DNA of 34,296 nt from a virus: positions 1-34,296 of IMG/VR virus record IMGVR_UViG_3300035689_000052; one strand, 5' to 3'. The stretch's first letter is position 1; each line of letters starts with the position of its first letter. The notes below the pieces were generated by a model that searched no databases, was not told the origin of the DNA, and worked only from the letters and a program-made list of their open reading frames with translations. This document shows positions 1-34,296 of the stretch, in pieces. The position numbers and the translations under genes were made by a program.

Positions 1-1405
1 ACTTGGTCGTGGATTGCAGTGCGTCGGCGTTAAGGCCCATGGAGGCTTTGGACATGCCAGTGCGGGCCTCTTTCACCTGGTCCATGTATTCCATCATCGG
101 GAATGCCTGACCGCCAACGAATGGTGTGGTGAACGGCTGCACCATACCAGGCGCACGCATTCTGATGATGGCACCGTTTTCGTTATTCAGTACATCGTCA
201 AGATTGACTTGACCTTCAACCACGCCTGTGCGCGGATGAATGGATTGCGCCAATGAATCAAGCATGTTGCGCAGAATGACTGACTTAATGCGCTGAATGT
301 CCATGGTTACGTCAGCCGTGGACATGCCAAAAAGCGTATGCGGCTCAGGATCAGGGCAGAAATAAGCAAAAGGTACATCATCCGCCGGATCGTTGGCAAC
401 GATCTTATAGGACGGCCCCATGGTGCAAATCTTGCGCAGTTCCGCCACACCATCACCGTTCATGTCCATGCGAATATAGGATTCGGTGTAAAGCACACGG
501 CGTTGCGCAGGGTTATTAGCGGACTCGCCAAACATCATTTGTGCTGGATTACGCGCAATGCGCTCAATGTTTGTGTCGAGTTCGTCTTCGCCTGTGTTGG
601 ACTCAACCAACTCCTGGTCATAACCCATGGCAACAAGCTCAGACACGGTGGCAAGTTTCCTGTGCGCCACAATGTCTGCGTCTTCGAGCGTCCGCGCTCT
701 ACGGTCAACGATGAACTCTTCAGGTGCCAGGCTTTCGACACGGAAACGCTTTGTGATGACTTTGCGGCTAACCGTTACGTCGTGAATCATCACGGTTGGC
801 GTCAGTTGTTGGCCGGTCAACGGATCAATTACGGGCGGCGGCGCTGAAGGGTCTTCAGAGGACATTAAGTCCACCATCTCAACGCCTTCCTGACCAAGAA
901 TCAACGACAGTTGTGCGTCATCAAGACCTGTGTAGTTTTCATTTTTAATTTCAATGTGCTCGTCAACCCACCACTTGCAAACGCCTGTCTTGCGTACCAA
1001 GGCGTCCTTGAAGATGGAGTGAAACAGCACAAAACCATTGTTGTCTTCGTTCAGGATATAGCGCACATAGTCCGTGGCTTGCTCTGCCATCGGCGCATCT
1101 TCGATGCTGCGCGGTACATACTGAACAACGTTCTCTGATGAGAAGAAAATGCGCATGAGGCTTGGCAAAATAGCCTGCACTGTGTCGCGCACATCCATCG
1201 ATACAACCTGACTGCGCCCCTCTTCTTCATCGCCAAATGGGTCGCCAAAGTAGTATTCCGTGGCGCGGGCGCGAAGATTGCCAATCTCTAAGTCAATAAA
1301 ATTGGTAGCGTCAACAAGTTCAGCCGCAACAATGGCTTGAATTTCAGTCTCGTCCATAGGCTCACCGGACTTGACACCGGTAGCAAGGTTCATTTCAACG
1401 TCCAT
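1..1405 (-). CDS. Portal protein, P22-like (C-terminus cut by window edge)
   Basis: The frame is open from ATG 1405 to the left edge, giving about 468 N-terminal residues without a stop. The start has an AAGGG Shine-Dalgarno 6 nt upstream, and the preceding gene ends at 1406. The protein would form the dodecameric ring at the capsid vertex through which DNA is packaged and ejected. It shows the usual pattern of large portal proteins of P22-like and environmental podophages: an acidic N-terminus, a segment around residues 95-135 ending in GVCKWW, a mixed alpha/beta middle with FRVESLAPEEF, and a late segment with FAYFCPDPEPHTLFGMS. Its position after terminase and facing the capsid gene across the edge fits portal. 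Family recognition is by eye. P22-like portals are usually longer (P22 about 725 residues), so a substantial C-terminal part is missing. Confidence 0.82.
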   Translation of the reverse strand, partial: MDVEMNLATGVKSGEPMDETEIQAIVAAELVDATNFIDLEIGNLRARATEYYFGDPFGDEEEGRSQVVSMDVRDTVQAILPSLMRIFFSSENVVQYVPRSIEDAPMAEQATDYVRYILNEDNNGFVLFHSIFKDALVRKTGVCKWWVDEHIEIKNENYTGLDDAQLSLILGQEGVEMVDLMSSEDPSAPPPVIDPLTGQQLTPTVMIHDVTVSRKVITKRFRVESLAPEEFIVDRRARTLEDADIVAHRKLATVSELVAMGYDQELVESNTGEDELDTNIERIARNPAQMMFGESANNPAQRRVLYTESYIRMDMNGDGVAELRKICTMGPSYKIVANDPADDVPFAYFCPDPEPHTLFGMSTADVTMDIQRIKSVILRNMLDSLAQSIHPRTGVVEGQVNLDDVLNNENGAIIRMRAPGMVQPFTTPFVGGQAFPMMEYMDQVKEARTGMSKASMGLNADALQSTTK

Positions 1406-1702
1406 TTACTTACCCTTATTTCTTGCGCTAATGGCTTTGGCTTTTGCTCGTGCATCGGCTTTGCTTGATGCACCCCAAGCCTTTAGGCTTAACAAAAGTC
1501 TCGTTGGTTCGCCATTTTTGTATTCTGGACCGGGCATGTTGCCCATTCTCGCAAGAAAGCTGGCGCGTCTTGGGTTATCTCCAGACTTCACAGGCGCTTT
1601 TAACGTGCCGCCTGTTTCTGCTTTGTACGATGCGCGGCCTTTGGCGTTCAATCCACCGCTTGGACTTTGGCCTTCTTTACGCTGCCACGCTGGCGTTTTC
1701 AT
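1406..1702 (-). CDS. Small phage protein, DUF6321-like
   Basis: 98 residues, basic, Gly/Ala/Lys-rich. ATG 1702 is preferred because it overlaps the upstream stop as TGATG and follows GAGGAAG; a TTG one codon earlier is an unlikely alternative. Recognisable motifs are TPAWQRKEG at the N-terminus, GGLNAKGRASY (residues 16-26), KSGDNPRRASFLARMGNMPG and a C-terminal SKADARAKAKAIS segment. I recognise this as DUF6321, common beside terminase, portal and capsid genes in environmental phages. Its function is unknown. The stop is immediately before the portal ATG, so it is co-transcribed with portal and may serve head assembly or packaging (inference). Confidence 0.75.
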   Translation of the reverse strand: MKTPAWQRKEGQSPSGGLNAKGRASYKAETGGTLKAPVKSGDNPRRASFLARMGNMPGPEYKNGEPTRLLLSLKAWGASSKADARAKAKAISARNKGK

Positions 1703-2205
1703 CAATCTTCCTCACGCATAAAATTGACGCGCTGAAACTCAACGGCTTCGCGCTGGCGGCGTGAGTTCGCCATTGATGTAATAGGGCCGCCAACCAACCA
1801 GGCGTCGCATGTGCGTGCTGCTGCACACTTGAAGTGAAATAGTTCGCAGTAACCAAGATCGGCGGCATCTTGCACCGCCATCTCTAAGTCTTCGTTCTCT
1901 TCGCCTTCACCTTCTTCGTATGATTCGCCGTTCTTTTCTTCGCCGTTCCCTTCTTCGCTTTCACCTTCCATACCACCTGTGATGCACTCAATCATTTCAG
2001 GCGTTTGGATAAAGGCGGCGCAGTTACCGCAACGCATGGATTTGGCTTGCGCTAAGTCCGTGTTCCACGTTTCGGCTTTGGCACTCCAAAATTCACGGTT
2101 AGGCAATTCAGGGTTAGCAGGGCCGTAACCCACATTAGCAAACGCCCAATTGCGATTCTTTAGATTCGCAACCGGGTCTTTGGTTTCAATAGGGCATTCC
2201 ATCAT
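1702..2205 (-). CDS. Cysteine-rich acidic phage protein
   Basis: 167 residues, no function recognised. Cysteines lie at about 4, 59, 62, 74, 120, 127 and 133, including a CGNC pair and a CDAW motif near the end, so a metal or Fe-S site is possible. Residues 81-108 are an almost purely Glu/Gly/Asn acidic low-complexity insert between the Cys blocks. The motif NVGYGPANPELPN near residue 24 is one I associate with conserved proteins in the portal neighbourhood of environmental phages. Two adjacent ATGs (2205 and 2202) can start it; the first overlaps the upstream stop as ATGA. The end overlaps the DUF6321-like start. Confidence 0.65.
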   Translation of the reverse strand: MMECPIETKDPVANLKNRNWAFANVGYGPANPELPNREFWSAKAETWNTDLAQAKSMRCGNCAAFIQTPEMIECITGGMEGESEEGNGEEKNGESYEEGEGEENEDLEMAVQDAADLGYCELFHFKCAAARTCDAWLVGGPITSMANSRRQREAVEFQRVNFMREED

Positions 2206-2363
2206 TTTTTCTTTGCTTTACCAGCCTCGGACAACGCAATGGCTATGGCCTGCTTAGGGTTTGTCACTTCCGGCCCTTTCTTGCTGCCAGAATGCAATTT
2301 GCCCGCCTTGTATTCGCGTATGACTTTGGAGATTTTCTTCTCGGCTTTGGTCTTTTTCATCAT
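2202..2363 (-). CDS. 53-residue DUF6496-like protein
   Basis: A short gene in the gap between neighbours. It encodes a Lys-rich protein with KVIREYKAGKLHSGSKKGP followed by NPKQAIAIALSEAG, the hallmark pattern of the DUF6496 family, which is frequent in phages and bacteria. The role is unknown; a nucleic-acid-binding function would suit the charge (inference). Two consecutive ATGs (2363, 2360) overlap the stop of the 110-residue gene, and its own TGA (2202-2204) overlaps the next ATG as ATGA, which strongly supports a real coupled gene. Confidence 0.8.
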   Translation of the reverse strand: MMKKTKAEKKISKVIREYKAGKLHSGSKKGPEVTNPKQAIAIALSEAGKAKKK

Positions 2364-2692
2364 GATGCAAGGATGTCCGTGATGGTGACGTGAAAAGTGT
2401 GGCTATGGCCCGAAATAATGGCAACTTTATCGCCAGGATTGACCGCCACATACTCAGTTTGATAAGCAGGAATGATGGGATCATCAACCGTTGCAGTTGG
2501 GTTTGCGCCTGCTTTGAAATGCAAGTGCCTGCCATCATCGGAGCCATTGGAAACACGCATCAGCGTTACGCCGGTTCCGGCAGCGTGCGATTGCTGGCTT
2601 ACGTCTGACGTTGTAAGCATCGTCGTTGTGCCAAGGCGACCAATAACTTCAGGCCACAAGTGACCCGCTGAATCGCGTACTTGCTTGCTCAT
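2360..2692 (-). CDS. Conserved hypothetical phage protein, likely beta-rich
   Basis: 110 residues, no known domain recognised. The sequence alternates polar and hydrophobic residues (VAVNPGDKVAIISG, HTFHVTITDILAS) and contains several His residues and RVSNGSDDGRHLHF, which suggests a small beta-sandwich. Between portal-proximal genes it may be a minor head or decoration protein, but that is position-based inference only. ATG 2692 overlaps the HNH gene stop as ATGA and its own stop overlaps the DUF6496-like start. Confidence 0.55.
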   Translation of the reverse strand: MSKQVRDSAGHLWPEVIGRLGTTTMLTTSDVSQQSHAAGTGVTLMRVSNGSDDGRHLHFKAGANPTATVDDPIIPAYQTEYVAVNPGDKVAIISGHSHTFHVTITDILAS

Positions 2693-3144
2693 TTCTTGGC
2701 CTCATACGCTAAGATAAAATCACCAAAAGCCTTATGCTTTGCTGCCGCATAAGCAACCCTTGCCTCCTCTTCGGTATCAAAAACACCAATGTACTTATGG
2801 TCGCATGAAACTTCATATCTTGGCTTTTTATAATTTTTTGTTCTAATAGAAAAGCCTTTTGAGCTCCTATTGGATTGTTGCTCTCTTTTGGTCGCCGCCC
2901 TTAAATTTTCAACCCGATTGTCACTTGGATTTCTGTTGATGTGATCAACGGTTTCAGGCAAGTAACCATGGGCTAGCAAATAAACCATCCTGTGCAGCAA
3001 GACTCTTTTTAACTTGCCATCATGATGAATGTAAGTTCCTATGTACCCTCTTGATAAATTTGTCCCGCGCAGCAAACCTCTTGGACCGTAAACTTTGCCA
3101 TCAATGAGTTTGTAATTCGCGAGAATTTTTTCTTCAAGGGTCAT
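2689..3144 (-). CDS. HNH endonuclease with AP2 DNA-binding domain (homing type)
   Basis: 151 residues. The HNH motif spans roughly residues 51-90: LHRMVYLLAHGYLP, VDHINRNPSDNRVENL, with H51, D67-H68 and N80 as the expected metal and catalytic positions. An AP2-like module follows (about 105-145) with YEVSCDHKYIGVFDTEEEA and KHKAFGDF. This arrangement is typical of free-standing phage homing endonucleases. It sits among head genes with ATGA overlaps at both ends, so it is in frame with the operon. Its DNA is clearly AT-richer than the flanks (18 G+C in 60 bases at 2821-2880), consistent with recent arrival. Confidence 0.88.
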   Translation of the reverse strand: MTLEEKILANYKLIDGKVYGPRGLLRGTNLSRGYIGTYIHHDGKLKRVLLHRMVYLLAHGYLPETVDHINRNPSDNRVENLRAATKREQQSNRSSKGFSIRTKNYKKPRYEVSCDHKYIGVFDTEEEARVAYAAAKHKAFGDFILAYEAKK

Positions 3145-3308
3145 TTCTTACCCTTTGATGCAGCACGCATCGAATCTATCAAATTAGGGTAGGGCCTTCC
3201 AGCGGATTTCGCCATGGCTTTGGCGCTGGCTTTTTCCTTCTTGGATAACGGTTCGCTCTTGCCCAATGACTTTGGACGCGCTTTATCCCACACCGGCTTA
3301 GCTTTCAT
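3141..3308 (-). CDS. 55-residue Lys-rich conserved phage peptide
   Basis: Encodes a very basic small protein beginning MKAKPVWDKARPKSLGKS and carrying SAGRPYPNLIDSMRAA near the end. I recognise this pattern as a conserved small protein of environmental phages with no assigned function. The TGA at 3141-3143 overlaps the HNH ATG (ATGA). The Shine-Dalgarno (GGGGGT) is inside the 3' arm of a hairpin at 3316-3329, so translation may be modulated. Confidence 0.7.
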   Translation of the reverse strand: MKAKPVWDKARPKSLGKSEPLSKKEKASAKAMAKSAGRPYPNLIDSMRAASKGKK

Positions 3309-3315
3309 GGCACTA

Positions 3316-3329
3316 CCCCCATTTGGGGG
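3316..3329 (-). promoter_or_regulatory. Hairpin holding the Shine-Dalgarno of the 55-residue gene
   Basis: Five C, four-base loop, five G: a perfect GC stem whose 3' arm on the transcribed strand is the only G-rich ribosome site before ATG 3308. It lies 22 nt after the glycosyltransferase stop. There is no T-run after it, so control of ribosome access is more likely than termination. Confidence 0.4.
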
Positions 3330-3351
3330 CCGACACTAGCACACTCACGCA

Positions 3352-4290
3352 TCAATGCGCAAGATTCATGCGCAAAGCGTGGTAATCCTCCAGAAAACCG
3401 CTCATGCTGGCGAGTTTGTTAAACGCCATATCTGCTGACAGGCGTGAGTGAAATAAACGCAATGGCGGCCTGCGATCCATCTCAGCCCAATAAGTTTGCA
3501 AAATCGTACGCCCCCAATCTTCTGCGGTTACGCGGTTGATGTTGCCGCCAAAGTATTCATAGCGCATGAACATTTCCCAATCGACAATCCCTAATGTGTG
3601 GCGCGGACTGTCCTTGTTGGAATCTTGGTTAGCGTGCAAGCGAAACGCCCCCAGGTGCGCCCCACCACCTACCGCTGGCCCGTGGCGCGTGGCTTCCAAA
3701 TACCAGGTCACGTCACCCAAATAGTGTCTTGGTGCCAGCTCGCCAAGGGGCGAATAGGTCATGGTGAATGCGCACTTGGAGCGATCCATCATCACAAACG
3801 AAGGCTCGCCAATAAAGTTCTTGTGCATCGCCATCAAACGCAAAATGTTCTCTCGTGATGACTTCATCAGTTCATCTTGATTGATAAAGCCTGGTGCGCG
3901 AAGAAAACGCCCGGAACCGTCAATCCAATGGCGTTGATGCCAAAACATCACAGCGTCACGGTGATGATCCGCCAAATCGACTAAGTAGGACGTTGATGAC
4001 GGATAAATCACATCATCGTCATACACAAAGCGCACTAAATCGGAATCTGCCTGATCCCAAAGGTAAGCGTAATGCGCCACTTGATCACCTGGACAGATAA
4101 GGTGCGTATCAATGACTTCAAAGTCATAGCGTTGCGCCATATCGTTGATCATGTGGTGGTCATTCTCATTAGGACTGTGATTGCCAACGATGACTTTGAT
4201 GCGCGGATAGGTTTGCGCGTCAATTGAGGCTAATGTGGTGTATAGGTGCTCAGGCTTATAAGCGGGAACAAGAATGGTTACAGGTCTCAT
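3352..4290 (-). CDS. Family 2 (GT-A) glycosyltransferase
   Basis: 312 residues from ATG 4290, preceded by GGGGGAA and overlapping the upstream stop as ATGA; a TTG twelve bases earlier would add four residues but has no ribosome site. The N-terminus VTILVPAYKPEHLYTTLASI is the classic GT2 nucleotide-sugar-binding start. FVYDDDVIYP near residues 89-97 carries the DxD-type metal-binding acids, and GEPSFVMM and YLGDVTWYLEA resemble acceptor-domain motifs. It should transfer a sugar from a nucleotide donor. Acceptor unknown: host surface glycan, virion protein or modified DNA are all possible. It is one of four GT-A proteins in the window. Confidence 0.85.
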   Translation of the reverse strand: MRPVTILVPAYKPEHLYTTLASIDAQTYPRIKVIVGNHSPNENDHHMINDMAQRYDFEVIDTHLICPGDQVAHYAYLWDQADSDLVRFVYDDDVIYPSSTSYLVDLADHHRDAVMFWHQRHWIDGSGRFLRAPGFINQDELMKSSRENILRLMAMHKNFIGEPSFVMMDRSKCAFTMTYSPLGELAPRHYLGDVTWYLEATRHGPAVGGGAHLGAFRLHANQDSNKDSPRHTLGIVDWEMFMRYEYFGGNINRVTAEDWGRTILQTYWAEMDRRPPLRLFHSRLSADMAFNKLASMSGFLEDYHALRMNLAH

Positions 4291-4469
4291 GATTTCCCCC
4301 AACGCTTACGCTCAAGCTCGGCAAGTTGTACAAGTTCACGCGTTTGGCGCTCAAGTTCAATCACCATCTCTTCAAGCACTTCCCATTGCAGCTTTTCATA
4401 TTCGCTTCGTGGAAAATCCTCAAGCAAGCCATTCACCCAAGCTTTTCTTACCATATCGTTCAGGTTCAT
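4287..4469 (-). CDS. 60-residue predicted coiled-coil protein
   Basis: No function recognised. Almost entirely helical and charged, with a Glu/Leu/Arg heptad-like stretch (LEEMVIELERQTRELVQLAE, about residues 32-51). ATG 4469 has AAGGA 5-6 nt upstream and overlaps the stop of the 64-residue gene. Its own TGA overlaps the glycosyltransferase ATG. A small helper or regulatory protein is all that can be said. Confidence 0.6.
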   Translation of the reverse strand: MNLNDMVRKAWVNGLLEDFPRSEYEKLQWEVLEEMVIELERQTRELVQLAELERKRWGKS

Positions 4470-4660
4470 CCCTGTCCTTTCAATAGTTCCGCCGCATCGT
4501 CATAGCCGTTTTTCTCCAGCAACTCAATGCAATGGTTTAAGCGTGCTTCGCCTGCAACAAACTCAATCTGCGCCGCAAAGATAAAAAGATTCTCTGCGTG
4601 CTGATCAAACCCTGTGTTTCTGGCAATGCCCATCACATCGCCAATCGTCAAATCTTTCAC
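4466..4660 (-). CDS. 64-residue hypothetical protein (GTG start)
   Basis: No family recognised. It starts at GTG 4660, supported by a near-perfect AAGGAGGT Shine-Dalgarno about 7 nt upstream, the best ribosome site in this part of the window. The protein is helical and acidic (MKDLTIGDVMGIARNTGF at the start, NGYDDAAELLKGQG at the end). Both ends overlap neighbours by four bases, so it is translationally coupled in a run of four small genes. Confidence 0.6.
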   Translation of the reverse strand: MKDLTIGDVMGIARNTGFDQHAENLFIFAAQIEFVAGEARLNHCIELLEKNGYDDAAELLKGQG

Positions 4661-4842
4661 GTCAATACCTCCTTAATGTGTTGAGGCACCCTTGGCAGTG
4701 GCGCCCAGGCAACTGCCCACTCCGACCAGGTGCCAATGACGCACACGCCGCCGGGATTCAGCAATAACATCTTCACGCCTAATGGCGGCGGGTCATCTTC
4801 AGGCGTGCGCCAGGTAGCCTGGCCTGCGAGGTAGTCTTTCAC
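4657..4842 (-). CDS. 61-residue DUF551-like protein (GTG start)
   Basis: Contains TWRTPEDDPPPLGVKMLLL, then a G-hydrophobic strand, GTWSEW and finally WAPLPRVPQ. This spacing of W-x-P-x-D-x-x-P, a short beta-strand and W-x-P-L-P is the hallmark of DUF551-like phage and prophage proteins (function unknown). GTG 4842 overlaps the previous stop as GTGA and follows AAGGCGG. Confidence 0.62.
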   Translation of the reverse strand: MKDYLAGQATWRTPEDDPPPLGVKMLLLNPGGVCVIGTWSEWAVAWAPLPRVPQHIKEVLT

Positions 4843-5156
4843 GCCGCCTTTATCCCAAATGGGTTATGCCACAACACCGGTGCTTTAGGCTTACGCGGCT
4901 TAAAGGTCTTGTACTGCTCCTTAACTTCAAAGTAGTTCACTATCACTTTCTTCCAAGGTATTTCAACGTCTTTTATCCCCTTAGACTTCACAATCAAATC
5001 ATCCCCCGCCATTTCGGTCATGAGTTGATCAATTCTCTTGGTGGTCATATCAAACTTTGCCGCCAAATGCCAAGCATTAACAGGGTTCTTCAATCCTTTT
5101 AGGTAATCAAAAATCATCTTTTTGCTTTCTGATCTACGCATTTTTCGTTTTGCCAT
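4839..5156 (-). CDS. Small winged-helix-like DNA-binding protein
   Basis: 105 residues, strongly basic at both ends (MAKRKMRRSESKK; FKPRKPKAPV). Residues 13-60 look like a winged helix: IFDYLKGLKNPVNAWHLAAK, then FDMTTKRIDQLMTEMAGDDLI. This resembles MarR/ArsR-type HTH modules found in small phage regulators. It probably binds DNA and may regulate late genes or help the terminase encoded next to it (inference). ATG 5156 has GAGGGG upstream. Confidence 0.55.
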   Translation of the reverse strand: MAKRKMRRSESKKMIFDYLKGLKNPVNAWHLAAKFDMTTKRIDQLMTEMAGDDLIVKSKGIKDVEIPWKKVIVNYFEVKEQYKTFKPRKPKAPVLWHNPFGIKAA

Positions 5157-5171
5157 TTCTACCCCTCTCGA

Positions 5172-6596
5172 TTAAACAACTGCCCTTAAGTTCCTTTTAA
5201 TTGGCTTGCCCCACTGCGAGTTGTAAGCCTTACCGTACAACGCTGTTCCCGCATCGCTGGCAAAGGTCAACGCCAAAGCATCAGCCATGTCAGGCGATCC
5301 AATCCCGCGCTTTCTCATCTCGTCTTTGCTCTCTAGCTTCATCTTACCGTTGCTATTAAACGAATAACGCGGCGAGACAAGTTCCGCCAAAAGCGACTCA
5401 TCTTTAGGAATCTTGCAGTCGCGCTTTTCCAACCACGCCTTCATCTTGCCCCACAGCTCGGCACGCAAGTTCACATAAATCGTTCCCATGGCGGGTGACT
5501 CAGCCACGTTAATCCCACGCGCAGGCAGATTCAATTCGCGCAAGCGGTCCACAACACCGGCCCCCAAGCCAATCGAATCGACAAGTATTTCAACAGGCCT
5601 GTCTTCTGGCTTCATGGCCTCGTACTCAGCGACCACCGCGCCCGTGGTCTGCATCAAGTCCAACCCACGCCACTTGCGTATCTCAGTCACCGCATTACCT
5701 TTACGCTTTGCCAACGCCGTTGCGTCCGTTCCAAATCGCGCCACATCCAACCCCCACACCGTTTGCGTATCCGTCGTTTCAACGTCACGGTGAAAAGCAC
5801 TGTCCACCAGCTCAACACCAATCAAGGTATCGTCATCGGTACGCGGAAACTCGCCCAAGACGCGAACACGAAAAGCGTTGGACTCTTCGCCATAGCGTGA
5901 CGCCATATCCTTGATATAGGCGTCGCTAACCCTTTTAGAGTCATAGCAGGACACGCGACGTGTCCACCACTCATCCTTTAATCGGTTATGCGTGTCAAAG
6001 AAAAACCCGCTGGACTTCGTTGGGTTCCCCAACAAAATCGTCACAGCGTTATGCCCTGACATGGAACCCGCTGCCGCCTCAAACACGGACTCAGGAATTC
6101 CCGACGCTTCATCCGCCACAAGCATCACATGGTCCGAATGCACACCTTGCAATGCTTCAGGTTGCTCGGCACGCGATGTTCGGGCGGAGATGAACGCTTC
6201 CGTGGGCGATGACTTCAACTCAATCCGATCCGTTTTCGGATCAAGCAACTGCCGCCACACATCAGGCAATTCCTTGACCCAACGCTTCAACTCAGCAAAC
6301 AGTGCGTCATACAACTGGCTTGTCGTTGGCGCTGTCACCACCACTTTCACCGGATAGCGGCAAAGCACAAACCAAATCATTGCCCATGACGCAGCGGTCG
6401 ATTTACCCACACCGTGGCCTGACCTTACGCTGATCTTTCGCTCGCCATCCGATATAGCCTGCAAAAACTCAACCTGCCAAACATCAGGCTCAACGCCAAT
6501 CACTTCACGCACAAATAACGGTGCGTTGTTCGCGTACCGATCCAAGGCACGCGCAAACAACTTCACCAACTCATGATTCTTTAACTCTTCATTCAC
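5172..6596 (-). CDS. terL: Terminase large subunit (TerL)
   Basis: DNA-packaging motor and headful nuclease. Walker A SGHGVGKST (about residues 59-67), adenine/motor segment VVVTAPTTSQLYDALF, Walker B VMLVADEAS with catalytic Glu (about 157-165), coupling motif LLGNPTKSSG. The RNase H-fold nuclease follows with GLDVARFGTD, a second acid in LVDSIGLGAGV and a third in SPDMADALALT. All motor and nuclease acids are present, so the enzyme looks intact (474 residues, normal length). GTG 6596 is chosen because AAAGG lies about 9 nt upstream and it overlaps the recombinase stop; a TTG at 6614 would add six residues. Confidence 0.95.
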   Translation of the reverse strand: MNEELKNHELVKLFARALDRYANNAPLFVREVIGVEPDVWQVEFLQAISDGERKISVRSGHGVGKSTAASWAMIWFVLCRYPVKVVVTAPTTSQLYDALFAELKRWVKELPDVWRQLLDPKTDRIELKSSPTEAFISARTSRAEQPEALQGVHSDHVMLVADEASGIPESVFEAAAGSMSGHNAVTILLGNPTKSSGFFFDTHNRLKDEWWTRRVSCYDSKRVSDAYIKDMASRYGEESNAFRVRVLGEFPRTDDDTLIGVELVDSAFHRDVETTDTQTVWGLDVARFGTDATALAKRKGNAVTEIRKWRGLDLMQTTGAVVAEYEAMKPEDRPVEILVDSIGLGAGVVDRLRELNLPARGINVAESPAMGTIYVNLRAELWGKMKAWLEKRDCKIPKDESLLAELVSPRYSFNSNGKMKLESKDEMRKRGIGSPDMADALALTFASDAGTALYGKAYNSQWGKPIKRNLRAVV

Positions 6597-7245
6597 GTCC
6601 AAGCACCTTTGCAACGCCAGCGTGTGTAATCGTCACGCCATGCAATTTCATCACCTCACCGGCAATCTGACGCAACGACATGGACCCCTTCAAAGCCTTA
6701 ATCGTTGCAATGGCGGCTTGCTGCTCGGCAACGGGCTCAAGGGTTGCTGCCTTGCCAGTACCTACAACGCGAAACCCAAAAGGCGGCAACCCACCAACGT
6801 GCCCGCCAGCCTGACGCTTTGCCGCCTGGCCTACGCGCTGGCGATCCTTAATCACTCGCCTTTCGTGCGTTGCAAATGCCGCCATAATCTCAAGCATCAA
6901 CTGCCCATAAATATTCTTTTCATCCGTTACATCACCATGCCCATTGATGATCAACCGAATACCTAGCTCCTTGAACGCGTGAACGGTATTCAACGTGTCC
7001 ATCGAATTGCGGCTAAAACGATCCAGTTTCGCCACAATGATCACATCACCAGGTTGTGGCGTCACACCGTTTGCCGCCAATCGATCAAGAAAATTCAAAT
7101 GCCCCGAAACGCCAGCGTCTTCAATAAACCGATCAACCGTCAAGCCATGCGTTAAAGCGTTGCCAGTGACTTCCCTGCGTTGCGTGTCAAGGCTTGTGCC
7201 ATTGGCTTGCTCGTCAGTGCTTACGCGCAAATAACCGTAGTTCAT
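6589..7245 (-). CDS. Serine recombinase (resolvase/invertase family)
   Basis: 218 residues. N-terminal catalytic domain with MNYGYLRVSTDEQ (nucleophile Ser9), the arginine-bearing VAKLDRFSRNSMDTL, and EIMAAFATHERRVIKDRQRVG of the long helix. A short C-terminal DNA-binding region follows: GGLPPFGF and an HTH-like SLRQIAGEVMKLHGVTITHA. The size matches small resolvases/invertases rather than large phage integrases. ATG 7245 overlaps the stop of a 27-residue gene as ATGA; an upstream TTG at 7257 is less likely. It could resolve multimers, invert a segment or mobilise itself. No invertible segment or att sites are evident. Confidence 0.92.
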   Translation of the reverse strand: MNYGYLRVSTDEQANGTSLDTQRREVTGNALTHGLTVDRFIEDAGVSGHLNFLDRLAANGVTPQPGDVIIVAKLDRFSRNSMDTLNTVHAFKELGIRLIINGHGDVTDEKNIYGQLMLEIMAAFATHERRVIKDRQRVGQAAKRQAGGHVGGLPPFGFRVVGTGKAATLEPVAEQQAAIATIKALKGSMSLRQIAGEVMKLHGVTITHAGVAKVLGRE

Positions 7246-7325
7246 AACGCCATCCAAATCATCGTTGCGTACAGAGCGCCAAACATTGCGCCGCCAATGA
7301 TCAATGTTGCTGTTGTGGACTTCAT
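7242..7325 (-). CDS. 27-residue single-pass membrane peptide
   Basis: ATG 7325 with AGGA 7 nt upstream; the TGA overlaps the recombinase ATG (ATGA). After a Lys near the start, nearly all residues are hydrophobic (ATLIIGGAMFGALYATMIWM), enough for one membrane helix. Such tiny peptides are often missed. Function unknown; it may simply couple translation into the recombinase gene. Confidence 0.5.
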   Translation of the reverse strand: MKSTTATLIIGGAMFGALYATMIWMAL

Positions 7326-7348
7326 CTCGTTTCCTGTTGTGTTTGAAT

Positions 7349-7362
7349 GGGGCTGATGCCCC
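7349..7362 (-). promoter_or_regulatory. Short GC hairpin after the 91-residue gene
   Basis: GGGGC/GCCCC stem of five pairs with a four-base loop, starting six bases beyond the stop at 7368 and 24 bases before ATG 7325. No T-run follows on the minus strand, so it is a weak attenuator, RNA-stabilising or pause element rather than a full terminator. Confidence 0.3.
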
Positions 7363-7367
7363 TGTGA

Positions 7368-7643
7368 TTAGATTTCAATCCAAGCAAGTGTGCTTTTTGC
7401 TTTTTCTATCGCTTCATTCCAGTTGGCTACCCAAGTAAAAGAAAAAGTATCAATGTCCTTGGCTTTAGGCTGTCCTGCATATCCTCTTGCAAAACAAAAC
7501 GAATTTTTATCCCTAGTGATTTTCATCCAGTTGTTTTGGCTGCGAACATATCTGACGTTGCGCTGAAGTTTGCACTTTGTAATAACCATTACATCCATTG
7601 CCACTTGGCAACGTGCTTCAAGTTCTTCACGTGCTGTTGTCAT
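7368..7643 (-). CDS. 91-residue hypothetical protein
   Basis: No family recognised. Mixed alpha/beta protein with aromatic residues (NSFCFARGYAG; DTFSFTWVANWNEAIEKAKS). The final stretch resembles the end of small phage single-domain proteins, but no function can be given. ATG 7643 follows GAGGGG. It is the first gene after the 303-base gap at 7644-7946, so it probably heads a transcription unit with the membrane peptide, recombinase and terL. Confidence 0.55.
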   Translation of the reverse strand: MTTAREELEARCQVAMDVMVITKCKLQRNVRYVRSQNNWMKITRDKNSFCFARGYAGQPKAKDIDTFSFTWVANWNEAIEKAKSTLAWIEI

Positions 7644-7669
7644 GTTGCTACCCCTCGTGTTGTGTCAGT

Positions 7670-7685
7670 GGTGTAAATGTACACC
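7670..7685. promoter_or_regulatory. Operator-like palindrome
   Basis: Perfect inverted repeat GGTGTA-AATG-TACACC centred about 35 bases upstream of ATG 7643, with two CGTTTAC direct repeats just beyond it (7687-7693 and 7706-7712). Position and symmetry suit binding of a dimeric repressor or activator at the start of the terL unit. No confident -35/-10 pair could be assigned. Confidence 0.4.
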
Positions 7686-7906
7686 GCGTTTACAGTCATG
7701 GGGGACGTTTACGCAAAAATTTTTTGGGTAGCCGACGAACGGATGAACGGTGATTGGGGGGGGTGGTGCGGAACGGTTGGCGCGTGAATCTTAACGGCTC
7801 ACGTTATGCAAGGCCCGTTATGCGAAGCATGAGTGGGCGCGTGTGGAGTGCCGCGCCTACGCCGCCCCCTCGAAATGCTACCGGGGGGGGTGTTGCGCGA
7901 ACGCGA

Positions 7907-7945
7907 CGTGTCGTAAACGCGACACGCGTTGCGTTAGAGCAACGC
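7907..7945 (-). terminator. Tandem hairpins just after terS (possible terminator or pac element)
   Basis: Two perfect seven-base-pair stems share base 7926: GCGTTGC/GCAACGC (7926-7945) and CGTGTCG/CGACACG (7907-7926), each with a six-base loop. The first begins two bases beyond the terS stop. There is no T-run, so intrinsic termination would be weak. A structural or protein-binding role is equally possible. Confidence 0.35.
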
Positions 7946-7946
7946 T

Positions 7947-8534
7947 TTACCCGTTGTGCGGCGCAACATCGATGGTTTTGTCATCGACGTTTACGGCGTT
8001 TACGGTTTCTCGGTATCGATTCGCCATCAGGTGCGCGTCAGTAATGTTCACCTGAACGTTCACTTGCGCCTTGTTCTCTCCATACGCTTGCTGGTTCCAC
8101 TTGCCAGCGAGCCATTGACGGTACTTCGATTGAATGTTCGCTAAGTTCGCCGTTTGTGGCGTTGCGTTATCGACAATCTCCAAACCTTGCTCGGCCAAAC
8201 GATGCGCGGCCAGCTCGCGTGCGTGCGCGAGGGCGCGGCTGCGCTCCGGCGCCTTTTCCGCCCACGCGTAAAATTCAATCGTTGTGACCTCCATTTCCTT
8301 GGCGATATGCGTAATCGGCTTACCGTCCGCGATCAACGCAAACACAGTTTCCGGCCCGCCAAATTGATGAACAATCTTGTTAACCCTCGCCGCTATATCG
8401 CGTTTGCGCTGATTGCTTAGACTATCCACCGCGCCACGCGCTTCACGCACCGCGCCTTCTTCGCTTTCCGCCTCACCAGTACCGCTCAAACGCGTCAGAT
8501 CGCCCTCAGTTCGATTTTCTGCTTCCATGTTCAC
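7947..8534 (-). CDS. terS: Terminase small subunit (TerS), Sf6/P22-type
   Basis: 195 residues. Acidic, disordered N-terminus (to about 45), then an HTH-like region (IADGKPITHIAKEMEVTTIE, FYAWAEKAPERSRALAHARE), a helical segment (LAEQGLEIVDNATPQTANLA, YRQWLAGKWNQQAYG) and a beta-rich tail (KAQVNVQVNI). This order matches Sf6/P22-like TerS, which form a ring, bind the pac site and feed DNA to TerL. GTG 8534 lies 7 nt after AAAGG; ATG 8528 is the alternative. It is separated from terL by about 1.3 kb holding two small genes and a serine recombinase. Confidence 0.8.
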   Translation of the reverse strand: MNMEAENRTEGDLTRLSGTGEAESEEGAVREARGAVDSLSNQRKRDIAARVNKIVHQFGGPETVFALIADGKPITHIAKEMEVTTIEFYAWAEKAPERSRALAHARELAAHRLAEQGLEIVDNATPQTANLANIQSKYRQWLAGKWNQQAYGENKAQVNVQVNITDAHLMANRYRETVNAVNVDDKTIDVAPHNG

Positions 8535-9194
8535 TCACTTACCTTTCGCTTGTTCCATCGCCTCTAACGCGCTTTTGCTCAACGCGTAAGCCTGTTCACT
8601 GCTTCCCTTGTACACCGGACCAATATCCTCTTCCGCCATAAGCGTCAACACCTCAGCACCAGGCATTGCCCGTTTAATGCTTACCGCCTGCGTAAAAAAC
8701 TCCTGCTGCAAGATGATCGCCACCTCATCCATCGTCCAGCAGTCGCACTCAGGTCTCATTGCCGCGTAGGCGTGGACAGTTGCCGGATCAGCGCAAATCG
8801 CAAACACGCTCCCGTCATCCCGCTGACCCTCCATAACGCTTACCGACAACGGTTGAGCGTTCATCGCTTTAGCTTCAGCCTCCAACACGTCAAACGCACG
8901 CATCATTCCGCCACACGCTGACCTGTACGCCTCAACGTCTCTCGCTTTCCGCGCATCTCTACACCGCCATAACTGCTTCCAAAACCGCAATCGCGTTTCC
9001 TCGCTCACAAGTTCCGCCAAACGATCTAATCCCCAAACCTTATCCGCCTCACGTTTCCTCTTCATCACACTGACCGCCACACTATTCATCGCCAACACAA
9101 TCAAATCATCCTCTTCAAAAGGATTCTTCAACCGATCCTCTGATCCGCCATACAAACCATCTCTTACCTTTCCGCGCTTATCTTTTGCCGCCAT
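8535..9194 (-). CDS. Conserved hypothetical protein upstream of terS
   Basis: 219 residues, no domain recognised. The first third is charged and helical (KNPFEEDDLIVLAMNSVAVS; RKREADKVWGLDRLAELVSE). The middle has VFAICADPATVHAYAAMRPE followed by CDCW, and the end is helical. The first gene after the repeat-rich 9195-9509 region, its stop lies three bases from the terS GTG, so it is likely co-expressed with the packaging genes and may assist packaging. ATG 9194 has AAAGGA about 10 nt upstream. Confidence 0.55.
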   Translation of the reverse strand: MAAKDKRGKVRDGLYGGSEDRLKNPFEEDDLIVLAMNSVAVSVMKRKREADKVWGLDRLAELVSEETRLRFWKQLWRCRDARKARDVEAYRSACGGMMRAFDVLEAEAKAMNAQPLSVSVMEGQRDDGSVFAICADPATVHAYAAMRPECDCWTMDEVAIILQQEFFTQAVSIKRAMPGAEVLTLMAEEDIGPVYKGSSEQAYALSKSALEAMEQAKGK

Positions 9195-9234
9195 AACCCA
9201 AATCCTTTCTCTTTACGCTTTCCACTTCAATCAC

Positions 9235-9508
9235 CGTCCGGAACATTTCAGCGTCCGAATTGTGTGTCTTTCAGACACACACACAATTCGGACGTTATGA
9301 AATTTTGTTCGATGGCGTTTTCGGACAACTAAGGACGCATTTTCGGACGCTTTTAGGACACTTAACATGACTTTAGGACGTTTCATTTCGGACGATTTGA
9401 TGCTTCAAAAATCACTTTCGGACACAATCCGGACGCTAACCCTGTTTTTGCCTACTTTTTAGGCATTTCTTGATGTTTTGGCGGCAAACCCGGACGCACT
9501 TTCGGACG
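9235..9508. repeat. Iteron-like array, 13 copies of a TTTCGGACG-type motif
   Basis: Exact TTTCGGACG at 9341, 9386 and 9500; TTTCGGACA at 9319 and 9416; variants at 9287 (A for first T), 9329 and 9372 (A in the core), 9352, 9428 and 9489; reversed copies at 9235 and 9252. Eleven point one way, two the other. GGAC cores on the plus strand fall at 9290, 9323, 9333, 9345, 9356, 9376, 9390, 9420, 9431, 9492 and 9504, so steps are 33, 10, 12, 11, 20, 14, 30, 11, 61 and 12: mostly near whole helical turns. Confidence 0.75.
9252..9294. repeat. Long inverted repeat with iteron arms
   Basis: Bases 9252-9267 pair perfectly with 9279-9294 (16 pairs) around an 11-base loop. The inner GT/CA tract allows an alternative register with a three-base loop and a four-base bulge. 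The outer arms are two opposed copies of the repeat motif (CGTCCGAA / TTCGGACG). No T-run follows on either strand, so it is not a standard terminator. Confidence 0.8.
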
Positions 9509-9509
9509 C

Positions 9510-11573
9510 CTAAAAACCTTCTTCGTTAATCGGTTTGATCCACACTAGATCGTTTCTTATGGCGGCAAACTCAAGCTCAACTAATTTGTCCTTCACTTCC
9601 TTCCAACGCTTCCTCTTATCGCTTTCCTCCACATCGTTCCCTAGCCTGGCGTACACCTCATCCCGCCAACGCTCTAACGTCACCACGCGATGGCGTTCAC
9701 CCTGAACAATCTGGTATTGCCCTTCCGTCTTCACAATATGGCGGAGCGCTTCCCTGCCCATCGACTGATGCTTACCGCGTCCTGAGTTCGGCTTTGCGTT
9801 TTGTGGCGGTCTAAAGCCAACGCCATCGGGTAACTCACCCTCGAAAGGTTTGACCACTAGCGTATTGGCTAAGTCATCCTCGAATCCCAGGTTGAGCTTG
9901 GCGGCTGATGTTTCGTTCGTTTCCTGCTGATCAAAGTTCACTGATTCCATCGAGAAATGAATCTCCACACCGTCCTTGCCATCCTTTTGCTTCGTCACTT
10001 TGAGCGTGCCTGACATTTGATCGGTATGGCGGGTAATCTCAATCTGCGTGTCCACAGCACCTAAAAAGCTAGAGTGACCGCGTAGACCTAATGAGGCGTC
10101 CTTACCTGAATGGTGGACAACTAAGAGCGCTGCGCCAGTGGCTTCCTGCAAGCGTCCACAATTGCTGATGAAACTGCCCATGTCCTCTGACGCGTTCTCG
10201 TTGCCGCCGCCAAAGGCGCGGGCTAAGGTGTCAATGATGATCAATTTCGGACGCTGGATTTCGGACGCTCGTATGGCGGCTATCAAGTCAGCAAAATCCT
10301 GATCTGATGATCGTAGGTTAACTTGCGACCTGATCACGCCAACGGGTATGTCCTTGAGTTCATACGCGTGGCGTAAACCAGAAATCCTTGTCCCAATACC
10401 GCCATGGCCTTCGCCTGCGATGTATAAGACCTCACCGGCTTGCGGCACTTCGTGCGCCAGCCACGAATCCCCACTAGCGATCATGGCGGCTAAGTGCAGC
10501 GCGATAAACGATTTGAACGTGCCTGGTGGGCCATAGAGCGCCATGAATCCCTTCTCCGGGACAATCCTATCCACCAACCACTTAACAGGCTCATCCTTCG
10601 CGTCACGCCACATCTCAACCCTGTAGCGTTGCGCTTCCTGCGCTTCAACAACTTCGGCAAACGGTTCCTTCTCCGGCACAACGGATTCGGGTTCCGTCTC
10701 TGCTTTCTCATCAATCACTAGTCGTTGTGGCGGCACAACGTCCTCGAAATCCTCAATCACTTTAGCGTCGGCAACGCGCCTGGCGAATTCCTCAAATGTG
10801 AACCCTCGCCCGATAAACTCTTCAGCGTCATCGCCAATCGCTGACTCGTCATCGGCTAAATCAACCACCTTGATCGCTTGCGCTACACCTTGCAAGTCCC
10901 TAACGACACGTTTGGCGTACTTCCAGCCAGGTCTATCGTTATCGGGTAGAACTACTACCAATCGACCATGAAACCATGGCGTGATGGCGGCAGGCCACTC
11001 GCTCGACCCCGCGTGCGCCGATATGGCGACCACATCGAACATGCCAACCAAAAACTCTGCGGCCTTTTCGCCCTCGGTCACGAATACCGGCGCCATGGGT
11101 CTTGCGATCATGAGCGGTAAGCCGAACGGTATGGGCGTCCAGTTGCGGATCGTTGGTACGCGCTCGCCATTGATAAGGTGATATTGGCGGTACGTCTTAC
11201 CGCCACCTTCAACGTCATACCTGACTTTTTGTGCCGTGACTTCACCGTTCTCATCGATGTAGTCCCACGCCATCACTTCTTTCATCGTTGGCGGCACAAT
11301 CGGCCTAATACCCGATAACGGATCACGCGCAACTAATGGGCGGTTCCAGTTCAGCGAATTAGGCAAGTGCGGCTTGATGGCGGCAAACACATCCTCCTGA
11401 TCGCACCCGCCAAAGCACTTAAAGAGAAACTTCTCACCGACTTGCGTAATCGCCAATGATGGATGCCGATCACCCTTGCCATTACCATGCCCAGGTACCG
11501 GGCAAGACGCAAGCCACCCCCTCTTGTAACGCTTGGCGTTACCAAGCGCTGCGGCTAATAGTTCTGCGTTCAT
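9510..11573 (-). CDS. Primase-helicase: Zn finger, TOPRIM and RepA-like RecA ATPase
   Basis: 687 residues. Order: zinc-binding C24-x4-H29 ... C53-x3-C57 (ASCPVPGHG, FKCFGGC); TOPRIM with VTEGEKAAEFL (166-170 acids) and LPDND (211-213); an acidic linker (about 275-315); a RecA/AAA_25 motor with Walker A GPPGTFKS (348-355), Walker B LIIID (444-448) and VVHHSGKD (485-492); then a helical C-terminal region. Known families with this architecture prime and unwind phage DNA (T7 gp4 and P4/RepA-like lineages). It should be the main replication protein. The stop at 9510 abuts the iteron array. ATG 11573 overlaps the upstream stop as ATGA. Confidence 0.9.
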   Translation of the reverse strand: MNAELLAAALGNAKRYKRGWLASCPVPGHGNGKGDRHPSLAITQVGEKFLFKCFGGCDQEDVFAAIKPHLPNSLNWNRPLVARDPLSGIRPIVPPTMKEVMAWDYIDENGEVTAQKVRYDVEGGGKTYRQYHLINGERVPTIRNWTPIPFGLPLMIARPMAPVFVTEGEKAAEFLVGMFDVVAISAHAGSSEWPAAITPWFHGRLVVVLPDNDRPGWKYAKRVVRDLQGVAQAIKVVDLADDESAIGDDAEEFIGRGFTFEEFARRVADAKVIEDFEDVVPPQRLVIDEKAETEPESVVPEKEPFAEVVEAQEAQRYRVEMWRDAKDEPVKWLVDRIVPEKGFMALYGPPGTFKSFIALHLAAMIASGDSWLAHEVPQAGEVLYIAGEGHGGIGTRISGLRHAYELKDIPVGVIRSQVNLRSSDQDFADLIAAIRASEIQRPKLIIIDTLARAFGGGNENASEDMGSFISNCGRLQEATGAALLVVHHSGKDASLGLRGHSSFLGAVDTQIEITRHTDQMSGTLKVTKQKDGKDGVEIHFSMESVNFDQQETNETSAAKLNLGFEDDLANTLVVKPFEGELPDGVGFRPPQNAKPNSGRGKHQSMGREALRHIVKTEGQYQIVQGERHRVVTLERWRDEVYARLGNDVEESDKRKRWKEVKDKLVELEFAAIRNDLVWIKPINEEGF
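10245..10267. repeat. Two further TTTCGGACG copies inside the primase-helicase gene
   Basis: Two exact copies 14 bases apart (10245-10253 and 10259-10267), same orientation as the main array, about 750 bases away. They lie in the codons just before Walker B, so chance codon use is possible. Confidence 0.6.
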
Positions 11574-12226
11574 CTAGGCGCCGCCGGATTGCCTTGCAGC
11601 ACAATGCCTTCGTGCTTTGGTCCTTTGAAGTCATGGCGGACAATGGACCCCGCTGAAATCTTCACGCGATTGGCGATTTGCTTACCCGGAAGCACATAAG
11701 ATCCAATACCCATGATCACCGCCACGCCAATCACGCAATCGCCGCACACTTCCGTATTCGGAAACATCGTTGTCCATCCATGAATCACCGAGTCATGCCC
11801 AACCGTTGCGTTCGTATTCATAAATACAAAATCGTTAATCCAGGCATCCGCCGTAACGATCACTTGCGGTGCTAACACGCACCCTTTGCCAATGCGAGCG
11901 TATGGCGAGACCGTGGCAGTGCGGTGGATATACGTCCCCCATCTTTCCTCGTTCTCAACAACAATCGCTTGCTTTGCATCGGGGTCCGCCACAGCAAGCA
12001 AGAATTCAGCACCAGGAAACGCGCCCTCTCGGATGCTTTCCACCACGGGATACTTGGCGGCATAGCGCTTGCTGTTAAACGGTTGCGTTGAAACCACGCA
12101 CACAATCTCGTGCGTACCTTCCTCCTCGATGTAGCCAATCAATTCCTTGGCAAGCCCTCCTGAACCAAAGATGACGTACTGGTTTTTGCGCTTTGCCTTT
12201 TGATACATGTTGTGATCGCCGCTCAT
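11570..12226 (-). CDS. NeuD/PglD-family sugar acyltransferase (left-handed beta-helix)
   Basis: 218 residues. An N-terminal Rossmann-like half (YVIFGSGGLAKELIGYIEEE, residues 17-36; FLLAVADPDAKQAIV) binds the nucleotide sugar. The C-terminal half has hexapeptide repeats of a left-handed beta-helix (HRTATVSPYARIGKGCVLAP, NTNATVGHDSVIHGWTTMFP, VAVIMGIGSYVLPG) ending GIVLQGNPA. This is the layout of NeuD/PglD enzymes, which acetylate sialic acid or 4-amino sugars from acetyl-CoA. A catalytic-type His is present in GHDSVIH. Located between the primase-helicase and a DegT-like aminotransferase further up, it could N-acylate the aminosugar. ATG 12226 follows GGGAGA. Confidence 0.85.
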   Translation of the reverse strand: MSGDHNMYQKAKRKNQYVIFGSGGLAKELIGYIEEEGTHEIVCVVSTQPFNSKRYAAKYPVVESIREGAFPGAEFLLAVADPDAKQAIVVENEERWGTYIHRTATVSPYARIGKGCVLAPQVIVTADAWINDFVFMNTNATVGHDSVIHGWTTMFPNTEVCGDCVIGVAVIMGIGSYVLPGKQIANRVKISAGSIVRHDFKGPKHEGIVLQGNPAAPR

Positions 12227-12591
12227 GTGTTCTTCTCCCTTAGCTTGGCTTCGATGGCTTTACCGAATGCTTTGATACCGTAATTACTGCCATGCTGATA
12301 AAGATACTTATCTGCATAGTCATGTATCTCCTCATCCGTCAGCCCAACCCATTCAGCAGCCTTTGGTGGTGCGGTGTAGATGGTCTGCCAATTAACTTCC
12401 TTTGAAGTACCAATTTGGCTCGTGTCGTTGGCATAAACCCATCCATCGGCAACAGTCCAACACACCGGCTCTTGCTCTGTCTCCAGTGCTTGGCGCAGGG
12501 CTTTAACGGCATCGTCAAACATTTGAACGCTGCTTTTGCTTTGGTACAACTCCAGCGCTTCTAGCGCCACCTGCATAGCTTTTCTGCTCAT
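12223..12591 (-). CDS. Conserved phage hypothetical protein (MSRKAMQVALEALE type)
   Basis: 122 residues. Starts MSRKAMQVALEALELYQS, followed by DAVKALRQALETEQEPVCW, an opening I know from many small phage proteins without a known function; the C-terminal half (EEIHDYADKYLY, FGKAIEAKLREKN) is helical. The last codons also supply the ribosome site (GGGAGA) for the acyltransferase. The N-terminus and C-terminus are mirrored by the 36-residue gene at 12871-12981. ATG 12591 follows AGGAGAG and overlaps the upstream stop. Confidence 0.65.
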   Translation of the reverse strand: MSRKAMQVALEALELYQSKSSVQMFDDAVKALRQALETEQEPVCWTVADGWVYANDTSQIGTSKEVNWQTIYTAPPKAAEWVGLTDEEIHDYADKYLYQHGSNYGIKAFGKAIEAKLREKNT

Positions 12592-12878
12592 GATTTCTCT
12601 CCTGTTGCCTTGGCGATGGCAGCGCTGGCTTGATCGATTAGCGCCAAGTAATGGCCGTGTTCCGGGAGCCGTGCAATGCGTTCTGCAAGCGCCAGCAGAT
12701 CGGGAGCGGCGGCGATCAGGCGAGCGTTGGCTTCTGATTCAATTGCACCGTAGCGTCCTTCTTCATCTTGCGTTCCCACGATGAATCCTTCTTTCGGTGC
12801 GTAGACCGTGAAGCCTTGACGGACTGCTGGATCAACAACCCACGGCCCCGGTGTGTGTTTCATAGCTTCTCTATCCAT
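12588..12878 (-). CDS. Conserved small phage protein (HTPGPW / ANARLIAAAPDLL family)
   Basis: 96 residues. MKHTPGPWVVDPAVRQG at the N-terminus and SEANARLIAAAPDLLALAER at residues 51-70 are the signature of a very common accessory protein of phages and prophages; its function is unknown. ATG 12878 is chosen because AAGGAGAAG lies 5 nt upstream and HTPGPW is normally close to the N-terminus. A longer frame to 12974 exists but only adds sequence that belongs to the overlapping 36-residue gene. Confidence 0.75.
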   Translation of the reverse strand: MDREAMKHTPGPWVVDPAVRQGFTVYAPKEGFIVGTQDEEGRYGAIESEANARLIAAAPDLLALAERIARLPEHGHYLALIDQASAAIAKATGEKS

Positions 12879-12981
12879 GATTCTTCTCCTTGAGTTTGGC
12901 TTCGACTTTACGGAGCAATACATAGGCATACCGTTTAAACCGAGCAACCAGCAGCGCCATCTGCATAGCTTCACGGCTCAT
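12871..12981 (-). CDS. 36-residue collapsed paralogue of the 122-residue protein
   Basis: ATG 12981 overlaps the aminotransferase stop as ATGA and the TAG ends at 12871, overlapping the next gene. The product begins MSREAMQMAL and ends VEAKLKEKNHG, matching the start (MSRKAMQVAL) and end (IEAKLREKNT) of the 122-residue protein at 12223-12591, with the middle absent. The codons at the end carry the AAGGAGAA ribosome site of the next gene, just as the longer copy does for its neighbour. It looks like a duplicate that lost about 85 codons in frame. Confidence 0.6.
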   Translation of the reverse strand: MSREAMQMALLVARFKRYAYVLLRKVEAKLKEKNHG

Positions 12982-13619
12982 TTGTCACTCCCAAACGCGT
13001 AAACAGGAAACTTGGATAAATCCGGATAGCTCATCTCAATATCCTCCATGACCTTTGGCGATCCATCACGATCCCAAAACTGATTCATGAGCAACAGACC
13101 ACGCGCTGCTACATCCGGCATCATGTAAAAGTTCCAGCCGATCATGTCGAAATGATCGTCGTGATAGGAACACTCGCGCCGCCCGCTGAAACGCGCCCGC
13201 TTGAACCACAGCATGGCGGCATAGTCATCAGTAAGAATCGCACCGCCCTTGCCTAGCTTTAGGTGCTTATAAGGCCCGGTGAACGACACGCACATGTGCG
13301 AGCCTTTGATATACATGTTGGTGGTAAACGATAGCGCAGCATCCCACACACGCGTCGGTGCTAATTGATACGCGCCCTTAATTGTTCTTCCTTCAACCGG
13401 ATAAAAGTCAACCTTCGCACCGGCATGAATCACTTCGCAAGGCACGCCTGGGTAAGTTCTTGCGGGCAACCTGATCGTCGTTCCCGCCACACGTTCATAG
13501 GTCAGCGCTAAGAACAATGCGTTGCAGCAGTTATCGACCGCCACACAGTATGGTGCGCCTGTGTACTCAGCAACCTTTTCTTCAAACGATTCCGTTATTT
13601 TGTAAACGCCCTCTGCCAT
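12978..13619 (-). CDS. Short DegT/DnrJ-like PLP-dependent sugar aminotransferase
   Basis: 213 residues. Has CVAVDNCCNALFLALTY (PLP phosphate-binding region), TIRLPARTYPGVPCEVIHAG, WDAALSF with D93 expected to contact the PLP ring nitrogen, and SFTGPYKHLKLGKGGAILTD with K118 as the Schiff-base lysine. The family converts 4- or 3-keto nucleotide sugars to amino sugars. Typical members have about 370 residues; here most of the C-terminal small domain is missing although the frame is clean. It may be a minimal enzyme, need a partner, or be decaying. ATG 13619 follows AAGGGGATG. Confidence 0.78.
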   Translation of the reverse strand: MAEGVYKITESFEEKVAEYTGAPYCVAVDNCCNALFLALTYERVAGTTIRLPARTYPGVPCEVIHAGAKVDFYPVEGRTIKGAYQLAPTRVWDAALSFTTNMYIKGSHMCVSFTGPYKHLKLGKGGAILTDDYAAMLWFKRARFSGRRECSYHDDHFDMIGWNFYMMPDVAARGLLLMNQFWDRDGSPKVMEDIEMSYPDLSKFPVYAFGSDK

Positions 13620-13639
13620 ATCATCCCCTTGAGAGTCAA

Positions 13640-13667
13640 AAAATCCCGGCCTAAAAAGACCGGGTTT
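13640..13667 (-). terminator. Intrinsic terminator after the SSB-like gene
   Basis: On the minus strand CCCGG, a ten-base loop with a T5 tract, then CCGGG and a T6 run. The stem lies 19 bases after the stop at 13685. A T4 run after the stem on the plus strand makes it partly bidirectional. It would reduce read-through into the aminotransferase, which then depends on partial read-through or its own promoter. Confidence 0.7.
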
Positions 13668-13684
13668 TGTGAATAAGTGATTAC

Positions 13685-14221
13685 TTAAAACTCTTCACCT
13701 TTTGCGGGCGCAGGTGCCACCGGTTCCGGCGCAGCAACAGGCGCACTGCCTGCATCATCCGCTGGCCTCGGTGCCCAACCCGTGATATTCCACTTAGGCT
13801 TGCGCGTGTTGCCTTTGCCAACCTTCATGGCCTCAGCGCCCACATACTCGATGATCGGCAACTTGCCAGCGTTCGCATTGCGATTTTTGGCGGCTGCCGT
13901 GTAAAGTGCTTCCAGCCCCATGTTTGGCCCTGCGCCATTGCTTGACCACTCGACCCATCCCATCTCGCGGCTAAAGAAACGCACAACGAACCCGCGCTTA
14001 TGCGCATCGCTTGGCTTCGGTCCTTGCCTGCCTAACTCTTGATCGGGTTGCCAATCACGCACACCGGCTTCAAGTAACAGCCAACCCGTTTGCACGTTAT
14101 CAATGTCAAACAACATTTTTTTTAATTGGATTTCCTGCCCCGTCTTGTCGCTCCACATATTCATGGACGGCGAAAAACGAATGTAGGGAAGTCCTGATCC
14201 ACCACCTGTAAGTCCTAGCAT
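13685..14221 (-). CDS. Probable single-stranded DNA-binding protein
   Basis: 178 residues. An OB-type mixed beta core seems likely (YIRFSPSMNMWSDKTGQEI; GWLLLEAGVRDWQPDQELG; GFVVRFFSREMGWVEWSSNG). A Pro/Ala-rich flexible tail (about 152-174) ends in an acidic and aromatic tip, KGEEF. Such a tail is typical of phage SSBs that recruit partners. It precedes nothing but a terminator and follows a Cas4/RecB-like exonuclease, a usual pairing of recombination genes. No family is certain by eye. ATG 14221 has AGGAAA about 10 nt upstream. Confidence 0.5.
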   Translation of the reverse strand: MLGLTGGGSGLPYIRFSPSMNMWSDKTGQEIQLKKMLFDIDNVQTGWLLLEAGVRDWQPDQELGRQGPKPSDAHKRGFVVRFFSREMGWVEWSSNGAGPNMGLEALYTAAAKNRNANAGKLPIIEYVGAEAMKVGKGNTRKPKWNITGWAPRPADDAGSAPVAAPEPVAPAPAKGEEF

Positions 14222-14237
14222 GTCAAAGTTTCCTATT

Positions 14238-15308
14238 TCAAAGTGAGGTCAAATTTGGCGCTGGTTTGCGCCCAAGTGTTAAACCACTTGATTCAGCGGT
14301 GACCTTATCCGCGAATTCTTGATAAAGATTTGGGTATTTCTTTTCTAACTGCGCTGGCGTGATCGGTATTGTTTTCACGGCACCTTTGTGCGCACTAAGC
14401 AATCCCGCCATCAGCTCATCGCTTTGCCACTTGCGCGTTGCGCGTTTCGGTATAAGCGTCCAATCATTGAGTTGGCGTCCATCCTCCAATGCTTTCGTGA
14501 TGCGCTCTTTGATCGCTTCAATCGTATGTGCCGCATCATCCGCCATGTTCATCATGGCGTTCAATTCATCTTCCGTAGCTTCATCAACTTGCTTTTGCGC
14601 GACACCAGCAAACGATTCGACGCGTGCAATCTTGGCAGGACACTTTGATCTAGCCGGACACCACCGGCAGTGCTCGCCTTCATTGGTTGGTGGAAATGGT
14701 GCCAGCGTGTCACGCAACGCCGGTTCAAACACATTGGCGGACCAATCAATGAGTTCGGCTTTTGTCATAAACGCCAGACTGATCTGCGGTTCCTGCGTTG
14801 GCTGAATGATCGCAAGCGTAATATTCTTCACGCTTGCCGGCGCCTTTTGCAGTGCGCCTAACGCGTAAATCTTAAGTTGCGGACCCTCAACATCAACCTT
14901 GATGCGGCCTGTTTTAAGGTCTCCAACAACCAGATCAGTATCATTAAAGCAAATAAGATCGGCAGTCCCGTACACATCAGCGCCAGCGTAATTAGGAATC
15001 CTAAGACGCTCCTCGATAACGCAAGCACTTTCCATGCGCTTTTCCAGTTCGCCCGCAAAGTCCGTATAGACCTCGGCCCAAGACGCCATCTCTTCGCTAA
15101 TCGCAACACCTTCAAATTCCTTTCCAACAAACGTATGCGGTGCTGATCCTGTCAGCATCACTGTTTCCGCCAATGCGTGTACCGCTGTTCCAATCTTTGC
15201 AGCCTCTCCTGCTTCGCGTGGCGGCACGCCTCGTGAGAGTTTGATTGATGCTGGACACGCTATCCATCGCTCGGCGGATGATGGTGACCATTCTGAATGT
15301 GCGTTCAT
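14238..15308 (-). CDS. Cas4/RecB-like exonuclease (DUF2800), PD-(D/E)XK fold
   Basis: 356 residues. WSPSSAERWIACPAS with C18, then GTAVHALAE with H44, GTADLIC with D117, VVGDLKTGR with D130 and K132, and the cluster HCRWCPARSKCP with C214, C217 and C223. These are the RecB-family nuclease motifs plus the four cysteines that hold a 4Fe-4S cluster in Cas4/AddB-type enzymes. It should degrade or resect DNA ends for recombination or host DNA breakdown. All metal-binding residues are present. ATG 15308 has GAGGAAA upstream and overlaps the HNH gene stop. Confidence 0.88.
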   Translation of the reverse strand: MNAHSEWSPSSAERWIACPASIKLSRGVPPREAGEAAKIGTAVHALAETVMLTGSAPHTFVGKEFEGVAISEEMASWAEVYTDFAGELEKRMESACVIEERLRIPNYAGADVYGTADLICFNDTDLVVGDLKTGRIKVDVEGPQLKIYALGALQKAPASVKNITLAIIQPTQEPQISLAFMTKAELIDWSANVFEPALRDTLAPFPPTNEGEHCRWCPARSKCPAKIARVESFAGVAQKQVDEATEDELNAMMNMADDAAHTIEAIKERITKALEDGRQLNDWTLIPKRATRKWQSDELMAGLLSAHKGAVKTIPITPAQLEKKYPNLYQEFADKVTAESSGLTLGRKPAPNLTSL

Positions 15309-15691
15309 GTTTTTTTCCTCTTGTGCTTCAGTTTATGTTTTTTACGTTTTAGCTTGCGCTCTTCGTAATGCAAGATGCGATGGCAGTTTGAACAGACAGC
15401 AATGCACTTTTTTATTTCCTCAAATGCTTTTCTGAAAGACCCTGCCGTAACAAGCGCATTGATGTTTCGCTTTGGCGGCGTTCGATCAACGTGGTGAAAG
15501 TCAATGACCGCTTCGTGCTGTATGCCGCACCGCTCGCAATGAAGTGATGCTTTGAATGCTCGCCACTTTGCACGCAACACGCGTTTTGACTCAACACTTT
15601 TCTTAATGGTTTTTTCGCGGTTTTGCTCGTAATAACGCTTGGCGTAAATCTTTTGCTTCGCAGCCTTAGTCTTCGGGTCTTTGTACGGCAA
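15305..15691 (-). CDS. HNH endonuclease (TTG start) with Lys-rich tail
   Basis: 128 residues from TTG 15691. Start evidence: GGAGA 8-9 nt upstream, and the product then begins MPYKDPKTKAAKQK, the usual opening of this HNH family. The zinc-HNH core is CERCG (C52, C55), AVIDFHHVDR (H66-H67), and AVCSNCHRILHYE (C100, C103, H104). The C-terminus is a run of Lys/Arg/His. It overlaps the acetyltransferase by 26 bases and the exonuclease by 4. Likely a homing-type nuclease, or a nicking partner in replication or packaging. Confidence 0.8.
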   Translation of the reverse strand: MPYKDPKTKAAKQKIYAKRYYEQNREKTIKKSVESKRVLRAKWRAFKASLHCERCGIQHEAVIDFHHVDRTPPKRNINALVTAGSFRKAFEEIKKCIAVCSNCHRILHYEERKLKRKKHKLKHKRKKT

Positions 15692-16109
15692 GCGATTTTC
15701 TCCAGTACAAAGTGTTGGGCAACCCCCAAGGATCGTCCGGGTCGAACATCCTGAATCCTGTGGCAATTAGCGCATTGGCGGACGCCACATTGTCGGTCGT
15801 GTCCGTGATTGCTTGCGTCATCCCCAAGTCCTTGGCGAACTTTAAGCGCTCTCGGATCAACTTCTTTTGCAGCCCCCGGCCACGAAACGCTTCCAGCGTA
15901 CCAGCCCTCGCAAGGTATACAGCTTCCGGTATTTTGCTTGATTGCAGCATGGCGGCAAATCCCGCCAACCGTCCATCGCAATAGGCAATCCACCACCAAC
16001 CGTTTTTCGGACTTAGTACCGTGTCCAATGGCAAGCACTCTTTCTGAAGAAATCGTATGGCTTGCTCGGTAGTCTGTGACATTTCTGTCGCCCGCTTGAT
16101 CCGAAACAT
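15666..16109 (-). CDS. GNAT-family N-acetyltransferase
   Basis: 147 residues. WWWIAYCDGRLAGFAAML forms the central strands, ARAGTLEAFRGRGLQKKL (about residues 68-84) is the acetyl-CoA pyrophosphate-binding R-G-x-G-type loop, and VASANALIATGFRMFDPDD is the typical final helix-strand. It transfers an acetyl group from acetyl-CoA to an amine. Substrate unknown: an amino sugar, a modified base or a protein are all reasonable given the neighbours. ATG 16109 has GAGGA 6 nt upstream. Confidence 0.85.
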   Translation of the reverse strand: MFRIKRATEMSQTTEQAIRFLQKECLPLDTVLSPKNGWWWIAYCDGRLAGFAAMLQSSKIPEAVYLARAGTLEAFRGRGLQKKLIRERLKFAKDLGMTQAITDTTDNVASANALIATGFRMFDPDDPWGLPNTLYWRKSLAVQRPED

Positions 16110-16138
16110 GAAGCATCCTCGTGAACCCCATGATTATG

Positions 16139-16372
16139 CTATAAGTTTTGTGTCGAATCAACGAAACGCTCAATCACCCAAGTGCGCATCCACAAGGGGC
16201 GCATGGTTTGTTTGGCGTGCCGCTCTTCAAGCCATGTTGTTGTCCTTGTAATGCCGCCAGGTGCAACCCAATAGTGGGGTTTAATGTAATGCGGCACATA
16301 AGGTATACCCTCAAGCATGTATACGGGCATGGGATGCAATTCTGCTTTCTTGTCAGTGTTGTTAATGTTCAT
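16139..16372 (-). CDS. 77-residue hypothetical protein
   Basis: No family recognised. Aromatic and proline-rich centre (MPVYMLEGIPYVPHYIKPHY), then WVAPGGITRTTTWLEERHAK. ATG 16372 is chosen because it overlaps the glycosyltransferase stop as ATGA with AAGGC upstream; ATG 16384 would add four residues without a ribosome site. It follows a pair of glycosyltransferases and may be an accessory of that group. Confidence 0.5.
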   Translation of the reverse strand: MNINNTDKKAELHPMPVYMLEGIPYVPHYIKPHYWVAPGGITRTTTWLEERHAKQTMRPLWMRTWVIERFVDSTQNL

Positions 16373-17052
16373 TTGCCTTGCCATTTATCTAAGTAACGCT
16401 GCGCTGATTCTTTCCACGTCGGACCCATCAAGCCTTGACTGTGATGAATAGCGGAAATCGATGACACATAAATCGACAGTTCCTTTGCTGTGAATTGGCG
16501 GCAAATGTCCATGTCGTAATGATGAAAGGTGAATTGCTCATCAAACCTTATATCGTTGTCATGGAAGGTTTTTGAGTAAGCCGCCATGAACAAGCCATCA
16601 ATCAATTTCACTTCACTGTTAGGCGATGCAAACACATCCCAATTCGTCATGTACTCACCGTTGCCACGCGCTACGCAACCGGCCCATGATTGGCGATCCG
16701 ATAACGTGCCTTCCATATCCGTAATGGCCCATGACGTTTGACCTGGTGATGGCTGACAGTTACCCGCCAAGCCAACCAGGTGATGATCATCGAGTGACGC
16801 GCCTAAGCGCATGTACCAGTACCAATCGACAATCTCAACGTCATCATGCACAAACACGAGTAACGCCGGATCATTCTTGGCGGCTTCAATCGCTTCGTTA
16901 TAGCGTTGGCACAACCCTGCTGTGTTGTTCGTGAATAGTTGCGCTTCAATAAACGACAGATGCGCAAAGCGTTGAATCGTTACGCCTAACGGCGTTCCTG
17001 CAAAGTCCTTCCTGTTATGGCGAGTACACGCCACGATTCGTATCGGAATCAT
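16369..17052 (-). CDS. Glycosyltransferase, StrF-like GT-A
   Basis: 227 residues. IRIVACTRHNRKDFAGTPLG at the start, LCQRYNEAIEAAKND, then LLVFVHDDVEIVDWYWY with the metal-binding D70-D71, and LIDGLFMAAYSKTFHDNDIR with DEQFTFHHYDMDICRQ as the acceptor-side block. This is the pattern of the StrF/GT2-like family that handles nucleotide sugars. The stop overlaps the 77-residue gene and ATG 17052 overlaps the next glycosyltransferase, so the two are a translationally coupled pair. Confidence 0.82.
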   Translation of the reverse strand: MIPIRIVACTRHNRKDFAGTPLGVTIQRFAHLSFIEAQLFTNNTAGLCQRYNEAIEAAKNDPALLVFVHDDVEIVDWYWYMRLGASLDDHHLVGLAGNCQPSPGQTSWAITDMEGTLSDRQSWAGCVARGNGEYMTNWDVFASPNSEVKLIDGLFMAAYSKTFHDNDIRFDEQFTFHHYDMDICRQFTAKELSIYVSSISAIHHSQGLMGPTWKESAQRYLDKWQGK

Positions 17053-17711
17053 TCAATACCCCATTGTTCTAAATAGTGCGGTCTGTGTGATTTCAACCAC
17101 GGCAATGACTGTTGTAAATTCGATTGCATATCAACACCAATCGTCATTGATCCAACGTGGTGTATGTAACTGCGGCTGATCCAATGACTAAAGCCTAGTG
17201 CCACCAAGTCAGCGCACATCACATCATCGCTAAACCAATTCAGTGGCGGAAACGGTGCTTGCTCATACGCTAGACGCGGCAGCCATGCAAACAAAGGCGA
17301 TACCACTTTGTTCTTCTTTACCGCGCCTTCGCCCTTCCAACGCATCCCAACAAACTTGTCCCTATCATCTCTAGGCACACGGATGTTTTGCGAAGGGCGC
17401 ACATAATCGGATCGCGCTGCAACGAGTCCCAACTTAGCGCCACACAATTTCTTTAACGCTTCAACATCTTCTAGCAATAAGCGTAATGAGTAAGGCGCAA
17501 GCACAATATCATCGTTGGCAATGATCACGCCATCGTCATCCTTAGCCATGAAACGCTCAATGGCCCTGTTGTAATCATCACCAAACGTTGGCCCTTTACC
17601 GTTCTCGATGCAAAGGTCAACCTCTGGCGCGTAAGCGTCAACGCTTGCCGCCAAAACGTGTAACGATCCCTTATCAGGTTTGATCGTTGACACGATCATT
17701 TTTATGCCCAT
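17049..17711 (-). CDS. Glycosyltransferase-like protein (GT-A)
   Basis: 220 residues from ATG 17711, which follows AAGGA by 7 nt; GTG 17732 would add seven residues. MIVSTIKPDKGSLHVLAAS opens the fold, GPTFGDDYNRAIERFMAKDD precedes GVIIANDDIVL, whose D67-D68 occupy the DxD position, and LNWFSDDVMCADLVALGF resembles the acceptor region. It is a shorter relative of the coupled StrF-like enzyme. The donor and acceptor are unknown. Confidence 0.75.
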   Translation of the reverse strand: MGIKMIVSTIKPDKGSLHVLAASVDAYAPEVDLCIENGKGPTFGDDYNRAIERFMAKDDDGVIIANDDIVLAPYSLRLLLEDVEALKKLCGAKLGLVAARSDYVRPSQNIRVPRDDRDKFVGMRWKGEGAVKKNKVVSPLFAWLPRLAYEQAPFPPLNWFSDDVMCADLVALGFSHWISRSYIHHVGSMTIGVDMQSNLQQSLPWLKSHRPHYLEQWGIE

Positions 17712-17998
17712 TCGCCAATCCTTTTTAGGCACTCAAGTGCGCGGCGGCGAACAACAGAATCGTTAAAGCGTCCATAGCTTTCTAAACCTTTGAGCGTTTC
17801 AACACAGTCCGCCAAATTCTCTAGCGCAATGTTCAAACGCTTTTCGAGTTCGCCAACTTCCACGTTAGCTTTTGGCGTTCGACCCTTTTTCGGTGCTATT
17901 GCCTCGAAACCAAACGTATCGTCCGCCTGATGCTCTGAGTGGGCAATCTCTGCCTTGGTTACAGTTCCCGTTGCAGCAATCGTTATTTTTTGTTCCAT
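17702..17998 (-). CDS. 98-residue hypothetical phage protein
   Basis: No family assigned. MEQKITIAATGTVTKAEIAH at the start, a basic linker (PKKGRTPKAN) and a long helix (VGELEKRLNIALENLADCVE) that may dimerise; the C-terminal RRRALECLKRIGEWA is also helical. ATG 17998 follows AAAGGG. An in-frame start at 18064 would add 22 residues but would have to read through the leader hairpin and has no ribosome site. Confidence 0.55.
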   Translation of the reverse strand: MEQKITIAATGTVTKAEIAHSEHQADDTFGFEAIAPKKGRTPKANVEVGELEKRLNIALENLADCVETLKGLESYGRFNDSVVRRRALECLKRIGEWA

Positions 17999-18016
17999 TG
18001 CGATCCCTTTCAGGTT

Positions 18017-18034
18017 GGCGGGACAATGCCCGCC
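18017..18034 (-). promoter_or_regulatory. Leader hairpin of the 98-residue gene
   Basis: GGCGGG/CCCGCC six-pair stem with a six-base loop, 19 bases before ATG 17998 and just ahead of its AAAGGG. There is no T-run. It could be an RNA-stabilising or processing element at a gene junction. Confidence 0.3.
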
Positions 18035-18073
18035 ATAAAGCGTTAAGTGAAAAGTTTTTAACAAAAGGCATCT

Positions 18074-18322
18074 TCATCGCTGTAACAAGTAGCGTGCAAT
18101 CTGTCCAAGCATTAAGACGCCGCCCAAGTAAAGCGAACCTAACAACAGTAACTTCGCCTGCCTGTCTCGTATGGCGTAAGCCGGCACGCGTTTAAACGTA
18201 AATACAGACTGAATCCACAATTGATCATCCGCCAAATAGTTTGGCTTTGGCGGTTCATAGGCTGATCCAATCTTTGGTCGATCAACAACAACCACGGTTT
18301 CACCATCGCGCTGGATTAGCAT
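18074..18322 (-). CDS. 82-residue membrane protein, one transmembrane helix
   Basis: N-terminal soluble part (RDGETVVVVDRPKIGSAYEP) and a single C-terminal hydrophobic helix (LLLLGSLYLGGVLMLGQIA, about residues 58-76) after a basic RDRQAK, so the N-terminus probably stays in the cytoplasm. ATG 18322 overlaps the upstream stop as TGATG with AAGGA 7 nt before; a GTG one codon earlier is possible. Function unknown. Confidence 0.6.
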   Translation of the reverse strand: MLIQRDGETVVVVDRPKIGSAYEPPKPNYLADDQLWIQSVFTFKRVPAYAIRDRQAKLLLLGSLYLGGVLMLGQIARYLLQR

Positions 18323-18513
18323 CACATGATCCTTTGCAAAACGTTGTAAGCATTGCTGCGAACCTGATCAGACACTTGACCGCCAAGGCGTTCAACGTCG
18401 GTTAGCTCGCCAATGAATTGTCTTGCAGTTCTTAGTTTGCGATCTGAATCGGCTGCGATTTGGCGGGTATACGCCAACAACTCCTTCAAGTTCTCAACTT
18501 CCTGTGTACCCAT
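18322..18513 (-). CDS. 63-residue predicted helical protein
   Basis: No family recognised. Nearly all helix, with heptad-like hydrophobic spacing (MGTQEVENLKELLAYTRQIA and ARQFIGELTDVERLG). ATG 18513 has AGGAG about 9 nt upstream. It lies between the RuvC-like nuclease and a small membrane protein in the early block. Confidence 0.55.
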   Translation of the reverse strand: MGTQEVENLKELLAYTRQIAADSDRKLRTARQFIGELTDVERLGGQVSDQVRSNAYNVLQRIM

Positions 18514-18524
18514 CGTTTTAACTC

Positions 18525-19001
18525 CTATTGCATCGAACCATACAAAGCAATCAGCGCAGCGTCCGCCCGTCCGTTATCCTTGACACGGCTAAACGCTGAA
18601 CTCATTTCGGGAAACATTTGCATCGCCAGGGCGCGTGCGCCTTCCTTGCCGCCTGTCAACCGCACAGCGCGTTGCCATGTCATTGGCGGCACAAAGTGAT
18701 AGCGAATCTTGAGGCTCGCCAATACGCCTTCCACGTTACCGAGCGAGCGTCCAAAGTTAAACATGCTTGTTACGCCTTGGCCTGGCATGGCGGACACTTG
18801 CTCAATAAAGCATTCGCACTCATAGTCAATCAAGAATGCCGCCAACTCCGTATGGAGTTCGTGCGGTGCAACAAAGCGTTTTACTGACTTGCCAACCTTA
18901 CGTTCAACCGTTGGCATGTCAAACACGCTCACAAGTTTCTGACCTTGAACGGCTGCAATTGCGCCGCTCAACCCTGGATCAATGCCGAGAATGATTTTCA
19001 T
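18525..19001 (-). CDS. RuvC-like Holliday-junction resolvase
   Basis: 158 residues, RNase H fold. MKIILGIDPGLSGAIA gives D8, ECFIEQVSAMPGQG gives E67, and VKDNGRADAALIAL gives D142 and D147, the expected four-acid active site. SMFNFGRSLGNVEGVLASL is the conserved dimer/DNA-binding region. It should cut branched DNA during replication, recombination or packaging. ATG 19001 is preferred; TTG 19010 would add three residues. It is the first gene after the strong 19059-19085 terminator, so it heads the replication transcript. Confidence 0.9.
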   Translation of the reverse strand: MKIILGIDPGLSGAIAAVQGQKLVSVFDMPTVERKVGKSVKRFVAPHELHTELAAFLIDYECECFIEQVSAMPGQGVTSMFNFGRSLGNVEGVLASLKIRYHFVPPMTWQRAVRLTGGKEGARALAMQMFPEMSSAFSRVKDNGRADAALIALYGSMQ

Positions 19002-19028
19002 GGTTTGCAATCATGCACCATGTTTACG

Positions 19029-19060
19029 AAATGGTTAGACCATTTCAGACAAGCGGTCAA
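19029..19060 (-). promoter_or_regulatory. Promoter and operator candidate before the RuvC-like gene
   Basis: A perfect seven-base-pair inverted repeat AAATGGT-TAG-ACCATTT lies at 19029-19045. On the minus strand a TTGACC -35 candidate (19055-19060) is followed after 15 bases by TCTAAC (19034-19039), which falls inside the palindrome. The spacer is shorter than the usual 17, so the exact -10 is uncertain, but position right behind a terminator and ahead of the early block is what a regulated early promoter would need. Confidence 0.45.
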
Positions 19061-19085
19061 AAAAAAGCCGCCATCGGTAGGCGGC
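19059..19085 (-). terminator. Strong intrinsic terminator closing the virion gene block
   Basis: On the minus strand GCCGCC, seven-base loop, GGCGGC and then eight T. The stem lies 48 bases past the stop of the 698-residue gene. Textbook rho-independent terminator ending the late transcript. Confidence 0.92.
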
Positions 19086-19132
19086 AAACACTCTCAGGGG
19101 GAGAATGACACAGGAGGAGTCCAGAGGGTAGT

Positions 19133-21229
19133 TTACCTTCGATATTCCTCGGTGAGAAGCCCTCCCATTACAGGGAATGGCGCAACTTGGAACGGGCCAA
19201 CCTGGAACGGACCGGCCATGCGTTGCGCAAGCATCCTGCGCTGCCTCTCGCGCTCAAGCGCAGCGGCAGGCGATACAACGCCGCCTTGCGCCGCAACTTG
19301 TGTCGCTTCCACATTGGCAGCAGTTTGCATACGCTGCGAAATGTTTTGCGCCATAGGGCCAACTAGTGGCACATTGCCGCCAACGCCACGCGTCACAATA
19401 TTCATGAGTGTTGGCGCTGTGCCTGATCGATTGATAAGTGGCACGCCGCCCGTTGCTGGCTCGCCAAACGCTGCGGTTGATGCTCGACCGATACGCTTTA
19501 GCTGATCAACTTCTTCTTTGTTGAAAAGCACTTCAAGTTTCGGTTGAATGCGTTTTAACGCAGCATTGAATCCTGCCTGGCTAAACGCACCTGACGTACC
19601 AACGGCACTGTCAATAAGCCATTGAACTGTTTGCGCCCTAACGTCATCCCATGCCGCCTTGGCTTGATCGAGCACTGCTTGATCAATCTTTCCGCCACGC
19701 GGCTTGGTAAGCGTATCTCGTAACGCAATCACGTCTTTGGTTTGCCCGCCAATGATGAATCGTTGAAAAAACTGATCTTGATTGGCTTGACCGGCAACGA
19801 TTGGTTTAAATGGTTCAAATTCTCTTGCTCTGGCGGCTGACAGGTTGATGCCTTCGCGGAACTTTTGCACCGCTTCGTTCGCTTCAAGTCCTTGCGTAGC
19901 TTCAGCCAAGTAAGTGTCGAGTTGTCGTTTAATGTCACCCATTGCTTTGGCGGAACCAGGGTTTTCGCCAGCTCGTTGCGTAAGCAACTGGCGAAACTTG
20001 ATCGCTTCTTCAATACTAAATGGGCGTCCAGCTTCGCCGCCAATAGCAAACTGATCAATTCTCTTTTTGACGGGCGCAGGTATAACGTCTTCAAAGTCAT
20101 CAAGCGTCGCTTGAATGCGTTGGCGGAAATCGCCAAAAGGTATTTGATCCTTTGCGCCTGGCAATCCACGCGCTGCGTTGTAAGCCGCGTCAATGTCAGC
20201 ACCTAACGCACCAAAAATACCGCTACGATCAACGCGCTGACCAATTGCGCCTGTTACGGCTTCACCCGTTGCCAATGGCGTCGGTTGCGCCTGGCCGCGT
20301 ATTGCTTCAAGCCGTTCGCGAAACAGACGCGGTTGCTGCGTAAAAATGTCAAGCAATGGTTGGCCTGATTGCTCAATGGCGGCTAAGTTGCGCTCCATAG
20401 CAAATTGCCTTGGATCACGCGTAACTTGCCCTGCTGTGTAGGGCATACCTAGTTTTTCAAAATCTTCACGGCGCATCAACGATGCCGGGTCAAGATTTCC
20501 TGTGGCGCGTAACTGTTGCTTTGCACCTTCAGCCAATCGCGCTTGCGCGGTTGCTGTAAGTTGCGAAATGTCAGCTTGTGGATCAAGCGATTTGATGTAA
20601 TTGTTGATCTCAACACGCACTTGTGCTGGCGGCATTGTCACTGCTTGGCGGGCCATGCCACCAACTACATCTCTTGTGCCTAACGCAAGACGCGTTGCGC
20701 CTTTTACTACTTCGGGCGCCACCACACCGGCAACGGCGCCTGTTGCCGCTTGCGCAAGTTTAGATTCCGGCGTTCCTGCTTCGCTGTACATCGCTGCGGC
20801 TGGCAAGGCGCCTTGAAGTGTCCGCGCCGTTATGCCTCCAAGCGTCAACTCGCGGCCACCAGGCATGAGCATGGCGGGCGCAGTTGCCATAACATTGCCA
20901 ACCATGCGCGGAATGTCTGCCGCTGGCCCTGCATCGGTACGCATACCGCGCTCGCCGTAAATGCTAGGCGGCTGCGCAGTGCCAATGGCGGCTTCGTATA
21001 ACGCCAAATCTCTATTGACCTTTTGCGTGTACTTGGCGGCTTCTTCAGGATCAGTTGCCATTAAATACAACTGCTTAATACCCTGCCCAACATCAAGAAA
21101 TCCTCGAATCGTTCGCTCGCCAATGGTTGGTGATGGCGGACGCTCTATGCGCGGCGTTTCAACAGGTATCAAACGCACTTCGCGCTTTTCTTCTTCATCC
21201 TCAACGGGTATGAGTCGGGCTTCAGCCAT
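19133..21229 (-). CDS. Large internal virion / DNA ejection-type protein
   Basis: 698 residues. Mostly helical with long Ala/Gln-rich stretches, an acidic N-terminus with two VRLIPVE-like repeats (RLIPVEDEEEKREVRLIPVE), several Gly/Ala hydrophobic segments that could enter membranes (ITARTLQGALPAAAMY; AATGAVAGVVAPEVV) and a C-terminal GPFQVGPFQVAPFPV repeat. This composition and location at the end of the tail module resemble P22/T7-type proteins ejected ahead of the DNA. No specific family is certain. ATG 21229 follows GAGGAA; the gene is last before the terminator. Confidence 0.6.
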   Translation of the reverse strand: MAEARLIPVEDEEEKREVRLIPVETPRIERPPSPTIGERTIRGFLDVGQGIKQLYLMATDPEEAAKYTQKVNRDLALYEAAIGTAQPPSIYGERGMRTDAGPAADIPRMVGNVMATAPAMLMPGGRELTLGGITARTLQGALPAAAMYSEAGTPESKLAQAATGAVAGVVAPEVVKGATRLALGTRDVVGGMARQAVTMPPAQVRVEINNYIKSLDPQADISQLTATAQARLAEGAKQQLRATGNLDPASLMRREDFEKLGMPYTAGQVTRDPRQFAMERNLAAIEQSGQPLLDIFTQQPRLFRERLEAIRGQAQPTPLATGEAVTGAIGQRVDRSGIFGALGADIDAAYNAARGLPGAKDQIPFGDFRQRIQATLDDFEDVIPAPVKKRIDQFAIGGEAGRPFSIEEAIKFRQLLTQRAGENPGSAKAMGDIKRQLDTYLAEATQGLEANEAVQKFREGINLSAARAREFEPFKPIVAGQANQDQFFQRFIIGGQTKDVIALRDTLTKPRGGKIDQAVLDQAKAAWDDVRAQTVQWLIDSAVGTSGAFSQAGFNAALKRIQPKLEVLFNKEEVDQLKRIGRASTAAFGEPATGGVPLINRSGTAPTLMNIVTRGVGGNVPLVGPMAQNISQRMQTAANVEATQVAAQGGVVSPAAALERERQRRMLAQRMAGPFQVGPFQVAPFPVMGGLLTEEYRR

Positions 21230-21232
21230 GAT

Positions 21233-22657
21233 TTATTCCTCTACGCGGTAACGCTTGCCATCAACAGTTACATAGTAATTCCCATCGGTGCCTTGTGTAG
21301 CGGTCATTGACTTGCCTCGCACCGTGACTTGCTTGGAGTATGGCTTTGGCTCATTGATTTGATACAACGGCGCAAATTGCTGCATACCAGGCGTTGCAAG
21401 GATCGTCTGAGCCGCATTGCGTCCGCGCTTGATTAATTCACGATCAACGCGATCAGATATGTCTAGTGCTTGACGCAACGATGCCTCGCCAACTGAAATA
21501 TCGGCGTTCGATACTTTTGTAAGCAACAATATATCCGAATCGGACAGTACGCCTTTCATCTTCGATGCGTTGTTCAACGTGCGTTGCGCAAGTTGAGGAA
21601 TCAATGTGGCGGTATTTGCAATCCTTGGGTCGTTTTGATTAAATCCTAATGCTTGCGCTGCCTGGCCTAGCTTGAGCCTTCCTTCAGCACCGAAACCAGT
21701 AATCACGCCTTGATCAAGCAACGCTCTCACGCGGTTGCTGTTTTCAATTTGACTTGCCGCTGACTGCCCTTGTTCAACTTGTAATTGAGCCTGGCCGGCG
21801 GCACCCTTTGCTATTTCCTTGGCAAACGTTTCTCCGGTTTGTACTGTGATGCTTGGCCTTCCTTCGGCTGCAATTTGTTTCTTTATGTTTAACCATGCCA
21901 AACCAGCAGGACTATTAGCAAAAGTCGGGTCTTCTAAAACGCGTTGCTCAAAACTTAATTGCTTTTTTTCTTCTGGCTTAAACGGCGCCTCGGCAATTAA
22001 TCTTCCTGTTGCGCTAACTGCTCTTGCGCCTGGCGAAAGCACTGTTGGTTTTTGCACTTCACTGATGTTTTGTGCAAGTTCCGTCAAAGCCTTAGCTTGT
22101 GCCGCTCCACCCGGTTCAAGCGCTAATTCTGAAGCCACACTTCGCAACAAATCAGCCCTCATTTGTTGGCGGGTATCTTCGGGTATGCGCTGACCAACCA
22201 TTTGTGCGGCTTGCTCCGTTGGTCCTCCGCCACCAGCAAGTGCCATGCCTGGCGTCACTTCGGTTGGCAATCCTTGTAAGCGTTGGCGTAATCCAGCCAT
22301 ACGTTGCGATAATTGCTGTTGTTCAAGTAACTTACGCTGTTGCTCGTTAAGTTGCATTTGAAACAACTGCCTTTGCAACCCATGCTGCTGCACACTTTGC
22401 AAGCCTTCAGCCAGTGTGCCGCCGCGAGCAACCGTTGAGCCTAATTGCGCAAGCGTTAGCAAGCGCTGCCTGCGCCGCTCTTCCTCATCCATCGGCATGG
22501 CGGGCGAGCCAGGATACTGCTGCAAGCGATCAAGTCCAGTGCCAAAGCGATCAATAATGTTTGGCGCGTAACCTTGTGATGCAGCTTCAGACGAATCAGG
22601 CAATTGTTGCCCGCCATAACTGCCGCTGCCCGTGAAAAAGTCTAGTAGTGACGCCAT
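21233..22657 (-). CDS. Internal virion / ejection-type protein, Gln-rich
   Basis: 474 residues. MASLLDFFTGSGSYGGQ opens, then a Gln-rich coiled region (about 90-120: FQMQLNEQQRKLLEQQQLSQ), helical middle, and a compact C-terminal beta tail (TVRGKSMTATQGTDGNYYVT then VDGKRYRVEE). Gene order (between an S74-domain protein and the 698-residue protein) and composition suit an internal core or DNA-injection protein. Function otherwise unassigned. ATG 22657 follows AAGGGGAT. Confidence 0.55.
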   Translation of the reverse strand: MASLLDFFTGSGSYGGQQLPDSSEAASQGYAPNIIDRFGTGLDRLQQYPGSPAMPMDEEERRRQRLLTLAQLGSTVARGGTLAEGLQSVQQHGLQRQLFQMQLNEQQRKLLEQQQLSQRMAGLRQRLQGLPTEVTPGMALAGGGGPTEQAAQMVGQRIPEDTRQQMRADLLRSVASELALEPGGAAQAKALTELAQNISEVQKPTVLSPGARAVSATGRLIAEAPFKPEEKKQLSFEQRVLEDPTFANSPAGLAWLNIKKQIAAEGRPSITVQTGETFAKEIAKGAAGQAQLQVEQGQSAASQIENSNRVRALLDQGVITGFGAEGRLKLGQAAQALGFNQNDPRIANTATLIPQLAQRTLNNASKMKGVLSDSDILLLTKVSNADISVGEASLRQALDISDRVDRELIKRGRNAAQTILATPGMQQFAPLYQINEPKPYSKQVTVRGKSMTATQGTDGNYYVTVDGKRYRVEE

Positions 22658-22659
22658 GC

Positions 22660-23736
22660 TTATCCCCTTGTCCTGCGATCAAGTTCCTTTACAGCTTCAA
22701 CTAATAGGCCAGTAATTTGTGGGTAGTTAACCGCCATCATGCCGCTATTATCTTTTGCAACGGCTTGAGGCATAACACGTTGAACGTCTTGCGCCATGAC
22801 GCCGCCCGTTCGCTCGTTATCGCCTTTGTAGTTGTAGTCGTACCCCGTCAATTTGCCAAGTTGCGACAATGGCGAATCCATGCGATCAACGTTTTCTTTC
22901 ATCCGTTTATCAGACAAATAAGCCAGTGCCGCCGCCGTGCTAACGGCTTGCCCGAATTGTTGAGCTGGAGACAGGCGTTGTGTACTAACGTTTTGATTCT
23001 CAGCAGGAAACCCGCTCAAGCCTTGCGATCTGATGTTCAATTGTTGCAACGGATAGGCTTGTTGGCGCAAGAAATCTTGATACGCCAAATCGAGCTGCGC
23101 TTGCTGTTGCGCTTGCTCTTGTGCGCCAACGCCTTGCAATTGCTGCGCTTGCGTTTGGCGGATAGCTTGTTGCGCCGCACCCAAATTGGCTAATTGCCCT
23201 GCTTGCGCCTGGCGAGCCGCAACATCTTGTGACGCGAGTTGCGCCGCTTGATTAAAGCCTTGATAAGCCAAGTTGCCAGCCGTTTGGCCTGCGGCCATGA
23301 GTGCAGCCTGATTCGTTAACCCTTCAACGATGCCCTGGCGCGATCCGCCAAAGGCGCGTGCGCGGACGGCATTGGCAGCGTTTTGCTGCTGTTGCATTTG
23401 GCGTTGGTTTTCAATGTTTTGCACCGCCGTTCCAATGACCTGTTCTTGAAACGGATTGATGAATTGTTGAATGTTTCCCGCAATGCTTGTTGGCTGCATC
23501 GCCAGCGCTGTGGCGTAATCAACGGTCTGCGTTCCTGGCCCATATGCGCCAGCCTGCGCTTGTTGTTGCAAGCCAAGTTGCATGGCGGCTGTTGGCGCCG
23601 CCAATCTCGATCCGGCATAAGGCGTGTATTCTTGCCCGGCGATTTGTTTAGAAAACTCATAGTTTTCTAGCGCTGCCTGTTTGAATTCCGGGTCAAGTTC
23701 AACACGCGTTGTCTGACCACCGCCGCTTTTACTCAT
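22660..23736 (-). CDS. Gln-rich ejection-type protein with C-terminal peptidase S74 chaperone domain
   Basis: 358 residues. The body (20-240) is a long Ala/Gln-rich helical region, for example QRQMQQQQNAANAVRARAFG and QAQQLQGVGAQEQAQ. From about 270 it becomes an intramolecular chaperone of the endosialidase/S74 type: YLSDKRMKENVDRM with S275 and K280 at the dyad spacing, LTGYDYNYKG, GGVMAQDVQRVMPQAV and YPQITGLLVEAVKEL. Known S74 domains trimerise fibres and cut themselves off just before the Ser. Here the domain sits on a protein resembling an internal virion protein instead of a fibre. ATG 23736 follows AAGGAG. Confidence 0.8.
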   Translation of the reverse strand: MSKSGGGQTTRVELDPEFKQAALENYEFSKQIAGQEYTPYAGSRLAAPTAAMQLGLQQQAQAGAYGPGTQTVDYATALAMQPTSIAGNIQQFINPFQEQVIGTAVQNIENQRQMQQQQNAANAVRARAFGGSRQGIVEGLTNQAALMAAGQTAGNLAYQGFNQAAQLASQDVAARQAQAGQLANLGAAQQAIRQTQAQQLQGVGAQEQAQQQAQLDLAYQDFLRQQAYPLQQLNIRSQGLSGFPAENQNVSTQRLSPAQQFGQAVSTAAALAYLSDKRMKENVDRMDSPLSQLGKLTGYDYNYKGDNERTGGVMAQDVQRVMPQAVAKDNSGMMAVNYPQITGLLVEAVKELDRRTRG

Positions 23737-24112
23737 GATTCAACTCCTTGGACATAACAGTCCATTTCTCTTCATAACCTTCGTCCGCCAAAAATGTACG
23801 CAGCCAACCACGTCTTCCGGCAAGTGTTACACGATTGCATCCGATTGATTGCGCCCATCTCTCAAGGATTGGACGCATACGCGAGAGTTCTTCCAAGTCC
23901 CCGCCAGCAAGAAAATAGTGCATCCCTTTGGCTTGTGGGTAACTCTGAATCTCAGTGATGACAGCGGACTGTTGACCAGGCCAAAACTGCATTTCATTGG
24001 CGTCAACGGCTCGCTTTATATCCTCAATGGTATGCGTTCCGCCAGTGAAAGACAATGCCGCTTCAATAAACGGTTTGCATCGATTCCAATGGCTTAAATC
24101 ATATGCGTTCAT
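23729..24112 (-). CDS. GNAT-fold virion protein, T7 gp13-like
   Basis: 127 residues. FIEAALSFTGGTHTIEDIKR, then FWPGQQSAVITEIQSYPQAK, HYFLAGGDLEELSRM and GCNRVTLAGRRGWLRTF, the pattern of a small acetyltransferase-fold protein conserved beside ejection proteins in many podophages (T7 gp13 is of this type). An acetyl-CoA loop is not clear, so it is more likely structural or assembly-related than catalytic. It overlaps both neighbours. Confidence 0.7.
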   Translation of the reverse strand: MNAYDLSHWNRCKPFIEAALSFTGGTHTIEDIKRAVDANEMQFWPGQQSAVITEIQSYPQAKGMHYFLAGGDLEELSRMRPILERWAQSIGCNRVTLAGRRGWLRTFLADEGYEEKWTVMSKELNHE

Positions 24113-25950
24113 CGAGCCGCCAATAAATTCTGACCCGCCACTAAAGGCAACTCACCTGATAACAAACCTTGCAAGTAAGGCGTTGCGCCACCCTGTTGAA
24201 CATTTGACAAAATGGCGCCAGTAACTTGTGGCGATAAATTGTTTTGCATAGCCTGTGAACGCAAATCGGCCATGGTGTAACCCTGATCAAGCAACCCTTG
24301 AGCGCGTTGCGTCAACTCTTGCATTGATGGCGCACCCGTTGGCATAGCGTAAAAGTTTGGCGGTTGTTGCTGGTTCGCCATTTGAGCAATAGCAGGAGCA
24401 AGCAATCCAGCGGTTGGTGTGCCGCCATAAGATGCCGCATAAAAAGCATCCATTTGGTTCTGGATTTGTTGACCTGTCGGACCTTTGATGTTGGTAAGTA
24501 AACCTTGCTCAGGCCCATAACCGTATTGCAATTGCGATTGAGGCACAACAGCTCGGCCATACGTCATTGGCGGCAACGCTTGACGCGCTTGATACGCCGC
24601 AAAGTCAGGCGTGCTGCGCAAATATGCGGCCAAAGCATCAGTGCTTGTGAATGGCGTTGAACCGCGTTGATAAGCCAAAAAATTAGCCAACTCGGATGAG
24701 TTCGGAACGCGTCCAAAAATGCTTTTAAACGTATCAATGGCTTGTTGCTGCGTTATGTTTGTAAGCCCTTGCTGCTGTTGTGTTTGTTGTTGTAACGCCA
24801 AATAATCAGGCGTTCCCCTTAAGTAAGCCTCAAACGCACTACGTGATGCTAGCCTTGGATCGTTTGCCGCTATCGATGCAAAGTTTCTAAGTTGTTGTTC
24901 GCTTGGGGCTTTTCCAAACAGACTTTGAAATACGGCACTTGCATCAGCAAGTGAAATGTTTGCATTGAGCAAACCTGTTGCTGTTTGATTTGTTACGTTT
25001 GTCGTTTGATCGTTTGTGTCGAGCAAACCAGACGTTACTTGGTTACTTTTTTTTTCTACGGCAGCCTGCGCATAAAGCGCGTTTATATCTGTTTGAGGAA
25101 TGCCTGCTGCCTCTAAGTCAGCCCTTGTTACGCCATTCGATTCAAACCAGAAACGTTTGTTGGCTGGCGTGTAAGTGTTCCAATCGGCAGGCAATAGAGA
25201 CAGAATTTGTTGCGTTCTCGGCGACTGCTGTTGCGTAGTTTGCGCTTGTTGCTGCAAGTTTTGCGTTTGTTGTAACGCCAAATAATCAGGAATATTTCTT
25301 GGGCTTGTCTCGCCTTCTTCATAACGCTCTGTATCAAAATTGTATTCTCCGGCGTTTTTGAACGAATAAGGCGTGGCTCCCATCGCTTGTGTAAATTCTA
25401 GGCTTGATGGGCTTACATCCTTGAACCCTTCTTTTGCCCTATCAATAACACCCTGTTGTTGATTAATATAAGCCTCTTGACGGGCAATAGAATTTCTCAT
25501 GTACTCAGGTGTCATACCACCTTGGATCAGTGAAGGATTGCTCTCAATAGCTGCCAAATAAGACTTGTCATTTTGTAAGATACGCTGCTTGCTTTCTAAA
25601 TCTTTCTGCGTGTTGTAAGCCTGCAAAATGGCATTTGCTTGCGTGGAATTGATTCTTCCTTGGGCTATGTCTTTAGCAAGATAAAACTCTTTTACAGCTT
25701 CTTGCGCGTCATCAAAGCGTGATGCTTGGTAAGACCCTGGTGTAGCCCCTAACTGATCAGCGTAAGAACCAAGGTGTTGCATTAGCGTTGTCCAGTAATC
25801 CAACCCACCGCCAGACATGCTAAGAAACTGCATGGCGTCACTGACTTGCTGCGCGGCATTTGGGTCCATACGCTCTCTACCGGCAAACAAATCGCTTATA
25901 AGATTTTCTTGTGTGTAAGGGCGATAGTTGGGTGAAACTGTTGTTGCCAT
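24109..25950 (-). CDS. Gln-rich structural protein with duplicated DUF4214-like domain
   Basis: 613 residues. N-terminal helical region (1-210), a Gln/Thr-rich linker near 225-245, then two similar units: about 331-385 (DASAVFQSLFGKAPSEQQLR ... RGTPDYLALQQ) and 396-452 (AIDTFKSIFGRVPNSSELAN ... RSTPDFAAYQ). The FxSxFGRxP...TPDF pattern resembles DUF4214, a short domain found in cell-surface and phage proteins. A lone PDYLALQQ near 220 looks like the remnant of a third unit. Function unknown; between the tail hub and the ejection genes it is probably part of the tail or internal core. ATG 25950 follows GAGGTAA. Confidence 0.6.
   Translation of the reverse strand: MATTVSPNYRPYTQENLISDLFAGRERMDPNAAQQVSDAMQFLSMSGGGLDYWTTLMQHLGSYADQLGATPGSYQASRFDDAQEAVKEFYLAKDIAQGRINSTQANAILQAYNTQKDLESKQRILQNDKSYLAAIESNPSLIQGGMTPEYMRNSIARQEAYINQQQGVIDRAKEGFKDVSPSSLEFTQAMGATPYSFKNAGEYNFDTERYEEGETSPRNIPDYLALQQTQNLQQQAQTTQQQSPRTQQILSLLPADWNTYTPANKRFWFESNGVTRADLEAAGIPQTDINALYAQAAVEKKSNQVTSGLLDTNDQTTNVTNQTATGLLNANISLADASAVFQSLFGKAPSEQQLRNFASIAANDPRLASRSAFEAYLRGTPDYLALQQQTQQQQGLTNITQQQAIDTFKSIFGRVPNSSELANFLAYQRGSTPFTSTDALAAYLRSTPDFAAYQARQALPPMTYGRAVVPQSQLQYGYGPEQGLLTNIKGPTGQQIQNQMDAFYAASYGGTPTAGLLAPAIAQMANQQQPPNFYAMPTGAPSMQELTQRAQGLLDQGYTMADLRSQAMQNNLSPQVTGAILSNVQQGGATPYLQGLLSGELPLVAGQNLLAAR
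24787..25290. repeat. 24-base direct repeat inside the Gln-rich gene
   Basis: An identical 24-base sequence occurs at 24787-24810 and 25267-25290, encoding the PDYLALQQ motif both times. The copies are 480 bases apart. Identity at the DNA level indicates recent duplication or gene conversion within the gene. Confidence 0.75.
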
Positions 25951-25957
25951 GATTACC

Positions 25958-26167
25958 TCACATTGTTGTAGCGCTCAACGCGCCAACATTTGAAACTGAT
26001 AGGTAGTAACGCGTGCCGTTTGGCGACCGAATAATGATCAGTTCATCCTGGCCCATTTCGATGTTGGCGTTCTTTTTGCGATTGATTGCGTCAGCCAACT
26101 CCAAGGCACGTCGAAACGATTGCTCTTCGATCTGGTCATAATCAACGCCAGGACGCGGTAGTTTCAT
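25958..26167 (-). CDS. 69-residue conserved phage protein
   Basis: KLPRPGVDYDQIEEQSFRRA, then a helical segment (LELADAINRKKNANIEMG) and a short beta end (ELIIIRSPNGTRYYLSVSN). A small conserved protein commonly placed beside the tail hub gene in environmental podophages, with no known function. ATG 26167 overlaps the tail hub stop as ATGA. Confidence 0.6.
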   Translation of the reverse strand: MKLPRPGVDYDQIEEQSFRRALELADAINRKKNANIEMGQDELIIIRSPNGTRYYLSVSNVGALSATTM

Positions 26168-27651
26168 CGCCTACTACCAGGCTTGGCGTTAAACCTCATA
26201 ATACCTACGCGCCAATCAGTATTGTTGTTTCCGTTGACTCGCACTTTCATTTGCCTACCCTGCAAACGCACTGACGTTGGATTGGCTAACGAATACGGAC
26301 CATGCGTTGTTTCGGTGGCGGTAGGATATAAACGCGTTTTGAATGTTGCCGTTACATCGCCAAGCGTTAGGTCATCAGGTATCAGTTGATCCGCCACAAG
26401 CAAATTATCACCCATGCCAATTTGGTATGGACCAGACTCAGCGTATGGCGTTTGCCCGTCATAGTTCCAGCCGGCTTCATGCTCGTAAACATAACCATCG
26501 GATGAGCACATCAATGGCGATGTAAACACACCTTGTCCGGTTCCAACAGTACGCGCCAACGTGCCAATTGTCCAATGGTTTTCGCGGTAATTCCACACCA
26601 CATAACTGTCTATTTCGTTTGATTCGGATGACGGATAAAACCAAATGATTTCTGCAAACTTTGAATTGTGAATTGCGTTGACTTTGCTGATTTGCGTGCG
26701 GTTAATGTCACGAAACACAAAGTCAGACACATCGGATTGAAGCGGTTTGACGTAACCGTCATAAAGCCAAAATCCAGATGATCCCATCCAAACGGCAAAT
26801 GTGTCGGCGGCGGCAACGCTCAACACGCCCACAGCGCCACACCCTGTCCCTACTTTCTCAAACCCATAAACATATGGTGGACCTTGGTACTGCGCCAAGT
26901 GGGCATCCACGTCCGTAAGAATCAACACGCCACCACGAACACGCCTGGCGCAAATAATTGAGCCTGGCGTTGAAAGAATAAAGTCACCGGCCTGGTTTGT
27001 TGCTGCCGGCGTCCAAACCGTGTTGTCTTCTTGATCCGACCATTGCACTTTACGCGGATCGCCTCCAGCGCCAAGCGCAAACAGAAAACGCTCTTCGGAA
27101 ACAATCAAACCCTTGCAACTTGTTGGCGCGTTCGTAATCGCAACGGCTTTTGTTGGCGTGGCAAAGTCTAACTGCCACTCGTAAAGTTTGCCATCGTAAT
27201 CGGAGCACGCCACAAGATATTGGCCCCAGTTATCCATCGACCAGGTAGTGGCTGGCAATACACCATTATTGCTTGCCGGAATGCGTGCAACGCCATAGGC
27301 TTGTTCGCCATAATCTTGATTGCCGTAACCCGTCGAACCTAAAGCGTTGGTGCGCCCTGCGCTAAAACTTGTTGGCGTAATGTCAGCCTGATCACCATCG
27401 CCCTGGTAAGCGTAAAGCTTTGATGCAGTGCCAACAGCAAGCCATATATTGGCCGAGTTATCGCGCCAGGCATACATGCCACGCGGCACACCTGACGTTT
27501 GATTGTTTGACCATTTACGCCATCCACCCATCGGGCGAAGCGTTCCCTCAAACCATCTTACAAGGTTGGCGTCATACCAACGGCCTTGAGACTGATACTC
27601 GGTGCCGTTTCGATAAATGCCTGGCGGTAATTTGATGGGGACAAGTGGCAT
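26164..27651 (-). CDS. Tail hub / DNA stabilisation protein, P22 gp10-like
   Basis: 495 residues, almost all beta-strand with many Trp/Tyr/Gly, as in a beta-propeller. PPGIYRNGTEYQSQGRWYDA opens the protein; later YAWRDNSANIWLAVGTASKL, CKGLIVSEERFLFALGAGGD, VQWSDQEDNTVWTP and IIWFYPSSESNEIDSYVVWN give repeated blade-like units. P22 gp10 and relatives close the portal and hold the tail spikes. Assignment is by motif pattern and gene order, not alignment. ATG 27651 has only a weak GAGCAA ribosome site, probably coupled to the endolysin stop two bases away. Confidence 0.62.
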   Translation of the reverse strand: MPLVPIKLPPGIYRNGTEYQSQGRWYDANLVRWFEGTLRPMGGWRKWSNNQTSGVPRGMYAWRDNSANIWLAVGTASKLYAYQGDGDQADITPTSFSAGRTNALGSTGYGNQDYGEQAYGVARIPASNNGVLPATTWSMDNWGQYLVACSDYDGKLYEWQLDFATPTKAVAITNAPTSCKGLIVSEERFLFALGAGGDPRKVQWSDQEDNTVWTPAATNQAGDFILSTPGSIICARRVRGGVLILTDVDAHLAQYQGPPYVYGFEKVGTGCGAVGVLSVAAADTFAVWMGSSGFWLYDGYVKPLQSDVSDFVFRDINRTQISKVNAIHNSKFAEIIWFYPSSESNEIDSYVVWNYRENHWTIGTLARTVGTGQGVFTSPLMCSSDGYVYEHEAGWNYDGQTPYAESGPYQIGMGDNLLVADQLIPDDLTLGDVTATFKTRLYPTATETTHGPYSLANPTSVRLQGRQMKVRVNGNNNTDWRVGIMRFNAKPGSRR

Positions 27652-27652
27652 A

Positions 27653-28129
27653 TCAGTTGCTCATGTAAAGGGCCATTTCATCGCGGCGGCGTTTGACCAG
27701 GCCCGGCAACTCTTTCCCTGCCGCTTTAGTCCACATTCTAAAGGCAAGTGCTGCGCCCGTATAGTCACCGCGATTATGGCGCATCCTTAACGTTGATCGT
27801 TGGAGGTTGCCTAACCCAACATTGAACGAAAATGATGTGAGTGCATCAAAGCGAGACTGAGTAAGACCAGCAGGACATAGTCGTGATACGCCAGCCTCAA
27901 AGCGTTGTAAGTCCTTTGTAAGTATCTCGTCAATTTCCGCCATAGATAAAGTGCGATCCCATCCGTATGGAATAGGTAAATATTTGCGCTCTTCGATCTT
28001 GATGTTGATATGCGCTGGTTCAATGACATGTCCCACACCCACGGTCCAAAGCAACGCCGGGCAGCGATAAGGCCGCGCACGCACACCTTCGTGATGCTTG
28101 ATCATTTGGAGTGCGTGTGCACTGATCAT
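27653..28129 (-). CDS. Endolysin, GH24 lysozyme with Glu-Cys-Thr triad
   Basis: 158 residues from ATG 28129, which overlaps the holin stop as ATGA. MISAHALQMIKHHEGVRARP places catalytic Glu14, and PYRCPALLWTVGVGH gives Cys23 and Thr29. T4 lysozyme has the same spacing (E11, D20, T26) with Asp for Cys; P1 Lyz-type enzymes use Cys. RFDALTSFSFNVGLGNLQRS is the conserved second lobe. It should cut the MurNAc-GlcNAc bond. No signal-anchor segment precedes the catalytic domain, so release depends on the holin. Confidence 0.93.
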   Translation of the reverse strand: MISAHALQMIKHHEGVRARPYRCPALLWTVGVGHVIEPAHINIKIEERKYLPIPYGWDRTLSMAEIDEILTKDLQRFEAGVSRLCPAGLTQSRFDALTSFSFNVGLGNLQRSTLRMRHNRGDYTGAALAFRMWTKAAGKELPGLVKRRRDEMALYMSN

Positions 28130-28608
28130 TTTGCAAACGCTCGTGACCCAAAGTGAAAGGCCACAATCGCGGCCCAAATCTGCTGCGTATCGTCATCCCA
28201 CAATTGATCCAGCATCAAATCGAATGGCACGTTCGTTGTCCATGCGTACCAAAACCCGCCAATCTCAACGAATACAAGCAACATGAACATGCCATAGGTC
28301 AAGACAGGACGCACTAACGCCCTTGCGTTCTTGACCCACTGACTCGTTCCTTCGCCAATTGCAATATCATGAGCGTAAAGCGCTTTCATCTCTTCGGCTT
28401 GCGTTTGCATCGCAACTTGCTCGGTATGAATCTCTTCGATGCGTTGCTGCGCAAGCAATCCCATGGCGGCTAACTCGCGCTCACGTTCATTCTGCATACG
28501 GGCAAGTTCTAGCTCATGCGCCTTGTCCTTGGAGTCCTGCCAAAGATCAAGCAACTTAGGCACGCCCCCGGCTAAGAATGACAGGAGCGTTGATAAGAGC
28601 GTCATCAT
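28126..28608 (-). CDS. Holin, GTA-type three-TM family
   Basis: 160 residues. LLSFLAGGVPKLLDLWQDSK (first hydrophobic segment then charged), a central helical region rich in Glu/Gln (ELELARMQNERERELAAMG), WVKNARALVRPVLTYGMFML then LLVFVEIGGFWYAWTT (second) and WAAIVAFHFGSRAFAK (third). This matches the 3-TM holin family known from gene transfer agents and many phages. It would permeabilise the inner membrane and release the endolysin. Two adjacent ATGs (28608, 28605) can start it. Confidence 0.85.
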   Translation of the reverse strand: MMTLLSTLLSFLAGGVPKLLDLWQDSKDKAHELELARMQNERERELAAMGLLAQQRIEEIHTEQVAMQTQAEEMKALYAHDIAIGEGTSQWVKNARALVRPVLTYGMFMLLVFVEIGGFWYAWTTNVPFDLMLDQLWDDDTQQIWAAIVAFHFGSRAFAK

Positions 28609-28609
28609 G

Positions 28610-28780
28610 CTATTTCAGCTTGAACGCCAGGTTGATCAACAAAAGAATGCTGGTTCCTGCCGTTGTCATTAGGATCATCTCCAAGCGCTTAAGCCTGGCA
28701 TTGATCTGCGCATACCGCTCATCGCATACGGCTTCGTGAACCTCAATGCGTTTTAAGGCTTCGGAATCACCGGAGGTCAT
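28610..28780 (-). CDS. 56-residue small membrane lysis protein, XhlA-like
   Basis: ATG 28780 has AAGGTG 5 nt upstream; the TAG at 28610-28612 abuts the holin start. MTSGDSEALKRIEVHEAVCD, then QINARLKRLEMILM (amphipathic helix) and a C-terminal membrane helix (TTAGTSILLLINLAFKLK). Helix-then-TM near a holin resembles XhlA-type accessory holins. Too short for a confident family call. Confidence 0.6.
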   Translation of the reverse strand: MTSGDSEALKRIEVHEAVCDERYAQINARLKRLEMILMTTAGTSILLLINLAFKLK

Positions 28781-28788
28781 GACGCACC

Positions 28789-29061
28789 TTACTCAGTTGG
28801 CTGCACAGGTTGCATCGCCTGCTGCGCTGCCAACTGCGCTGCTTCATAGGCTGCTACAACCTCTGGTGTCCACGCTGCTTGAGCAATCGCTACCACCTTC
28901 TCTGGTCGGTCTGTGAGGTCTTGCCCTGGTGTTAACGATGTGCGGTGATAGGTCTGGGTTAAGACTTTGCCATCCTCAATAATGCGGGTGGCTTCTCGGT
29001 AAAGAACAATGCCGTTCTCAACGACAGTGATTTGATCTACTACGGTTTCTTTGGTAATCAT
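28789..29061 (-). CDS. 90-residue phage protein between fibre and lysis genes
   Basis: MITKETVVDQITVVENGIVL, then YREATRIIEDGKVLTQTYHR, a short beta-domain pattern, SLTPGQDLTDRPEKVVAIAQ and a Gln/Ala-rich tail (VAAYEAAQLAAQQAMQPVQP). This is a frequently seen small phage protein next to tail fibres, perhaps a fibre chaperone or assembly factor (inference). ATG 29061 follows AAAGGAAC. Confidence 0.6.
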   Translation of the reverse strand: MITKETVVDQITVVENGIVLYREATRIIEDGKVLTQTYHRTSLTPGQDLTDRPEKVVAIAQAAWTPEVVAAYEAAQLAAQQAMQPVQPTE

Positions 29062-29106
29062 TTAAGTTCCTTTCGTTGGTCCGTCTGCGTCATCCGAGGC
29101 AGATAA

Positions 29107-30510
29107 TTAAACTTTATAAGTTACGCTAAATTGAATTCGTGCAGAATTTCCTAAAACAGCTTGATTGATGTTATTAGTTCCTGATAATGATGTTTGTGTA
29201 TGAAAGACTAGATTAGTTGTTCCAGGTTCTACTGCGGTAGTCATTGAATACACAGATTGCGCCAAATTAGCAAAATAACCGGTACTTCCTGGCTGTACAT
29301 AAGACCCGTTGCTAGTAAAAGGTAGTCCATACACTCGTGTTGTGGAACCAGTACCGATTAAATTTATTGTTATTTCACCCCACACGACTACAGTATTGCC
29401 TATCTTTGTATATGAAGCAGTTTGTGTTGTGTATGTTGCAGTCCCGCCAACATTTGGTGTCCAAGTCCCTTCCTCATAATCATCCAATGTATTCGCGTCA
29501 GAGGATGCTGATTGCGTGGCGGGGAAGGTGATGCCGTTGGATACTTGTATAACCCCTCCAGAAGCATTGTTGGTGGTTGTACCAACTAGCAAGTTACCAC
29601 CGGAGGTGATACGGGCGCGTTCTGTCAAATCACTAGTATCAGGTGTCGAATAAAAAGCCAAGTACCCAGCATTAGTTCCGCCTTCCTTGGCCCCTTTAAT
29701 TGCTCCGTAACTAGTGTAATTCGTCCCTGTATAAAAGCCACCGAATTGAATCTGCCCCCCAGAGCCAACGGTTGTCTCTGGAACCGTCAAAACAAGTTGC
29801 CCATTCCCCGTATACGACGGTGTTGCATTAGCGGACGAAACAGTGGTCGTACCTCTGGCCGTAGTCGTACCAATCAACAGTCGCCCGGAGGAGTCAATAC
29901 GCATCCGCTCGGAGCCATCAGTCTGAACAGTAACGGTTCCGTTTGATCCTGTATCGCTAACAGTGACATTGGAGTCACCAGCGGAGATTGATGCTCCGCC
30001 AGATGCTGAAAGTGTTGTCCCGCTAATTGACAAACCTGTTCCAGCCTCCAAAAATGTAAACGCGCTTGCTGAATCATCCCAAAACAAAATGCGATCAGCA
30101 TTTGGATCAGTTAGGTTTGCACCTGTTCCGCCTTGATCAATAGGAACAATGCCCGATGATGTAAGTGCTTTGCTTGCGCTTGTGAAGACAGGCTTTGACG
30201 CTGTAAGCGATGACAAAATCGGTGCATTGGTAAACGTGGTATTGCCCGACGCGCTTAATGTTGTAAACGATCCAGCACCGGCAACGGACTGACCAATGGA
30301 TACGCCATTGATCGTTCCCGATCCGGTCATGTTGCCGCCAAGCGTTAGCGTCTTGCCGCTGCCAACGTTCATTGAAACGCTTGTGCCTGACGCTGAAAAT
30401 ATTGCGTCTAGCGTATCAAGGTTTGTATTAAGTTTGTTACCCCATGTGTCGGTTGACGCACCAACCTCTGGTTTCGTCAAACTTAAATTGGTGGTTGTTG
30501 TATCAGCCAT
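29107..30510 (-). CDS. Tail fibre / receptor-binding protein
   Basis: 467 residues. N-terminal attachment module with [20 protein letters not shown] and NLDTLDAIF, then Ser/Thr/Gly-rich fibre repeats, the common [10 protein letters not shown], paired [17 protein letters not shown] and [17 protein letters not shown] units, and [15 protein letters not shown] starting the C-terminal head (about 350-467). Fibres with this build bind the host surface. Base composition falls sharply toward the 3' end: 35 G+C in 60 bases at 29881-29940 but 17 at 29101-29160 and 17 at 29161-29220, so the receptor-binding end was probably acquired separately. ATG 30510 follows GAGGTG. Confidence 0.88.
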
Positions 30511-30518
30511 GTTTCACC

Positions 30519-31172
30519 TCAGTAAGGGGACACTTGCGGTGTCCAAGATTTGCTTGGGGTTGTTTGCGTTGACCAAGACTCAGCCACTATGGTTTGTGGC
30601 GTCCATGTATCGGTTGGATCGGATTGCTCATCCCACGTTGCTGGCCCCACCACAATCGTTGACCAACTATTCGTTGGACCGGGAACGGGTTCCCATTTTT
30701 CAAAACCCGTTGCGCTTACGCTTGACGTTGCCGTGATCGTTGCTGCCGCCAACTGGCGCACACCACCTGACGCTTCAACTAAACTTTGAGCCGTTATCGT
30801 AACGCTTGCTGCCGCAATTCTGTTGGCGCTTACAGCAACCACCGCCAATGCGTCAATGGCTACGGCGCCTTCGTGAACTTCACTACCCGCTGCCACAACC
30901 GCTGACGCACCGGCAATTGCAACACTTCCGAAAACAACTTTTGACGCTGTTGGGCTAACCGTTGACGTTGCGGCTACTGTTACTGAACCAAGTGCAATGC
31001 GCTGACCTGTTGGGCTGACCGTTGACGCTGCATTAACCGCTACAACGCCAAGTCCAATGCGCTGACCAATTGTTGCAACCGCGCTTTGCGCGGCAATTGC
31101 TACGGCAGCATCTTTATAGGCCGTTAGCCCATAAATGTTCTTGCCATAGACGCCAGCGCCGTACCCGTACAT
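30519..31172 (-). CDS. Two-tier repeat virion protein (20-residue and 10-residue repeats)
   Basis: 217 residues. After a Tyr/Gly-rich start (MYGYGAGVYGKNIYGLTAYK), residues 21-160 divide exactly into seven 20-residue units of the type GxVxIxAxSxVSxTGxRI, which predicts a regular beta-solenoid. From 160 on, tryptophans stand at 160, 170, 180, 190, 200 and 210, one every ten residues (ending NSW, ATW, DTW, ESW, KSW). It lies between the fibre gene and a small tail protein, so a shaft or linker is likely. ATG 31172 overlaps the previous stop as TGATG. Function unknown. Confidence 0.7.
   Translation of the reverse strand: MYGYGAGVYGKNIYGLTAYKDAAVAIAAQSAVATIGQRIGLGVVAVNAASTVSPTGQRIALGSVTVAATSTVSPTASKVVFGSVAIAGASAVVAAGSEVHEGAVAIDALAVVAVSANRIAAASVTITAQSLVEASGGVRQLAAATITATSSVSATGFEKWEPVPGPTNSWSTIVVGPATWDEQSDPTDTWTPQTIVAESWSTQTTPSKSWTPQVSPY
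30932..31112. repeat. 60-base tandem repeats coding the solenoid units
   Basis: Within the repeat-protein gene the DNA itself repeats with a period of exactly 60 bases; the best-conserved pair contains TTGGGCT(A/G)ACCGTTGACG at about 30950 and 31010, with matching AATGCGCTGACC at 30997 and 31057. High DNA identity between neighbouring units suggests recent slippage-type expansion. Confidence 0.7.
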
Positions 31173-31558
31173 CAGTCAAGGGTGATGTCAAAATCACCGG
31201 CATTGAATCGAAACACGTCATTGGTTCCGATAGATTTTGATGCGCTAAGTTGCCCAACGGCAAGCATATTGCCTGATGTTGATGCGTCATAAAGTGCGGT
31301 ATGCGTTACCGTTCCCCATGAACCCGTAGCAGTTGGAAACTCAACGGCTGATGTATTGGTTGCGGCTGATCCAGATACCGTAAACGCCATGGATTGGCGA
31401 AGATAACCATTGCCCGACACTTCATTACTTGAGCCTGACTCACCAGGGTCAGCGGTAAAAAGGCCAACGTAAATAGTGGTTGGTGCCGTGTAAGCTGATC
31501 CTCCAAACACATGGGCCAACACTTTATTTTCAAGATAGTCAGAGAATGAATTAGCCAT
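31172..31558 (-). CDS. Conserved small phage tail protein
   Basis: 128 residues. MANSFSDYLENKVLAHVFGG, then YTAPTTIYVGLFTADPGESG, EVSGNGYLRQSMAF, a beta-rich middle (VEFPTATGSWGTVTHTALYD) and FRFNAGDFDITLD. I recognise this as a widespread tail-associated protein of phages without a firm function. Position between adaptor and the repeat/fibre genes supports a tail role. ATG 31558 is three bases from the adaptor stop. Confidence 0.68.
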   Translation of the reverse strand: MANSFSDYLENKVLAHVFGGSAYTAPTTIYVGLFTADPGESGSSNEVSGNGYLRQSMAFTVSGSAATNTSAVEFPTATGSWGTVTHTALYDASTSGNMLAVGQLSASKSIGTNDVFRFNAGDFDITLD

Positions 31559-31561
31559 GGA

Positions 31562-32188
31562 TTACCCCATTGGTTTGGCACGAACGCGTGGCGTTGTGCC
31601 TGAATAGTTGGCGCGTTCTTGCTCAAGCCTCATCGCTTCAAATCCACGCGCATACGCAGCCGCCCAAACTTGAATGCGTGAGTCATCTTGCAAATAAGGC
31701 GCCGATTGCAGCAGTGCGCCATACAAATAAAGGTCAGGATGTTTAGTCAACAACCAGTTGGTTGTATTGCTATCAGACAACGCGGCAATCTTGCCGTAAT
31801 ACGTCATTTGAACTTGCGTTGTATCCGTTCCCGGAGATGGGACAACTTTGAACGTATCACCAATAATTGTGTAGTAACGCGGCGTGCCAGACGCCGAAAA
31901 GTAACGCGTATAAAAGTCATCGCTTTGTTCATCGCTCAAAAACTCCAATTTGGTTGGCGTTGTTGTGAGCAACACGAGATTTTCCATTTCCAGAAAATCG
32001 GATGGTAATTGCGTGTATTCGCTATCAAGCGTGGCGTTAGCACGCACAATCATTTGGCGGACGCGTACGGTTCGATTGAACTCGGCTTCCGCCAATGTGA
32101 TGAAGTCGGCAATGGCAGACGTCAAATCGGACCGATTCAACCAATCAGCAATTGACGTTTTAAGTTCCGAATAAGTGCCAAGCGCCAT
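31562..32188 (-). CDS. Head-to-tail adaptor (SU10/P22 gp4-like)
   Basis: 208 residues. TYSELKTSIADWLNRSDLTS, then FITLAEAEFNRTVRVRQMIV, YTQLPSDFLEMENLVL, GDTFKVVPSPGTDTTQVQMT and HPDLYLYGALLQSAPYLQDD. The alpha-helical N-terminus, short central beta hairpin and final helices are typical of adaptor proteins that sit under the portal and link it to the tail. Recognised by pattern. Followed by tail genes, as expected. Confidence 0.75.
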   Translation of the reverse strand: MALGTYSELKTSIADWLNRSDLTSAIADFITLAEAEFNRTVRVRQMIVRANATLDSEYTQLPSDFLEMENLVLLTTTPTKLEFLSDEQSDDFYTRYFSASGTPRYYTIIGDTFKVVPSPGTDTTQVQMTYYGKIAALSDSNTTNWLLTKHPDLYLYGALLQSAPYLQDDSRIQVWAAAYARGFEAMRLEQERANYSGTTPRVRAKPMG

Positions 32189-32190
32189 GA

Positions 32191-32901
32191 TTAGGCAGCG
32201 TCCTTTTTGCGAAGTTCGGTCTTAAGACCGATTGATGCTCGGTAAGCATCCTCTTGCGGACGGATTGCCCAGGTGTGCTGATGCTTGTATTCCCAGGTTC
32301 CTATATGTCCAATGTGCTTGGACAGGTCATGATCAATATACAACGGAATGTTATTGTCGCGCAATAACTTGCAAAAATAGATGTCCTCGCCCATGTAGCC
32401 TTTAGCCGCCACATCCCATGGCGTAGCAAACCACGGCATCTCAATAGCGCGAAACACGTTCGTGTCAATCATCATGACGCCCGTTCCAACCGCGTCAACT
32501 TGCTCAACGCCCGTGTCATGCTCACCTGTGTAGACAGGAACCTTACGCTGTGTTTCTGGATCATAGTTCGCAGCCGTCGGCCCCACTGGCATACGCCGAC
32601 GCGGGCAATTGGCAGCAAGTACGAGCAAATCACGCTCAAGCATTCGGCCAATCGTATCCTGCGGAAAACGCATATCACTATCGATAAAAAGCACCACGTC
32701 AGCGTTGTTTTCCATGGCGGTCATCACTAATTCTGAACGCTGGCTTACAAGAAGCGTTCCCTTGGAAATATTAACGTTCACCACGTCATGCGGGTTGTGC
32801 GCTACATGAAACGCCACAGCGTTAACAAGGTCAAACGCAAAGTCTGAATGCACTTCGTCCCTTGCCGGGACGCATACGCTAATCATTCGTTTCTTATCCA
32901 T
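32191..32901 (-). CDS. GT-A glycosyltransferase within the head genes
   Basis: 236 residues. MISVCVPARDEVHSDFAFDL starts the nucleotide-binding fold, NADVVLFIDSDMRFPQDTIG contains the D74-S-D76 metal motif, and AVGTGVMMIDTNVF with EDIYFCKLLRDNN forms the acceptor side. Its place between capsid and adaptor genes means it is made late. It could glycosylate capsid or tail proteins, or a surface glycan. ATG 32901 (TGATG overlap, AAGGG upstream) is chosen over GTG 32904. Confidence 0.82.
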   Translation of the reverse strand: MDKKRMISVCVPARDEVHSDFAFDLVNAVAFHVAHNPHDVVNVNISKGTLLVSQRSELVMTAMENNADVVLFIDSDMRFPQDTIGRMLERDLLVLAANCPRRRMPVGPTAANYDPETQRKVPVYTGEHDTGVEQVDAVGTGVMMIDTNVFRAIEMPWFATPWDVAAKGYMGEDIYFCKLLRDNNIPLYIDHDLSKHIGHIGTWEYKHQHTWAIRPQEDAYRASIGLKTELRKKDAA

Positions 32902-33221
32902 CACACCCTTCCTGGTCGAGTCCTGAAAAATCGGTTATCGGGATCATTAAGCCACTTCTTAAAATCTTTTTCTGTGCGCGTGATGCCCTTGCTCACCAAG
33001 TCCATGTAGATGTTCATGGGGATGGATGCAACATGTACGCCAAGACCTTCACCGTTCCACTTTGCGCGTTCGTCGATGGATGCAAACTGCGCCTTGTTAG
33101 TTTCAACGATAGGTGTTGCGTCTTGAATCGTTTCAATCACCGCTGTGTCTGTAGCCTCGTCGTAATGCCAAATGCGCGTTAGGCCAAGAAGTGGATCATG
33201 CTCAAAAAGTTTTGATTCCAT
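32901..33221 (-). CDS. 106-residue conserved head-module protein
   Basis: MESKLFEHDPLLGLTRIWHY, then DTAVIETIQDATPIVETNKA, EGLGVHVASIPMNIYMDLVS and DFKKWLNDPDNRFFRTRPGR. I recognise it as a small protein conserved next to SU10-like capsid genes, without a confirmed role; a head completion or capsid-linked function is plausible. Its ribosome site is weak, and the terminator hairpin ends four bases before ATG 33221, so expression should be well below capsid. Confidence 0.65.
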   Translation of the reverse strand: MESKLFEHDPLLGLTRIWHYDEATDTAVIETIQDATPIVETNKAQFASIDERAKWNGEGLGVHVASIPMNIYMDLVSKGITRTEKDFKKWLNDPDNRFFRTRPGRV

Positions 33222-33224
33222 GTG

Positions 33225-33250
33225 AAAACGGGAGCGTTTCCGCCCCCGTT
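33225..33250 (-). terminator. Attenuating terminator after the capsid gene
   Basis: On the minus strand a ten-base-pair stem (AACGGGGGCG / CGCTCCCGTT, one G-T wobble) closes a GAAA tetraloop and runs into TTTT. It begins 13 bases past the capsid stop. A partial terminator here would let capsid message outnumber the downstream genes. Confidence 0.8.
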
Positions 33251-33262
33251 CCTTGTTGCTGG

Positions 33263-34222
33263 TTAGGTCGAAAGGTCAGCCGCCAAACCGTGTGCCTTCT
33301 CGTTGTAGATGGCAAGGCCATATTCAGCGAGAAGCAAGCGCTTTTCAGCATCGCCCGTTGTTGCAAGCTCAACTTGCTGGAACGGACGAAGGAAATGCAC
33401 ACCGGCGTAGTCAGGTGACAGTACAAACGCGTCACGATCACGCTGGAAACGGTTAGGAACAATGTTGACTTGTCCAAAGTCACCAACATACACATCAGCC
33501 GCGCCAATGATCTGCGCTTGCTTACCAGCAGGCACATCACGATAGCGCGTTGCGATACCGTTGAAGCCAGAAACAACTTGCTTGTTCTTTGCACCAACCA
33601 TCACAATCGAAGGATCGCCGCCCTGTTCCCACACTTTCTGAAGCACACTCTTGAGAATGGTTTCAGTGAATGCGCGGGTTACGCCATCGCTGCGATCATC
33701 GTTGGGCAGCGTGGTGTAAGAAGGATCAGCGCCGTTCGTACCCTTGTCGGTGTTGGTCTTGATGAACGCAAGCAACGATCCGGTCTTTTGGGCCGTTGTC
33801 GAGTCACCAGCGGATGCCGCCTGGTTAGCCAGCATGATGGTTTCCATATCACGCTTCAGTTCAGCCGCACGCTTTGCCAACTGGTAGGCCAATTCTGACT
33901 TGCGGCCTGCTTTGTTGACAGCCTCAACCGTACCGGAGATCACTACAGTCTTACGGCTGATCTGTGTGTAGTTGGTCAGTTGAACGGTTGGCGTTACAGC
34001 GTCATACGTCGAAATGTCATCACCTTGCAGTTGCGCGTTTGCGGTGGTGTTGTCCGCCAACGTATCTGTCTGCCACTGGAACAGCGTGTTGCTAGCTGTA
34101 CCGCGTCCAATGTTGTTCATGAACGGTGTGGTTTCTGGGCTGATGTTGTAAATCTGATTGCTTAAGTCCTCACGAATACCCTTTGCAGAGTAAGTAAGGA
34201 AGGTGTTTGATGCGATAGTCAT
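33263..34222 (-). CDS. Major capsid protein, SU10-like (DUF5309 family)
   Basis: 319 residues. TIASNTFLTYSAKGIREDLS, then IYNISPETTPFMNNIGRG, FQWQTDTLADNTTANAQLQG, TQISRKTVVISGTVEAVNKA, a helical E-loop region (AYQLAKRAAELKRDMETIML) and GGDPSIVMVGAKNKQVVSGF with VYVGDFGQVNIVPNRF near the end. This is the SU10 major head protein type (HK97 fold). The product builds the procapsid around the scaffold encoded just upstream. ATG 34222 has a strong AAAGGAAA site. Confidence 0.92.
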   Translation of the reverse strand: MTIASNTFLTYSAKGIREDLSNQIYNISPETTPFMNNIGRGTASNTLFQWQTDTLADNTTANAQLQGDDISTYDAVTPTVQLTNYTQISRKTVVISGTVEAVNKAGRKSELAYQLAKRAAELKRDMETIMLANQAASAGDSTTAQKTGSLLAFIKTNTDKGTNGADPSYTTLPNDDRSDGVTRAFTETILKSVLQKVWEQGGDPSIVMVGAKNKQVVSGFNGIATRYRDVPAGKQAQIIGAADVYVGDFGQVNIVPNRFQRDRDAFVLSPDYAGVHFLRPFQQVELATTGDAEKRLLLAEYGLAIYNEKAHGLAADLST

Positions 34223-34233
34223 TTGGGTTTCCT

Positions 34234-34296
34234 TTAAATAAGATGTTCAAACAGTTTGGCAGCGTCACGGACGTTGCCGGTTTTTGCAAGGCGCTG
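34234..34296 (-). CDS. C-terminal end of a gene upstream of capsid, probably scaffold
   Basis: An open frame enters from the right edge and ends at TAA 34234-34236, leaving 20 residues (QRLAKTGNVRDAAKLFEHLI). This basic-amphipathic C-terminal helix just ahead of capsid is what a scaffolding protein would end with, and scaffolds normally precede the capsid gene. Only position and the tail support this; the body is outside the window. Confidence 0.5.
   Translation of the reverse strand, partial: QRLAKTGNVRDAAKLFEHLI

Follow-up and report, generated by a model that had tools for sequence, protein, structure and literature searches.

The repeat array and its neighbouring genes

The window analysed here is an IMG/VR virus record of 34,296 bases, in which all assigned genes lie on the minus strand. 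At the 3' end of a gene for a 687-aa primase-helicase, a gap of 315 nt carries short repeats and a stem-loop. The features at this junction are the following:

9195-9509, no strand: proposed replication origin, the entire intergenic gap from the primase-helicase stop to the next start codon; the array is present in all relatives with a complete gap
9286-9508, minus strand: 11 direct iterons, with GTCC cores on the minus strand
9252-9294, minus strand: stem-loop (GTCCGAATTGTGTGTGTGTCTGAAAGACACACAATTCGGAC plus one outer pair) with 21-nt arms, from the fold, shuffles and paired changes in relatives
9252-9260, plus strand: inverted iteron 1 (core 9253-9256), the second arm of the hairpin
9235-9243, plus strand: inverted iteron 2 (core 9236-9239), kept in nearly all relatives
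9510-11573, minus strand: primase-helicase, proposed initiator, 687 aa, from Pfam AAA_25, PHROGs primase/helicase families, a PDB match and structure models
9534-9776, minus strand: C-terminal winged helix, proposed iteron-binding domain, approximately residues 600-680, from an AlphaFold model
9576-9626, minus strand: helix 3, proposed recognition helix, residues 650-666, carrying K655 and K658; limits from structure models
8535-9194, minus strand: downstream gene, 219 aa, starting ATGGCGGCAAA, conserved beside the array

An earlier note on this DNA had claimed 11 repeats in one direction and two in the other within the 315-base gap, and a recount of 9195-9509 bore out both numbers: the plus strand has 11 copies of GGAC (GTCC in the coding direction) and two of GTCC. 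The direct GTCC cores on the minus strand lie at 9504-9507, 9492-9495, 9431-9434, 9420-9423, 9390-9393, 9376-9379, 9356-9359, 9345-9348, 9333-9336, 9323-9326, and 9290-9293. Quantification of TTTCGGACG, allowing up to one mismatch, revealed 16 copies in the whole window (8.6 expected), 9 of which fall inside the gap (approximately 0.08 expected there). The repeats are therefore real, but the label "TTTCGGACG-type" under which they were first described spans variants; the invariant core is GTCC, and the usual form in the coding direction is GCGTCC[G/T]AAA. Likewise, the spacing, initially described as close to whole helical turns, proved to be loosely helical, with steps between direct copies of 10, 11, 11, 12, 12, 14, 20, 30, 33, and 61 nt and steps onward to the inverted copies of 37 and 17 nt; in relatives, the steps group at 10-12, 14-15, 19-22, and 29-33 nt. 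It had also been noticed that outside the array the exact 9-mer occurs only as a pair within the primase-helicase gene, and this holds, with 3 of its 5 window copies in the gap and 2 in the gene. The in-gene pair (GCGTCCGAAA; 10245-10267; copies 14 nt apart) translates as ..RASEIQRPK..; relatives at approximately 78% identity or more retain it with small changes, and at approximately 65% it is absent. Since it encodes a protein segment and is retained only where the protein is conserved, we rejected it as a second site, regarding it as a coding coincidence that probably lies outside the array proper.

A turning point of the cumulative GC skew at the array, suggested earlier as a check, did not appear: the skew showed no change of sign, and the third-position skew was likewise without a switch. 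Because all assigned window genes are on the minus strand, GC skew is uninformative either way. An AT-rich melting region common to all arrays was not identified.

The first reading of the sequence had missed the stem-loop, in which the last direct iteron makes up one outer arm and the first inverted iteron the other. Its DNA fold (-18.9 kcal/mol; z -7.2) is the strongest local fold of the gap and was equalled by none of 200 shuffles. A stricter automated test accepted only a perfect stem confined to the space between opposed iterons; it gave weak results for several phages, the window included, because the stems extend into the iterons.

The primase-helicase consists of an N-terminal Cys/His zinc-type motif, a primase region, a RepA/AAA_25 helicase (residues 322-493; Pfam AAA_25, E 4e-42), and a C-terminal winged helix. 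The zinc and TOPRIM parts are putative assignments from the sequence and from PHROGs and NCBIfam matches, as opposed to a Pfam TOPRIM match. In a phmmer comparison the protein matched RepA of RSF1010 (PDB 1g8y) with an E of ~2e-7 (1.9e-7). AlphaFold modelled the full-length protein poorly (mean pLDDT 52), and the C-terminal part was therefore predicted separately; the model of the C-terminal ~100 residues has the order H-b-b-H-H-b-b and a pLDDT of 79-89 in the core. VIA-align matched it with winged-helix domains of ORC, with CRP, and with MukF (Z 7.5-9); P4 alpha was absent among the matches listed, and Foldseek returned no match at E ≤ 0.001. The winged helix is thus predicted from its topology and from the VIA-align Z, which may reflect a common arrangement. 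A search of genome contigs with the primase-helicase found no relative, and hence no prophage or host; a nucleotide search of phage sequences with the helicase region gave no match. For the 219-aa downstream protein there was no Pfam, PHROGs, or NCBIfam match and no match in isolated phages. We identified no phage DNA polymerase in the window, in which several large ORFs are without assignment.

Iterons change in step with the winged helix

In scans of viral contigs the primase-helicase turned up at 74 loci, for the most part with 63-100% identity, and the downstream gene at 60; the relatives are metagenomic fragments. The array is kept in every close relative with a complete gap (198-350 nt long), with 7-12 copies of GTCC and 1-3 copies of GGAC. 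Where relatives are mosaic, the array's left portion goes with the type of primase-helicase while the type of the downstream gene varies. The stem-loop is almost invariant in close relatives, and the changes that do occur mostly hit both arms: gaatt/aattc in the window is ggatt/aatcc in two relatives (L018 and L012), and in a third (L063) the stem is largely different.

An alignment search reached loci that are 40-42% identical over the full protein, and a second search widened this ~41% clade (356 relatives, 80 kept), of which 48 distinct members were analysed. Arrays are present at the same junction here as well, as the earlier note had proposed to look for in relatives, and among the close relatives with a complete gap no case of the same gene order without repeats turned up. 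The arrays of the clade fall into seven motif classes (GTTACA, GTAACA, GGGAACA, GAGACA, GCGACA, ATCGGAA, and ATCAGAA), the counts of which are not counts of independent evolutionary events. In two relatives (L318 and L290) the primase-helicase reading frame continues through the iteron array, so that the repeats form a coding tail.

We compared the motif class with 380 variable protein columns by mutual information in the 48 members. The top two columns were residues 655 and 658 (window numbering), which sit three apart and both on helix 3, and all top-ranking columns are C-terminal. The difference in motif was related to distance in the winged helix with N-terminal distance held constant (partial r = 0.55; reached by 0 of 999 permutations), whereas its simple correlation with N-terminal distance was 0.07. 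Natural swaps show the same pattern in single pairs. L276 and L310 share 98% identity across residues 1-540 but 35% in the winged helix, and their different iterons, GTTACA and GAGACA, surround an identical hairpin core; for L303 and L313 the corresponding identities are 94% and 22%, with GAGACA in one and ATCGGAA in the other.

Part of this association could be linked inheritance, since the winged-helix codons adjoin the array, and the C-terminal clustering of the top columns is also what linkage to the adjacent array alone would give. Linkage alone is argued against by the top rank of the helix-3 columns and by the hairpin, which is constant within the changed region; a peak of informative columns inside helix 3 is what recognition of the iterons would predict.

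The hairpin core of the ~41% clade, CGAGAGTC..GACTCG, is constant whatever the iteron class. The base pair just beyond the core is C-G in 23 members, T-A in 17, and A-T in 6, and is broken in none; the stretches for these counts were picked by hand, and the survey of the strongest hairpin of each gap in distant phages (below) is the unbiased version. The inverted iteron past the hairpin matches the class of the direct iterons in 46 of 46, with the short match in three GAGACA members also fitting GCGACA.

Related layouts in distant phages and known replicons

Homologues of the helicase are present in 1,232 records of isolated phages, none of which covers 80% of the query in one place. Isolated phages at approximately 25% identity also have arrays in this place, namely Rhizobium phages 16-3, X2_25, and N65, Roseobacter phages CRP-831 and CRP-823, and Alteromonas phage PB15. 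The anatomy common to these and to the arrays of the relatives above is one of direct iterons followed by a stem-loop that has an inverted iteron pair as its cap. The first three distant arrays were found by eye, and a sliding-window score was then run on 20 loci. For 10 of them, the window included, no short repeats within ~11 kb were packed more densely than those at the 3' end of the helicase gene. Most of the distant arrays have a motif of their own (for example GTATAAA, CTACAAA, GGCGGAGA, GCGTGACA, TGGTTCA, GGGGACA, TGGGACA, and AGTTGGC), with 16-3 and X2_25 sharing one; the array of Salicola phage CGphi29 is weak. The iteron-framed hairpin is the strongest of the gap in 8 of the 10 arrays, beating all 40 shuffled gaps, the exceptions being N65 and WOVitA1. 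The C-terminus of the 16-3 protein is visibly similar to that of the window protein, and its motif is related (GCGTGACAAA, compared with GCGTCCGAAA in the window).

The other 10 of the 20 superfamily loci have no top-scoring array 3' of the gene. Many of these have a different domain make-up, and they include actinophages with a nearby DNA polymerase I gene, and BFK20. In BFK20 (L186), the densest local repeat is GTTCCAGA-like (13 hits, ~10000-10250) and falls in the gene annotated as gp39, at a distance of ~3.9 kb downstream from the RepA-like gene. A Caudoviricetes record (MW202711; L181) has a RepA gene without a 3' array; a TGAACGTGCGTCC-like repeat, which contains GCGTCC like the window motif, lies within the gene (~4925-5175), in the linker before the helicase domain.

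Several known replicons offer parallels. In the pri-rep-ori modules of phage-inducible chromosomal islands (PICIs; SaPI and Gram-negative), ori lies immediately 3' of rep, two iteron sets frame the presumed opening site, and initiator and primase are fused in some cases; this layout has been described as found in no other known bacterial elements (PMC6092414). The likeness to the window, where the gap (9195-9509) starts immediately after the stop codon at 9510, is one of position only. PICI iterons flank an AT-rich region, whereas the opposed iterons of the window and its relatives flank a stem-loop, and the window is a phage with head, tail, and terminase genes and not a satellite; the two are likened here by layout.

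In P4, the alpha protein unites a primase of bacterial type with a helicase and with a winged helix by which it binds repeats at the origin (PMC4234260), much as primase, helicase, and predicted winged helix are united in the window protein. The window helicase differs in being of the RepA/AAA_25 type, and no combination of an array just 3' of the gene and a hairpin capped by iterons is described for P4 in the same source. At oriV of RSF1010 (IncQ), the iterons are bound by RepC, RepA does the unwinding, and RepB' starts primers at the short stem-loops ssiA and ssiB (PMC4234260). Here the helicase is homologous (PDB 1g8y) and iterons are combined with a stem-loop, but three separate proteins do what would fall to one 687-aa protein in the window, the primase type differs, and the ssi hairpins are not described as iteron-capped in that source.

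The archaeal plasmid pRN1 has a stem-loop just 3' of ORF904 that is experimentally required as origin, is conserved more in structure than in sequence, and functions when moved away from transcription (PMC4234260). ORF904 likewise holds primase, helicase, and a C-terminal winged helix in one replication protein, and the window-type stem-loop also lies 3' of the replication gene, with pairing kept (C-G/T-A/A-T 23/17/6) while the sequence varies. In contrast to the window, with its iterons and AAA_25/RepA helicase, pRN1 has a Prim-Pol primase, an SF3 helicase, and a stem-loop of ~100 nt without iterons.

In lambdoid phages, the DNA-binding domain of the O initiator and the ori iterons form an exchangeable specificity pair, and the window would resemble them in pairing the DNA-binding domain of a proposed initiator with iterons that appear swappable. 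It differs in that lambda has its iterons within the O gene, whose product is no primase-helicase. In the open-access literature searched, we found no description of an iteron-capped hairpin in phages. The parts are known separately, and what appears to be new is their combination in a phage with an iteron-capped hairpin and natural swaps of specificity.

A candidate origin and its adjacent proposed initiator

We consider it very probable that the array is a replication origin directly 3' of the gene for its own initiator, with the winged helix of the primase-helicase binding the iterons and the hairpin serving loading or priming. An origin recognised by the fused primase-helicase was among the readings offered in the earlier note, and the comparative evidence now strongly favours it over an unknown initiator and over operators, since arrays lie at the same junction in relatives, the motif class tracks the recognition helix, and distant phages have arrays 3' of the gene. 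The proposed origin is, in our best reading by analogy, like those of P4 alpha, PICI pri-rep-ori, and RSF1010 oriV combined.

In the mechanism that we propose, the winged helix would bind the direct iterons via helix 3, and this binding would collect several copies of the primase-helicase at the array. The gathered copies would let the RepA-type helicase domain load and open the DNA at or near the hairpin; the stem-loop, framed by the inverted iteron pair, would be the site of melting, loading, or first priming for the constant primase/helicase portion. There, the primase part may lay the first primer, which a host polymerase would elongate. The comparison of relatives establishes the array, its constant position, the change of its motif together with the winged helix, and the conserved capped hairpin. 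From these we infer that the protein binds the iterons, that the gap acts as an origin, that the helicase is loaded and primers are made at the hairpin, and that a host polymerase extends them; each step is credible given its analogues in pRN1, RSF1010, P4, and PICIs.

It is unlikely that the repeats are operators, through which a regulator (possibly the primase-helicase winged helix) would govern transcription of the downstream and terminase genes instead of replication. The genes for the 219-aa protein and the small terminase subunit do follow shortly downstream of the array, winged helices of CRP-like fold bind operators, and one protein could both initiate replication and regulate transcription, with the repeats perhaps acting as operators in addition. 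Against this, a search limited to sigma-70-like promoters found none at 8400-10400, and the motif class tracks the recognition helix of the primase-helicase. Moreover, the arrays accompany the helicase gene also in phages whose next annotated gene points the opposite way (N65, and 16-3, where p102 overlaps a forward gene), and operators would leave the conserved capped hairpin with no obvious role.

The chances are considerably lower still for a packaging site (pac or cos) that the small terminase subunit would recognise, as the counterpart array of phage 16-3 lies ~3.6 kb away from the annotated cohesive end (cos). Repeats upstream of terS are known at packaging sites, and a terS match (7947-8534) has its gene start ~0.7 kb downstream of the array. 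Contigs of 4 of 58 complete relatives end within 100 nt of the hairpin (1.7 expected), but this excess is small and hairpins or mosaic junctions also break assemblies. The motif class tracks the winged helix of the primase-helicase, in a covariation analysis computed for that protein, and the left part of the array in mosaic relatives goes with the primase-helicase type as the downstream gene type changes. The least probable reading, by a small step, is an RNA element in which transcribed repeats and hairpin act in the mRNA as terminator, processing site, or protein-binding leader, for although the gap is probably transcribed along with the flanking genes and the hairpin has paired changes, the window hairpin is without a following T-run in the coding direction (the sole terminator-like site reported being elsewhere, on the plus strand) and iterons of both orientations on both sides of the hairpin change in concert, which suits a site in double-stranded DNA.

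Returning to the proposed origin and its adjacent initiator, we suggest, as a possibility that falls somewhat short of probable, that winged helix and iterons form an exchangeable cassette of replication specificity. Phages would swap it repeatedly while the hairpin and the remainder of the initiator stay the same, perhaps as a way of escaping competitors, satellites, or plasmids whose iterons titrate or block the initiator. If so, the hairpin would be a constant loading module, and one rule (recognition helix and iterons swapped, hairpin kept) could cover the origins of many otherwise unrelated phages. Iteron-dependent inhibition of lambda replication hints at such conflict (PMC3349717), and if swapping reflects conflict with parasites or competing phages, replication specificity would be a further arena of phage competition. 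Few environmental phages have a known origin, and here a candidate origin can be read from sequence together with its likely binder, to the level of two residues in the proposed recognition helix. Pairs that differ by a natural swap could serve as ready matched protein-DNA combinations for deriving a recognition code, and a layout comparable to the PICI 3' origin is now seen in several phage groups.

Other genes of the window deserve mention. Among the replication genes lie genes for a hexapeptide acyltransferase (11570-12226), a DegT-like aminotransferase (12978-13619; a partial family-profile match), a GNAT acetyltransferase (15666-16109), and a glycosyltransferase (16369-17052), so that the genes at 11570-17052 look like a sugar-modification cluster. 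A serine recombinase of 222 aa is encoded at 6589-7257, between the genes for the small and large terminase subunits.
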